The notes under the pieces: model-generated
Database searches by the model: none
The model's input: the letters and a program-made list of their open reading frames with translations, nothing else
What the model was told of the DNA's origin: nothing
Program-made: the position numbers and the translations under genes
Shown: piece by piece, positions 1 to 45,784 of the stretch
Numbering within the stretch: position 1 is the stretch's first letter
How the letters are laid out: each line of letters starts with the position of its first letter
Assembly (NCBI GenBank): GCA_900554305.1
Contig: USGV01000011.1
Span: 1 to 45,784, forward strand
Direction: 5' to 3'
Length of the DNA stretch: 45,784 nucleotides
Source: an uncultured Mycoplasmatota bacterium
GTDB taxonomy: Bacteria; Bacillota_I; Bacilli_A; RF39; UBA660

Positions 1-635
1 AGATAATGAAGAGTTCCTGATAAATATAAAAAGAATGCTATCGTAACAACAATTCGTGTAATAACACTTCCTATATTTAGTTTTTCTAGAGCTCTTCTTG
101 GAATATTAAATATATTATTTATTATATTATTAAAAATCATATCGGCAGAGGATAGTAGTAATAATACTATTATTATAATAGGTAAGATGATTATTACCGA
201 TTTTATTTTCTTTTTTGTTTCTTCTTTTAATTTTAATTTAGCACTGATTTTATTTGCTACCTCAGATGTGACTTCTCCAAAATGTTCTAATGGGTTTAAC
301 AGTATACGTATACTATCTGCTATTATTTCTCCTACCTTAAATGTTGGTCTTATTGTCATAATATAAAGTAGAAGTAATAAGAATGTTAAAACAAAAGTAT
401 TTAAAATTTTAAAAAACAAATTATCAAATATAAAGTATGTTGCGGATAAGAGTATAATTGGGATTAATAAAATCAATCCTTTTTTATTTTTTATTCTATT
501 GTTTTTTTCTAATATTACATAGATAACTATCAATAATGGAATAATAAATAAAATTACTGATAATCCTAGTTTTTCTTCAATAAATAATATAGTAAACCAT
601 ATTGCTAAAAGAAAAATATATAAAAAGTTAATCAT
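1..635 (-). CDS. DUF4153/DUF4173-like multispanning membrane protein (3' part beyond window)
   Basis: An open reading frame runs off the left edge, so only the first ~211 residues are visible. It starts with ATG and overlaps the end of the upstream XRE regulator gene by 8 nt. The translation is almost entirely hydrophobic helices, interrupted by a charged stretch containing IRPTFKVGEII and a basic KLKLKEETKKK segment. The family call rests on general resemblance and on the company it keeps: XRE regulator, DUF2975 protein, then a large membrane protein of this kind is a recurrent arrangement in Bacillota. Function is unknown. The membrane location is clear; the family name is moderately sure. 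Confidence 0.6.
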   Translation of the reverse strand, partial: MINFLYIFLLAIWFTILFIEEKLGLSVILFIIPLLIVIYVILEKNNRIKNKKGLILLIPIILLSATYFIFDNLFFKILNTFVLTFLLLLLYIMTIRPTFKVGEIIADSIRILLNPLEHFGEVTSEVANKISAKLKLKEETKKKIKSVIIILPIIIIVLLLLSSADMIFNNIINNIFNIPRRALEKLNIGSVITRIVVTIAFFLYLSGTLHY

Positions 636-846
636 TTTCATTCTCCTTTTCATAGTCCAAAATATCTCCCGGTTTACAATTTAACACCTCACATATTTTG
701 TTTAGAGTTGAAAAGCGGATGGCTTTTCCTTTATTAGTTTTTAATATAGATAGATTCGCTTGAGTGATGCCAACTTTTTCAGCTAGCTCTTGTGATGATA
801 TTTTTCTTTTTGCCATCATGACGTCTAAATTTACAATAATTGCCAT
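628..846 (-). CDS. Small XRE-family helix-turn-helix regulator (YozG-like)
   Basis: A 72-residue protein that is essentially one HTH domain: SSQELAEKVGITQANLSILK forms the helix-turn-helix, and the C-terminal FSTLNKICEVLNCKPGDILD is typical of this short Cro/CI-like group. A strong AGGAGGT site lies 4 nt before the ATG. It sits 12 nt downstream of the DUF2975 gene and overlaps the next membrane gene by 8 nt, so the three are probably one transcript. Such regulators commonly control their own operon together with the neighbouring membrane proteins; that role is inferred here. Confidence 0.85.
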   Translation of the reverse strand: MAIIVNLDVMMAKRKISSQELAEKVGITQANLSILKTNKGKAIRFSTLNKICEVLNCKPGDILDYEKENEND

Positions 847-858
847 AGATACCTCCTT

Positions 859-1326
859 CTAGATTGTTAAATCATTTTCTTCTTTAAACTCAGTTGCTTG
901 TCTAAATAATTCTGCTAATAAATATAACGCTATTCCTACTCCAATAAATAGAATAGTAAAAAATGTTAAAGATATTTTTAGCGTTAAAGTGTAAGTTGGA
1001 TAGATAAAGATTGATAGAAGTAAGGCTAGAAAAGTAATTATAGATATTACAAAACTTATTCTGCTAGCATTTTTTAAATGTCTTACTGTTGTAAGGTGAA
1101 AAGACTTTTCCGCATTAAATTGATTAAATAGTTTTATAAATTGGATTATTAATCCTAAAAATAAAATCCCTGCTGGATAAATTAAAAATACTAATAGATC
1201 AAATTTAACATTTAATAATTCTAACCATTTCCATAATGTTAGTAATAGTATGGTGCCTACTACTAAGCTTATTCTTAATACTATATTTAATATTTTTACT
1301 ATTTTTTTTGGTATTTTTTCTTTCAT
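859..1326 (-). CDS. DUF2975 family membrane protein
   Basis: A 155-residue protein with four predicted membrane helices (about residues 12-32, 42-63, 90-112 and 120-143) and short charged loops, the layout of DUF2975 proteins. It has a good AGGAGG-type site before the ATG. It is the first gene of a minus-strand unit followed closely by the XRE regulator. DUF2975 proteins are regularly paired with YozG-like regulators, but their biochemical role is not known to me. Membrane topology is well supported; the function is open. Confidence 0.75.
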   Translation of the reverse strand: MKEKIPKKIVKILNIVLRISLVVGTILLLTLWKWLELLNVKFDLLVFLIYPAGILFLGLIIQFIKLFNQFNAEKSFHLTTVRHLKNASRISFVISIITFLALLLSIFIYPTYTLTLKISLTFFTILFIGVGIALYLLAELFRQATEFKEENDLTI

Positions 1327-1411
1327 AATTTTCCTCCTTTTGATATTATTATATGCTTTATATATTAGATGTCAATATATTTTTATTGTTTTTCGATAAT
1401 CTATTACTAGT

Positions 1412-1439
1412 AAAAAAAGGTATAACAATATACCTTTTT
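1412..1439 (-). terminator. Intrinsic terminator after the M23 hydrolase gene
   Basis: An inverted repeat GGTATA/TATACC with a 4-nt loop is extended by A and T runs on both sides. It starts immediately after the stop codon of the M23 gene. The A/T flanks would let it work in both directions. Confidence 0.75.
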
Positions 1440-1440
1440 A

Positions 1441-2661
1441 TTATCTATTATTCCAACTTGATGGGAATGTAACATAATTTGCTGGATTAAATACTCTAGA
1501 AGTATAAGCACTGTAACTTAGGCATCCTCCACCTTTATGCCAACTACATGTTGACATTTCAAGATGTAAATGTGGTCCTGAGGAATTTCCTGTGGATCCC
1601 ATATTTCCAATAGGTGTATATGCAGAAATAATTGGTCCGTTACTAATGCTTGCGCTTGTTCCCCACTTACTATTAACATACGGAGCTACCGCTGAACTAA
1701 AGCTTCTCATATGTGCGTATGTAGCATAGACATATCTTCCCCCAATATTATGGCGCAATATTACAATATAAGCACCTGCATTATCATATCCTGCGAAGAA
1801 TAATTGACCAGCAGCAATTGGATATATAGTAATAGACTTATTATCCGATCCTAAATCAATACCTAAGTGACCTCTATTACCATAACGTTGTGTAATATAT
1901 CCATACTCCATTGGTCTAAGGAACCCATTTGCACTTGGTACAGATCCTCCTCCGCTACCGTTTGACTGTTGAATTCTATACTGGCAGGCTTGAATATCCT
2001 CATTAGTGCCACAACCTAAGCTTTTATAGTATTGCACATTACTCTTAGCAGCTTTTATCTGTTCTTCGATAGTAGGCATTCCAACTCTAATCTTAGCATT
2101 TTCATCCTCTATCTTTTCACTCTCTGATTTTAGCTCTTCTTGTAATTTTTTTAGAGACTCTTTTTTTTCTGTTAAATCTTTTTGTTGTTGCTTATTTTTT
2201 TCTATCAAGTCTTCTAACTCTTTCATTATTTTATCATTATATTCTGTTAATTGTTCAACAACGGACATTCTATATATCATGTCTGTAATACTGGTTGCTC
2301 CAAATGCATATTCAAGATATGCATTTTCTCCATTAGCGATTTGATAGTATTCTAATATTTTTTTACTTTCTTCACTTTTTTCTTTAATTTCTTGGTTACT
2401 TTTATTTATTTCTTCTTCTAAAGAAACAATGTCATTCTCTGTCTGTGTAATTTGGTTTTCAATATCAGAAATTTTAGCTTTTATTTCTTTAATTTCTTTC
2501 TCGTTCGTAACTAACTTACTTTTCTTTTCTTCTAATTCTTTCGTTAATTTTTCCGCTTCTGCTTCAAATTGACTAATTGTTTTAGCTCTTGTTTCTATTG
2601 GTAGTGCTAACATAGAGACTACAATTAGACAACTAGTTAAAATTATAGTTAATTTCTTCAT
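1441..2661 (-). CDS. Secreted coiled-coil M23 (LytM) peptidoglycan hydrolase, PcsB/EnvC-like FtsEX partner
   Basis: 406 residues: a signal peptide (about 1-26, ending ETRA), a long Lys/Glu-rich coiled coil (about 30-195), a Gly/Ser linker near 235-242 and a C-terminal LytM domain (about 248-395). The zinc and catalytic residues are intact: GHLGID (H265, D269), YAHM (H317) and HLHLE (H364, H366). The start overlaps the ftsX stop by one base (TAATG). Coiled-coil wall hydrolases encoded next to FtsEX are known to be held inactive by the coiled coil and switched on by FtsEX during division (EnvC, PcsB). The same control is inferred here from gene order and architecture. Confidence 0.85.
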   Translation of the reverse strand: MKKLTIILTSCLIVVSMLALPIETRAKTISQFEAEAEKLTKELEEKKSKLVTNEKEIKEIKAKISDIENQITQTENDIVSLEEEINKSNQEIKEKSEESKKILEYYQIANGENAYLEYAFGATSITDMIYRMSVVEQLTEYNDKIMKELEDLIEKNKQQQKDLTEKKESLKKLQEELKSESEKIEDENAKIRVGMPTIEEQIKAAKSNVQYYKSLGCGTNEDIQACQYRIQQSNGSGGGSVPSANGFLRPMEYGYITQRYGNRGHLGIDLGSDNKSITIYPIAAGQLFFAGYDNAGAYIVILRHNIGGRYVYATYAHMRSFSSAVAPYVNSKWGTSASISNGPIISAYTPIGNMGSTGNSSGPHLHLEMSTCSWHKGGGCLSYSAYTSRVFNPANYVTFPSSWNNR

Positions 2662-3566
2662 TATATTTTCAAATACTTTCTTACGGCACCGGCACTACCA
2701 ACCATACCAACTAAGATTCCAATTATTACAACAATTCCTGCTGTAGAATAGATAAAAGGTTCTGGCTTAATCAATTGAATTAGCTGAGTAAATAAATAAC
2801 CATCAAAATGATTATAGAAAGCTAAGTAACCATATGTTGTGAAAATAATTGGAACTATTGATCCTAATAACCCTAGAATCATTCCTTCTATAATAAATGG
2901 TGTCTTTATTGTAAAATTACTTGCTCCTACCAAACGCATAATTCCAATCTCTCTACGTCTTGCTGAGATTGTTAGTTTGATAGTATTTATGATTAAGAAT
3001 ACAGTTACTACTACTAGGGCTATTACTATTCCATATGTTACTTTTTCAATAGATGAAAAAGCGGTTATCATTTTATCTACCATTCCTTCGCCATATCTTA
3101 CTGTATTTACCTGATCGATTTTTTCTATTTTCTTTGCTGTTGCTGATATATTCTCTACATTTTTTACTTTCACTTGAAAGGTATCTTTTAATGGACTCTC
3201 TGAATCGTTCCATTCATCTAATACAGTATCAAATACTTCTGATTCTTTCTGCATATCTTCTTTTACTTCTTGTTTTGATTCGAAAGTTATACTTTTTTTA
3301 TCGACATTTGGTATTTTTTTTAATCTTTGTTCTACAGATGTCACATCCTCTTCTGTGACATCATTATTTAAGAATATTACGATTGTTAAATCTTTTTCTA
3401 TTTCCTTGGTAAAATTTTGAACATTAAATGATGCCATAATTGCGATTGCTACTATAATTAATGTAATTGTGATACAAGAAATAGATGCTAAAGATAAGCT
3501 AAAGTTTCTTATTACACTTTTAAAGGCATCTCTAATACTTCTACCTAACATTCTAAATATTTTCAT
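2661..3566 (-). CDS. ftsX: Cell division protein FtsX
   Basis: 301 residues with the FtsX layout: a short cytoplasmic N-terminus ([21 protein letters not shown]), a first membrane helix (~24-46), a large extracytoplasmic domain (~50-170) and three C-terminal helices with the conserved loop ARRREIGIMRLVGASN. It overlaps ftsE by 14 nt upstream and the hydrolase gene by 1 nt downstream, so translation is probably coupled. FtsX is the membrane half of an atypical ABC complex that transmits ATP hydrolysis by FtsE to a periplasmic or extracellular wall hydrolase. The hydrolase encoded next is the obvious partner. Confidence 0.93.
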   Translation of the reverse strand: MKIFRMLGRSIRDAFKSVIRNFSLSLASISCITITLIIVAIAIMASFNVQNFTKEIEKDLTIVIFLNNDVTEEDVTSVEQRLKKIPNVDKKSITFESKQEVKEDMQKESEVFDTVLDEWNDSESPLKDTFQVKVKNVENISATAKKIEKIDQVNTVRYGEGMVDKMITAFSSIEKVTYGIVIALVVVTVFLIINTIKLTISARRREIGIMRLVGASNFTIKTPFIIEGMILGLLGSIVPIIFTTYGYLAFYNHFDGYLFTQLIQLIKPEPFIYSTAGIVVIIGILVGMVGSAGAVRKYLKI

Positions 3567-4251
3567 CTACATATGTTCCTTTCTTCTTAAAGTTAACCAA
3601 ATGACCGTCTTTTAGAGTAACAACTTGTTTTTTCATTCTATTTACAATTTCTTTGTCGTGAGTTGCCATAATGATTGTTGTTCCTCTTGTTTTATTAATA
3701 TCGTCTAATACTTTCATAATCTCCATACTTCTTTCAGGATCTAGGTTACCTGTTGGTTCATCGCATAGCAATAGTTTGGGATTATTTACAATAGCTCTGG
3801 CAATTGCTACACGTTGCTGTTCTCCTCCAGATAATTGGTCCGGATAGTTATGAACTTTATTCTTTAGCCCAACTTCTTCTAACGCACGCAACACGTTTTT
3901 TCTTGTAACTTCTTTTGTCGCACCGATGACTTCCATTGCAAATGCCACATTTTCATAAACTGTTAACTTTGGTAACAAGCGATAGTCTTGGAATACGATA
4001 CCTAATTTTCTTCTAAGTTTGTAGACCTTAGTATTTCTAAGCTTTGCTACATCTAATCCACCTACAATAATTTGCCCCTTTGTAGGTTTTTCTTCTCGAT
4101 ATAGCATTTTAATCAAGGTACTCTTACCGCTACCAGATCCGCCGATTACGAAAGTAAAAGAACCCTTCTCAATAGCAAGATTTAAATCATAAATTGCTGT
4201 TACACCATTTTTGTATTTTTTTTCTACATTTTTTAATCTGATTAAGTCCAT
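3553..4251 (-). CDS. ftsE: Cell division ATP-binding protein FtsE
   Basis: 232 residues from the chosen ATG, which has a GGAGG site 5 nt upstream. A longer open frame reaching 4338 would run back through the promoter and the preceding terminator, so it was rejected. ABC ATPase motifs are intact: Walker [10 protein letters not shown]-loop [17 protein letters not shown], signature LSGGEQQR, Walker [13 protein letters not shown] and the H-loop ATHD. FtsE drives FtsX in the cytoplasm. It is the first gene of ftsE-ftsX-hydrolase, with its own promoter that overlaps a Spo0A-type box. Confidence 0.93.
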
Positions 4252-4276
4252 ATTTACCTCCACTCTAGTATATTTC

Positions 4277-4297
4277 ATTATATCATATATTTCGACA
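4277..4297 (-). promoter_or_regulatory. ftsE promoter (extended -10) with an embedded Spo0A-type box
   Basis: On the minus strand an extended -10 TGATATAAT (4285-4277) lies 25 nt upstream of the ftsE start codon. Five bases upstream of it is TGTCGAA (4297-4291), an exact match to the Spo0A box consensus TGNCGAA. The box sits between the -10 and the -35 position, where binding would affect RNA polymerase. The promoter is well supported; Spo0A control is inferred from one match. Confidence 0.55.
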
Positions 4298-4298
4298 T

Positions 4299-4335
4299 AA
4301 CAAAAGAGGAGTTTCGTGAAATCTCCTCTTGTTAA
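4299..4335 (-). terminator. Terminator of the prfB-yitT-yitT unit
   Basis: The hairpin AACAAGAGGAG / CTCCTCTTTTGTT has a loop of about 11 nt and a short T-rich tail. It begins just past the yitT stop codon and separates that unit from the ftsE promoter. Confidence 0.75.
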
Positions 4336-4337
4336 CA

Positions 4338-5207
4338 CTATTTTCCACCTTTTACTTCATAGGCATCCTCTACTACAAAGAATACTCCTGGATCAATTAA
4401 TTTAATTCCTTCTGTTACCTTATAATAATCTCTGGTTGGGATTACTAACAATAACACTTTTCTTTGCTTTTCAAAAAAGGCTCCTTTTACATTAAATATA
4501 GTTGTAGTATGATGTAATTTATTTACGATATACTCTCTTATTTCTTTTTCTTTTGATGTTACTATATAGAATGCTTTATTTTTAGATATTCCTAGTAATA
4601 CTTTATCAATCATCAAATTATTTATAAAGACCAGTATGATGGCATACATCATCATTGACCAACCAAAGAAAATACTACCTATCACTATTATTATAGAATT
4701 AATTACCATGCTGGATTTTGTTACTGGGATTTTAAAATACTTATCCAAAATCTGACTTATAATAGGAAGCCCTCCATTACTAAATCCCGTTTTATAAATA
4801 AAACCGTTTGCTAAACCTCCTATTACACCTGCAAAGATGATTATCAAAAATGTATCTTCATAATTTAAATTAATATTTTGAGTAATTAAAGCGGTTATCT
4901 TTACAAACAAAGGATAAAGAAATGTTGCTAGAATGGAGCCCGCGGTTCTTTCTTTTCCTAAGTACATAAAACTGAATAATAAGCAGGCTAGGGATATTAG
5001 TAATATCATAATTGAAGAATCTATTCCATAAACATAATTTGTGATTACAGCAATTCCATTTACCCCTCCTGCTACTAGACCAGTTGGTAAAAGTAATAGA
5101 TTATATACCAAAGATAAAACAAATAAAGCTAGTATTAATATTACTATTCTACGAAGTAGGCTTTTTCTTTTTATTTTTTTTATTATTTCTTCAAAAAAGT
5201 TATCCAT
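4338..5207 (-). CDS. YitT family membrane protein (DUF161/DUF2179), downstream copy
   Basis: 289 residues. The N-terminal two thirds have about five or six membrane helices with the family motif LLPTGLVAGGVNGIAV and the segment YKTGFSNGGLPIISQIL. The C-terminal ~80 residues are a soluble DUF2179 domain (FYIVTSKEKEIREYIVNKL ... VIPTRDY). It overlaps the upstream copy by one base (TAATG) behind a GGAGGTG site. The two neighbours are clear paralogues along their length. Transport or signalling roles have been suggested for this family, but no substrate can be named from sequence. Confidence 0.85.
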   Translation of the reverse strand: MDNFFEEIIKKIKRKSLLRRIVILILALFVLSLVYNLLLLPTGLVAGGVNGIAVITNYVYGIDSSIMILLISLACLLFSFMYLGKERTAGSILATFLYPLFVKITALITQNINLNYEDTFLIIIFAGVIGGLANGFIYKTGFSNGGLPIISQILDKYFKIPVTKSSMVINSIIIVIGSIFFGWSMMMYAIILVFINNLMIDKVLLGISKNKAFYIVTSKEKEIREYIVNKLHHTTTIFNVKGAFFEKQRKVLLLVIPTRDYYKVTEGIKLIDPGVFFVVEDAYEVKGGK

Positions 5208-6088
5208 TATTCACCTCCAAAGACCTCGTAGGCATCTGTCACTACAAAGAAAGAGTCTGGATCAATTTCATGAATTCCTTCTTTTAACCTATAATAATCC
5301 TTGGTAGGTAATACACACATTAAAACAGTTTGATTTTCTTTCGCATAGCCACCTTTAGCATTAAATACTGTTACTCCATGGTTTAAATACTTTAAAATAT
5401 ACTCTTTTATTTTTTTCTCTTCTCGAGTTACAATGTAGAATGCTTTACTGTCGGATACTCCTAGAATAACCCTATCTGACATAAAACTAATTACATATAA
5501 GACAATAATTGAGTACATAAAATGAGTTGGACCGAAAACAAAGGCAGTTAGTAGTACAATTGTTCCATCACAATATAACATACTATTACCCATACTTATT
5601 TTTAAATACTTTGATAAAATTTGATTGATAATATCTGTTCCTCCAGTAGTAAATCCTGCTTTATATATCATTCCGGCACCAAAGCCATATACGACTCCTC
5701 CAAAAACAGATATTAATAATAATTGATTTGTATCTATATCTACTATTGCACTAATGTTACTTGTTAAGCTAACGAACAATGGAAATAGAATAGAACCAAG
5801 AATGGTTGCCTTCGTTTTATTCTTACCTAGCAAAAAGTAACTTAATATTAGTAATAATATATCCGCAACTAATATTACGATGGAATTATCAATTTTAGTC
5901 AGATAATTCAGAATAATCGCAAGGCCACCTACTCCTCCTGCTACAATATTGTTTGGTGCTAGAAACAAATTATAAGAGATAGCTATCAAAAAACAACCTA
6001 AAACAAATTGAATATGTCTTTTTACACTTGCTTTAGAGTTTATCCGTTCTAATATTTTTAAGTCTTTTGTCTTAGAAAATATTCCCAT
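5207..6088 (-). CDS. YitT family membrane protein (DUF161/DUF2179), upstream copy
   Basis: 293 residues from ATG at 6088, chosen because GAGGGG lies 5 nt upstream; a GTG two codons earlier would sit on that site. Motifs are LFLAPNNIVAGGVGGLAIIL near the N-terminus, YKAGFTTGGTDIINQIL in the middle and a C-terminal DUF2179 domain (FYIVTREEKKIKEYIL ... VLPTKDYYRLKEGI). It lies 20 nt after prfB with no terminator between, so it probably reads through from prfB. Duplicated YitT genes are common in Bacillota. Function is unknown. Confidence 0.85.
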   Translation of the reverse strand: MGIFSKTKDLKILERINSKASVKRHIQFVLGCFLIAISYNLFLAPNNIVAGGVGGLAIILNYLTKIDNSIVILVADILLLILSYFLLGKNKTKATILGSILFPLFVSLTSNISAIVDIDTNQLLLISVFGGVVYGFGAGMIYKAGFTTGGTDIINQILSKYLKISMGNSMLYCDGTIVLLTAFVFGPTHFMYSIIVLYVISFMSDRVILGVSDSKAFYIVTREEKKIKEYILKYLNHGVTVFNAKGGYAKENQTVLMCVLPTKDYYRLKEGIHEIDPDSFFVVTDAYEVFGGE

Positions 6089-6108
6089 ATACACCCCTCA
6101 CTTTATTT

Positions 6109-7207
6109 TTATCTTTTTTGTTTTAAATTTGCTTCAATAAACAAATCTATATCTCCATCTAATACTTTGTTAACATTGCTAGTTTCAATATTTGTTCTAT
6201 GATCTTTCACCATAGAATAAGGATGAAGAACATAACTTCTAATTTGAGATCCAAAATTGATATTTGCTTGAGCTCCTTTTATTTCATTTAATGCTTGTTC
6301 TTGGTGTTCTAGTTTTCTAATTAAAAGCTTGTTTTTTAAAACTTTTAATGCTTGTTCTTTGTTTTGGATTTGACTTCTTTCATTTTGACAAGTAACAACA
6401 ATTTTTGTTGGTAGATGCGTTATTCTAACTGCAGAGTCTGTGGTGTTTACTCCTTGTCCACCGGCACCGGTCGAACGATAAACGTCTATTTTTAAATCTT
6501 TTTCATCTATTTCTATATCATTATCTTGTTCTATTTCTGGTGTTATTTCTACTGATGCAAATGATGTATGACGTCTATTGTTAGAATCAAAGGGAGAAAG
6601 TCTAACTAATCTATGAACTCCTTTTTCATTTTTTAGATAACCATAAGCATTTGTCCCTTTCACTCGGATGGAAACATTTTTGATGCCTGCTTCTTCTCCA
6701 TCCTGATAATCTAATACTTCTATTTTATATTTTTTCTTTTCACACCATCTTGTATACATACGATATAACATCATAGCCCAGTCGCAGGACTCAGTACCGC
6801 CAGCACCTGGATGAATCTCCAAAATACAGTCATTTTTATCGTATGGCCCATTCAGAAGAAGAATAAAGCTCAATTCTTCTACTTTTTGTTTTATCAATAC
6901 AGTTTCTTGTTCCAATTCTTGTCTGTTTTTTTCATCTATTTCCAATTCTAACAAATTAACTAACTCTAAATTATCATTTGTCTGTTGTAATAAGTTTTCT
7001 ATACTTTCTACTACTTCTTTTTCTGTATTTAATTCTTTAATGATTTTTTCAGCAGCTGTTCTATCATTCCAAAAGTTTATATCATTTGTTTTTTCTTCTA
7101 AAGTCTTAACTTGCTCCTTTTTGCTATCAATGTCAAAGTGACCTCCATAGTTCTTTTAATTCTTTATTACTTTTATTTAATGATTCTTTTATTTCTTTTA
7201 ATTCCAT
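6109..7207 (-). CDS. prfB: Peptide chain release factor 2, expressed through a programmed +1 frameshift
   Basis: Translation starts at ATG 7207 (AAAGGAGAGG site upstream) and reads 24 codons to an in-frame TGA at 7135-7133. Reading CTT then slipping +1 gives GAC and enters the long frame to 6109, for about 365 residues. The RF2 stop-codon recognition motif SPF (RLSPFDSNNRR) and the catalytic GGQ (TGAGGQGVNTTDSAV) are both present. RF2 ends translation at UGA and UAA. The internal UGA is the classic autoregulatory switch: scarce RF2 favours the shift. The gene lies downstream of an accessory block, whereas in related bacteria it normally follows secA. Confidence 0.95.
7132..7147 (-). promoter_or_regulatory. 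prfB programmed frameshift site
   Basis: On the minus strand the sequence reads GGAGG TCA CTT TGA C. It combines an internal Shine-Dalgarno-like GGAGG three bases upstream, the slippery CTT, and the UGA followed by C. The +1 product joins exactly in frame with the long RF2 frame, so this is not a broken gene. Confidence 0.93.
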
Positions 7208-7317
7208 TCTTTCCTCTCCTTTTTAGTTTATACTTTTTTTTATTTTCTATTCTTTCATAAATTCAATGATAAAGTAACATATTTTTTTTCTTTTCTCAAT
7301 CAATTTTTATTTGTTTT

Positions 7318-7425
7318 TTGTATATATTTGTATACTTTGCATATATTATAAGTGAGGAAGGTTCACTGTTACGTGTGAAGATCCTCTGTAAATAGATATA
7401 GGAGCCAAAAGGCTCCTTTTTTATT
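7318..7425 (+). ncRNA. Candidate small structured RNA with its own promoter and terminator
   Basis: The plus strand has a possible promoter (TTGTAT at 7318-7323, 18 bp, TATATT at 7342-7347). It is followed by a nested hairpin: GAGGA 7354-7358 with TCCTC 7382-7386, enclosing TTCAC 7362-7366 with GTGAA 7375-7379. A strong intrinsic terminator follows: GGAGCC 7401-7406, AAAA, GGCTCC 7411-7416, then T6. The predicted transcript is about 70 nt. No plus-strand gene lies just downstream and I match it to no known RNA family. The terminator is firm; the rest is inference. Confidence 0.4.
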
Positions 7426-7906
7426 TTAATAATTCATCTCGTAATTTCATCCACAATTTACCTAAGTGATTTTCTCCAGTTCTATCTTTTCCCCATCCCC
7501 AGAAATTATCTTTAGGTGAATCTTCAACAATTATATAGTCTTTCGTTTGTAATAGTTTTTGTTTGACATATGGGTTTTGCTGTAATTTTTTTCTTAAAAG
7601 TTCTTCCATAATTGTTAATTTTACTTCTTGCCAATCACTTCTTACTTTATCTTTATTAGCAAAGGCTATTTTTTGAGCTTCATGAGCTGAATGACTTTTT
7701 TTTATTTCTTCCGCTATTTCTGGGGCTGATTTCAAAAATTTAGCGGTCTGATAGGCCTCTTCTAGTGATGCATATAAATATCCATCCCATTCCACTTTAA
7801 AAGAACTGAAGTTATCTAGGCAATAAAATTCTCTAGGATAAAATCCTATTACATCATTCATTTTTTCACTTAACCAAGTATCACGATATTGTTCTAATTT
7901 AATCAT
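7421..7906 (-). CDS. NADAR family protein (YbiA-like N-glycosidase)
   Basis: 161 residues from ATG 7906, with AAAGGAG 6 nt upstream; a longer open frame runs back into the preceding gene. Family signs are FYPREFYCLDNFSSFKV near the start, YASLEEAYQTAKF, and DSPKDNFWGWGKDRTGENHLGKLWMKLR at the C-terminus. NADAR proteins cleave N-glycosidic bonds: YbiA acts on reactive riboflavin-pathway intermediates, and relatives paired with DarT remove ADP-ribose from DNA. No DarT is visible here. It is the last gene of the radical SAM operon, 11 nt after the zinc-ribbon gene. Whether it functionally belongs to that system is unknown. Confidence 0.85.
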   Translation of the reverse strand: MIKLEQYRDTWLSEKMNDVIGFYPREFYCLDNFSSFKVEWDGYLYASLEEAYQTAKFLKSAPEIAEEIKKSHSAHEAQKIAFANKDKVRSDWQEVKLTIMEELLRKKLQQNPYVKQKLLQTKDYIIVEDSPKDNFWGWGKDRTGENHLGKLWMKLRDELLK

Positions 7907-7917
7907 AAAATTCTCCT

Positions 7918-8937
7918 TTATACTTTCTCTTCTAAAATCCATTCTTGCAAATATTTTATTTCCGAATGGCAATATTCGCACTTTCCCTTTGTAACATCTA
8001 TTGATGCTCCACAATTTGCACATCTAATAATATTTTCTTTAGTTCCTAAATTTAATAAGGTATTTTTATTTTGTTGCATAGTGTATGTCTGAGTTATTAT
8101 CTTAGATTTTAATTTTTTGTTTTCATAAGTAACTATCCTTAAATCTGCCGTTACATCAACATATAATACTCCATTTACTTCATAGTCTTTAAAATTGGTA
8201 TAATCTAAAATATCATAGTCTATTATATTTTCCTTACTATAATATTTTTTCCTTATCTCATAATTTAGGTTATTAAAAAATGTTTTTTTGTTAATTTTAG
8301 TTCTTTGCCAAAATTCTATTTGTTTTTTATTTTCTTTATCTTTAAATTTCTTTATAGGAGATAAGATTATATATGCATCTGCAATATAGAAAAAATAATA
8401 TAAAATTAGAGAAAGAATAATACCATATATAAATATTTTTATAATATCATAGTTATTAAAAGTCCTTGAAGTAAGTTTTATAAAAATAAAGCTTATAATA
8501 ATGCTAATAATAATATCTACAATTAGTGTTATTACTCTATAGATATTACTCTTTAGTACTCTATCATAATGATATTTACTACCTAAGTCTTTCTCACTGT
8601 AATCCATATTATAATAAGTTTTACAATAAGGACAACCATCAATAAAATCCTTTAGTGGAGATTTCATTCCACAATTAGGACATTCGTATTCTTCATTTAT
8701 ATTATTATCCATAATATATGTGTACTCTATTCTTGAATCAAATAACTTTTCTTTATGTGCTAATTTATTATCTATATAATATTCTTTTTGGCAGCGGATT
8801 CCTCGCTCTATATTATCATTAACGGAATCATTAGTATTTCTTTCTAAAATTTTGTTTCCAACAATATATTTCGTTCTTATATTGATTCCATATCTTTTTA
8901 ATTTTTCTTTTTGATATGTTTCTGATATTAAGGCCAT
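7918..8937 (-). CDS. Membrane protein with two zinc ribbons
   Basis: 339 residues. An internal zinc ribbon (CPNCGMKSPLKDFIDGCPYC, ~86-105) precedes two membrane helices (~133-155 and ~165-190). A soluble domain of about 110 residues follows, then a C-terminal ribbon (CANCG ... CEYCHSEI). The soluble part (TFFNNLNYEIRKKYYSKE through VDVTADLRIVTYE) loosely recalls TIM44-like domains of bacterial zinc-ribbon membrane proteins; I am not sure of this. It starts 6 nt after the poly-Asn protein, with GAGG overlapping that gene's stop, so translation is coupled. Function is unknown; placement suggests a membrane component of the radical SAM system. Confidence 0.7.
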   Translation of the reverse strand: MALISETYQKEKLKRYGINIRTKYIVGNKILERNTNDSVNDNIERGIRCQKEYYIDNKLAHKEKLFDSRIEYTYIMDNNINEEYECPNCGMKSPLKDFIDGCPYCKTYYNMDYSEKDLGSKYHYDRVLKSNIYRVITLIVDIIISIIISFIFIKLTSRTFNNYDIIKIFIYGIILSLILYYFFYIADAYIILSPIKKFKDKENKKQIEFWQRTKINKKTFFNNLNYEIRKKYYSKENIIDYDILDYTNFKDYEVNGVLYVDVTADLRIVTYENKKLKSKIITQTYTMQQNKNTLLNLGTKENIIRCANCGASIDVTKGKCEYCHSEIKYLQEWILEEKV

Positions 8938-8943
8938 GTTCCT

Positions 8944-9300
8944 CTAGTTATTATTGTTATTGTTGTTATTATTGTTATTATTATTGTTGGAAGATGAACC
9001 ACCGCTATAACTATAACTAGATGACGGTGTATAATGTGGAATCACACGTAAATAGTTTTCCTTCATAGTAAATCCATCAATTGAGGAATTAATACTTTTA
9101 GCAGCAATTACTGCTGTGACTGTAGTTCCAAGACATAAAGAAACTTTATCTGTCCCTCCAACGACAGTACCCTCTGGGTTGGAAGACAAGAAGTCATATA
9201 TTTGATTTAATTCTTCCATAGAAAAGTCGTAATAATTAGTTAAATCAATGCATCTTTTTTTTCTAATTAATTCTTCATATGTTTCTGGTTCTTTATCCAT
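8944..9300 (-). CDS. 118-residue protein with Asn14 tail; candidate radical SAM substrate
   Basis: The start ATG overlaps the radical SAM gene's stop by 8 nt (ATGGATAA). The first ~45 residues are charged and helix-prone (EELIRKKRCIDLTNYYDF, MEELNQIYDFLSSNPEG). The middle is small-residue rich (VSLCLGTTVTAVIAAKS). A Ser/Tyr/Gly linker (PSSSYSYSGGSSS) leads to exactly 14 asparagines at the C-terminus. There is no signal peptide. The leader-like front, low-complexity tail and overlap with a SPASM enzyme fit a ribosomally made, post-translationally modified peptide precursor. No known precursor family is recognised, and an accessory-protein role remains possible. Confidence 0.6.
   Translation of the reverse strand: MDKEPETYEELIRKKRCIDLTNYYDFSMEELNQIYDFLSSNPEGTVVGGTDKVSLCLGTTVTAVIAAKSINSSIDGFTMKENYLRVIPHYTPSSSYSYSGGSSSNNNNNNNNNNNNNN
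8947..8988 (-). repeat. In-frame AAY trinucleotide repeat (14 Asn codons)
   Basis: Fourteen consecutive asparagine codons end the gene just before TAG. Eight are AAT and six are AAC, in irregular order. Mixed codons suggest that the protein sequence is maintained, not that the tract is a freshly slipped microsatellite. Confidence 0.9.
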
Positions 9301-11044
9301 TTTGATTCTCCTTATCTAAATAATAAAACTCTATATTTTGAAATGGTAGATTTATTGCTTGTATATGGTAATAGGCATTATTTTTTTGTTTCATATAATG
9401 ATAATCTCTTAATGCTGTTGTTGTAAAAAATATGTTATTAGCATTTGTAAGAGATAAGTATTTTGAAAATTTCTTTAGCCAACTACTAATATCGTAAGAG
9501 TAGTATCCTTCTTTGTCACTTGCTATTTCATCTAATACACCTTTATAAACCAATTCTGTTGCAATATGTCTTTGTTTTTCCCTATTCTCATCTCCGTAAG
9601 TCACTAAATTACCACTTAAAAGCATAATATATAGTGCATTATTTTCTGGATATTCACACTCTGCACTTATTAACTCTTTTTTCATATAAATTATTACTTT
9701 ATTCTCTGGTGTTAAATATATAAAATCCCTGTAGGATTTTTTTATTTGGGATGCTAATTGGTATTCTTTTTCATTCACTTTTAAAATAAAACTATTTTCG
9801 TCATATATATATTTTAACTTTTGATCTTTTTCAATTATATCTTCTAGAGATGGATAACTTTCTGTAGATTTTGTTGGTCTAAAATTCTCTTTATTTTCTA
9901 TTCTCATTTTTGTTATATATTCATAGACAAATTCTTCATTGTTTATGTCTTTTGGATAATTTCTATCTTTGTATAATTCTTGTTGTAGTTTGCATGTATA
10001 ACTTTTGCTACTGTTATAAATATTTTTTACAAATGGGCACCCCGTTTTGCACAAGTATAAATATCCACAGTTTTTACAATCCTCATTAAACGGTAGTTTA
10101 TTATGATTTATAAATATTTTATTAGATGCCGTTTTTAATATTTCTTCTACAGTATTTTTATATATATTACCATAATAATAATCTTTTTGTTTCTGTCCTC
10201 TTACGCATGAGTAGATATCTCCGTTTCTTTCTAATAAAAAGAACTTTTCTCCACAGTTATTACAATTAGTACAATATTCTGGTCCGAACTCATTAAACCA
10301 AGCTCCATTCACTCCGCTGTCTAAATTTGTTCCATCAAATTCTTGATGCATTCGTTTATAGAAATTCACTTGTTCTTCTTCTGTCATTGGATGTAATAAT
10401 CCATTTGAATTGTAAGAAAAACCTATCATAAAATTAAAATCATTCATATCTAAACATGTATTTTTGTCTAGGAACTTGATATCTTTTATAATTTCTTCGA
10501 TATGTTGGTAATGTTCTTTAAAGATTGTTGACGATACTTTCTTTTTATTTGGTATATCTTTTAGTAGTTCTATATTTTCCAGTATTTTATCCAGTGTTTT
10601 TCGGTTCCCTTTTGTTACTCTATATTCGTTATGAAGGGAAAATGGTAAGTCTAGACTCCCAGATATGGATACATTAAATTCTTTTATTGTATCTATGTGT
10701 TTTTTTAAATCATATAAGTTGGTTTTGATATGGGGACTACCTACTTTGAAGCCGGCATCTGTAATAAGTTGCTTGTTTTTTTGATAATACTGACTAATAT
10801 ACTCAATGATATCATGAAAATCTTGCTTACTTAAAGTGGTTACTTCTCCTCCGTGCAAAGATATATTAAATGGTATAACATTCGATTCCTTTAGTTTATT
10901 AATGGTGTATTCTAGAGTCCCTAACGTTGTATATTTTGTATATTCCTCTTTTGTATTATCTTCTAAATAGCAATATTTGCATTCCATGTTACAAGCCATG
11001 GTTGGGACATACAACAAATGTATATATTTATACTCTTCCTTCAC
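9293..11044 (-). CDS. Radical SAM/SPASM domain enzyme, probable peptide maturase
   Basis: 583 residues from GTG 11044, chosen for the GGGGG site 7 nt upstream; an alternative GTG at 11074 would add 10 residues. The radical SAM cluster motif is CNMECKYC (C18, C22, C25), with the GGE motif in SLHGGEVTT. A SPASM region with auxiliary-cluster cysteines spans ~258-351 (CTNCNNC, YSC, CKNCGYLYLCKTGC, TCKL). About 220 residues of unassigned C-terminal extension follow. SPASM enzymes commonly modify ribosomal peptides. The overlap with the Asn-tailed protein gene points to that as substrate; the reaction cannot be predicted. Confidence 0.85.
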   Translation of the reverse strand: MKEEYKYIHLLYVPTMACNMECKYCYLEDNTKEEYTKYTTLGTLEYTINKLKESNVIPFNISLHGGEVTTLSKQDFHDIIEYISQYYQKNKQLITDAGFKVGSPHIKTNLYDLKKHIDTIKEFNVSISGSLDLPFSLHNEYRVTKGNRKTLDKILENIELLKDIPNKKKVSSTIFKEHYQHIEEIIKDIKFLDKNTCLDMNDFNFMIGFSYNSNGLLHPMTEEEQVNFYKRMHQEFDGTNLDSGVNGAWFNEFGPEYCTNCNNCGEKFFLLERNGDIYSCVRGQKQKDYYYGNIYKNTVEEILKTASNKIFINHNKLPFNEDCKNCGYLYLCKTGCPFVKNIYNSSKSYTCKLQQELYKDRNYPKDINNEEFVYEYITKMRIENKENFRPTKSTESYPSLEDIIEKDQKLKYIYDENSFILKVNEKEYQLASQIKKSYRDFIYLTPENKVIIYMKKELISAECEYPENNALYIMLLSGNLVTYGDENREKQRHIATELVYKGVLDEIASDKEGYYSYDISSWLKKFSKYLSLTNANNIFFTTTALRDYHYMKQKNNAYYHIQAINLPFQNIEFYYLDKENQNG

Positions 11045-11055
11045 TACTATTCCCC

Positions 11056-12366
11056 CTAATAATAATTGTTCCACGTATTTCCTGTATCACTATATTCATC
11101 ATAGTAATATATTGATGTAGGACTATTTTTGAAAGCTCTTGAATTTATGTATGTCTGTTTTGGCACTCTTATTGATAAAAGACTAGAGCATTCTCTAAAT
11201 GCTGATGAGCCAATTTCTTCAAGATTACTATTTTCTGTTATATTTACTTCTGATAATCGAGAAGCTCCATAAAAGGCATGTCCACCTATTCTAGTAACTG
11301 AATCTGGTATATCTATTGATATTAGTGAACTACATTCTTCAAAGGTATTTCCTCTAATTTCTTGTAGTTTTTTAGATAGCTCAATATTTTCTAGTGAATA
11401 TGCATTATAGAAAGTTTCTCCTCCCATATATGTTAAAGTATCTGGTAATTTAACTGACCTAAGTGAGGAACAATTATAAAATGCACTTCCCCCAAGATAT
11501 TCTAAGCTATCAGGAATGTTTATCTTTGTTAAACTAATATCATTTTTGAAGGCCTTTCCTCTAATCTCTGTAATACTATTAGGTAAGTTTACCTCTTCTA
11601 AAAATGGCATATTGGCAAATACATTTCCACGAATGCTTACAATTTCTTCGCCCTTATATGTTTCTGGTATATTCACCGTTTTAAAATTAGTTAGACCGAA
11701 TGTATAAAATCTAACTCCATAACCATTATCCATCTTTTCATAAAATGTAATTGGTTTAGCAAATATAATTAGTGGCAATATTATTGCTGCTACAATACCT
11801 ACTATAAATATTGGTTTTGTTTTGTTTGGAACAAATGTTGTTTGCACATTCATTATAATATTAGTTATCTTTTCTGATGGACGTTCTTGAATTTGTTTTT
11901 TTAAGTACTTTAACATATTATAATTTCTTGTGTATTTAAATAAAATTATTAATAAAACTAAACCTATCAAGTATGTTAGTAATGGAAAATGAAAGAAAAT
12001 TAGTATTATATATATAAACAATAACAACACAAATAAAATGTTTAATATTTGTTTTCTTTTTAATAGGGATGCAGGTATTACTTTGCTATTTTTATCTATT
12101 TGAAGTTTTGATAATTGTCTATTAATAAATTCTTCTAATAATTGTGATTCAGTTAGATTGTACATAGAATCAAAATTAGCTTTAGTAACGTTTTTTTTCT
12201 GGATAGGTGGATCTACTATTTCAGTATTTTGTTTTGAAGGGTTGCATGGTTGACCGCAATTTCCACAGAATTTGTCGGTTACTTTAATATTTCCTCCACA
12301 ATTTTTACATTTTAGATTTGTATCGGTTGTTGATTGATTGTTTACTGCAGACTGCTGGTTTATCAT
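11056..12366 (-). CDS. Zinc-ribbon membrane protein with BspA-type leucine-rich repeats
   Basis: 436 residues. An N-terminal zinc ribbon (CKNCGGNIKVTDKFCGNCG, ~20-38) is followed by a polar linker, two adjacent membrane helices (~107-145) and a third (~187-205). About seven LRR_5/BspA repeats of ~23 residues (IPDSLEYLGGSAFYNCSSL-type) then run to ~425, ending in TWNNYY. Three helices would place the ribbon inside and the repeats outside the cell. It is the first gene of the radical SAM operon, behind an extended -10 promoter. BspA-type repeats often bind surface or host ligands; the role here is unknown. Confidence 0.75.
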   Translation of the reverse strand: MINQQSAVNNQSTTDTNLKCKNCGGNIKVTDKFCGNCGQPCNPSKQNTEIVDPPIQKKNVTKANFDSMYNLTESQLLEEFINRQLSKLQIDKNSKVIPASLLKRKQILNILFVLLLFIYIILIFFHFPLLTYLIGLVLLIILFKYTRNYNMLKYLKKQIQERPSEKITNIIMNVQTTFVPNKTKPIFIVGIVAAIILPLIIFAKPITFYEKMDNGYGVRFYTFGLTNFKTVNIPETYKGEEIVSIRGNVFANMPFLEEVNLPNSITEIRGKAFKNDISLTKINIPDSLEYLGGSAFYNCSSLRSVKLPDTLTYMGGETFYNAYSLENIELSKKLQEIRGNTFEECSSLISIDIPDSVTRIGGHAFYGASRLSEVNITENSNLEEIGSSAFRECSSLLSIRVPKQTYINSRAFKNSPTSIYYYDEYSDTGNTWNNYY

Positions 12367-12409
12367 ATATTACTCCTTTTTTGATATACTACTATACTTT
12401 TATATCTTG

Positions 12410-12418
12410 ATTATAGCA
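12410..12418 (-). promoter_or_regulatory. Extended -10 promoter of the radical SAM operon
   Basis: The minus strand reads TGCTATAAT about 45 nt upstream of the first start codon. No good -35 box is seen in the A/T-rich flank, which is usual for extended -10 promoters. It is the only clear promoter before the five-gene operon. Confidence 0.6.
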
Positions 12419-12450
12419 TAAATTTATTTTTTATTTTATTTTTTTCCATA

Positions 12451-12475
12451 AAAAAAGCATTAATAGATAATGCCT
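12451..12475 (-). terminator. Terminator after the diaminopentanoate dehydrogenase-like gene
   Basis: GCATTA/TAATGC with a 5-nt loop is followed on the minus strand by seven T. It overlaps the end of the gene and isolates the radical SAM operon from upstream transcription. Confidence 0.8.
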
Positions 12476-13524
12476 TATTTTAAACTTTTTAATTCTCCCA
12501 TACGTGAAGTAGGTATAAATCCTGGCTCTGATGCAATTACATCTGGAATTCTATTTACTATTGTTGCACAAGTAAGTTCTACTGTACTTGGCTTTTCAAT
12601 TACCATCGTAGTATTTGGTTCACCATAAACTGTCCATTCATTTCTATCAAATTCATCTTTATTATATACTTTTCCAATACACTCTGTTTCAAGAGTGATT
12701 CCTTCTTTTGTCTCAGTAGTAACAACAGCGCTCATTCCTGTTGCCATCCCTGCTTTTACAGTCATTCCTAGAGTACTTGATTCAATATCATAATCATTAA
12801 ATTGTGGTACACATTTTTGTCTTTGGCTTACTACGGTTAATCCTAATTTGTCACATAGCCAACCATTCACATTCCACATGTATGATGGAGCATATTTACC
12901 ACTTTCAATTACTTTCTGTCTTTCTTCATCTGATATTTCATCTGCACTAGCTACTTGAGAGGCGAACTCTTCTTTGGTCAATCCTGCTCCATGGGCTTTT
13001 GCTAAAGCTATTCCATAATCTTCTACATTATAGGAAGAACTACCTTTAATCTTTGTAATATTATGGCTTGCTCCTGTTAATGTTGTAATTAAATTTCCCC
13101 AGAATGCATCTTGATATCCACTACCAGTTATAGTACAGTTATTTTCTTTTGCAAGGTTATCAATTTCGCTGGTTAATGTTGGGTTAGAATTCATCGGATA
13201 AAATGCTTCCTCACAGGTAGTAATTGCATTTACTCCACATTTGGCACAAGTAAGTAGTGCTTCCTTAACATCTGCAAGTAAACTCATTGTTGTAACAATA
13301 ACACAATCTGGTTTTAATTTTTTTAATAGTTCTTCTGCATGGTCTACATTTTCAACTATTACTCCAGTATTTTCTCCCTTCATTATTTGTCCAATATCTT
13401 GGCCAATAACATCAGGATTAATATCTACAGCCCCTACGATTTCTCCACCATTTTCTATAACATAGCGCATGGTGTATACGCTCATTTTTCCTACTCCATA
13501 TTGAAAAATTCTTAATCCTTTCAT
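12475..13524 (-). CDS. ord: 2,4-diaminopentanoate dehydrogenase-like NAD(P)-dependent enzyme
   Basis: 349 residues. An N-terminal Rossmann fold of the dihydrodipicolinate reductase type (IFQYGVGKMSVYTMRYVIENGG, then VGAVDINPDVIGQDIG) precedes a long C-terminal domain with ITTCEEAFYP, GSGYQDAFWGNLI, SSYNVEDYGIALAKAHGAG and SYMWNVNGWLCDKLG. These segments match what I recall of clostridial Ord, which oxidatively deaminates 2,4-diaminopentanoate in ornithine fermentation. None of the partner genes (ornithine racemase, 4,5-aminomutase, thiolase) is present nearby. It appears monocistronic, with a terminator downstream. A related deaminating dehydrogenase is the alternative. Confidence 0.72.
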   Translation of the reverse strand: MKGLRIFQYGVGKMSVYTMRYVIENGGEIVGAVDINPDVIGQDIGQIMKGENTGVIVENVDHAEELLKKLKPDCVIVTTMSLLADVKEALLTCAKCGVNAITTCEEAFYPMNSNPTLTSEIDNLAKENNCTITGSGYQDAFWGNLITTLTGASHNITKIKGSSSYNVEDYGIALAKAHGAGLTKEEFASQVASADEISDEERQKVIESGKYAPSYMWNVNGWLCDKLGLTVVSQRQKCVPQFNDYDIESSTLGMTVKAGMATGMSAVVTTETKEGITLETECIGKVYNKDEFDRNEWTVYGEPNTTMVIEKPSTVELTCATIVNRIPDVIASEPGFIPTSRMGELKSLK

Positions 13525-13582
13525 TTTTCCCTACCTTTCCTCTTTAGTATATCACTTAAGTATCATAAAGAATCACTTTGGA

Positions 13583-13610
13583 TAAAAAAATTACACCTTT
13601 TAGTGTAACT
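13583..13610 (-). terminator. Terminator after first NUDIX gene
   Basis: TTACAC/GTGTAA with a 6-nt loop is followed on the minus strand by a run of seven T, 12 nt past the stop codon. Confidence 0.8.
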
Positions 13611-13621
13611 TTACATTTATA

Positions 13622-14218
13622 TTATTTTCTTTTTTTATTTATATATACTTTTATTAAATCTGGGTCATGTTGGTTTTTTGGCAGGCTATCTAATGAAAAA
13701 AACTTCATGTCTTTTGATTCATCGTCACAGATTAAATCTCCAGAATATTTTTTGACTAGATATAATGCCGTATTATTTATCACAACATCTCCATTTGGAT
13801 ATTCTTTTTTTCTAGAAAGTCCTGAGATAATATCTAATAATTCTAAATCTTCCTCTTTTACTTCTAAATTAGTTTCTTCTTTGATTTCTCTAATTATAAC
13901 TTCTTGAAATCTTTCTCCAAGTTCTTGACATCCACCTGGTAATCCCCATCTATCATTATCTTTTCTACGTTGTAATAAAATCTCCCCTTGCAAATTTTCA
14001 ATAATAGCTGCTGATCCATCCTGTAAAATTGGAATTTTATGTCGTAATTCCCCCATGCACATTCTTATAAATACAGGATAACCTATCACATTACTTAATT
14101 TTTTTATTTCTTCTGTGTTTAATCCATTTATTATGTTTTTCAATTTTTCATATGGCAAATTTCTTTTTTCTGCTTCGGTTAATTTTTTTATTTCTTCTAT
14201 TATTTTTGTATTGTCCAT
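13622..14218 (-). CDS. NUDIX hydrolase with N-terminal helical extension
   Basis: 198 residues. About 60 helical residues precede a NUDIX fold (~65-190) with a complete NUDIX box starting GGCQELGERFQE and ending REIKEETNLEV. These enzymes hydrolyse nucleoside diphosphates linked to another group, using a metal held by the Glu residues. DRWGLPGG and the YPNGDVVINNTALYLVKKY strand resemble ADP-ribose or mutator-type members, but the substrate cannot be assigned. AGGAGATG precedes the ATG. It lies 62 nt after the second NUDIX gene, which may share its transcript. Confidence 0.87.
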   Translation of the reverse strand: MDNTKIIEEIKKLTEAEKRNLPYEKLKNIINGLNTEEIKKLSNVIGYPVFIRMCMGELRHKIPILQDGSAAIIENLQGEILLQRRKDNDRWGLPGGCQELGERFQEVIIREIKEETNLEVKEEDLELLDIISGLSRKKEYPNGDVVINNTALYLVKKYSGDLICDDESKDMKFFSLDSLPKNQHDPDLIKVYINKKRK

Positions 14219-14280
14219 TATTTTTCATCTCCTGGGCTTGATTTTTAGATATTTCATAAATTATTATAGTTCTTTTTTAT

Positions 14281-14688
14281 TTAAATTAAATTTAAATCTT
14301 CTAACATTTTCTTGTGATCATAGGCTAACTCCATTGTCTTAATTTCTTCTGGCTTAAACCATCTAACTTCATCACATTCACTTATTGGTGTTGGTATTCC
14401 TTTTATGATTTTGCAAGTATGGGGTAAACAAATAAATGTTTTAGTTGGATGTCTTCCTATTTTATCATAGTATTTTCCAACAAATTTTATATTTCCAAGT
14501 TCCACACCTATTTCTTCTATCGCTTCTCTTTTTAACGCATCTTCTACTTCTTCTCCCCATTCTATAGCGCCAGCTATTAATCCCCAATAACCTGTATATG
14601 CGCCTGCAGTTCTGTGCATTAATAATATTTCTCCATTTTCATTTGTAATAATTCCATCTACTCCAACATACGGATGATCTTGCTTCAT
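14281..14688 (-). CDS. NUDIX hydrolase
   Basis: 135 residues, the normal size for a single NUDIX domain. The box begins GAIEWGEEVEDALKREA and ends IEEIGVEL, fitting GX5EX7REUXEEXGU with Ala at one aliphatic site. It shares the fold but little sequence with the neighbouring NUDIX gene, so a recent duplication is not evident. AGGAG lies before the ATG, and an extended -10 promoter stands divergent to the TsaC gene. Substrate is unknown. Confidence 0.87.
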   Translation of the reverse strand: MKQDHPYVGVDGIITNENGEILLMHRTAGAYTGYWGLIAGAIEWGEEVEDALKREAIEEIGVELGNIKFVGKYYDKIGRHPTKTFICLPHTCKIIKGIPTPISECDEVRWFKPEEIKTMELAYDHKKMLEDLNLI

Positions 14689-14728
14689 TATATTCTCCTG
14701 TCTCGTTTTTATTTAACTCATTAATTAA

Positions 14729-14737
14729 ATTATAACA
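14729..14737 (-). promoter_or_regulatory. Extended -10 promoter for the NUDIX genes
   Basis: TGTTATAAT on the minus strand, about 40 nt upstream of the NUDIX start codon. Confidence 0.55.
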
Positions 14738-14758
14738 CATTTTTATCTTATTAGTTTT

Positions 14759-14764
14759 TATAAT
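14759..14764 (+). promoter_or_regulatory. -10 element for the TsaC/Sua5 gene
   Basis: A consensus TATAAT on the plus strand lies 64 nt upstream of the chosen start. No clear -35 is seen. It is divergent from the NUDIX promoter. Confidence 0.4.
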
Positions 14765-14828
14765 ACACTTGCACGGACTAATATTAAGTGATACAATCAG
14801 TTATATTTTTAATCAGAGGTATATTAGA

Positions 14829-15440
14829 ATGAAAAGATATAAACAAAATGAAATCGATTTGGTCGTTAATGCCATTCTTGACGATGGTGTACTGAGTGTT
14901 CCTACTGATACTGTATATGGGATATGTGCTAGAGTTCATTCTCCAGAGGCTTTTAATAAACTAGTAGAAGTTAAGAATCGGCCATCTAATAAAAAATTCC
15001 CGGTTATGTGTAGTGATATAGAACAGATTAAAAGTATTGCAATCGTAGACGATAAAGCAGAAAGGCTAATTAGAGCTTTTATGCCTGGTCCTATTACTTT
15101 AGTTTTAAGAAAAAGGGCTGACGTTTTCACATATATTAATAACGGCGGTACAAAAGAAACTGATGAGCTTGCTATTAGAATGGCACCCTCTATATTTTTA
15201 AAGCAAGTAATCAATGGTGTAGGAAGTCCTTTGTTTATGACAAGTGCCAACCAAAGCGGTCAGGAAATATGCAAAACTTTAGATGATATAGAAAGAACTT
15301 GTCCAGCTTTAGACGGAATGGTAGAAGGAGAAGTATCTCTTGGACAAGCAAGTACTATTGTAGATTGTACTGGTGATACTATAAAAATACAAAGAAGAGG
15401 ACCTATTTCAGAAGAAGAAATTATGCGTATTTTAAAATGA
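14829..15440 (+). CDS. tsaC: Threonylcarbamoyl-AMP synthase (YrdC/Sua5 family)
   Basis: 203 residues from ATG 14829, with AGAGG 9 nt upstream; an upstream TTG would start almost at the -10 element. YrdC-fold motifs are SVPTDTVYGICARV, KNRPSNKKFPVM, PGPITLVLRK, AIRMAPS, FMTSANQSGQ and the C-terminal IQRRGPIS. The protein lacks the extra Sua5 domain, so it is the short form. It makes threonylcarbamoyl-AMP from threonine, bicarbonate and ATP, the first step of the t6A37 modification of ANN-reading tRNAs. In Bacillus the homologue (ywlC) sits between spoIIR and mntP; here it has moved away from that cluster. Confidence 0.92.
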   Translation: MKRYKQNEIDLVVNAILDDGVLSVPTDTVYGICARVHSPEAFNKLVEVKNRPSNKKFPVMCSDIEQIKSIAIVDDKAERLIRAFMPGPITLVLRKRADVFTYINNGGTKETDELAIRMAPSIFLKQVINGVGSPLFMTSANQSGQEICKTLDDIERTCPALDGMVEGEVSLGQASTIVDCTGDTIKIQRRGPISEEEIMRILK

Positions 15441-15460
15441 CCACATTATTATAACAACAA

Positions 15461-15497
15461 AAAGCAAATAATCAAGTTTGGGATTATTTGCTTTTTT
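15461..15497. terminator. Bidirectional terminator between tsaC and the HD gene
   Basis: A 13-bp stem AAAGCAAATAATC/GATTATTTGCTTT with an 8-nt loop has T runs on both strands. It serves the convergent plus-strand and minus-strand genes. Confidence 0.88.
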
Positions 15498-15530
15498 ATT
15501 TTATTCGTTGCTATTTTCTAATTTTTAATC

Positions 15531-16139
15531 TTATTTATTGTTGCAATGCTTAAATATAGAATCATAGTCACTTTTCCATTCAAACCCCCACTTTTCATAT
15601 TGCGTTTTTAGAACTTCCTTGATTTCTTTATAAACAGGTAGTAATTTGGGAAATTCCTCGATTGCTTTATCTGCATATGTTGCAAAAATTTCGTGATTCA
15701 TAATAGGAGCATTTATTGTTAAAGGGTGAATCATCCCTTCTAGTTTATCACAAGCATTTACAAAGCGAGACTCTTCTGTTGCTTTTTCTTTGTATTCTTT
15801 ATAATACGTAGAAATAGAACTATAGTAAGTATTAGATAATTCTTTTATTTTTTCTATTTCGTAATTCTCTTTACGTATATTTATTTTTTTGACGGTATTT
15901 TCTTTAATATCTACATCTTTCTCTAAATCCATTTCGCCAAAATCATGATAAATCGAAAGACTAATACATTTTTGATAATCTAAATCTAAGTTTAACTCTT
16001 TATAAAAATAATCAACTATTAGTATTAATTTAAAAGTGTGTTCTGCGGTACTTTCACTAAAAAGAGGATAATTTCCATATCTTTTTGTTTTTTGCAAATC
16101 GTTTACTTTAAATAAAAAGTCTAATTCCTTTGTTTTCAT
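15531..16139 (-). CDS. HD-domain hydrolase (YfbR/5'-nucleotidase-like)
   Basis: 202 residues from ATG 16139, which has AGGAG 5 nt upstream; the frame also opens at 16163 but that start would contain the ribosome site. The HD metal ligands are H in STAEHTFKLI and HD in YHDFGEMDLEKDV, with a later D in NACDKLEGM. The N-terminus (FLFKVNDLQKTKRYGNYPLF) resembles YfbR-type 5'-deoxynucleotidases and related HD_3 proteins. Substrate is not determinable. A -10 like TATAAT lies upstream, and the gene appears to be monocistronic. Confidence 0.8.
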   Translation of the reverse strand: MKTKELDFLFKVNDLQKTKRYGNYPLFSESTAEHTFKLILIVDYFYKELNLDLDYQKCISLSIYHDFGEMDLEKDVDIKENTVKKINIRKENYEIEKIKELSNTYYSSISTYYKEYKEKATEESRFVNACDKLEGMIHPLTINAPIMNHEIFATYADKAIEEFPKLLPVYKEIKEVLKTQYEKWGFEWKSDYDSIFKHCNNK

Positions 16140-16295
16140 TCTATCTCCTTTTATTAATTTCATCTCTCTTGTTTACGATTATTATATTTCACATAATACT
16201 TCTGATATTATCATACTAATTTTTTTAGTCATTAACAATATTTTATTCCATAATTATTCTTTTTCCTATTTATATCTTGCATCAATTATAGTAAA

Positions 16296-16323
16296 CAAAA
16301 ACTACTTTTAATTAAAAGTAGTT
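16296..16323 (-). terminator. Terminator after the 170-residue membrane protein gene
   Basis: A perfect palindrome AAACTACTTTTAATTAAAAG extends to AAAGTAGTTT, followed by TTTTTG on the minus strand. Confidence 0.8.
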
Positions 16324-16329
16324 TGCAAA

Positions 16330-16842
16330 TCATTCAATAGAAAGTGTTACTTCATCAGATAAAAGATTCTTTGATTTTAACCACATGCTAAGATAGTTTA
16401 TTATTTTATATTTAACAACATTAGACATTTTCGTTCCATCAGCATAAGAAATACAATCTTTCTTTTTTAAATTATTATTAAAAAGTATTTTCCCTTTTGC
16501 ATCCAACTTATAATCAACATTTACTTTTCTCTTTTTATAATACAGTTCGAACCCTTCTAAAGTATGAATATCTTTAAACTTAATATAAAAATTATTAGGG
16601 TTTTGTAAAATTGGTATAATTAAGATCATATAGGTGCAAACAATAACTCCTATTGTTGGATATACAATAAACTCAAGATTGATATCAAGAATTCCATTTA
16701 TTAGCAAATATATAAAAAGTATATCTAAAAGAATCAATATAATACTTCCAATAATATTGCTTATGCCATATTTAGGTTTGATTTTTCCATTAACAAGGCT
16801 AATACCTAAAGCTGTTCCTCCAACTGTTTCTATAACTCTCAT
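16330..16842 (-). CDS. Small membrane protein of unknown function
   Basis: 170 residues. A short N-terminal segment (MRVIETVGGTALGISLVNGK) is followed by two membrane helices (~28-50, ~57-82) and a soluble, Lys-rich C-terminal domain of ~85 residues with no motif I recognise. AAGGAGTG precedes the ATG and a terminator follows. It lies between secA and the HD gene, inside the accessory block. No relatives can be named. Confidence 0.6.
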   Translation of the reverse strand: MRVIETVGGTALGISLVNGKIKPKYGISNIIGSIILILLDILFIYLLINGILDINLEFIVYPTIGVIVCTYMILIIPILQNPNNFYIKFKDIHTLEGFELYYKKRKVNVDYKLDAKGKILFNNNLKKKDCISYADGTKMSNVVKYKIINYLSMWLKSKNLLSDEVTLSIE

Positions 16843-17017
16843 TTTAACACTCCTTACTATAGTTATTTTACAATATTTTCTGCATCATTTCTAGCTGTCA
16901 TTTTAGGTATTAATTGAGTTATTCTAATAATACGACTTAACTTAATTCTATTTATAAGGCATTTTTTCACTATATCGTAGTCGGTTATTCTCCCAATTTC
17001 TTAGTAAATTAATCAAC
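16843..17017. other. Intergenic stretch, nothing assigned
   Basis: AT-rich sequence between the small membrane protein gene and the secA terminator. It probably holds the promoter of the membrane protein gene. I see no RNA structure or reading frame worth naming. Confidence 0.4.
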
Positions 17018-17052
17018 AAAAAAAACGCCCAGATGATAATAGGACGCTTCTT
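17018..17052 (-). terminator. secA terminator
   Basis: AAGCGTCC pairs with GGGCGTTT (two G-U and one U-G pairs) across an 11-nt loop, followed by a T run on the minus strand. It shows that secA transcription stops before the accessory block and does not run on into prfB. Confidence 0.75.
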
Positions 17053-17091
17053 TAATTTTCATTCTTTTTAGATGCTATAGAAAATAAGAAA

Positions 17092-19590
17092 TTATGCATT
17101 TTTTCCACAGCACTGTTTGTATTTCTTACCACTTCCGCATGGACATGGATCATTTCTACCGATTTTTTTTACTCTTTTTGGCGTTTTTTTAGCAGGCTCT
17201 TTTCCTCCCTCATTAGTTATTTTCTTTTTGGCTACTTCTTTTCGCTCAATATTTTGTCTGATTTCTGCTCTTAATAAGAATGTTGTTACATCTTTATCTA
17301 TCTTTTGTAACATTTCATCAAACATATCATACCCTTCCATTGTATAGGCACGTAGTGGATCTTCTTGTGCATAACCTCTTAAGTGAATTCCTTCTCTCAA
17401 GTGAGACATAGTATTGATATGTTCCATCCAATAATTATCAACCACTTGTAATGTGATTGCTTTTTCAAACTCATCTGTTACTTCTTGTGGAATCTCTTTT
17501 AGCTTTTCTTCATATTCTTCTGTAATTTTCTTTACTAATACATCGATTGTTTCTTCCTCTGATAATCCTTCTATATCAGATAATTTTATATCTTTCTTTA
17601 GTAAATTTTCATTTACATATTCTTTGATTTCTTCATAATCTTCTTTTCCAAGAGTACCTTCTGGTGCTAAGTGAGATTTTACTAAATCCTCCATATGATG
17701 ACGGAATGTATCTAAAACCATTTCATGAATTGATTCACTATCTAAGATTCTATTTCTTTTCGCATACATAATTTCTCTTTGATCGTTCATAACATCATCA
17801 TATTGTAATAGTTGTTTACGAATATCAAAGTTATTTCCTTCTACACGTTTTTGTGCAGTTCCGATAGATCTTGTAAATGTTTTACTCTGAATTGCTTGTT
17901 CACCAAGTCCCATAGACTTCATCATTTCACCAATTCTATCAGAACCAAAGCGAACCATTAGGTCATCTTTCATAGATACAAAGAATTGTGTATATCCAGG
18001 GTCTCCTTGACGTCCTGAACGTCCACGCAATTGGTTGTCAATACGACGAGATTCATGGCGTTCAGTACCAACTACGCATAATCCACCTAATTTTCTAATA
18101 TCATCTGATAATTTAATATCTGTACCACGACCAGCCATGTTAGTAGCAATGGTTACTGATCTTTTTTGACCTATTTTAGATATAATTTCTGCTTCACGAG
18201 CATGATTTTTTGCATTTAATACTTCATGCGGAATATGAGCTTTTTTTAATAAGTCACTTATTAATTCACTTGTTTCAATTGCAATTGTACCAATTAAAAC
18301 TGGTTGTCCTTTTTCGTAACGTTCTTTTACAAAGTTAATAATTGCTTTATACTTAGCTTCTTTTGTTGCATAAACTAAGTCTGGTGCATCAATACGAATT
18401 ACTTCTTTGTTGGTTGGTATTTCTATAACGTACATATTATAGATATTTCTAAATTCTTCTTCTTCGGTTTTTGCAGTACCTGTCATACCAGATAATTTTT
18501 TATACATTCTGAATAAATTCTGGAAAGTTATTGTCGCTAATGTTTTTGTTTCTTGATTGATAGTTACTCCTTCTTTTGCTTCAATTGCTTGATGAAGCCC
18601 ATCAGAATAAGCACGGCCTTTCATTAGACGACCAGTAAATTGGTCAACTATTACTACTTCGTCATCTTGTACAACGTAATCTACATCTTTTTTCATAGCA
18701 TAATTCGCACGTAATGCTTGATTAATATAATGAACTAAAGAAGCATTTTCAATATCATAAAGGTTTTTTACATGGAATGATTTTTCTGCTTTTTCGCTAC
18801 CTTTTTCAGTCAAAGTTACTGCTTTAGTCTTTTCATCATAAACATAGTCATCTTCTACTTTTAATCCTTTTGCGAAATGATCAGCATCTAAATATAAATT
18901 AGCACTGTTCATTTGTCCACCAGAAATAATTAAAGGAGTTCTTGCTTCATCGATTAATACGGAGTCAACCTCATCGATGATAGCAAAGTTTAAAGGTCTT
19001 TGTACTCGATCTTCTTTTCTGATTACCATGTTATCTCTTAAATAATCAAAACCAATTTCGTTATTCGTGGAATATAAAATATCGCAATTATATGCTTCTT
19101 GTTTTTCTTTTGCACTTAATTCTCTTGTATTAACACCAACTGTCAACCCTAAGAAACGATATATATCTCCCATCCATTCAGCATCACGTCCAGCTAGATA
19201 TTCATTTACAGTGATAACATGTACTCCCTCGCCTGTTAAAGCATTTAAATAACCTGGAAGTACACAAGTTAAAGTTTTTCCTTCACCAGTTTTCATTTCT
19301 GCTATATTACCATAATGAATAGCTAAACCGCCAAGTATTTGTACATAAAAGTGCTTTTCTCCCAAAACACGAAAAGAAGCTTCTCTTGCCGTTGCAAAAG
19401 CTTCTACAAGGATATCTTCTAAAGTTTCTCCGTTTTGTAGTCTTTCTTTAAATTCCTCTGTTTTAGCTTTTAATTCTGTATCTGTTAATTTAGAATATTC
19501 TTCATCTAAATCCATGATTTTATCTGCCAAGACTTCAAATCTTTTTAATTCTTTATATTCATGATCAAATATTTTTCTTAATAATTTCAT
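17092..19590 (-). CDS. secA: Preprotein translocase ATPase SecA
   Basis: 832 residues, the full length for SecA. Walker A is MKTGEGKTL (~80), Walker B region [18 protein letters not shown] (~207), and the helicase-type motif [13 protein letters not shown] and [10 protein letters not shown] lie in the second half. The C-terminal zinc-binding SecB/ribosome tail [14 protein letters not shown] is present. SecA pushes unfolded secretory proteins through SecYEG using ATP. It follows hpf, as in many Bacillota, but the usual next gene prfB lies almost 10 kb further on. AAGGAGAT precedes the ATG. Confidence 0.97.
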
Positions 19591-19620
19591 TCTGACATCT
19601 CCTTAACTATTTATTTTACC

Positions 19621-19657
19621 AAAAAAAAAGAAAGAATAAAAGCTTATTCTTCCTTTT
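19621..19657 (-). terminator. hpf terminator
   Basis: GGAAGAATAA/TTATTCTTTC with a short GC-containing loop is followed by nine T on the minus strand, directly after the hpf stop. Confidence 0.75.
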
Positions 19658-19662
19658 TCTTA

Positions 19663-20193
19663 CTATTCAGACTCGATTACACCATAGTTTCCATCAGTTC
19701 TTTTATATACAACTGCTACTTGGTTTGTTTCACTGTCTTTATACATATAGAATTGGTGACCTAAGAGCTCCATTTGAAGTATCGCCTCTTCTTCGTTCAT
19801 TGGTTTTACTTCGACTTTCTTTCTCTTTAAGATCTTTTTGTCATCCAAATCTTCCTCATCAGCAAATGCAGACATAGAAAAGTCTTTATTTGTTTTCACT
19901 TGTTTTGACATAATCCTTGTCTTGTTCTTTCTAATTTGCCTTTCTAGCTTATCGATAGTTTTATCGACAGCTGCATAGAAGTCATCTTTAGATTCTTCTG
20001 ATCTTAAAATAAATGCTTTTAGTGGTATGGTAATTTCTACTCGTTGCTCATGATTTTTTACTTTAACTATGACAGATGCGCGAACATTTTCGCTATTTTC
20101 TAGGTACTTATTTAACTTTTCTAGTTTTTCTTCAATATATTCTTTCATAGCGTCTGTAACCTTAAGCTTATCTCCATGAATAATAATTTCCAT
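19663..20193 (-). CDS. hpf: Ribosome hibernation promoting factor, long form
   Basis: 176 residues. The N-terminal S30AE/YfiA domain (~1-100: MEIIIHGDKLKVTDAMKEY, KIRKNKTRI-like basic end) is joined by an acidic linker to the C-terminal dimerisation domain (VEVKPMNEEEAILQMELLG ... VVYKRTDGNYGVIE). The long form pairs 70S ribosomes into inactive 100S dimers in stationary phase. AAGGAGGTGA precedes the ATG. It stands between the cold-shock gene and secA, each separated by a terminator. Confidence 0.95.
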   Translation of the reverse strand: MEIIIHGDKLKVTDAMKEYIEEKLEKLNKYLENSENVRASVIVKVKNHEQRVEITIPLKAFILRSEESKDDFYAAVDKTIDKLERQIRKNKTRIMSKQVKTNKDFSMSAFADEEDLDDKKILKRKKVEVKPMNEEEAILQMELLGHQFYMYKDSETNQVAVVYKRTDGNYGVIESE

Positions 20194-20228
20194 ACTATCA
20201 CCTCCTTATACTTGTAGTATAGCATAGT

Positions 20229-20262
20229 TTCGAAAAAAAAACTACTATTTAACAGTAGCAGT
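20229..20262 (-). terminator. Terminator of the cold-shock gene
   Basis: CTACT/AGTAG extended to AAACTGCTACT against AGTAGTTT, followed by eight or nine T on the minus strand. It overlaps the last codons and stop of the cold-shock gene. Confidence 0.78.
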
Positions 20263-20466
20263 TTCTTTAACTAATTTTACATTTAAAGCTTGGTATCCTT
20301 TACTAGTTTCTACCAATTTAAACTCTACTAGTTGTCCTTCTGATAAAGTCTTATAGCCTTCTAATTCTATTGCAGAGTAATGAACAAATACGTCTTCATT
20401 TTCTTTGTATTCGATAAAGCCATATCCTTTATCATTATTGAACCACTTTACGCGTCCAACCATCAT
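20245..20466 (-). CDS. Cold-shock domain protein (CspA family)
   Basis: 73 residues from the first of two adjacent ATG codons (20466), with GAGGTG 7 nt upstream; the open frame reaching 20538 has no good site and would add an atypical N-terminus. RNA-binding motifs RNP1 (KGYGFIEY) and RNP2 (DVFVHYSAI) follow [12 protein letters not shown]. Csp proteins melt RNA secondary structure. The leader upstream is unusually long (over 100 nt to the tandem Spo0A-type boxes), which is common for csp mRNAs. Confidence 0.92.
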
Positions 20467-20602
20467 GTTTTTGCACCTCATTTCTACCAACAGCTTACGA
20501 TATCTTCTTGGTGTTTTAATCATACCAATTTTTACCATTATTTTATTGAAAATTCCTCTAATTGCCTATCAAACGGACTTTTTTGGTCCTAATTTACTAA
20601 TT

Positions 20603-20619
20603 TTCGACAAAATTCGACA
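20603..20619. promoter_or_regulatory. Tandem Spo0A-type boxes between csp and agrB
   Basis: The minus strand reads TGTCGAATTTTGTCGAA: two exact copies of the Spo0A box TGTCGAA, ten bases apart. The same one-turn spacing occurs in the tandem sites of the Bacillus abrB promoter. The boxes lie about 60 bp upstream of the agrB -10 and in the leader region of the divergent cold-shock gene. Spo0A itself is outside the window; its presence is inferred from SpoIIR and SpoIIQ-like genes. Confidence 0.6.
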
Positions 20620-20677
20620 AAAAAACGGGCTTTTTTTACTATTCACAGATTTTTCTGTTCTGTTATTTTATTCATTA

Positions 20678-20683
20678 TATAAT
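20678..20683 (+). promoter_or_regulatory. -10 element of agrBD
   Basis: TATAAT on the plus strand lies 29 nt upstream of the agrB start codon. The -35 region is weak, which would fit an activated promoter. Confidence 0.5.
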
Positions 20684-20712
20684 TATATTGTTAGAGGATA
20701 TGGTGGTTGTAT

Positions 20713-21309
20713 ATGAAACAATTATTTTTGGAAAATAGCATGAATTTTATTTGTAAATACCAATCCATTTCTGACTACGATAAAAAAAAGGTAAAATACG
20801 GTTTAGAAGGGCTTTATCTTACTATAACAAAAATGGTACTATTAACAATTTTAGCTCTTTTGCTAAATATGTTTAAAGAATTTATTTTGGTTGTAGTTTT
20901 CTTTAATGTCATTCGTTATACCGGTTTCGGATTTCATGCAGAAAAAAGCTATCAGTGCTTATTGTTTTCCACTTTTAACTTTATTGCAATACCATTTTTA
21001 TTGTTGCATATACAATTATCCAACTTTTTTGTATATACCATCTGTGCAATCTGTATTTTCTACTATTTACTTTTTGCACCCGCTGATACAAAAAAAAGAC
21101 CTCTTTCAAATAAAAGAAAGAGAATCATTCGTAAAATTATTACAGTTATGATTGGTTTTATTTATACATTGATGATTATTTTGTTGAATAACACATATTG
21201 GACTTCTATTATTTTGTCAGCAATGATTATTCAATCTATTATTATCAGTCCTCTTATTTACCGGTTATTTAATCAACCATATAATAATTATAAGGCATTA
21301 AATATCTAA
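20713..21309 (+). CDS. agrB: AgrB peptide-processing membrane protease
   Basis: 198 residues from ATG 20713, with GGTGG 6 nt upstream; a TTG two codons earlier is less likely. There are about five to six membrane helices. The catalytic pair lies in GFGFHAEKSYQC (H75, C82), and APADTKKRPL is the conserved loop of the family. AgrB removes the C-terminal part of the AgrD propeptide and closes the thiolactone of the autoinducing peptide in the membrane. The short agrD gene follows 47 nt downstream on the same strand. Confidence 0.93.
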   Translation: MKQLFLENSMNFICKYQSISDYDKKKVKYGLEGLYLTITKMVLLTILALLLNMFKEFILVVVFFNVIRYTGFGFHAEKSYQCLLFSTFNFIAIPFLLLHIQLSNFFVYTICAICIFYYLLFAPADTKKRPLSNKRKRIIRKIITVMIGFIYTLMIILLNNTYWTSIILSAMIIQSIIISPLIYRLFNQPYNNYKALNI

Positions 21310-21356
21310 AGAGGTATTTAATATATTATTTTTGTAAAGGAGTGTAGTTTGATAGT

Positions 21357-21479
21357 ATGAAGAAGAGATTATCTCAATTATTAATGGCCGTGGCAATGTT
21401 GGCAACAGGAATGGCTAGTACCGGATGTATATGGTTTATTTTGGAAGAGCCTAATTCAATTGATACTTTTTGTGAGTAA
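21357..21479 (+). CDS. agrD: AgrD autoinducing peptide precursor (40 residues)
   Basis: This small gene was found by reading downstream of agrB. An amphipathic leader (MKKRLSQLLMAVAMLATG) is followed by ASTGCIWFI and an acidic tail LEEPNSIDTFCE. By analogy with known AgrD proteins, Cys24 and the next four residues (CIWFI) should form the thiolactone ring, and LEEP begins the tail cut off by AgrB. The exact N-terminal trim is unknown. The AAAGGAG site lies 14 nt before the ATG, longer than usual, but an in-frame stop just upstream excludes earlier starts. A second Cys (residue 39) near the end of the tail is notable. Confidence 0.87.
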   Translation: MKKRLSQLLMAVAMLATGMASTGCIWFILEEPNSIDTFCE

Positions 21480-21507
21480 ATGATATCATTTTTTGATATC
21501 GTTTTTT
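21480..21507. terminator. Bidirectional terminator between agrD and agrC
   Basis: ATGATATC/GATATCGT with a T-rich loop and T or A runs on both sides, placed between two convergent genes. It overlaps the last codons of agrC. Confidence 0.8.
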
Positions 21508-22787
21508 ATTATCAGCTGTTCAATATAATAACCGTCAATAATTTCTTGCTTTTCTTCTAACCACGGGTTTTCTTTTATTAATTTAGAAGCAAAATATAAT
21601 CCGTTACCTCTGCCTTCTCCTTTAGATGAAATTCCTTTTTTATTCCTATCTTTCAGATTTGTATGCCTTTTAAAGCTATTAGAAATTACAATGCTAACTT
21701 TATCCTTTAATTCATAAACTTCTATTGTTAAATTTTTCTTTCTACTTTCAGCTGCTGCTTCTATCGCATTATCAAAATAGATTCCAATTAACTTACATAA
21801 CACTTTTATTTCTTTTTCTGATAATTTGGTTAGCATGCTATCTTTTTCAAGACTTACATCAGTTATTAAATTAATTTTTTGTTTTTGAGCAATTGCTGCT
21901 TTGTAATACATTAATCCTTTTATTCCGCCTTTAGGGAGATTTTTTAAATTGGTTACTGTCTGTCCTTCAATATTAATATTATCTTCTAATATTTCATCAA
22001 TTTTATCTTTTACTTTCTTTTCTTTTGTAAGACATCTAAGCACGGCCAATTGGTTTTTATATTCATGACGATTTAATTGTTCTTTTTCAATCCAATCTTC
22101 AAAATTTTGAATGTATGCAAACAAAGAATCATATTCATTGCTTAACTAATTATATTCGTTTATATTTTTTATATATGTATATCCAATAAACCCAAAAATT
22201 AACATTCCCGATAAATTTACTAAATAGTTAATATTGAATATTTCATATTTTGTCCAATTATATGCAATCAAACAAAAATCAGCAACAAGAAGTACTAAAA
22301 ATATAGAATTTATAAAAATTTTTCTGGAGGAAATATTGCTAAAAAACTTTTGCATTTGTTTTCTTATTTTTTTACTCTTTAATAATAAAATACTAATTAT
22401 ACTTATTAAACTATTAGTAAGTAAGAAGCACACCATATTTTCTCTTACAGTTTCTATGCTAATAAATAATCTAAAAATTGAACTTACAACTACATCGGAC
22501 AAGAATAAAACAATCATAAAAATTGAAACACTTGTAATTGCCTCTTCTATCGTTATATGAAATAATATTTTATATATTAGAATATTTAGTAGAAACACAC
22601 TAATAGAAAACATTAAATTGTATTGCTCATGATAATTTAGTACTGTAAAAATTGTTAAGATGGCTAACAAACAAAATGTTTTTAAATCTAATTTTTTAAT
22701 AACCGTTCCAGTTATATTACTGATTGTATAATAACCTGCCATAATCATTAGTATTGTACATATAATTCTAACCAACACCTCTAACAC
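21486..22787 (-). pseudogene. agrC: agrC sensor kinase interrupted by an in-frame TAG
   Basis: From GTG 22787 (GGGAG 10 nt upstream, 20-nt overlap with agrA) the frame encodes about six membrane helices and reaches a TAG at 22148-22146 after YIKNINEYN. The same frame continues without any shift as LSNEYDSLFAYIQ, then the dimerisation helix LNRHEYKNQLAVLR, N box YFDNAIEAA and G box GRGNGLYFA, to TGA at 21486. Together they make a normal ~433-residue AgrC. A single nonsense codon therefore cuts the sensor from the kinase half. No good restart codon with a ribosome site follows. A sequencing error, recent loss or suppression are the options. Confidence 0.85.
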
Positions 22788-23499
22788 GATTAAACATCTC
22801 CCTTTTCTTACTTCTTGATATTCCGTTGAATTCTTCACCAGTTTTTAGAACGGCTACATTTTTACTAAGATTATAATATTGTACTTGTTCTACGTTGATA
22901 GCAATTGCTCTATTACATTTGAAAAATCTTTTATCTAATTTTTCTAACACTTCATTTAGTGTTCCTTGGATTGGATAGTCCCCTTCTTCTGTATGAATTA
23001 TGCATCGTTTACTATCCATTTCTTTTTCTATTTTAATGATACTTCTATATTCTACATTATAAGCAATATTCTTATATGTATATCTTAGAGTGTTATATTT
23101 ATTATCATAATGTTTCATACAAATTAATAAAGCGTCTTTTAGCTTTTGTTCTGAACGATCTAATTTATTTATGAAATCTACTAACATTAATCTTTTACTT
23201 AAAGCTTCATATTTATATTCTGCATATCCAGAAACCATGATAATCATAGATACCCAATCATCATATTCTTCTCTGATTTTTCTTGCAGTATTAATTCCAG
23301 AACCGATATCTGTCTTTATATCTAATAAATAAACTTTAAAACCTTTTATTTTCTTTATTTCTCTTTCCCACTTATCATCGTAGCAAGTAAATGTATAACA
23401 TTTATATTCTGTGTCATATTTCATCATAAATTTATCAATTTGATATTTGTATTCTTTTAGTAACTCTGGCTCATCTTCACAAATTACAAAATTTATCAT
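22768..23499 (-). CDS. agrA: AgrA response regulator (receiver + LytTR)
   Basis: 243 residues. The receiver domain (~1-125) has the acidic pocket CEDEPE and phospho-acceptor D60 in VYLLDIKTDIGSG. The LytTR DNA-binding domain (~140-240) contains HTEEGDYPIQGTLNEV, FFKCNRAIAINVEQV and NGISRSKKREMF. It should be phosphorylated by AgrC and activate agrBD and other targets. AAGGAG precedes the ATG; agrC follows with a 20-nt overlap. The receiver is slightly unusual in having SGYAEYK where Thr/Ser and Lys positions are expected, but these look usable. Confidence 0.92.
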   Translation of the reverse strand: MINFVICEDEPELLKEYKYQIDKFMMKYDTEYKCYTFTCYDDKWEREIKKIKGFKVYLLDIKTDIGSGINTARKIREEYDDWVSMIIMVSGYAEYKYEALSKRLMLVDFINKLDRSEQKLKDALLICMKHYDNKYNTLRYTYKNIAYNVEYRSIIKIEKEMDSKRCIIHTEEGDYPIQGTLNEVLEKLDKRFFKCNRAIAINVEQVQYYNLSKNVAVLKTGEEFNGISRSKKREMFNRVRGVG

Positions 23500-23540
23500 A
23501 TTAATCTCCTTATATTTCCAAATTTTACCAGTTATTATAA

Positions 23541-23568
23541 AAATAAAAACTGCTATTGCTAGCAGTTT
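23541..23568 (-). terminator. tagO terminator
   Basis: AAACTGCTA/TAGCAGTTT with loop GCAA, followed by TTATTTTTAT on the minus strand, just after the tagO stop and before the agrA promoter region. Confidence 0.85.
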
Positions 23569-23572
23569 AGTT

Positions 23573-24667
23573 TTAGGACTTCTTTCGTTTGAAGAATGGT
23601 ATCTTTTCTTCTATTTTTTTTGTTCTTGTTGGAGTTTTATCAGAGATTATTGTAGTATGCAATACAAACCATAATACAATAATAAATATGATTATATATA
23701 CTATTTTTCCTAAAACTGGATCTTTAATTGTATAAAGAATAGATGCTGCTGCAAACAGTAGGTTTATACCATAAATAATTAGAACTGTAGTTCTTTGTGA
23801 AAAATTCATACCTAATAATTGATGATGTAGATGTTTCTTGTCTGCTTGAAATGGAGGCTGCCCCTTTAACAGTCTTCTGATAATCGCGAACAAAGTATCT
23901 AAAATAGGTATTCCTAAAATCATAATTGGAACAAAGAAAGATGTTAGGGCAGGACCTTTAAATTCTAATAATGTAATTACTGATATAATAAATCCCATAA
24001 ATGTTGCACAGTCTCCGGCAAAAATCTTGGCGGGATAGAAATTGTGTAATAAAAAACCTAATGTAGAACCCAACATGATAAACGTTAAAATCATGACTAG
24101 ACTTCCGCCTCTTCCTTGATAAAATCCAATAATGCCGATAGTCAAATAGAAAATAGAACAAACTCCTCCACTTAATCCATCTAATCCATCTATTAAATTA
24201 ATAATATTTGTACACGCAACAATGAAGAAAATGGTAATCCAAGGAGCAAAAATGCCGAAATCTAATGAAAAACCAAATGCAGTTATATTATCTAGTGTTA
24301 TTTTTCCATAAAATACTATTATACAGGCAGCTATTAAATGACCTATCATTTTTTGATATGCTCGAATTGGTTTAATATCATCCATAATTCCTGTTAGAAT
24401 AATAATAAAACTACCAATTAATATAGAATTCATTCTAATACTCTGTTCACCAAATAGCATATATCCAAATAAGAAGCCTAAAAATATTCCTACTCCTCCT
24501 AGCATTGGAGTTGCTTTTTTGTGAATATGCCTATGTCCCTCATCGGCGCGAGGCACGTCAATTGCTCCAACGTGGATTGCAATTCTTTTGATTATCGGCA
24601 TAATTAATGCCGTGAATAAAAACGTAACTAAGACTATTTTACTTGCATCTAGGATTTGTTCTTTCAT
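23573..24667 (-). CDS. tagO: Undecaprenyl-phosphate GlcNAc-1-phosphate transferase (TagO/WecA type)
   Basis: 364 residues from ATG 24667, with GGAAG 8 nt upstream; a GTG three codons earlier overlaps this site. About ten membrane helices. Family signatures are HIHKKATPMLGGVGI, the Asp-rich NIINLIDGLDGLSGG, FAGDCATFMGF, and the C-terminal loop PFQADKKHLHHQLL that separates TagO/WecA from MraY. It transfers GlcNAc-1-P to the lipid carrier and so starts wall teichoic acid or other wall polymer synthesis. It lies next to mbl, fitting a cell-envelope cluster. Confidence 0.92.
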   Translation of the reverse strand: MKEQILDASKIVLVTFLFTALIMPIIKRIAIHVGAIDVPRADEGHRHIHKKATPMLGGVGIFLGFLFGYMLFGEQSIRMNSILIGSFIIILTGIMDDIKPIRAYQKMIGHLIAACIIVFYGKITLDNITAFGFSLDFGIFAPWITIFFIVACTNIINLIDGLDGLSGGVCSIFYLTIGIIGFYQGRGGSLVMILTFIMLGSTLGFLLHNFYPAKIFAGDCATFMGFIISVITLLEFKGPALTSFFVPIMILGIPILDTLFAIIRRLLKGQPPFQADKKHLHHQLLGMNFSQRTTVLIIYGINLLFAAASILYTIKDPVLGKIVYIIIFIIVLWFVLHTTIISDKTPTRTKKIEEKIPFFKRKKS

Positions 24668-24687
24668 TCTCGTCACTTCCTATTAAA

Positions 24688-24696
24688 ATTATAGCA
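24688..24696 (-). promoter_or_regulatory. Extended -10 promoter of tagO
   Basis: TGCTATAAT on the minus strand, about 20 nt upstream of the start codon. Confidence 0.6.
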
Positions 24697-24713
24697 GAAT
24701 TATTTTTAATAGA

Positions 24714-24740
24714 AAAGAAAAAAACCAATTTTATTGGTCT
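24714..24740 (-). terminator. mbl terminator
   Basis: ACCAAT/ATTGGT with a 3-nt loop followed by seven or more T on the minus strand. It overlaps the mbl stop codon. Confidence 0.85.
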
Positions 24741-25726
24741 TCTTCTAATAACGTAATATTATTTAACAGCGTTCCCGTTCCTTCGGCTACACACGTCAAA
24801 GGTGACTCTGCAATTAAAATTGGTACTTGCAACTCTTTTTCTAATAATTCTGGTAACCCTCTTAGCATTGCTCCTCCACCAGTTAATATAATTCCTTTTT
24901 CTACAATGTCTCCAGATAATTCTGGTGGGGTCTGTTCCAAAACATTTGTTGTTGCTTTTACTATTTTTTGAATACTTTCTTCTAAAGCTAATTTTGTTTC
25001 ATCTTGTGTTATTTCTATTGTATCTGGTAATCCAGTAATTAAATTTCTCCCTCTTACTTCTAATTTTTCCTTTTTGTTTGGATCGAAGATGTTGGAAAAT
25101 CCTATTTTTATATCTTCTGCCGTTCTTTCTCCAATTAATAATTTATATTTTTCTTTTATATATTTAATAATATCTTGATCGAATACATTTCCAGCAATAC
25201 GTACTGATGTAGAAGATACAATATCATTTAATGAAAGAATAGCAATATCTGTGGTACCTCCACCAATATCTATTACCATATTAGCTGTTGGTTTAGAAAT
25301 ATCCATTCCTGCTCCTATAGCTGCTACTTTTGGTTCTTCCTCAATATAGACTTTTCTTGCACCTGTTCTTTCTGCAGCTTCTTTAATTGCATTTTTTTCT
25401 ACTGGTGTAATGTTTGTTGGACAGCATATTAAAATTCTTGGTCTGGAGAAAAGCTTTTTTGCTTTGATCTTCTTTATAAATGAATTTAGCATGATTTCTG
25501 TAATCTCAAAATCTGCAATTACACCATCTTTCATTGGTTTTATAGCTTTTACTTTTCCTGGTGTTCTTCCTAACATCTCGTTTGCTTCTGTACCAACTGC
25601 AATTACACTTTTAGAATCTGTATCAATCGCAACTATGCTAGGTTCATTTAACACTATTCCTTGTCCTTTAACATATATTAAAACATTTGCTGTTCCTAAA
25701 TCTATTCCAATATCTTTTGCCCACAT
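24731..25726 (-). CDS. mbl: MreB/Mbl actin-like cell shape protein
   Basis: 331 residues from ATG 25726 (AGGAAGTG upstream); the frame opens 8 codons earlier without a site. Actin-fold ATPase motifs are DIGIDLGTANVLIYV (phosphate 1), VIDIGGGTTDIAIL (phosphate 2) and GIILTGGGAMLRGLPE (adenosine). Filaments guide elongation wall synthesis at the membrane. Mbl is preferred over MreB because the gene order spoIIQ then mbl matches Bacillus, and no mreCD genes follow. The spoIIID gene usually found between spoIIQ and mbl is absent. Confidence 0.88.
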   Translation of the reverse strand: MWAKDIGIDLGTANVLIYVKGQGIVLNEPSIVAIDTDSKSVIAVGTEANEMLGRTPGKVKAIKPMKDGVIADFEITEIMLNSFIKKIKAKKLFSRPRILICCPTNITPVEKNAIKEAAERTGARKVYIEEEPKVAAIGAGMDISKPTANMVIDIGGGTTDIAILSLNDIVSSTSVRIAGNVFDQDIIKYIKEKYKLLIGERTAEDIKIGFSNIFDPNKKEKLEVRGRNLITGLPDTIEITQDETKLALEESIQKIVKATTNVLEQTPPELSGDIVEKGIILTGGGAMLRGLPELLEKELQVPILIAESPLTCVAEGTGTLLNNITLLEEDQ

Positions 25727-25811
25727 ATATGTCACTTCCTTTTCTGTCATTAATATTTTATCATAAAATCTTAATTTTATAATAAAATATATTCATATTT
25801 TTTATATTTAT

Positions 25812-25837
25812 GAAAAAAAAGAGACTATTGCTCTTTA
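25812..25837 (-). terminator. Terminator of the spoIIQ-like gene
   Basis: AAAGAG/CTCTTT with a 7-nt loop and a following T run on the minus strand, overlapping the stop codon. Confidence 0.8.
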
Positions 25838-26469
25838 TTTTCAGAAGTTTGTAATTCTTTATTTAAGTAAAGGGTAGGATTTACCACAGTTCCGTTTACA
25901 TATAATTCAAAGTGTAGATGATTTCCCATGTCTTTATCTAATTCGTTTGTTCCACTTTTTCCTATTACCTGACCTTGTGTTACCATATCTCCCTTTTTTA
26001 CACTTACTTCTGATAGACTTTGATAGATGCTGATGTAACCGTTTTCATGTTTTATTTCTACTACTTTTCCTAATGTTTCGTCTTCTTTGACATCTGTCAC
26101 ACTTCCGTCTAGCACCGCTACTACATCAAAAACTTTTTCACCTACAAAATCTGTACCAGAGTTTTGCATATATGTGTTGTCATGATATACAATTGATTTT
26201 TCTTGTGTCTCTGCATCTGCTTTATAGTCATAATAATTTTTACCTATACTTACAGTTGTATCTGTATAGGGATTAATCATCATTGTGCTTTCTTTTATTA
26301 CTGGCTGTTCTTCTTCTAATACTGTACTTGTTACATAACTTGTCAATTCATCTTCTGAAGTATCTTTTTGTAGATTGCTTCTTAACATAGCAGTTCCAAA
26401 CATTACACTAACAATTGCTAAAGTCATTATAGTTGGTAAGACATATGGTTTTAATTTTCTTCTTTTCAT
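25825..26469 (-). CDS. spoIIQ: SpoIIQ-like LytM-fold protein lacking the first zinc histidine
   Basis: 214 residues from ATG 26469, with GAGGTG 5 nt upstream. A basic start and one membrane helix (~9-28) precede a LytM domain. KDETL-type spacing, then IYQSLSEVSVKKGD, QVIGKSGTNELDKDMGNHLH and VNPTLYL match what I recall of Bacillus SpoIIQ closely. The canonical HxGxD is replaced by NSGTD, while the later HLHFE is kept, so hydrolase activity is doubtful, as in Bacillus. SpoIIQ sits in the forespore membrane and joins SpoIIIAH across the septum during engulfment. Neighbours DUF1146 and mbl support the call. Confidence 0.8.
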   Translation of the reverse strand: MKRRKLKPYVLPTIMTLAIVSVMFGTAMLRSNLQKDTSEDELTSYVTSTVLEEEQPVIKESTMMINPYTDTTVSIGKNYYDYKADAETQEKSIVYHDNTYMQNSGTDFVGEKVFDVVAVLDGSVTDVKEDETLGKVVEIKHENGYISIYQSLSEVSVKKGDMVTQGQVIGKSGTNELDKDMGNHLHFELYVNGTVVNPTLYLNKELQTSENKEQ

Positions 26470-26496
26470 TTTTTTCACCTCATTATAAGTTTTAAC

Positions 26497-26522
26497 CAAA
26501 AAAAAAGATTTATACTTCTTTT
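26497..26522 (-). terminator. Terminator of the rpiB-DUF1146 unit
   Basis: AAAAGA/TCTTTT with an 8-nt loop followed by T run on the minus strand, at the stop codon of the DUF1146 gene. Confidence 0.7.
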
Positions 26523-26718
26523 AAAATATTTTTGAAGAAATAAATAAATCCATTAAAAAATTGGTGACTAAATAAATTAGTGAAAGTCCTAGCAAGAAGT
26601 AAAATACTCTTGCTTGAATTACGTGATTTTTTTTAAATATTTGATTAATATTTACAGCATCCATTGCCCAAATAACAACTACAGTTACAAATGCATATAG
26701 TAATAGTTTCCCTAACAT
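26521..26718 (-). CDS. DUF1146 small membrane protein (YwzB-like)
   Basis: 65 residues with two membrane helices (~3-20 and ~37-58) and a conserved-looking middle WAMDAVNINQIFKK. This size and layout, and its position just upstream of spoIIQ, match the DUF1146/YwzB family, which in Bacillus lies near murAA and spoIIQ. The start overlaps the rpiB stop by 7 nt. Function is unknown. Confidence 0.75.
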   Translation of the reverse strand: MLGKLLLYAFVTVVVIWAMDAVNINQIFKKNHVIQARVFYFLLGLSLIYLVTNFLMDLFISSKIF

Positions 26719-27158
26719 TGTTCTTCCTCGTATTCTTTTATTTTTTGTCTACGACGAACATGTTTTTCTTCTTCTGATGCTTTTGTCTCTATGAATATTG
26801 TTATTAATTCTACTGCTTTTTCTAGTGGCATTTTTTCACCAAAAGCAATAATATTAGAATCATTATCTACTCTTGTTGCAATTGCTTCCTCTTTTGTATC
26901 TACTTTTGCACAGCGAACTCCCTTTACTTTATTACAAGCTATACTAATTCCAATTCCTGTTCCACAGATTGCTATTCCGAAATCAACGTCTTTGTCTGCA
27001 ACTAAGTTCCCTAATTTAAAAGCATAATCTGGATAATCCACAGATTCTTCTGATGTTGTTCCACAATCTGTAATATCATATTGATTCATTAATCTATCAA
27101 TTATTTGCTCTTTTAATATATAACCTCTATGGTCGCTTGCTATTCCTATTTTTATCAT
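26712..27158 (-). CDS. rpiB: Ribose-5-phosphate isomerase B / LacAB-type sugar isomerase
   Basis: 148 residues, the normal RpiB length. Motifs are IGIASDHRGYILKEQI, VDYPDYAFKLG, the active-site region FGIAICGTGIGISIACNK with the catalytic Cys, and HVRRRQKI near the end. It interconverts ribose 5-phosphate and ribulose 5-phosphate; some members act on allose or galactose phosphates instead. It overlaps the upstream unknown gene by 32 nt and the downstream DUF1146 gene by 7 nt, so the three form one operon. Confidence 0.92.
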   Translation of the reverse strand: MIKIGIASDHRGYILKEQIIDRLMNQYDITDCGTTSEESVDYPDYAFKLGNLVADKDVDFGIAICGTGIGISIACNKVKGVRCAKVDTKEEAIATRVDNDSNIIAFGEKMPLEKAVELITIFIETKASEEEKHVRRRQKIKEYEEEQC

Positions 27159-27711
27159 AAAATTTCCTTCTTTCTTTTTTTAATTTTTTTAATGGCAGAT
27201 GGCCTCCCATTTGATTGTTAAAATGATTAAAGTCTATTTCTTGACCTGGTGTTTCTAATATCATATCTTGTTCCAAAGCTTCTAATTCATCTATCCTTCT
27301 AGGTAAGTTATACAGATATCCTGTTTCCACATGTATTGTTCTTTCTAAAACAAACTTTTCATTTGTAGTTATATTCTCTAACAGAGGTCTATAACTAATA
27401 TATAGACTTCCTGGATGAATTATAGCTCCAGAAAAATCACAAGTTTTAAAATTTTTGCTTTTCTGTTCCTTTATATTTGGATAAACTAAGACTAAATCCC
27501 CAGGAAAGAAAGAATGACTCCTAACGTTCTCTTCTTCACTCATCAATTCTTCATAAATTTTAGCGATTGGTTCTCCTTGTAATTTTTCTAAAACTCTTTT
27601 GCTAATTCTATTATCCTTTAGTTGATTTATAATCGTATAATACTGCTCTACATATTCTGGCACCTTTAACTTTTTTAGTTCATCTAGAGTCATATCTTCA
27701 AGTTCCTTCAT
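27127..27711 (-). CDS. Conserved-looking protein of unknown function
   Basis: 194 residues from ATG 27711, chosen because GGGGAGAG lies 6 nt upstream. The N-terminal third is charged and helical (LDELKKLKVPEYVEQYYTII); the middle is strand-rich (FFPGDLVLVYPNIKEQ, GSLYISYRPLLENI, RTIHVETGYLYNLPRRIDEL); the tail is basic and ends NRNSKRP. No domain is recognised. An extended -10 promoter lies just upstream. It overlaps rpiB by 32 nt and is the first gene of that operon. Confidence 0.65.
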   Translation of the reverse strand: MKELEDMTLDELKKLKVPEYVEQYYTIINQLKDNRISKRVLEKLQGEPIAKIYEELMSEEENVRSHSFFPGDLVLVYPNIKEQKSKNFKTCDFSGAIIHPGSLYISYRPLLENITTNEKFVLERTIHVETGYLYNLPRRIDELEALEQDMILETPGQEIDFNHFNNQMGGHLPLKKLKKERRKFYDKNRNSKRP

Positions 27712-27731
27712 AATCAACTCTCCCCGTTTTT

Positions 27732-27740
27732 ATTATATCA
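27732..27740 (-). promoter_or_regulatory. Extended -10 promoter of the unknown gene-rpiB-DUF1146 operon
   Basis: TGATATAAT on the minus strand, about 20 nt upstream of the start codon at 27711. Confidence 0.6.
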
Positions 27741-28325
27741 CTTTATTAAAATTTTTTTCATCTCTTTTATGTGATTATTTAAAATGCTTTTCCACAATTT
27801 CTGTTGATTATGTATTTTATAGATTCTCCCTATTTTCTTTAAGCTCTTTGATAGAACTAGACTTTGTGCTTTCTCTTCTATTTTTCCACAATTTTTGTGA
27901 ATTTATTTATAGAAATGGTAATTAGCATATTTGCATTTTTTAGTGCCTAAATATTCTATTTCTTTTTCCACAAGAACTGCTCCTATTCTATTTTTCTGAA
28001 ACTTTTTCCACAGAAAATGTGCATATTTTATTTTCTTGTGATTCTTTCTTTAGTGAAATATATCCTACTATTCCGTGGTTTATATTCAATATTATAATAT
28101 TTCTGTCCCATCCTAAATTCCTGGTACTTGTGTTGTAAAAAACAGTTCTTATATTCTGGGGATTCTTCTTTTACTTACATACTTAATATTAACACTTGGT
28201 AAATTAAATTTTCCACAAATTCTGGTGGATAATTTTGTTTTATTAATTCTTCTGGATTGACAATTTCAATTTTGGCATAGTATCACCTTTTGCCTTTAAT
28301 CTCTTTTATCATAGCATATTTTAAC
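27741..28325. other. Gene-free stretch with five TTTTCCACA motifs and possible decayed coding sequence
   Basis: No intact gene is found in this ~585 bp. It holds five copies of TTTTCCACA, all in the same orientation, at 27788, 27882, 27966, 28006 and 28209. Each is one mismatch from the standard DnaA box TTATCCACA. Short minus-strand open segments separated by stops and frame changes look protein-like (for example 28175-28276, with EIVNPEELIKQNYPP). They suggest an old, broken gene, but the AT-rich sequence makes this uncertain. No tRNA or other RNA gene is seen. Confidence 0.45.
27788..28217 (+). repeat. Cluster of five TTTTCCACA motifs (DnaA-box-like)
   Basis: The motif occurs at 27788-27796, 27882-27890, 27966-27974, 28006-28014 and 28209-28217. 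Four copies are followed by a further A. Several carry a short inverted echo (CCACAAATTCTGGTGG; CACAATTTTTGTG; CACAGAAAATGTG). Elsewhere in the window the nonamer appears only singly, in coding sequence. Confidence 0.7.
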
Positions 28326-28356
28326 AAAAGAAAAACTGCGATTACTCAGCAGTTTC
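28326..28356 (-). terminator. rpmE terminator
   Basis: AACTGC/GCAGTT with a 9-nt loop followed by TTTCTTTTG on the minus strand, overlapping the rpmE stop. Confidence 0.75.
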
Positions 28357-28560
28357 TTGTTTATCAAATCCATATTTCTTGTTGAATTTATCAACACGTC
28401 CAGCACGTGATGCTCTACTTTGTTTTCCTGTATAAAAAGGATGACATTTAGAACATACTTCAACACTAATACTATCTTTTGTTGATTTGCAAGTAAATGT
28501 TTCTCCACATGCACAAGTTACTGTACAATCTTTTACTTCTGGATGAATTCCTTTTTTCAT
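28342..28560 (-). CDS. rpmE: 50S ribosomal protein L31, zinc-binding form
   Basis: 72 residues: [20 protein letters not shown], then [12 protein letters not shown] and [11 protein letters not shown], the standard L31 sequence. The Cys residues of the zinc site are present, so this is the C+ (zinc) form, not the zinc-free paralogue made under zinc limitation. AAGGAGAGA precedes the ATG. It lies between the SGNH gene and the gene-free stretch. L31 helps bridge the two ribosomal subunits. Confidence 0.96.
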
Positions 28561-28578
28561 ATTATCTCTCCTTCCGCC

Positions 28579-28595
28579 ATGACTTTAAAAGTCAT
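28579..28595 (-). promoter_or_regulatory. Short hairpin in the rpmE leader
   Basis: ATGACTT/AAGTCAT with a 3-nt loop sits about 8 nt upstream of the rpmE ribosome binding site. No T run follows on the minus strand, so it is not a terminator for that strand. It could be an autoregulatory leader for L31, but one hairpin is weak evidence. Confidence 0.35.
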
Positions 28596-28621
28596 AGTAA
28601 TTCAATAGCGTTATTAGTATA

Positions 28622-29341
28622 TCAAGTATTTTTTTTATTTGCAAGCTTTTTTATTACTTCTTTTGCTACTTTTTCATAACTTTCCTTTGATGGGTAAATA
28701 CTTTCTGAATATAAAAAATCATTTTCGTTTATTATATTCTCTGTTGATATATAGGTAACATTTTCTAGATTTTTATATATTTTATTTAATTTTTTTATCC
28801 CTTCTTTTATATAACTATTTTCTATTGGTACTTCTGGGTAACCTATTATATATATTTCTTTGGGATAATATGTTTTAATTTCTTTTATTAATATTTTTAT
28901 ATCCTTTTCTAAATTTTTCATTATTTGTTGTAGTTTATATTCATTCATATTAGGTGTAATAGTAATATGATAAATGATATCATTTAGACCTATTGTCATA
29001 GTAACTAAGTCAGATTCTCGTAAGGTTTGCTTTATATTTTTTTCCACTTTTCCTGTGGTTATTTTCTCATTAGTTAATAAAGTTTCATATAAATGGTTAA
29101 TTGATTGATTCTTTTCGGCAAAGTCTTTAGTATAAATCTTTAATTTCTTTTCTTCTTGTAATCTATCTTTGATAAAGTCACTATACCCATAATCTTCTTC
29201 TCCATAGGAGCTTATGCCCAAGGCATATCCATCTCCTAATGATGTATAGTTAAAATAATTATGGTGGTTTGCTTTATATATTAAGAAAATGACAAATATA
29301 ATTAGTAAAAATATAATTAATTTATAATGTTTTTTTATCAT
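28622..29341 (-). CDS. Membrane-anchored SGNH-fold protein with degenerate catalytic site
   Basis: 239 residues from ATG 29341 (GGAGG 5 nt upstream). One N-terminal membrane helix (~8-23) is followed by an extracytoplasmic SGNH/GDSL-like domain. Block I reads TSLGDGYALG, with Gly37 where the nucleophile Ser is expected. Block III GLNDI is intact, and block V reads IYPSKESYEKVA, with Tyr where the His of HPs is expected. Loss of both Ser and His argues against normal esterase activity; a binding or regulatory role is possible. It follows murA after a terminator. Confidence 0.72.
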   Translation of the reverse strand: MIKKHYKLIIFLLIIFVIFLIYKANHHNYFNYTSLGDGYALGISSYGEEDYGYSDFIKDRLQEEKKLKIYTKDFAEKNQSINHLYETLLTNEKITTGKVEKNIKQTLRESDLVTMTIGLNDIIYHITITPNMNEYKLQQIMKNLEKDIKILIKEIKTYYPKEIYIIGYPEVPIENSYIKEGIKKLNKIYKNLENVTYISTENIINENDFLYSESIYPSKESYEKVAKEVIKKLANKKNT

Positions 29342-29353
29342 AAATGCCTCCAT

Positions 29354-29386
29354 AAAAAAAGAAATATAACTATTTCATTATATTTC
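29354..29386 (-). terminator. murA terminator
   Basis: A 9-bp stem GAAATATAA/TTATATTTC with an 8-nt loop followed by seven T on the minus strand. It overlaps the murA stop codon. Confidence 0.85.
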
Positions 29387-30631
29387 TCTTATTTTTATTT
29401 TAGCACCAACACTTGTAAGTTTTTCTACGATTTGTTCGTATCCTCTTAAAATATGTTCTACATTAGTTATAGTAGTAGTTCCCTCTGCTAGTAGTCCTGC
29501 AGCAACCATAGCTGCGCCTGCTCTTAGGTCAGTAGCCACTACCGATGTTCCCGTTAATTTTGTTGGTCCAATAATAGTTGCAGTTTGATTTTTTACAGTA
29601 ATATCTGCTCCTAAGTCATTTAGATAAGGAATATGCATAAACCTATTTTCCCAGATAGTTTCTGTTACCTTTGACTTTCCATTACATTGCGTTAGTAGAA
29701 CTGTAAATGGTTGTTGTAAATCTGTTGGGAAACCTGGATAAACTAGTGTTTTAATCGTTGTTGATTTATATGTATCCGATTTTGAGATTATTACATAATC
29801 TGTTCCTACTTCTAACTCTGTACCGATTTCTTCTAACTTAGATAGTAAAGAATCCACGTGGTCTGGGATTATGTTGTCTATCTTTAGATTTTTACCACAT
29901 AAAGCACCAATAATAATATAAGTTCCTGCTTCTATTCTATCAGGTATTACTTCATGAAAACATTTATGTAGAGTTTCCACACCTTCAATTTTAATTGTAG
30001 ATGTTCCAGCACCACTGATACGTGCTCCCATATTATTTAAGAAAGTCGCAACATTAACAATTTCTGGCTCTTTGGCTGCATTGTCAATTACAGTAGTACC
30101 TTTTGCTTTTACAGCGGCTAACATAATATTAATTGTTGCTCCTACTGAAGCTATATCTAAATAAATATTAGCTCCATGAAGTTCTTGTGCTTCCACAATA
30201 TATTTATTTTTTTCGTTTTTTACTGTCGCTCCTAGTGCTTCAAAACCTTTTAAGTGTAAGTCGATGGGTCTTGCCCCTATAGAACATCCTCCCGGAAAGT
30301 ACATCACTGCTTTTTTATATTTTCCTAGTAGTGCTCCCATAAAATAGTAAGATGCTCGTAGTTTTTTGGAAAATTTCTCTGCAATCTCAATATTTATCAT
30401 ATTTTTGGGGTTAATAATGATACTTTCACTTGCTCTTTTAACATCAACGTTTAATTCATTTAGTATGTCACACAAAGCATCCGTATCTGTGATTTCTGGC
30501 ACATTACAGATAGTAGCTTCTTCATCAGTTAAGATGGCTGCAGGTATTAATGCAACTGTAGCATTTTTTGCACCACTAATTCGTATTGTTCCACTTAATT
30601 CTCGGTTGCCTTCTATCTCCATTATTTTCAT
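29378..30631 (-). CDS. murA: UDP-N-acetylglucosamine 1-carboxyvinyltransferase
   Basis: 417 residues, normal MurA length. SGAKNATVALIPAAIL near the N-terminus holds the substrate Lys and Asn; the active-site Cys is C116 in FPGGCSIGARPIDLHL, which also makes it a fosfomycin target type. Later motifs are YPGFPTDLQQPF, ENRFMHIPYL and ATDLRAGAAMV. It performs the first committed step of peptidoglycan synthesis, adding enolpyruvate to UDP-GlcNAc. GAGGAGGT precedes the ATG. Bacillota often carry two murA genes; which paralogue this is cannot be told, though its closeness to fba and rpmE resembles Bacillus murAB. Confidence 0.95.
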   Translation of the reverse strand: MKIMEIEGNRELSGTIRISGAKNATVALIPAAILTDEEATICNVPEITDTDALCDILNELNVDVKRASESIIINPKNMINIEIAEKFSKKLRASYYFMGALLGKYKKAVMYFPGGCSIGARPIDLHLKGFEALGATVKNEKNKYIVEAQELHGANIYLDIASVGATINIMLAAVKAKGTTVIDNAAKEPEIVNVATFLNNMGARISGAGTSTIKIEGVETLHKCFHEVIPDRIEAGTYIIIGALCGKNLKIDNIIPDHVDSLLSKLEEIGTELEVGTDYVIISKSDTYKSTTIKTLVYPGFPTDLQQPFTVLLTQCNGKSKVTETIWENRFMHIPYLNDLGADITVKNQTATIIGPTKLTGTSVVATDLRAGAAMVAAGLLAEGTTTITNVEHILRGYEQIVEKLTSVGAKIKIREI

Positions 30632-30660
30632 TTTATACCTCCTCGTGGCTTTACTATATT

Positions 30661-31506
30661 TTATCGCTTCGTGCCAAATAGAGTGACAATTTCCTCAATC
30701 CTTGTTTTTATAGCTTGTTCTCCACTTCCAATAATTTTTCTTGGATCATATACTTCTTTATTTTCTTCTAAAAATTTTCTTACGGCTTTACTCCAAACTG
30801 ATTGCAAGTCTGTATTAATATTAATTTTTGATATTCCGCAAGAGATAGCTTTTTTGATCTTATCATCTGGAATACCTGTTCCTCCATGTAAAACTAGTGG
30901 AATTGGTAAATTTTCATTGATGATTTCCATTGTTTCAAAATCTAAATTTGGTTCTCCTTTATAGAATCCATGAACACTTCCTAACGCAGGAGCTAAAGAA
31001 TCTATTCCTGTATTTTCATATAGAGTTAAGCAATCTTCTAATGTTGCATTTGTTGCACTTGAAGTGATATTATCTTCTGTTCCACCTATATGTCCTACTT
31101 CTGCTTCTACACTCACTCCTCTTTCATGTGCATATTCTACTACCTCTTTTGTTATTTTAATATTTTCTTCTAATTCGTGACGAGAAGCATCAATCATTAC
31201 TGAAGTAAATCCTGCATCTATTGCTTTTATACAAGTTTCTTTACTACTGCCATGATCTACGTGTAGGCAAACTGGGATAGTTATATTTAAATCTTGCATT
31301 AATCCTTTTACCATACCAGTGATTGCATTAAATCCTCCCATGTATTTAGCAGCACCCTCACTCACACCTAAGATTACAGGCACTTCTAACTCATTACACT
31401 TTTCTAAAATATATTTTGCCCATTCTAAATTATTTATATTAAGATGAGGAACCGCATATTTTCCTCTTTTTGCATCCATTAACATCTCATTAAAATTTAC
31501 TAACAT
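30661..31506 (-). CDS. fba: Class II fructose-bisphosphate aldolase
   Basis: 281 residues from ATG 31506 (AGGTGG 6 nt upstream). The frame stays open to 31680, but that part overlaps the preceding terminator and gene. Zinc and catalytic motifs are LHVDHGSS, EAEVGHIGG and LVLHGGTGIPD, with SKININTDLQ binding phosphate. It splits fructose 1,6-bisphosphate into triose phosphates in glycolysis. It lies just upstream of murA, as in Bacillus. A tagatose-type specificity is possible but less likely in this context. Confidence 0.93.
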   Translation of the reverse strand: MLVNFNEMLMDAKRGKYAVPHLNINNLEWAKYILEKCNELEVPVILGVSEGAAKYMGGFNAITGMVKGLMQDLNITIPVCLHVDHGSSKETCIKAIDAGFTSVMIDASRHELEENIKITKEVVEYAHERGVSVEAEVGHIGGTEDNITSSATNATLEDCLTLYENTGIDSLAPALGSVHGFYKGEPNLDFETMEIINENLPIPLVLHGGTGIPDDKIKKAISCGISKININTDLQSVWSKAVRKFLEENKEVYDPRKIIGSGEQAIKTRIEEIVTLFGTKR

Positions 31507-31555
31507 ATTATGCCACCTTTCATATATATCATAAGCAATATTGTAGTGTTTGTCA

Positions 31556-31585
31556 AAAGAAAAAGAAAGATTGCTCTTCCTTTTG
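31556..31585 (-). terminator. Terminator of the alpha/beta-hydrolase operon
   Basis: GGAAGA/TCTTTC with loop GCAA followed by TTTTTC TTTTG on the minus strand, about 15 nt past the stop codon. Confidence 0.75.
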
Positions 31586-31595
31586 TGTATATTTT

Positions 31596-33548
31596 TTATT
31601 CTACGATTCCTATTAGTGATTTTCTTAATTCTTCTATAAACTGATCTTTTATTATTTGATTTACGAAGTCTATTCCCCATAGTTTGTCAGAATATACTTC
31701 GTCTAGATTATTTAACATATTATTAATTTCTCTTTTCGCCACTGTTGTGTTATTTGCTTGCATAGCCGTCATAATATTTAATATTCCTTGTTTAGTAGAC
31801 TCTTCATTTAAGAATTGGTTCATTGATTCTTTAAAGGCACCTTCATTTTTTAGTAATCCTCCTAGTTTCATATACCATTCACTATGATCTATTGTGTATT
31901 TTACTGCTTCCCAACTTCCATTGGTTATACTTTCTGCTAGTCCTTCATAACTTAAATTTCCAACATTCCCTTCTATATAATCTATAACCTCTGTTACCAC
32001 CAATTTTGCACTAGGATCTTCTAAGTTTTCCACAGTTTCTTTAATTTCTGATAATCCCAATATTTCGTTTATTAAATATTGATAGTTTGTATTATATGAT
32101 AAATTTTTACTAATTATATTATGGAGTTGTGTTATAACATTTTGTTGATTTGTTGCATCGGCTACTGTTTCTGTGATGGGAATATATTCTCCTGCATCAC
32201 TAATATTTCCATAATCATTAAAATATTCTTGGTTTAATGCATTAAATCCATGATTACTATTTTCTCCTAAAATAATACTATATAATTGCGTAATTTCTTG
32301 AACAGAACCATTTTCTATATCTTTAGCATGCAAAAATACAAATTTATCCTTTAGCGATTGAACGCTTGTATTGAATGTAGAAACCATATCTTCTTGACCA
32401 GAATATATTCTTAGTTTTTCTGATGAAGATAAATATTGAATTAAACTAGGTTTCATTATATAACTTGTAATATTTAAAAGTGGATTCCCTGTTCCAGCTG
32501 GGCGTTGTTGTTCGGCAAAGGCTACAAATGGATTAAATACAGCAACAGATTCTATTGTATTCTCTATATCAGGATTATCAATACATATTTGGCTATAAGC
32601 AGCTAGTTGAATACCTCCACCTAATGAATAACCATTTAGTTCCAACTTACTGCCTTCTTCTTGTGCTTTAGCAGCATATTTTTCTATTAAATCCTTATTA
32701 TCTTGCAATTGTCCCTGATTCTTTTCTTTTAAATAATCCGTCCCTTTTTCTATTATAGTACTAGCTATTTTACTACTTTCTATACTTTCATTTTTAAACT
32801 CTGGTAAAATATCATTTAATGCAAAAGATATTAAATCTTCATCACCCACTAATTGTAATGACAAGGTATAAGCGATTGCCGCTATATCTTCTGCAGATTT
32901 ATCGTTAGTACAAGAGTTAACTATTAAATAGTTTCCAACTGAATTCTTTAATACAAAAGCATCATATCCGCTTTCTGTATTTGCTACTTCTATAATAGTT
33001 GAATTTTTCATATCTTCACTTAATGTACTACCATCGAAACTACTATTTTGTAGTACTTGATTTATTTCTTCCATGACTTGGGATGCATCTTTATCTATTT
33101 GCATGTTTTTTAAAATATTATTTAGTGCTGTCTCATCAGTAATAGGACTTAATTTATCATCAGCTGTATAAATTTCTGATAATTTCTTTCCTTTTAAATA
33201 TTCTGTATATATCTTATAATTTTCTTCTCCTAAGTTATTTTTAGTAGCCGTCATAATGTCCGATAGTTTATTTATATATATATTATCTTTATCTGAATAA
33301 GAGTTAGGAGAAAAATTGCTTACTTGTGGATTATTTGCCTGATTGTTTGTTAATGAAAGTGTTTCTGTTTCTTTATTCACTGCAGATATATCTAAAGTTT
33401 CTGTTAGAGCTGTGTTCAAATTTTGGTTTGTTGTTACCGAAGAATTATTAGATAAATTTAAGTTCTTATTCATCTCAATAGCGTCTGCATTAAATAAACT
33501 CTTCATATCAACGCTATCAACATTAATATTTACATTTATTTTGTTCAT
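31596..33548 (-). CDS. Large alpha/beta-hydrolase (lipase-like, Mbeg1/DUF2974-type)
   Basis: 650 residues with no signal peptide or membrane helix. About 190 Asn/Ser-rich residues precede an alpha/beta-hydrolase region. The nucleophile elbow is LNGYSLGGGIQLAAYS (Ser308), VAVFNPFVAF follows, and candidate acid and histidine residues are the D of SGQEDMVST and the H of NSNHGFNAL. The C-terminal ~200 residues are helical and unassigned. It resembles large lipase-like proteins of the Mbeg1/DUF2974 type, some of which are exported by non-Sec routes. It is the last gene of a three-gene unit. Substrate and location are unknown. Confidence 0.6.
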   Translation of the reverse strand: MNKINVNINVDSVDMKSLFNADAIEMNKNLNLSNNSSVTTNQNLNTALTETLDISAVNKETETLSLTNNQANNPQVSNFSPNSYSDKDNIYINKLSDIMTATKNNLGEENYKIYTEYLKGKKLSEIYTADDKLSPITDETALNNILKNMQIDKDASQVMEEINQVLQNSSFDGSTLSEDMKNSTIIEVANTESGYDAFVLKNSVGNYLIVNSCTNDKSAEDIAAIAYTLSLQLVGDEDLISFALNDILPEFKNESIESSKIASTIIEKGTDYLKEKNQGQLQDNKDLIEKYAAKAQEEGSKLELNGYSLGGGIQLAAYSQICIDNPDIENTIESVAVFNPFVAFAEQQRPAGTGNPLLNITSYIMKPSLIQYLSSSEKLRIYSGQEDMVSTFNTSVQSLKDKFVFLHAKDIENGSVQEITQLYSIILGENSNHGFNALNQEYFNDYGNISDAGEYIPITETVADATNQQNVITQLHNIISKNLSYNTNYQYLINEILGLSEIKETVENLEDPSAKLVVTEVIDYIEGNVGNLSYEGLAESITNGSWEAVKYTIDHSEWYMKLGGLLKNEGAFKESMNQFLNEESTKQGILNIMTAMQANNTTVAKREINNMLNNLDEVYSDKLWGIDFVNQIIKDQFIEELRKSLIGIVE

Positions 33549-33562
33549 AATATTCCTCTTTT

Positions 33563-33790
33563 TTACTCATTATTTTTTTCTAACTCTTTTTTGATTAGTA
33601 ATTCCATGGCTTTTTCAAATTCTTCTTCGTCATCTAACCCTATCAAACTATCATTTTCTTCTTTTCTTATTGTATAGTCTTTGCTGTTTTCTATATTGGT
33701 AAGATATATATATTTTGTATTATCAGATATAATTTCATCGATTATTACACAAACTTTTCCATTCTCTAATACTACCATTTCTTGTTCCAT
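33563..33790 (-). CDS. Small acidic protein, DUF1292-like
   Basis: 75 residues with the pattern NGKVCVIIDEI ... YIYLTNIENSKDYTIRK and an acidic helix IGLDDEEEFEKAMELLIKKE. This strongly recalls small DUF1292-type proteins of Bacillota, though the family name is from memory. The start overlaps the upstream stop by one base (TAATG), and it ends 14 nt before the large hydrolase gene. It could act as a chaperone or regulator of its neighbour; nothing in the sequence proves it. Confidence 0.6.
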   Translation of the reverse strand: MEQEMVVLENGKVCVIIDEIISDNTKYIYLTNIENSKDYTIRKEENDSLIGLDDEEEFEKAMELLIKKELEKNNE

Positions 33791-34374
33791 TATTTTGCTT
33801 TCCCCTTTTCTGATTTTAGTATATTTGCCATTTCCTGCATTGTTGCATCATTCCAAGCATCAATGCTTGGATTTCCCTGTTTATCTACATAATTCCTATC
33901 TATTAAATAACTGTCTAGAGAATCATATCCAAATACACTTAATACGTCTTTAAAGTTTTGTTCGGATGTTGCACAATAAAATCCATATAAATAATTTTCA
34001 TTAATTCCTTTTAATCTCTGAAAATCTTCTTCTGTATAATTATATGTTCGATTATATCCGCTTCCATCATAATCTGTAAACCCATAATTATCTAGTAAAT
34101 CATAAACTCTTAGATTTTGATAAATGCTTAGATCACTCATATCATATCCATCAACTTCTGTTACATACTCAATTCTATCTGGGCTGTCTGTTAGTTCTTC
34201 TTCGTTTTTGTGCATTGCTAAAAAGCCAGCACTAGCTAATACAGTTACTAAAGCGGCTGTTGCAATTGATAAAATAACATTTCTTTTAAATCTTTGAGCG
34301 GATGATTTTTTTTCTTTACCAATGCTATTATTTTTTGCATTATTATAAATTGCTTCTGCTTCTTCTTTTTTCAT
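33790..34374 (-). CDS. Single-pass membrane protein of unknown function
   Basis: 194 residues: a polar cytoplasmic N-terminus with KKEEAEAIYNNAKN, one membrane helix (~33-53), and an extracytoplasmic domain of ~140 residues rich in Tyr, Asp and Asn (YNRTYNYTEEDFQRLKG, NEQNF-like and DRNYVDKQGNPSIDAW). No family is recognised. It is the first gene of the operon with the DUF1292-like and large hydrolase genes; AAAGGAG precedes the ATG. The co-transcription suggests a shared task at the cell surface. Confidence 0.6.
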   Translation of the reverse strand: MKKEEAEAIYNNAKNNSIGKEKKSSAQRFKRNVILSIATAALVTVLASAGFLAMHKNEEELTDSPDRIEYVTEVDGYDMSDLSIYQNLRVYDLLDNYGFTDYDGSGYNRTYNYTEEDFQRLKGINENYLYGFYCATSEQNFKDVLSVFGYDSLDSYLIDRNYVDKQGNPSIDAWNDATMQEMANILKSEKGKAK

Positions 34375-34428
34375 AATTTACTCCTTTGGATTATTTATAT
34401 ATTTATATTATCACACTTTTATATTGTT

Positions 34429-34962
34429 TTAAAATATTAAATATTTTATACCAAGTAGAAGTAGTATGATTATTCCTACGTATTCTGCTTTGCTTTCAAA
34501 CCTTTTAGCTATTTTCATTCCTAACTCTACTCCTAAAAAAGTAAAAGCGGCACTTACAATAGCAAATATCAAACAAGCAACATCAATATTCCTTGTAGTT
34601 AATGATAAAGCTATTCCGACAGAAAAACTATCTATGCTAACAGTAAAAGAAAAGATTATAATAGAAATTATATTTGTTATTGTTCCGCCTTTTTTATCCT
34701 TTCTAGAGAAAAACATCTCTAATGCTAAGATGATAAAAATTATTCCTACTAAATAGTTAGCTCTCGCTATGTAATTTAATAACAATTCTGTTCCTAGTAA
34801 AGCTCCAAGTTTTGGCATAAAAAAATGAAATGTTCCAACAGTTAGACTTAGTATTATTTTTTTAGTGATGGGTATTTTAGTTGTTCCATATGCTAGCGCT
34901 AAGGAAAAAGCATCCATACTTAAACCTACTGCCATAAAAAAATATATAAGGATGTTGTTCAT
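34429..34962 (-). CDS. mntP: Manganese efflux pump MntP
   Basis: 177 residues with six membrane helices in two repeats, each carrying the family Asp motif: AVGLSMDAFSLALAYG near the N-terminus and FTVSIDSFSVGIALSL in the second half. MntP exports Mn(II). In Bacillus the homologue ywlD lies in the same cluster after spoIIR. Only 34 nt separate it from spoIIR, with AAGGTGAT before the start and no room for a yybP-ykoY manganese riboswitch, so it probably reads through from spoIIR. Confidence 0.9.
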   Translation of the reverse strand: MNNILIYFFMAVGLSMDAFSLALAYGTTKIPITKKIILSLTVGTFHFFMPKLGALLGTELLLNYIARANYLVGIIFIILALEMFFSRKDKKGGTITNIISIIIFSFTVSIDSFSVGIALSLTTRNIDVACLIFAIVSAAFTFLGVELGMKIAKRFESKAEYVGIIILLLLGIKYLIF

Positions 34963-34996
34963 AGTATCACCTTATATATTCTATTTGTTATATTAT

Positions 34997-35515
34997 TTAA
35001 AAATACTTATCTATTAACTCTTTTACAAAAGATGTATATTCTACATCTTCTACTTCTTCTTCCGTATCTAATAGACATAGTGGAGGAAATAATACGCACC
35101 AAAAATTTTCTCCTAGACCATTTCCCAATGTAATTACGAGAGATTCATATTCTCCTTCTTCATAGACAATTCCTTTATATTCTTTTTCTGGAAAATAGTG
35201 CATTCCATAATCTATCGAGAACGTTTGGTTGGGTTCCTGTTCTTGTAATGTTTTGGCAACTACTCTAGAAAAGGATGGTATTTCCTGCTTTATATTTCTT
35301 CTAGAAGCTTGTAATGAGGCATCTAAAGTTGTTAGTTTTCTTATCTCTTGGTTTAAATTATTTACTACTTTCTTTTTTATTTTTTGATCTTTGTAACTAT
35401 TACTATTTGCAATTACTCTAAAACGAATTGCTTCTTTGGGAATTATTATTTTTTCTTCTTTATTCATTACTAATATTGCCGTTATTATTGCTAATACGAT
35501 GACTAGTTTTTTCAT
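34997..35515 (-). CDS. spoIIR: Stage II sporulation protein R
   Basis: 172 residues with an N-terminal signal/anchor helix (MKKLVIVLAIITAILVM). The family signatures AIRFRVIANSNSYKDQKIK and LGNGLGENFWCVLFPPLCLL are unmistakable. SpoIIR is made in the forespore under sigma-F, is exported, and triggers SpoIIGA to process pro-sigma-E in the mother cell. It follows prmC across a terminator, so it may have its own forespore promoter. Its presence, with the SpoIIQ-like gene, points to a spore former. Confidence 0.93.
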   Translation of the reverse strand: MKKLVIVLAIITAILVMNKEEKIIIPKEAIRFRVIANSNSYKDQKIKKKVVNNLNQEIRKLTTLDASLQASRRNIKQEIPSFSRVVAKTLQEQEPNQTFSIDYGMHYFPEKEYKGIVYEEGEYESLVITLGNGLGENFWCVLFPPLCLLDTEEEVEDVEYTSFVKELIDKYF

Positions 35516-35542
35516 TTGTCTCTTCCTTTCAACTCTATAGTG

Positions 35543-35575
35543 AAAGAAAAAAGTTTTTTTTATTCAAAAAAACTT
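35543..35575 (-). terminator. prfA-prmC terminator
   Basis: AAGTTTTTTT/AAAAAAACTT with a short loop followed by TTTTC on the minus strand, beginning at the prmC stop codon. Confidence 0.65.
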
Positions 35576-36398
35576 AATTTATTCCAAAAAATATAAAAAA
35601 CATTCTATCTTTACCTGACATATCCTTTTTTACTTCTGTTTTGCTATCCGGTAAATATTTGTTTACTAGCTTTTGTATGTCATTTGCTTGCCTCATTCCA
35701 ATTTCAAAGGCAATTAAGCTTTTTTCTTTGATATGTTCTTTTATATTTTCTAATATTTTTTTATAACAATCTAATCCATCTTCACCTGCATACAAAGCTA
35801 TACTTGGTTCATTTTCTTTAACAATATCTTCTATTTCTTCACTAGTTTTTATATATGGGGGATTACTGATAATAACATCATATTTTTTATTAACAGCACT
35901 GAACATATCACTTTGTATTATATTGGCATTAGAATTTAGATTTCCACAGTTTTTCCGTGCTACTTCTAGGGCACTACTACTAATATCAACTAAATCCACA
36001 GTTTTTGTGGAAACTTTTTTTTCTAATGTTAATCCAATTACTCCACTACCACAACCTAAATCTATAATATCCACAGGTTCTGTGAAAAATCTGTTAATAT
36101 ACTTAATGGTATTTTCCACAAGTTCTTCCGTTTCAAACCTAGGAATTAAAACTCTCTCATCTACATAAAAATGATTTCCATAAAAATTTACATTTCCTAA
36201 AACATACTGTAACGGTGTATTTTCTTCTAATGCTTTTATTTCTCTTTTTAATAACTCCACTTTTTCTTCTGGTATTCTTTTCTCTAAATAATTTAACAAC
36301 TCTAATGGATTGCAGTTTAAAAGTTCTGCAATTAATATTTTTGCATGGTCTGAATGTATATGCTGTTTAGCAAAAAACAGAAGGTCTTCTACTGTCAT
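35574..36398 (-). CDS. prmC: Peptide chain release factor N5-glutamine methyltransferase
   Basis: 274 residues. The helical N-terminal domain contains ALEENTPLQYVLGNVNFYG; the SAM-binding Rossmann domain has DIIDLGCGSGVIGL; the catalytic motif is ISNPPYIKTSEEI. PrmC methylates the Gln of the GGQ motif in RF1 and RF2, both of which are encoded in this window. It overlaps prfA by one base (TAATG), the usual arrangement. Several TGTGGA/TCCACA matches cluster in the coding sequence at ~35940-36120. Confidence 0.95.
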   Translation of the reverse strand: MTVEDLLFFAKQHIHSDHAKILIAELLNCNPLELLNYLEKRIPEEKVELLKREIKALEENTPLQYVLGNVNFYGNHFYVDERVLIPRFETEELVENTIKYINRFFTEPVDIIDLGCGSGVIGLTLEKKVSTKTVDLVDISSSALEVARKNCGNLNSNANIIQSDMFSAVNKKYDVIISNPPYIKTSEEIEDIVKENEPSIALYAGEDGLDCYKKILENIKEHIKEKSLIAFEIGMRQANDIQKLVNKYLPDSKTEVKKDMSGKDRMFFIFFGIN

Positions 36399-37465
36399 TA
36401 CGCTTCTGTTTCTCCTTGTAATTTTCTTTTTTGATCTTCTTGAATTAACGCATTGATAATATCATCTAAATCTCCATCCATTACGCGATCTAAGTTTTTA
36501 GTAGTGAACCCAATTCTATGGTCAGTTACACGATTTTGTGGATAGTTATAAGTTCTTATCTTTTCTGCACGGTCACCTGTACCGATTTTGCTTCTTCTTT
36601 CGGCACCTGCTGCTTCTTGTTGCTCACGTAGTTGCATCTCGTAAAGTCTTGTTTTTAACACTTTCATTGCTTGTTCTTTATTTTGAATTTGACTTCTTTC
36701 ATTTTGACATGTAACGACTGTATTGGTTGGTAAGTGGGTAATTCTTACGGCAGAGTCTGTTGTATTTACTCCTTGTCCTCCACAACCGCTAGATCGATAG
36801 ATATCAATTCTTAAATCATTAGGATTAATTTCTATCTCTATATCTTCATCTGCTTCTGGCATTACTAAGACTGTCGCTGTTGAAGTTTGAAGTCTCCCAT
36901 TTGCCTCCGTTACAGGGACACGTTGTACTCTATGAGAACCACTTTCATATTTTAGTAAAGAATAAGCATTTGCACCTTTTACAATAAATTCAATTTGACT
37001 AAATCCTCCGGCAGTACCGTCTACTGAGTTATATACTTGATAAGAAAAACCTTTTTTTTCGGCATATCTTGTATACATTCTAAACAAGTCCCCCGCAAAA
37101 ATATTAGCTTCATCTCCACCTGCTGCTCCACGGATTTCAATAACAACATTTTTATCATCATTAGGATCTTTAGGAATTAAAAGAACTTCTAGCTCTCCAT
37201 CTAATTTTTCTTTTTCTGATTCTAATTCTCTAAGTTCTTCTTTGGCCATATCTCCTAATTCTGGATCTTTTGTCATTTCTTTTGTACTTTCTATTTCCTC
37301 TAAGACTTTTTTATATCTTTTATAACAGTTTACAACATCCTCTAATGAAGCCATTTCTTTTGAATATTCTCTTGTCTTTTTTATATCGCTAAGAACTTCT
37401 GTCTTGGTCAATTCTTCTTGTAAGTAATTATACTTTTCTAACGTAGCTTCTAATCTTTCTATCAT
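36398..37465 (-). CDS. prfA: Peptide chain release factor 1
   Basis: 355 residues from ATG 37465, with AAAGGGTG 6 nt upstream; a GTG three codons before would sit on that site. The RF1 recognition motif is PVT (RVPVTEANGRLQTS) and the catalytic GGQ lies in SSGCGGQGVNTTDSAV. RF1 terminates at UAG and UAA. prmC follows with a one-base overlap. The rpoE terminator lies just upstream, so prfA-prmC forms its own unit. Confidence 0.96.
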   Translation of the reverse strand: MIERLEATLEKYNYLQEELTKTEVLSDIKKTREYSKEMASLEDVVNCYKRYKKVLEEIESTKEMTKDPELGDMAKEELRELESEKEKLDGELEVLLIPKDPNDDKNVVIEIRGAAGGDEANIFAGDLFRMYTRYAEKKGFSYQVYNSVDGTAGGFSQIEFIVKGANAYSLLKYESGSHRVQRVPVTEANGRLQTSTATVLVMPEADEDIEIEINPNDLRIDIYRSSGCGGQGVNTTDSAVRITHLPTNTVVTCQNERSQIQNKEQAMKVLKTRLYEMQLREQQEAAGAERRSKIGTGDRAEKIRTYNYPQNRVTDHRIGFTTKNLDRVMDGDLDDIINALIQEDQKRKLQGETEA

Positions 37466-37515
37466 GCTTTTCACCCTTTCTTGGTAATCACTGGTATTAT
37501 ACCATAATTTTAGGA

Positions 37516-37543
37516 AGAAAAAAACTAGATTATTGTTCTAGTT
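37516..37543 (-). terminator. rpoE terminator
   Basis: AACTAGA/TCTAGTT with a 7-nt loop followed by five or more T on the minus strand, overlapping the rpoE stop codon. Confidence 0.8.
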
Positions 37544-37970
37544 CTAGTTCATCTTCATCAATTACTACCAAATCTTTTAATTCTTCATTTGTATCTTCGT
37601 CATATTCTTCTTCTGTATCGTCGTAGTTGTCTTCTTCCATTTCTTCTACTTCTTCTTTTTCTGGTTCACTATCAGTATCATCTTCTTCATCTTCATCAGT
37701 TATTTTAGCAACTTTATCTGATGTATGACGACTTCTTAAATCCCACTTTCCATCATCTAATAAAATAAATCTTTTATCTGTAGAAAGTGCTGTATAGTAA
37801 TCTCCAATTTTAGTTTCAAAAACACTATCTGGCAATTCTAATAATTTAATAATTTTTTTAAACAAGTCTGCTGTATTGATAGGTTTTTTACTTTCTTCTA
37901 AAATCAAATTAGTAATATCCTTATTTGATAATAATTCTAAATCTTCTTTGCTCATTTTACTAAGACTCAT
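37530..37970 (-). CDS. rpoE: RNA polymerase delta subunit
   Basis: 146 residues: a folded HARE-HTH domain (~1-90, including INTADLFKKIIKLL and RFILLDDGKWDLRSRH) and a very acidic disordered tail of ~55 residues. Delta is specific to Bacillota; it speeds RNA polymerase recycling and promoter selectivity. AGGAGGG precedes the ATG, with a -10 like TATAAT at 37999-37994. It follows argS, as in Bacillus (ywiB-argS-rpoE). Confidence 0.94.
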   Translation of the reverse strand: MSLSKMSKEDLELLSNKDITNLILEESKKPINTADLFKKIIKLLELPDSVFETKIGDYYTALSTDKRFILLDDGKWDLRSRHTSDKVAKITDEDEEDDTDSEPEKEEVEEMEEDNYDDTEEEYDEDTNEELKDLVVIDEDELELEQ

Positions 37971-38080
37971 AATGCCCTCCTATATTCAAAAACATTATAT
38001 GCTAAATTTTATAATTTGTTATGGTAAAAAAATTACCAATAAACTTATAACATATATCTATTAGACATGCAACACTTTTT

Positions 38081-39829
38081 TTACATTTTTTCTGGAACTT
38101 TAATTGCTAAAACATCTAATAGTGTCATGTTTATATCATAGACGATTTTTGTCAAAGTTAACCAAGATTTTTGAAGTTCTTTATCTTCTTCTGTTAAAAT
38201 TTTATTTTCAGCATAAAATTTATTGTATAGAGAGGTTAATTTATAAATATATTCTGTAATGTCATTTAGACTTCTAGAATCTAATGCTTTATTTAATATA
38301 GTTGGTAGCCTTAAGATAGTAAGAGCAATATCTTTTTCTGTTTCACTTTTAAATTTGGTTATTTTTCCTATTTCGAAATTTTCTCCTTTTGTCAAAAGAG
38401 ATTTCATACGAATTGTTGAATATAAAAGGTATGGTCCTGTCTTTCCTTCTAGATCGGCAAATTTTTCTGGCTCAAAGATATAATCGGTTCCTCTAAATGG
38501 TAGTAAATCTGCATATTTTAGTGCTGCGATTGCGACTGTTTTTGCCACCTCTTCTTTCATTTCTTCGCTTACGGTTGCAGGATTAATTTTCTTTCTGGTT
38601 TCTTCTTCTACTAGGGCAATTAATCCCTTTAAACTCATTACGCCACCGTCTCTTGTTTTAAATGGTTTACCGTCTTTTCCATTCATGGTACCAAATCCAA
38701 TATGTTCTAATACTACCTTATCTTCTATTAGTTTTACTTTTCTAGCAGCACGAAAGACTTGATCAAAATGTAAACCTTGTCTGGCATCAACACAATACCA
38801 TATTTCGTCTGGTTTTATTTCTTTTTGACGCTGAAGAATTGTCGCTAAATCTGTTGTTTCGTAAGATACTGTACCATTCGAACGTTTAAATAGTAATGGT
38901 GGCATAGGAGAGGTATCACTATCTTCTTTTACTTCTATGATTTGTGCTCCTTCACTTTCTATTAGTACGTTACTTTCTTCATAAATTTTTGTTAGTTCAT
39001 CTAAGTATTCTGCTGCATCACTTTCTCCTAGCCATAATTCAAAGTTTACATTTAGCATATCATATACTTGTTTAATATCCTTTTTCGAAATTTCTACTAC
39101 TTTTTTCCACAAATCATAATATCCTCTTTCATGATTTTGAATTTTGAAAGTAATCTCTCTTGCTTCTTCTAAATAGTTTTCATCTTCTTTTGATTTATTA
39201 GAAGCGTATGGATATATTTCTTCTAAATCACTATTTGTAATAGGAGGCTCTACTTCACTAAAATCTCCCGTGTATGCTTCATCAAAATAAGGAAGTTCGG
39301 GGTATCTTTTTTTGATTTCTAATACCACAAGTCCTAATGGTCTACCGTAGTCTCCTAAATGGGCATCTCCTATTACTTCATAACCAAGTAAAGTTGCTAA
39401 TCTTTTTAATGCTTCACCGATATTGGCACTTCTTAAATGGCCGACATGTAATGCCTTCGCAACATTGGCTCCGCCATAATCTAAAATTATCTTTTTTCTT
39501 GGTCTTTTATCGATATTTAAATTTTTATTTTCATAAATTTTAGTTAATAACTCTCCTAAATACTTATCTGTTAAGGTAATATTGATAAATCCTGGACCGG
39601 CAATATTTAGATTTGTAAATCTGTTATCCTGTTCTAAAACTTTTATGATATCTTCTGCTATTATTCTTGGAGACTTTTTATAAGTTTTAGCCAAAGTCAT
39701 CGCATCATTTAATTGAAATTCTCCTAAATCTCTTCTTCCAGACGGTTGTAATACTAAGTTTTCTGTTTCATACCCTGCCTCTTTTACAAGTTTTGATATA
39801 TCTTCATTTAGTTCTTTTATTATACTCAT
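38081..39829 (-). CDS. argS: Arginyl-tRNA synthetase
   Basis: 582 residues, full length for class I ArgRS. The HIGH motif is ANVAKALHVGHLRS, the Add-1 tRNA D-loop domain precedes it, and the C-terminal helical anticodon domain ends TLLDVLAIKVPEKM. The KMSKS site is degenerate (GKPFKTRDGG), as is normal for most ArgRS. It charges tRNA-Arg. Its ATG overlaps the stop of the upstream DUF1934-like gene (ATGA), so the two are coupled. Confidence 0.96.
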   Translation of the reverse strand: MSIIKELNEDISKLVKEAGYETENLVLQPSGRRDLGEFQLNDAMTLAKTYKKSPRIIAEDIIKVLEQDNRFTNLNIAGPGFINITLTDKYLGELLTKIYENKNLNIDKRPRKKIILDYGGANVAKALHVGHLRSANIGEALKRLATLLGYEVIGDAHLGDYGRPLGLVVLEIKKRYPELPYFDEAYTGDFSEVEPPITNSDLEEIYPYASNKSKEDENYLEEAREITFKIQNHERGYYDLWKKVVEISKKDIKQVYDMLNVNFELWLGESDAAEYLDELTKIYEESNVLIESEGAQIIEVKEDSDTSPMPPLLFKRSNGTVSYETTDLATILQRQKEIKPDEIWYCVDARQGLHFDQVFRAARKVKLIEDKVVLEHIGFGTMNGKDGKPFKTRDGGVMSLKGLIALVEEETRKKINPATVSEEMKEEVAKTVAIAALKYADLLPFRGTDYIFEPEKFADLEGKTGPYLLYSTIRMKSLLTKGENFEIGKITKFKSETEKDIALTILRLPTILNKALDSRSLNDITEYIYKLTSLYNKFYAENKILTEEDKELQKSWLTLTKIVYDINMTLLDVLAIKVPEKM

Positions 39830-40182
39830 TCTATCACCTCTAATTTATATTTATAACTTTCTTCTTCTAATTGATATTCAATTTCTATATTTTTATTTTG
39901 TTGATTAATTTTTTTGGTTTGAATATTTACTTGTAAATTTTGATTTAATTCTTTTATTTTTATTATTCCTTTTGTTTTTTCTTGTTCATTAAATAAATAT
40001 TCCAGCCATAAATTTTCATTTTCCCGTCGGAGTCTTAAATTTCGTAAATCAAATTGGGTTTTTGTCTTGTCTTCCTCTTGATATATTATTATATTTGTTT
40101 CTGGATGAAAAATAGCTTTATATTTATTTTCTATTGTTTGCTCTTTGGTTTTAAGAGTAATTTTTATATTAATTTTTGGCAT
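39826..40182 (-). CDS. DUF1934 family protein (YwiB-like beta-barrel)
   Basis: 118 residues from ATG 40182, with GAGGTG 6 nt upstream. The sequence alternates short strands: KINIKITLKTKEQ, IIYQEEDKTKTQFDL, NLWLEYLF, IEIEYQLEEESYKYKLEV, as expected for the calycin-like DUF1934 barrel. In Bacillus, ywiB of this family lies directly upstream of argS, which supports the assignment despite low conservation. Function is unknown. Confidence 0.7.
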   Translation of the reverse strand: MPKINIKITLKTKEQTIENKYKAIFHPETNIIIYQEEDKTKTQFDLRNLRLRRENENLWLEYLFNEQEKTKGIIKIKELNQNLQVNIQTKKINQQNKNIEIEYQLEEESYKYKLEVIE

Positions 40183-40316
40183 ATTTTTCACCTCTTTTCA
40201 ATTTCTAGTTTTGATTATAACATAATTATATTTATTTTCCTATTACTTTTAATTTATATGGTTTCATACATATTTTTTTCCTAAGTTGAAATAATACTAA
40301 AGAAAGGAATGATTCC

Positions 40317-42290
40317 ATGCGCATGTTGAAGAAGTTAGTAAAACTTTTGGGGATTTTTATTGTTATTGCTCTTTTTTGTTACTTAGGTATTCAGCTTTAT
40401 GTCAAACTATCTCCTAAAGTTGTTATTAATACAACAAATAGTGTTTTTTTATATGATAAAAATGAAGAGGTTTTCTTTCAAGGAAATAACGAAAAAGAAT
40501 GGGTATCTCTTGATGATATTTCTCCATATGTTATTGACGCAACTATCTATACTGAGGATAAAAATTTTTATAAGCATCACGGATTTGATTATTTGCGGAT
40601 TTTAAAAGCATTTTATGTTAATTTGACTAGTGGTAGTACTCAGCAAGGGGCTTCTACTATTACACAGCAATATGCAAAAAATCTTTTTTTAACTTTTGAC
40701 AAAACTTGGAAAAGAAAATGGGATGAGATGTGGTATACCATAAAAATTGAATCCACTTATTCTAAAGATGAAATATTGGAGGGTTATCTCAACACAATTA
40801 ATTATGGTCACGGAATGTATGGAATCGAAAATGCTAGTAATTATTATTTTGGTAAAAGCGCTAAGGATTTAGACTTAGCAGAAGCTACTATGTTAACAGG
40901 AATTCCTAAATCTCCATCTAATTTCTCCCCCTTAGTAAATTTAGAAGCAGCAAAGGAAAGACAGTTACTTATCTTAAATTTGTTAGTGGAGAATGGCATT
41001 ATTACAGAAAAGGAAAAAGAAGATGCTTATCAAAAGGAGTTGCAATTTCTAGGGGAAAAGGAACGAGATGAATTAACTACAGTAATGTATTATCATGATG
41101 CAGTTATGGATGAATTGGAATCTATTGATAGTATACCTAAGTCTTATTCTGACACTAGTGGACTAAAAATTTATACTAATTTAGATTTGGATTTACAAAA
41201 AAAAGTAGAAGAAAATATCAAAGAATCAATTCCGGAAGAATCTGAAATACAAACGTCTGTTGTGTTGATGGATCCTAATACAGGAGGTGTTTTAGCTTTA
41301 GTTGGTGGTAAGGATTATGATGAATCTTCTTTTAATAGAGCTACTGATTCTTTAAGGCAAGTTGGCTCTACTATGAAACCGTACCTATACTATGCAGCAC
41401 TTGAAAATGGATTTACTTCTAGCTCATCTTTTACTAGTGAAGAGACTACTTTTGTATTTAATGATCAAGAGGACTATACTCCACAGAATTATAATAAAAC
41501 GTACGGAAATAAGCCTATCTCTATGGGGACAGCGATTGCATATTCTGAAAATATTTATGCTGTTAAAACTCATCTTTTTTTAGGAGGGGATTCTTTAATA
41601 AATGTAGCTAGGCGTGTAGGTATTACTGCAAAACTAGAAAATGTTCCTTCTCTTCCTTTGGGAACTAACGAAATCAATATATTGGAAATGGCTGCTGGAT
41701 ATTCTGCATTTGCAAACTTAGGAAACAAAGTTACTCCACATTTTATTGAAAGAGTTGAAGATTCTGATGGTACGGTCTTATATGAAGCAAAAAATTCTAA
41801 AGAAGCGGTATTGAATCCTAGTATTACTTTTATTTTAAATAATTTATTAACTGCCACTTATGATAGTGACTATATAGACTATAACTATCCTACTGCTATT
41901 GGTCTTGCTCCTAAACTTACGCATAAATACGCACTAAAAAGTGGTACTACTGAAACAGATAATTGGGATATTGGTTTTAATAATAATATTGTTTGTGCTG
42001 TATGGGTTGGATATGATGATAATCAGTCACTGAAAACTAGTGAATATAAGTATGCCCAAGACATATGGTATAAATCTATCGAATACTACGAAAGAAATAT
42101 TCCTGCTGGTGATGAGTGGTATGAAATGCCTAAAAATGTATCTGCTGTATTAGTCGAACCTATTTCTGGGCGCTTAGCAACTGATCAAGATAAAAAGAAG
42201 AAAATGATGTATTTTATTAAAGGAACTGAACCCGTTAGTACAGAACAAGAAGTATTTGATTCTAAAGTAGAAAATGTCAAACCTGCTTAA
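40317..42290 (+). CDS. Class A penicillin-binding protein (PBP1A-type)
   Basis: 657 residues: one membrane helix (~8-30), a GT51 glycosyltransferase (~45-225) with IYTEDKNFYKHHGFD (catalytic E80) and GASTITQQYAKNLF, and a transpeptidase domain with SxxK STMK (S351, K354), SxN SEN (S410) and KSG at 541. A short C-terminal tail of ~60 residues includes VEPISGRLA. It polymerises and crosslinks peptidoglycan outside the membrane. AAAGG precedes the ATG. It is divergent from the argS unit. Confidence 0.94.
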   Translation: MRMLKKLVKLLGIFIVIALFCYLGIQLYVKLSPKVVINTTNSVFLYDKNEEVFFQGNNEKEWVSLDDISPYVIDATIYTEDKNFYKHHGFDYLRILKAFYVNLTSGSTQQGASTITQQYAKNLFLTFDKTWKRKWDEMWYTIKIESTYSKDEILEGYLNTINYGHGMYGIENASNYYFGKSAKDLDLAEATMLTGIPKSPSNFSPLVNLEAAKERQLLILNLLVENGIITEKEKEDAYQKELQFLGEKERDELTTVMYYHDAVMDELESIDSIPKSYSDTSGLKIYTNLDLDLQKKVEENIKESIPEESEIQTSVVLMDPNTGGVLALVGGKDYDESSFNRATDSLRQVGSTMKPYLYYAALENGFTSSSSFTSEETTFVFNDQEDYTPQNYNKTYGNKPISMGTAIAYSENIYAVKTHLFLGGDSLINVARRVGITAKLENVPSLPLGTNEINILEMAAGYSAFANLGNKVTPHFIERVEDSDGTVLYEAKNSKEAVLNPSITFILNNLLTATYDSDYIDYNYPTAIGLAPKLTHKYALKSGTTETDNWDIGFNNNIVCAVWVGYDDNQSLKTSEYKYAQDIWYKSIEYYERNIPAGDEWYEMPKNVSAVLVEPISGRLATDQDKKKKMMYFIKGTEPVSTEQEVFDSKVENVKPA

Positions 42291-42310
42291 TTGACATTTT
42301 CTCTTTTTTT
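42271..42310 (+). terminator. PBP gene terminator, overlapping the next promoter
   Basis: A 10-bp stem AAAATGTCAA/TTGACATTTT spans the PBP stop codon and is followed by CTCT7. Its 3' arm begins with TTGACA, the -35 box of the following gene. Confidence 0.85.
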
Positions 42311-42319
42311 TGATATAAT
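42291..42319 (+). promoter_or_regulatory. Perfect consensus sigma-A promoter
   Basis: TTGACA (42291-42296), a 17-bp spacer and TATAAT (42314-42319) match the housekeeping consensus at every position. The start codon of the 576-residue protein lies 28 nt after the -10, behind AGGGGG. The -35 is part of the upstream terminator hairpin. Confidence 0.9.
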
Positions 42320-42346
42320 ATACGCATTATTTATAGGGGGATTATT

Positions 42347-44077
42347 ATGATAACGAATTTAGAAGAATTTTATAAAAAAATTCAAAATCCAATTCTTGAT
42401 GAAGGTAATTTCGATTCGTTGGTTGAAGCTTACGCAGATCACAATTTTTTAGACAGTAATTATCAAGGATCTATTAGTAATGTCTATGCCACAGGAAGCA
42501 ATATTTTTACTCCTGATGATTTAAATGAATTTTATGCTAAAATTTTTAATTATTGGAAAAAACATTTAACTACAAGAGAAATTGCTAATACTAGTCCGTT
42601 GTATTCTTTACAACAATATTTTAAGAATATAGGTGATGTTACAACTTGGAAAGACGCTGTTGCGGCTTTTCCTCATAAAAGAAAAACGGAATATCTAGAT
42701 AAATTTTTGAATGTTTCAAAAGATCATCAACGAATTAGTTCTGTTGATATCCATGAGCAGGATAGCAAGACGCAAACTACTCCTTTTGATGTTGAACATA
42801 TTTTATATGTGAATGTAGATTTAAAGCATCTTCATAAATTTGCTAGTGAATTCTTAGATAAATGTGAAAAAAAGAATTTACCTTATTTATTTGAGATACA
42901 AACTAGATTCAGAAATGATAAGTCGTTTGCTATTAGTTCCGATTCTAAACACCTTCTTGATTATTATCAAATATTACAAGAAATTATAAAAGAAGATAAA
43001 GAGTTAAAAGAACATATTTATCACCCACCCGTTTTTAGCGGTATTGTAGATGGATGGATTGGGTATGAATCTGCTGAAGTAGCTAAGAGTAAAGATACTG
43101 AGAAGTTTAATCATCTTATTCTTTCAAAAGGATTTAAAAAGATGGTTGCTGATCAACCTAAACTAGCCTTAGAAGATGAAGATGGCGAAAAAATGAGTAT
43201 CGTTGATTTAGCAAGTTCAAATGTTGTTTACAGTCAAATCGATTATTTATCAAAGATTGATAGAAAGCAATTGAAAGAATACTATAATCTTAAACCTCGT
43301 GATTTAAAAAGCAAGAAGTTCTTAAATTCCATATTTTCTAATGTAAAAGAGGAAATGTTAAAGGGCATTAAAAATAAAAGTTTTAAATTTGATGACGTTG
43401 TTATTGATTTTAGAAAAAGAGGCTTCTTTTCGAGAAAAAAAGTTCATAAAGACGGAATTACTATTTCACATCAAGATTTAGAACGTTCTTTATCAAAGAC
43501 ACTTCAGAATATTACTCAGGATTATCCTAAAACTAAATCTTTGTTACAAAAAGGAATTTTAAAGATGGCAGATGAAAAAGGTTTAGATGCTACTACTTTT
43601 TGTATGACAAAGAAAGATAAATCATTATTTAGTAAACTATTTACCGGTAAAAGTAAAGCAAAAAAAGATAAGAGAAAAGTAGAAAAGAAAAAGAACTTCA
43701 ACAGACAAACAGCACAAGATTTTACAAACTTTTTTGGTACAACTAGTACTAAATTATTGGAGGATAAAAAGAAAGAAAACAATCCTTTCCTTTATCACTT
43801 AACAAAAGATCAAATCATTCAAGATTTACCAATCAATTCTAAAGAGGCTAGCCGATTTAAAGGAGTTATGTCTGAGGATGAAATTCGACAATCACAAATT
43901 AAATTAGGGTTTATTTCTCCGAATTTAGACTTAGATTCTACGTATCGTTTAAAGAAAGATCAAATTATTCAAGATTTACCTATCTATTCTAAAGAAGAAA
44001 GTAGGTATCAGGGAGTAATGACTGAACAAGAAATAGAAAATAGCAAACAAAAAATTAAAACATTTTGTAAAAAATAA
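42347..44077 (+). CDS. Large protein of unknown function with duplicated C-terminal motif
   Basis: 576 residues, no signal peptide or membrane helix. The middle (DVEHILYVNVDLKHLHKFA, LPYLFEIQTRFRND, DYYQILQEIIKEDKEL) is well structured and loosely recalls a HopA1-like pattern, but I do not claim the family. A basic Lys-rich stretch lies near 430-455 (KAKKDKRKVEKKKNF). Two ~33-residue repeats follow at about 487-519 and 537-569, sharing KDQIIQDLPI and GVM, and nearly identical at DNA level for their first ~26 bases. It is driven by a consensus promoter and ends at a terminator, so it is a strong monocistronic gene. Confidence 0.6.
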   Translation: MITNLEEFYKKIQNPILDEGNFDSLVEAYADHNFLDSNYQGSISNVYATGSNIFTPDDLNEFYAKIFNYWKKHLTTREIANTSPLYSLQQYFKNIGDVTTWKDAVAAFPHKRKTEYLDKFLNVSKDHQRISSVDIHEQDSKTQTTPFDVEHILYVNVDLKHLHKFASEFLDKCEKKNLPYLFEIQTRFRNDKSFAISSDSKHLLDYYQILQEIIKEDKELKEHIYHPPVFSGIVDGWIGYESAEVAKSKDTEKFNHLILSKGFKKMVADQPKLALEDEDGEKMSIVDLASSNVVYSQIDYLSKIDRKQLKEYYNLKPRDLKSKKFLNSIFSNVKEEMLKGIKNKSFKFDDVVIDFRKRGFFSRKKVHKDGITISHQDLERSLSKTLQNITQDYPKTKSLLQKGILKMADEKGLDATTFCMTKKDKSLFSKLFTGKSKAKKDKRKVEKKKNFNRQTAQDFTNFFGTTSTKLLEDKKKENNPFLYHLTKDQIIQDLPINSKEASRFKGVMSEDEIRQSQIKLGFISPNLDLDSTYRLKKDQIIQDLPIYSKEESRYQGVMTEQEIENSKQKIKTFCKK

Positions 44078-44105
44078 AGCCAAGAATTTTCTTGGTTTTA
44101 TTATT
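44076..44105 (+). terminator. Terminator of the 576-residue protein gene
   Basis: AAGCCAAGAA/TTCTTGGTTT with a very short loop, followed by TTATTATT. Confidence 0.75.
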
Positions 44106-44131
44106 GTATTATTTCTTTTTAATCGTTTGTT

Positions 44132-44140
44132 TGGTATAAT
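44132..44140 (+). promoter_or_regulatory. Extended -10 promoter of the LemA-like gene and pta
   Basis: TGGTATAAT on the plus strand, 20 nt upstream of the start codon at 44161. Confidence 0.6.
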
Positions 44141-44160
44141 GATAATAATGAGGTGATATG

Positions 44161-44694
44161 ATGATAGAAGTTGTTTTGGCCTGTGTTGTTGTGTTTGCTT
44201 TAATTGGAATTGCTATTATTTTATTTCATAATAAATTTCAAATTTCTATTGTTAAAATGGAAGAAGCAGAAAATAATATAGACTTATTTTTACAAAGAAA
44301 GTTAGACTTACTTAAAAGGGCTAAGCAAGTAATTGCTAAAGAATTAAAATTAGAAGAATTTTTAGAACCGCTAGATAGTGAAACAATTACGGATTTAAAC
44401 CATTTTGAATTAAATGATTTATTAAAAAAATGCTATAATGAATTATTTCAAACTTTAGACGATAATGAAAAACTTTTTAAAAGTGAATCTTTAGTTCATA
44501 TTATTGATGATTTAAATACTAATGAAATTGACTTAGTTGCGGCTATTAAGTTTTATAATGATACAGTTGTTACATTTAATCAGCTTATTGTATCTTTCCC
44601 CTCTAATATTATTCGATTATTTTTTGGATATAGAAAAAAAGAATTCTATAATCATGAGAAAAGAGAAATTTATGAAATTTTAAAAGATAATTAG
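44161..44694 (+). CDS. LemA-like single-pass membrane protein
   Basis: 177 residues from the second of two adjacent ATG codons, the one correctly spaced (5 nt) from GAGGTG. One N-terminal membrane helix (~2-22) is followed by a helical bundle. EEAENNIDLFLQRKLDLLKR and FYNDTVVTFNQLIVSFPSNI with FFGYRKKEF are the LemA signatures. The bundle is probably cytoplasmic or extracytoplasmic depending on topology; the usual model puts it outside. Function of LemA is unsettled. pta follows 14 nt downstream and probably shares the transcript. Confidence 0.85.
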   Translation: MIEVVLACVVVFALIGIAIILFHNKFQISIVKMEEAENNIDLFLQRKLDLLKRAKQVIAKELKLEEFLEPLDSETITDLNHFELNDLLKKCYNELFQTLDDNEKLFKSESLVHIIDDLNTNEIDLVAAIKFYNDTVVTFNQLIVSFPSNIIRLFFGYRKKEFYNHEKREIYEILKDN

Positions 44695-44708
44695 AAAGAA
44701 GGTTTAAT

Positions 44709-45704
44709 ATGTCATTTATTGATAATATAAAAGAAAGAGCAAAAAAAGATAAAAAGACGATTGTTCTACCAGAAACAATGGATCGTCGTATTATGGAAGC
44801 TACAGAGAAAATATTAAAAGATGATATTGCAAATATTATATTAATTGGTAAAGAAGAAGAAATTGAAGAAAAAGGAAAAGGTTTCGATATTAGTAAGGCT
44901 ACTGTTATTAATCCTTTTACTTCTCCTCTAACTGATGAACTTATTGAAAAGTTAGTAGAGATTCGTAAAAATAAAGGGCTTACTTATGAAGATGCAAAGA
45001 AATTATTATTAGAAGATTACATGTATTATGCATGTATGTTAGTTAAAACCGGTAGAGCTGATGGTGTTGTTAGTGGTGCTTGTCATTCAACTGCAAATAC
45101 CTTAAGACCTGCTTTACAAATTATAAAGACTAAGCCCGGTACTATGTTGGTTTCAGCATTTTTCTTAATGGTTGTTCCGAATTGTAATTATGGGGAGCAG
45201 GGAACATTTATTTTTGCAGATAGTGGTTTAGAGCAAAATCCTACCCCTGAAAGATTAGCTGCAATTGCTGCTTCTAGTGCAGAAACATTCCAATTATTAG
45301 TTCAAAAAGAGCCTATCGTTGCAATGTTATCTCATTCCACTATGGGAAGTGCTTCTCATCCTGATGTTGATAAAGTGATTGAAGCTGTAAAGATTGCAAA
45401 AGAAAATTATCCACAATATAAAATTGATGGGGAATTACAATTAGATGCTGCTATTGTTCCAGAAGTTGCAGCTTCTAAAGCGCCTCATAGTCCGGTTGCT
45501 GGACGTGCTAATGTATTAGTTTTCCCTGATTTAGATGCTGGTAATATTGGATATAAACTAGTTCAAAGACTTGCTAAAGCAGAAGCTTATGGTCCTGTAA
45601 CACAAGGTATCGCAGCTCCTGTCAATGATTTATCACGTGGATGTAGTGCAGACGATATTGTCGGAGTTGTAGCAATTACAGCAGTTCAAGCTCAAAATAA
45701 ATAA
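44709..45704 (+). CDS. pta: Phosphate acetyltransferase
   Basis: 331 residues, typical of the short Pta. Motifs are IVLPETMDRRIMEA at the start, GRADGVVSGACHSTANTLRP, VAMLSHSTMGSASHPDV, and GRANVLVFPDLDAGNIGYKL near the end. It converts acetyl-CoA and phosphate into acetyl phosphate, which acetate kinase uses to make ATP, so the organism likely ferments to acetate. ackA is not in the window. AGAAGG precedes the ATG and a terminator follows. Confidence 0.95.
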   Translation: MSFIDNIKERAKKDKKTIVLPETMDRRIMEATEKILKDDIANIILIGKEEEIEEKGKGFDISKATVINPFTSPLTDELIEKLVEIRKNKGLTYEDAKKLLLEDYMYYACMLVKTGRADGVVSGACHSTANTLRPALQIIKTKPGTMLVSAFFLMVVPNCNYGEQGTFIFADSGLEQNPTPERLAAIAASSAETFQLLVQKEPIVAMLSHSTMGSASHPDVDKVIEAVKIAKENYPQYKIDGELQLDAAIVPEVAASKAPHSPVAGRANVLVFPDLDAGNIGYKLVQRLAKAEAYGPVTQGIAAPVNDLSRGCSADDIVGVVAITAVQAQNK

Positions 45705-45735
45705 AAGAGAAATGAATTTTCATTTCTCTTTTCCT
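45703..45735 (+). terminator. pta terminator
   Basis: AAAAGAGAAATGA/TCATTTCTCTTTT with a 3-nt loop, starting at the pta stop codon and ending in a T-rich tail. Confidence 0.85.
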
Positions 45736-45750
45736 AAATTCAAATTTCAA

Positions 45751-45774
45751 CCGCACCACCTGGTGCGGCTTTTT
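45751..45774 (+). terminator. Second, GC-rich terminator-like hairpin after pta
   Basis: CCGCACCA/TGGTGCGG with a 2-nt loop is followed by CTTTTT on the plus strand. It lies only 15 nt beyond the pta terminator, with no gene between. It is far more GC-rich than its surroundings. Confidence 0.65.
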
Positions 45775-45784
45775 GATACAATAA

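Follow-up and report, generated by a model that had tools for sequence, protein, structure and literature searches.

The window analysed here, a stretch of DNA of 45,784 nucleotides, contains a minus-strand block (12366-7421) in which the gene of a radical SAM/SPASM enzyme adjoins that of a small protein with a run of asparagines at its C-terminus, and the locus raises the question of whether this tail is what the enzyme acts on. As read from the sequence, the block consists of five genes, coding in order for an LRR protein, the radical SAM enzyme, the Asn-tailed protein, a zinc-ribbon membrane protein and a NADAR protein. The enzyme gene (9293..11044, minus strand, 583 aa) likely starts at the GTG at 11044-11042, behind GGGGGA; its longest open frame starts at 11074 and encodes 593 aa. 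With the GTG start, the gap between the LRR and enzyme genes is 11 nt and the two later gaps are 6 nt and 11 nt, while the enzyme gene overlaps that of the 118-aa protein by 8 nt (9293-9300). These coordinates agree with a preliminary description of this DNA, which had reported five minus-strand genes with overlaps or gaps of at most 11 nt and the 8-nt overlap of the radical SAM gene with that of the 118-residue protein. The same description placed the genes behind one extended -10 promoter. An extended -10-like element, TGCTATAAT (12410..12418, minus strand), can indeed be read from the sequence 43 nt ahead of the first gene; that it is the single promoter for five genes is only plausible, because promoter-like matches here are no commoner than in shuffles (40 versus 39.1). 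A terminator-like hairpin (7400..7417, minus strand) lies 3' of the last gene, its T-run being clear on the plus strand only.

The enzyme was examined by means of an alignment of 26 sequences, 4 of them from phage, and its residues are numbered from the Lys of the reading 9293-11041 (Lys = 1). It scored 44 bits against the PF04055 radical SAM domain (cut-off 29.5) and 42.2 bits against the TIGR04085 SPASM model (cut-off 27). The CxxxCxxC radical SAM cluster motif (C17/C21/C24; 10970..10993, minus strand) was invariant in 26/26 aligned sequences, and the SPASM region from C257 to C350 (9992..10273, minus strand) contains eight invariant cysteines (C257, C263, C279, C322, C325, C331, C335 and C350) that align with eight cysteines of anSMEcpe. 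The cysteines named in the preliminary description are thus not only present but invariant, and the enzyme is assigned to the radical SAM/SPASM superfamily with two predicted auxiliary clusters. Placement in a named family failed: the score against the TIGR03942 anaerobic sulfatase maturase was 90.7 (family cut-off 349.45), and the darobactin, dynobactin, ranthipeptide, GrrM, CXXX-repeat and other named maturases fell far below their NCBIfam cut-offs among the best 25 of 40 matches. No Pfam match to a PqqD-like recognition element was obtained with the whole enzyme as query. The C-terminal part of about 208 residues (9296..9919, minus strand), hardly covered by the solved-structure comparison, has no Pfam match above cut-off and is conserved in bacteria and phage, with the motifs YGxExRxKxxH, TTxxxR, HYxKxxxNxxYH and LPF read from invariant alignment columns. 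Structural matches were led by peptide- and protein-modifying enzymes.

The Asn-tailed protein (118 aa; 8944..9300, minus strand) is the predicted substrate and has no Pfam match above cut-off. A folded N-terminal domain of two helices and five strands (9025..9300, minus strand) was predicted using AlphaFold2, with a pLDDT of 95-97 for residues 11-90. The tail (8947..8988, minus strand) comprises exactly 14 Asn at the C-terminus, as had been counted earlier, and is the sole run of at least six Asn in all stop-bounded frames of the window. Mean conservation was highest in the tail columns (0.95, with 0.55 and 0.39 in the domain halves), and nine Asn columns were conserved about as well as the best Ser column. 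Bacterial linkers ahead of the Asn run are Ser-rich, and linker residues Ser103 and Gly101 are nearly invariant. The codons are mixed, both in the window and across loci (AAT 511, AAC 388), and Asn tails are kept at loci of up to 64.5% G+C, most loci being AT-rich with a median of 29%. Mixed codons, high-G+C loci and conservation above that of the domain indicate that selection acts on the protein sequence of the tail and not on the DNA.

The preliminary description had proposed tabulating the neighbours of enzyme homologues, with enzymes lacking the small protein, or small proteins lacking the enzyme, counting against a system. Eighty loci, most of them metagenome-assembled contigs, were kept from 93. 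A complete neighbouring protein with 5-20 terminal Asn was found at 67/80 loci; at 12/80 the contig breaks off within the Asn gene and at 1/80 ahead of it, so the protein is at least partly present at 79/80 and no locus contradicts the pairing (0/80). A survey of 241 genomes from a single order gave 13/13 cases in which both the enzyme and the small protein are present (one contig-end case being read by eye), and none with the small protein but without the enzyme. The two genes therefore form a near-invariant pair, neither having been found alone in the loci and genomes examined, which strengthens the earlier idea that the Asn-tailed protein is the partner and probable substrate of the enzyme; p-values for these loci, which are kin by descent, overstate independence. 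Enzymes of down to 50% identity are still accompanied by an Asn tail (L075). By record labels the loci belong to Bacillota, Bacteroidota and one actinomycete, a spread over several bacterial groups that is wider than first guessed, the source pair being gut-bacterial; in a class-wide genome sample the enzyme was present in 1/247. Two loci read UGA as Gly, and there the LRR, enzyme and Asn-protein genes are recoded together. One homologue comes from a complete genome, that of Lachnospiraceae bacterium GAM79 (L023). Judged by adjacency and conservation alone, the locus has the RiPP-type arrangement of a candidate precursor gene with a conserved C-terminal region beside the enzyme.

Recurrence of further neighbours was counted over 81 loci for frames of at least 60 aa in flanks that reached 8 kb at most and were often shorter. 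The clusters found at more than 10/81 loci were those of the LRR protein, the enzyme, the Asn protein and the zinc-ribbon protein alone, and no co-conserved protease or exporter was among them. The LRR protein (436 aa; 11056..12366, minus strand) is a membrane protein with a C-terminal BspA-type LRR_5 region (Pfam E 1.6e-56) and hydrophobic segments at 103-147 and 182-210 by hydropathy; a homologue lies upstream of the enzyme at 73/79 testable loci and is absent at 6/79. The accessory membrane protein (339 aa; 7918..8937, minus strand) has hydrophobic segments at about 130-160 and 163-195 and two zinc-ribbon-like Cys clusters, and its homologues, found at 46/67 testable loci, are common and not constant. 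Both had been called zinc-ribbon membrane proteins: the hydrophobic segments fit the membrane assignment, whereas the zinc ribbons stay under the Pfam cut-offs, in the weak N-terminal ribbon of the LRR protein as in every match of the 339-aa protein. The NADAR-domain protein (7421..7906, minus strand; PF08719, E 9.9e-29) was present at 1/81 loci, that of the window alone; of the two roles offered for it earlier, helper is disfavoured and it is probably a passenger.

A phage branch of the enzyme was also found. Campylobacter-type prophages carry, near a tail-fibre gene, an enzyme homologue of 35% identity that is related to the bacterial enzyme over its full length, including the C-terminal part, and the window enzyme matched the phage family PHROG 1802 likewise (E 2.2e-42, profile positions 49-554 of 556). 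The IMG/VR contigs have no host name and are called Campylobacter-type by likeness to named records. Fibres ending in NNNNY, GNNF, GNNS or CNNNNN were found in 14/14 distinct enzyme-bearing records of prophages or phages (including L083, L088, L090, L091 and the isolated phage CAM-P21, L157, and excluding repeat records of the same contigs), as opposed to 0/27 related complete fibres without the enzyme. For this comparison 38 rows were examined, L127 and L128 being left out as their fibres are cut by the contig end; enzyme absence at L137 and L134 was deduced from the missing 211-aa gene, since L137 ends before the enzyme site and L134 soon after. The fibre ends carry 2-5 Asn followed by at most one residue, the motif being as short as two Asn, with Ser, Thr or Cys a few residues ahead, and about eight different C-terminal sequences were distinguished by eye. 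Enzyme frames are broken in 2/14 records (split in two in L101/L131, shifted near the end in L090), and the fibres there keep GNNF/GNNS. The phage enzymes are thus tied to a different Asn-tailed protein, the tail fibre, separately from the bacterial case. Fibre tip, enzyme and 211-aa gene may be swapped as one cassette in prophages, and linkage alone could join them. Among the EF6946xx Campylobacter prophage records, 2 of 12 were taken in. Scanning viral contigs with the window enzyme gave no relative, and scanning with alignment A2 gave 12 loci, only two of which (L099, L101) went beyond ten known phage-type records; in the protein search, the best 120 of 312 matches were near-identical, the named ones all being Campylobacter.

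From sequence comparison, the enzyme likely modifies Asn tails, by a mode that is predicted. The reading we prefer, with a probability of about 60%, is that the enzyme binds the tail and modifies its asparagines by radical chemistry, likely oxidation, with the folded part as carrier. The tail, as substrate, would be held by the C-terminal part that bacterial and phage enzymes have in common, and each oxidation event would remove two hydrogens, giving a cross-link or a desaturation at side-chain carbons. The folded N-terminal part, or the fibre in phage, would stay attached and carry the chemically altered tail. The bacterial product may then be received or displayed at the cell surface by the LRR membrane protein, and the phage fibre would present its tail on the virion. 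The role suggested earlier for both membrane proteins, to anchor, export or display the tail, is likewise hypothetical. Oxidation and the surface-binding role are the weakest steps of this proposal. Against it, the linker Ser in bacteria, or Ser/Thr/Cys in fibres, could be the modified residue instead, and the LRR protein was not seen at annotated phage loci. The second zinc-ribbon protein was not seen there either. The wider generalisation, that one enzyme family rewrites C-terminal Asn tails on folded proteins, namely phage fibre tips and, in gut bacteria, a dedicated carrier associated with an LRR surface protein, is given even odds.

Other outcomes have to be weighed against tail oxidation. 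PoyD-type enzymes epimerise Asn-rich proteusins (polytheonamide), and an epimerase that converted tail Asn to D-Asn could render the tail protease-resistant or helical. Their hydrogen donor is a conserved cysteine, of which no counterpart was found: all 11 invariant cysteines, by the 26-sequence alignment and the anSMEcpe comparison, sit in the cluster motifs. Oxidation is favoured over cysteine-dependent epimerisation because of this, and an epimerase is considered unlikely. It is likewise unlikely that the Asn run is only a recognition handle, with the linker Ser, Thr or Cys oxidised as in anaerobic sulfatase maturation, although anSMEcpe is the nearest solved enzyme, Ser103 and Gly101 are nearly invariant and phage fibres place Ser, Thr or Cys shortly before the Asn. 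At the position of anSME Asp277, which we take to be catalytic, the aligned bacterial enzymes have Val and the phage ones His, and a mere handle need not match the best Ser column in conservation, as nine Asn columns do.

The modification chemistry being a prediction, and poly-Asn being known for self-assembly, the tail might also need no modification to work, for instance by sticking or by driving assembly, while the enzyme targets another nearby product or a small molecule. The bacterial and phage loci, however, visibly share just the enzyme and an Asn-ended product, related fibres without the enzyme also lack the tail, and the leading structural matches are modifiers of peptides and proteins; this account is judged rather improbable. 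Slippage in AT-rich DNA could make Asn runs, which most of these loci would suit, and recent common descent could make the pairing. Such a coincidence is highly improbable, contradicted as it is by the codon mix, by the tail at 64.5% G+C, by its retention beside the divergent enzyme of L075 and by the separate phage case.

No description of the enzyme/Asn-tail system, and no report of a modification on such a tail, was found in the literature searched, whose coverage lies mostly outside subscription journals and preprints. Radical SAM/SPASM enzymes are a main source of new peptide chemistry and are usually found via short peptide precursors; with a pure Asn run on a folded protein, the apparent target here, new chemistry could be sought on a very simple substrate. 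The phage branch, with the enzyme present in the isolated phage CAM-P21, would imply that an oxygen-sensitive enzyme is required for the maturation of some tail fibres. If the wider generalisation to bacteria and phages is correct, a protein by which virions contact their host would be modified by a radical SAM enzyme, and protein-tail maturation would gain a new class. As enzyme and tail are jointly present or jointly absent in the cases examined, the tail sequence may predict the modification.

Among known systems, anSMEcpe (PDB 4k36-4k39) differs from the window enzyme in lacking a further C-terminal stretch of some 200 residues and in its catalytic Asp, which aligns with Val or His, and the window enzyme scores below the cut-off of the maturase family. 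PHROG 1802, "radical SAM domain-containing protein", has no stated substrate; the window enzyme is no part of a tail module and shares a bacterial operon with an Asn-tailed protein dedicated to it. Proteusins and PoyD likewise pair a radical SAM enzyme with a protein whose C-terminal region, rich in Asn, follows a folded domain resembling a leader; here, the small protein has no Pfam match above cut-off and the enzyme is of the SPASM type with no spare invariant Cys. TigE (PDB 8vpo), one of the structural matches, is a radical SAM enzyme acting on repeated motifs. For TvgB, the published account describes a precursor whose repetitive C-terminal part, with the motif TVGG, is modified several times with a loss of 2 Da per event, in a cluster holding oxidase and peptidase/transporter genes (PMC9062424). 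No transporter recurs across the loci studied here, unlike in the TvgB cluster. The present locus resembles TvgB and TigE in setting the enzyme beside a precursor with a repetitive C-terminal part, and differs from both in that the repeat is an Asn run on a folded protein and the partner is an LRR membrane protein.

The five genes of the operon claimed in the preliminary description were confirmed, all of them at 12366-7421 on the minus strand, and reading of the window sequence bore out both the 8-nt overlap of the radical SAM/SPASM enzyme gene with the 118-aa gene and the Asn14 C-terminus of the latter's product, which is encoded by a mix of AAT and AAC and is the sole run of at least 6 Asn among the stop-bounded frames of the window. 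The enzyme gene most likely starts at GTG 11044, 11 nt beyond the LRR membrane protein gene; enzyme searches were performed with 9293-11041, excluding the start codon, and residues were numbered accordingly. LRR_5, Radical_SAM, SPASM, and NADAR scored above the Pfam cut-off in the operon proteins, and the zinc ribbons scored below it. The downstream gene, recognized by eye as peptide release factor 2-like, has an in-frame TGA (window 7135-7133, minus strand) within CTTTGAC, which we take to resemble the classical programmed frameshift. The small protein matched no family above cut-off in Pfam or NCBIfam and none in PHROGs at E 0.001, and the enzyme reached the cut-off of no NCBIfam maturase model among the matches listed.

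The neighbour tabulation proposed earlier was performed by scanning species genomes with the enzyme as query (80 of 93 loci kept, 50-75% identity), and the predicted recurrent pairing was found: in 67 of the 80 loci, as read by script, the enzyme gene is directly followed by one for a protein with 5-20 terminal Asn (median 13). These complete tails are closed by R (28), N (15), H (8), G (8), S (4), or A (4). Among the other 13 loci, one contig stops with the enzyme and 12 stop inside the small gene, 10 of these after reaching Asn residues (the ends of L008, L014, L027, L032, L035, L037, L045, L050, L052, and L079), as if the Asn-codon stretch broke assemblies; the small gene may thus often be missed in fragmented genomes. 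No locus among the 80 had the enzyme and a readable neighbouring gene lacking the tail, and the tail is also present in a Slackia locus of 59% G+C. When 241 genomes from the order of one host were searched with profiles, the enzyme was matched in 12 and the small protein in 13, including all of those 12; in the 13th the small gene lies at a contig start, with the enzyme C-terminus readable ahead of it, giving 13/13. Fisher tests gave very small values, although these genomes are relatives of one another. The distribution of the enzyme is patchy, since only 1 of 247 genomes in a broader class sample has it.

An LRR membrane protein was found upstream by profile in 71 of 81 loci, and in 73 of 79 testable loci once L030 and L031 were read with table 25 and L017 and L047, which start too near a contig end, were excluded. 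The six loci without it are L050, L059, L060, L063, L074, and L075. In L050, L059, and L060, which carry Bacteroidales labels, its place is taken by a gene judged by eye to be nucleotidyltransferase-like (MKPTLVVLAAGMGSRYGGLKQ...), no more than about 15 nt from the enzyme. The downstream zinc-ribbon membrane protein was found in 46 of 67 loci, after exclusion of 14 with 608 or fewer bases beyond the enzyme, and NADAR in 1 of 81. In the uncultured-bacterium cassettes L030:6520-10119 and L031:6527-10101, the LRR, enzyme, and Asn-protein frames are open only with table 25 (SR1/Gracilibacteria code, UGA as glycine). Of the 16 in-frame TGA codons in the enzyme, 15 fall where glycine is the relatives' commonest residue. 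These enzymes were placed in the tree among Bacillota-labelled rows; either the cassette was acquired by transfer and then recoded, or table 25 is used by a lineage not expected to have it.

A full-length enzyme homologue (35% identity, 98% of query) was found in a Mu-like prophage of a Campylobacter coli plasmid record, within the tail module in the order fibre gene, 211-aa gene, enzyme. The fibre ends in STNNNNY there and in the isolated phage CAM-P21; in viral-contig relatives the ends are ATNNNNY, SSNNNNY, TGNNF, MGNNF, SGNNF, MGNNS, and CNNNNN. Among control prophages sharing the fibre N-terminal domain (38 rows, 2 cut fibres excluded), the fibre is Asn-tailed in 9 of 9 rows with the enzyme, and the tail was found in none of 27 complete fibres without it. 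Adding four further records and CAM-P21, which was included after the statistical test was run, gave the tail in 14 of 14 distinct enzyme-bearing records. In the enzyme-bearing records that were inspected, the 211-aa protein (phrog_10241; L001:7351-7986 in a phage-branch locus, and relatives) is encoded between the fibre and enzyme genes, and the enzyme-less ones inspected did not yield it; it may act as a chaperone for the fibre or as a partner in recognition. In annotated enzyme-less records, the fibre is followed by a DUF4376 gene, by name or test, in 4 of 8 (L151, L152, L154, L155) and by an unnamed gene of similar size in the others.

Against an enzyme-tail link in the phages, fibre tip and enzyme could move as one block. 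In a published comparison of such prophages (PMC2323383), fibre protein cje0231 is noted to vary between isolates over its C-terminal third. By-eye grouping gave about 8 fibre C-terminal types with the enzyme and 11 without. Broken enzyme frames in 2 of the 14 phage records also count against the link: the gene is split in two in prophage L101 and shifted near its end in L090. The fibres of both retain a GNNF/GNNS end despite this. Slippage of DNA is argued against because both Asn codons are mixed in the tails (AAT 511, AAC 388). In an alignment of 49 small proteins, the most frequent residue has a mean share of 0.95 in Asn columns 105-113, against 0.55 over residues 1-40 and 0.39 over 41-90. 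The last tail residue follows the enzyme tree (17 changes; 35.8 with shuffled labels), as plain descent would also produce.

The Asn tail is probably the substrate. The domain of the small protein that precedes it is predicted as two helices and five strands (pLDDT 95-97, residues 11-90) and the tail as unstructured; most likely, the exposed tail would be taken into the enzyme active site, where radical chemistry would alter several of its Asn without disturbing the fold of the carrier. For the main clause of this combined explanation we estimate a probability of 0.62. Oxidation is a tentative proposal for the chemistry, and a surface-binding role is somewhat more doubtful still. The accessible parts of the literature yielded no description of the enzyme and Asn-tailed protein pair. 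We class radical SAM maturation as known and the substrate type and phage branch as new. A precedent for repeated modification by one such enzyme is TvgB, which acts on TVGG repeats with a change of minus 2 Da per event (PMC9062424); the string NNN is absent from the TvgB text examined.
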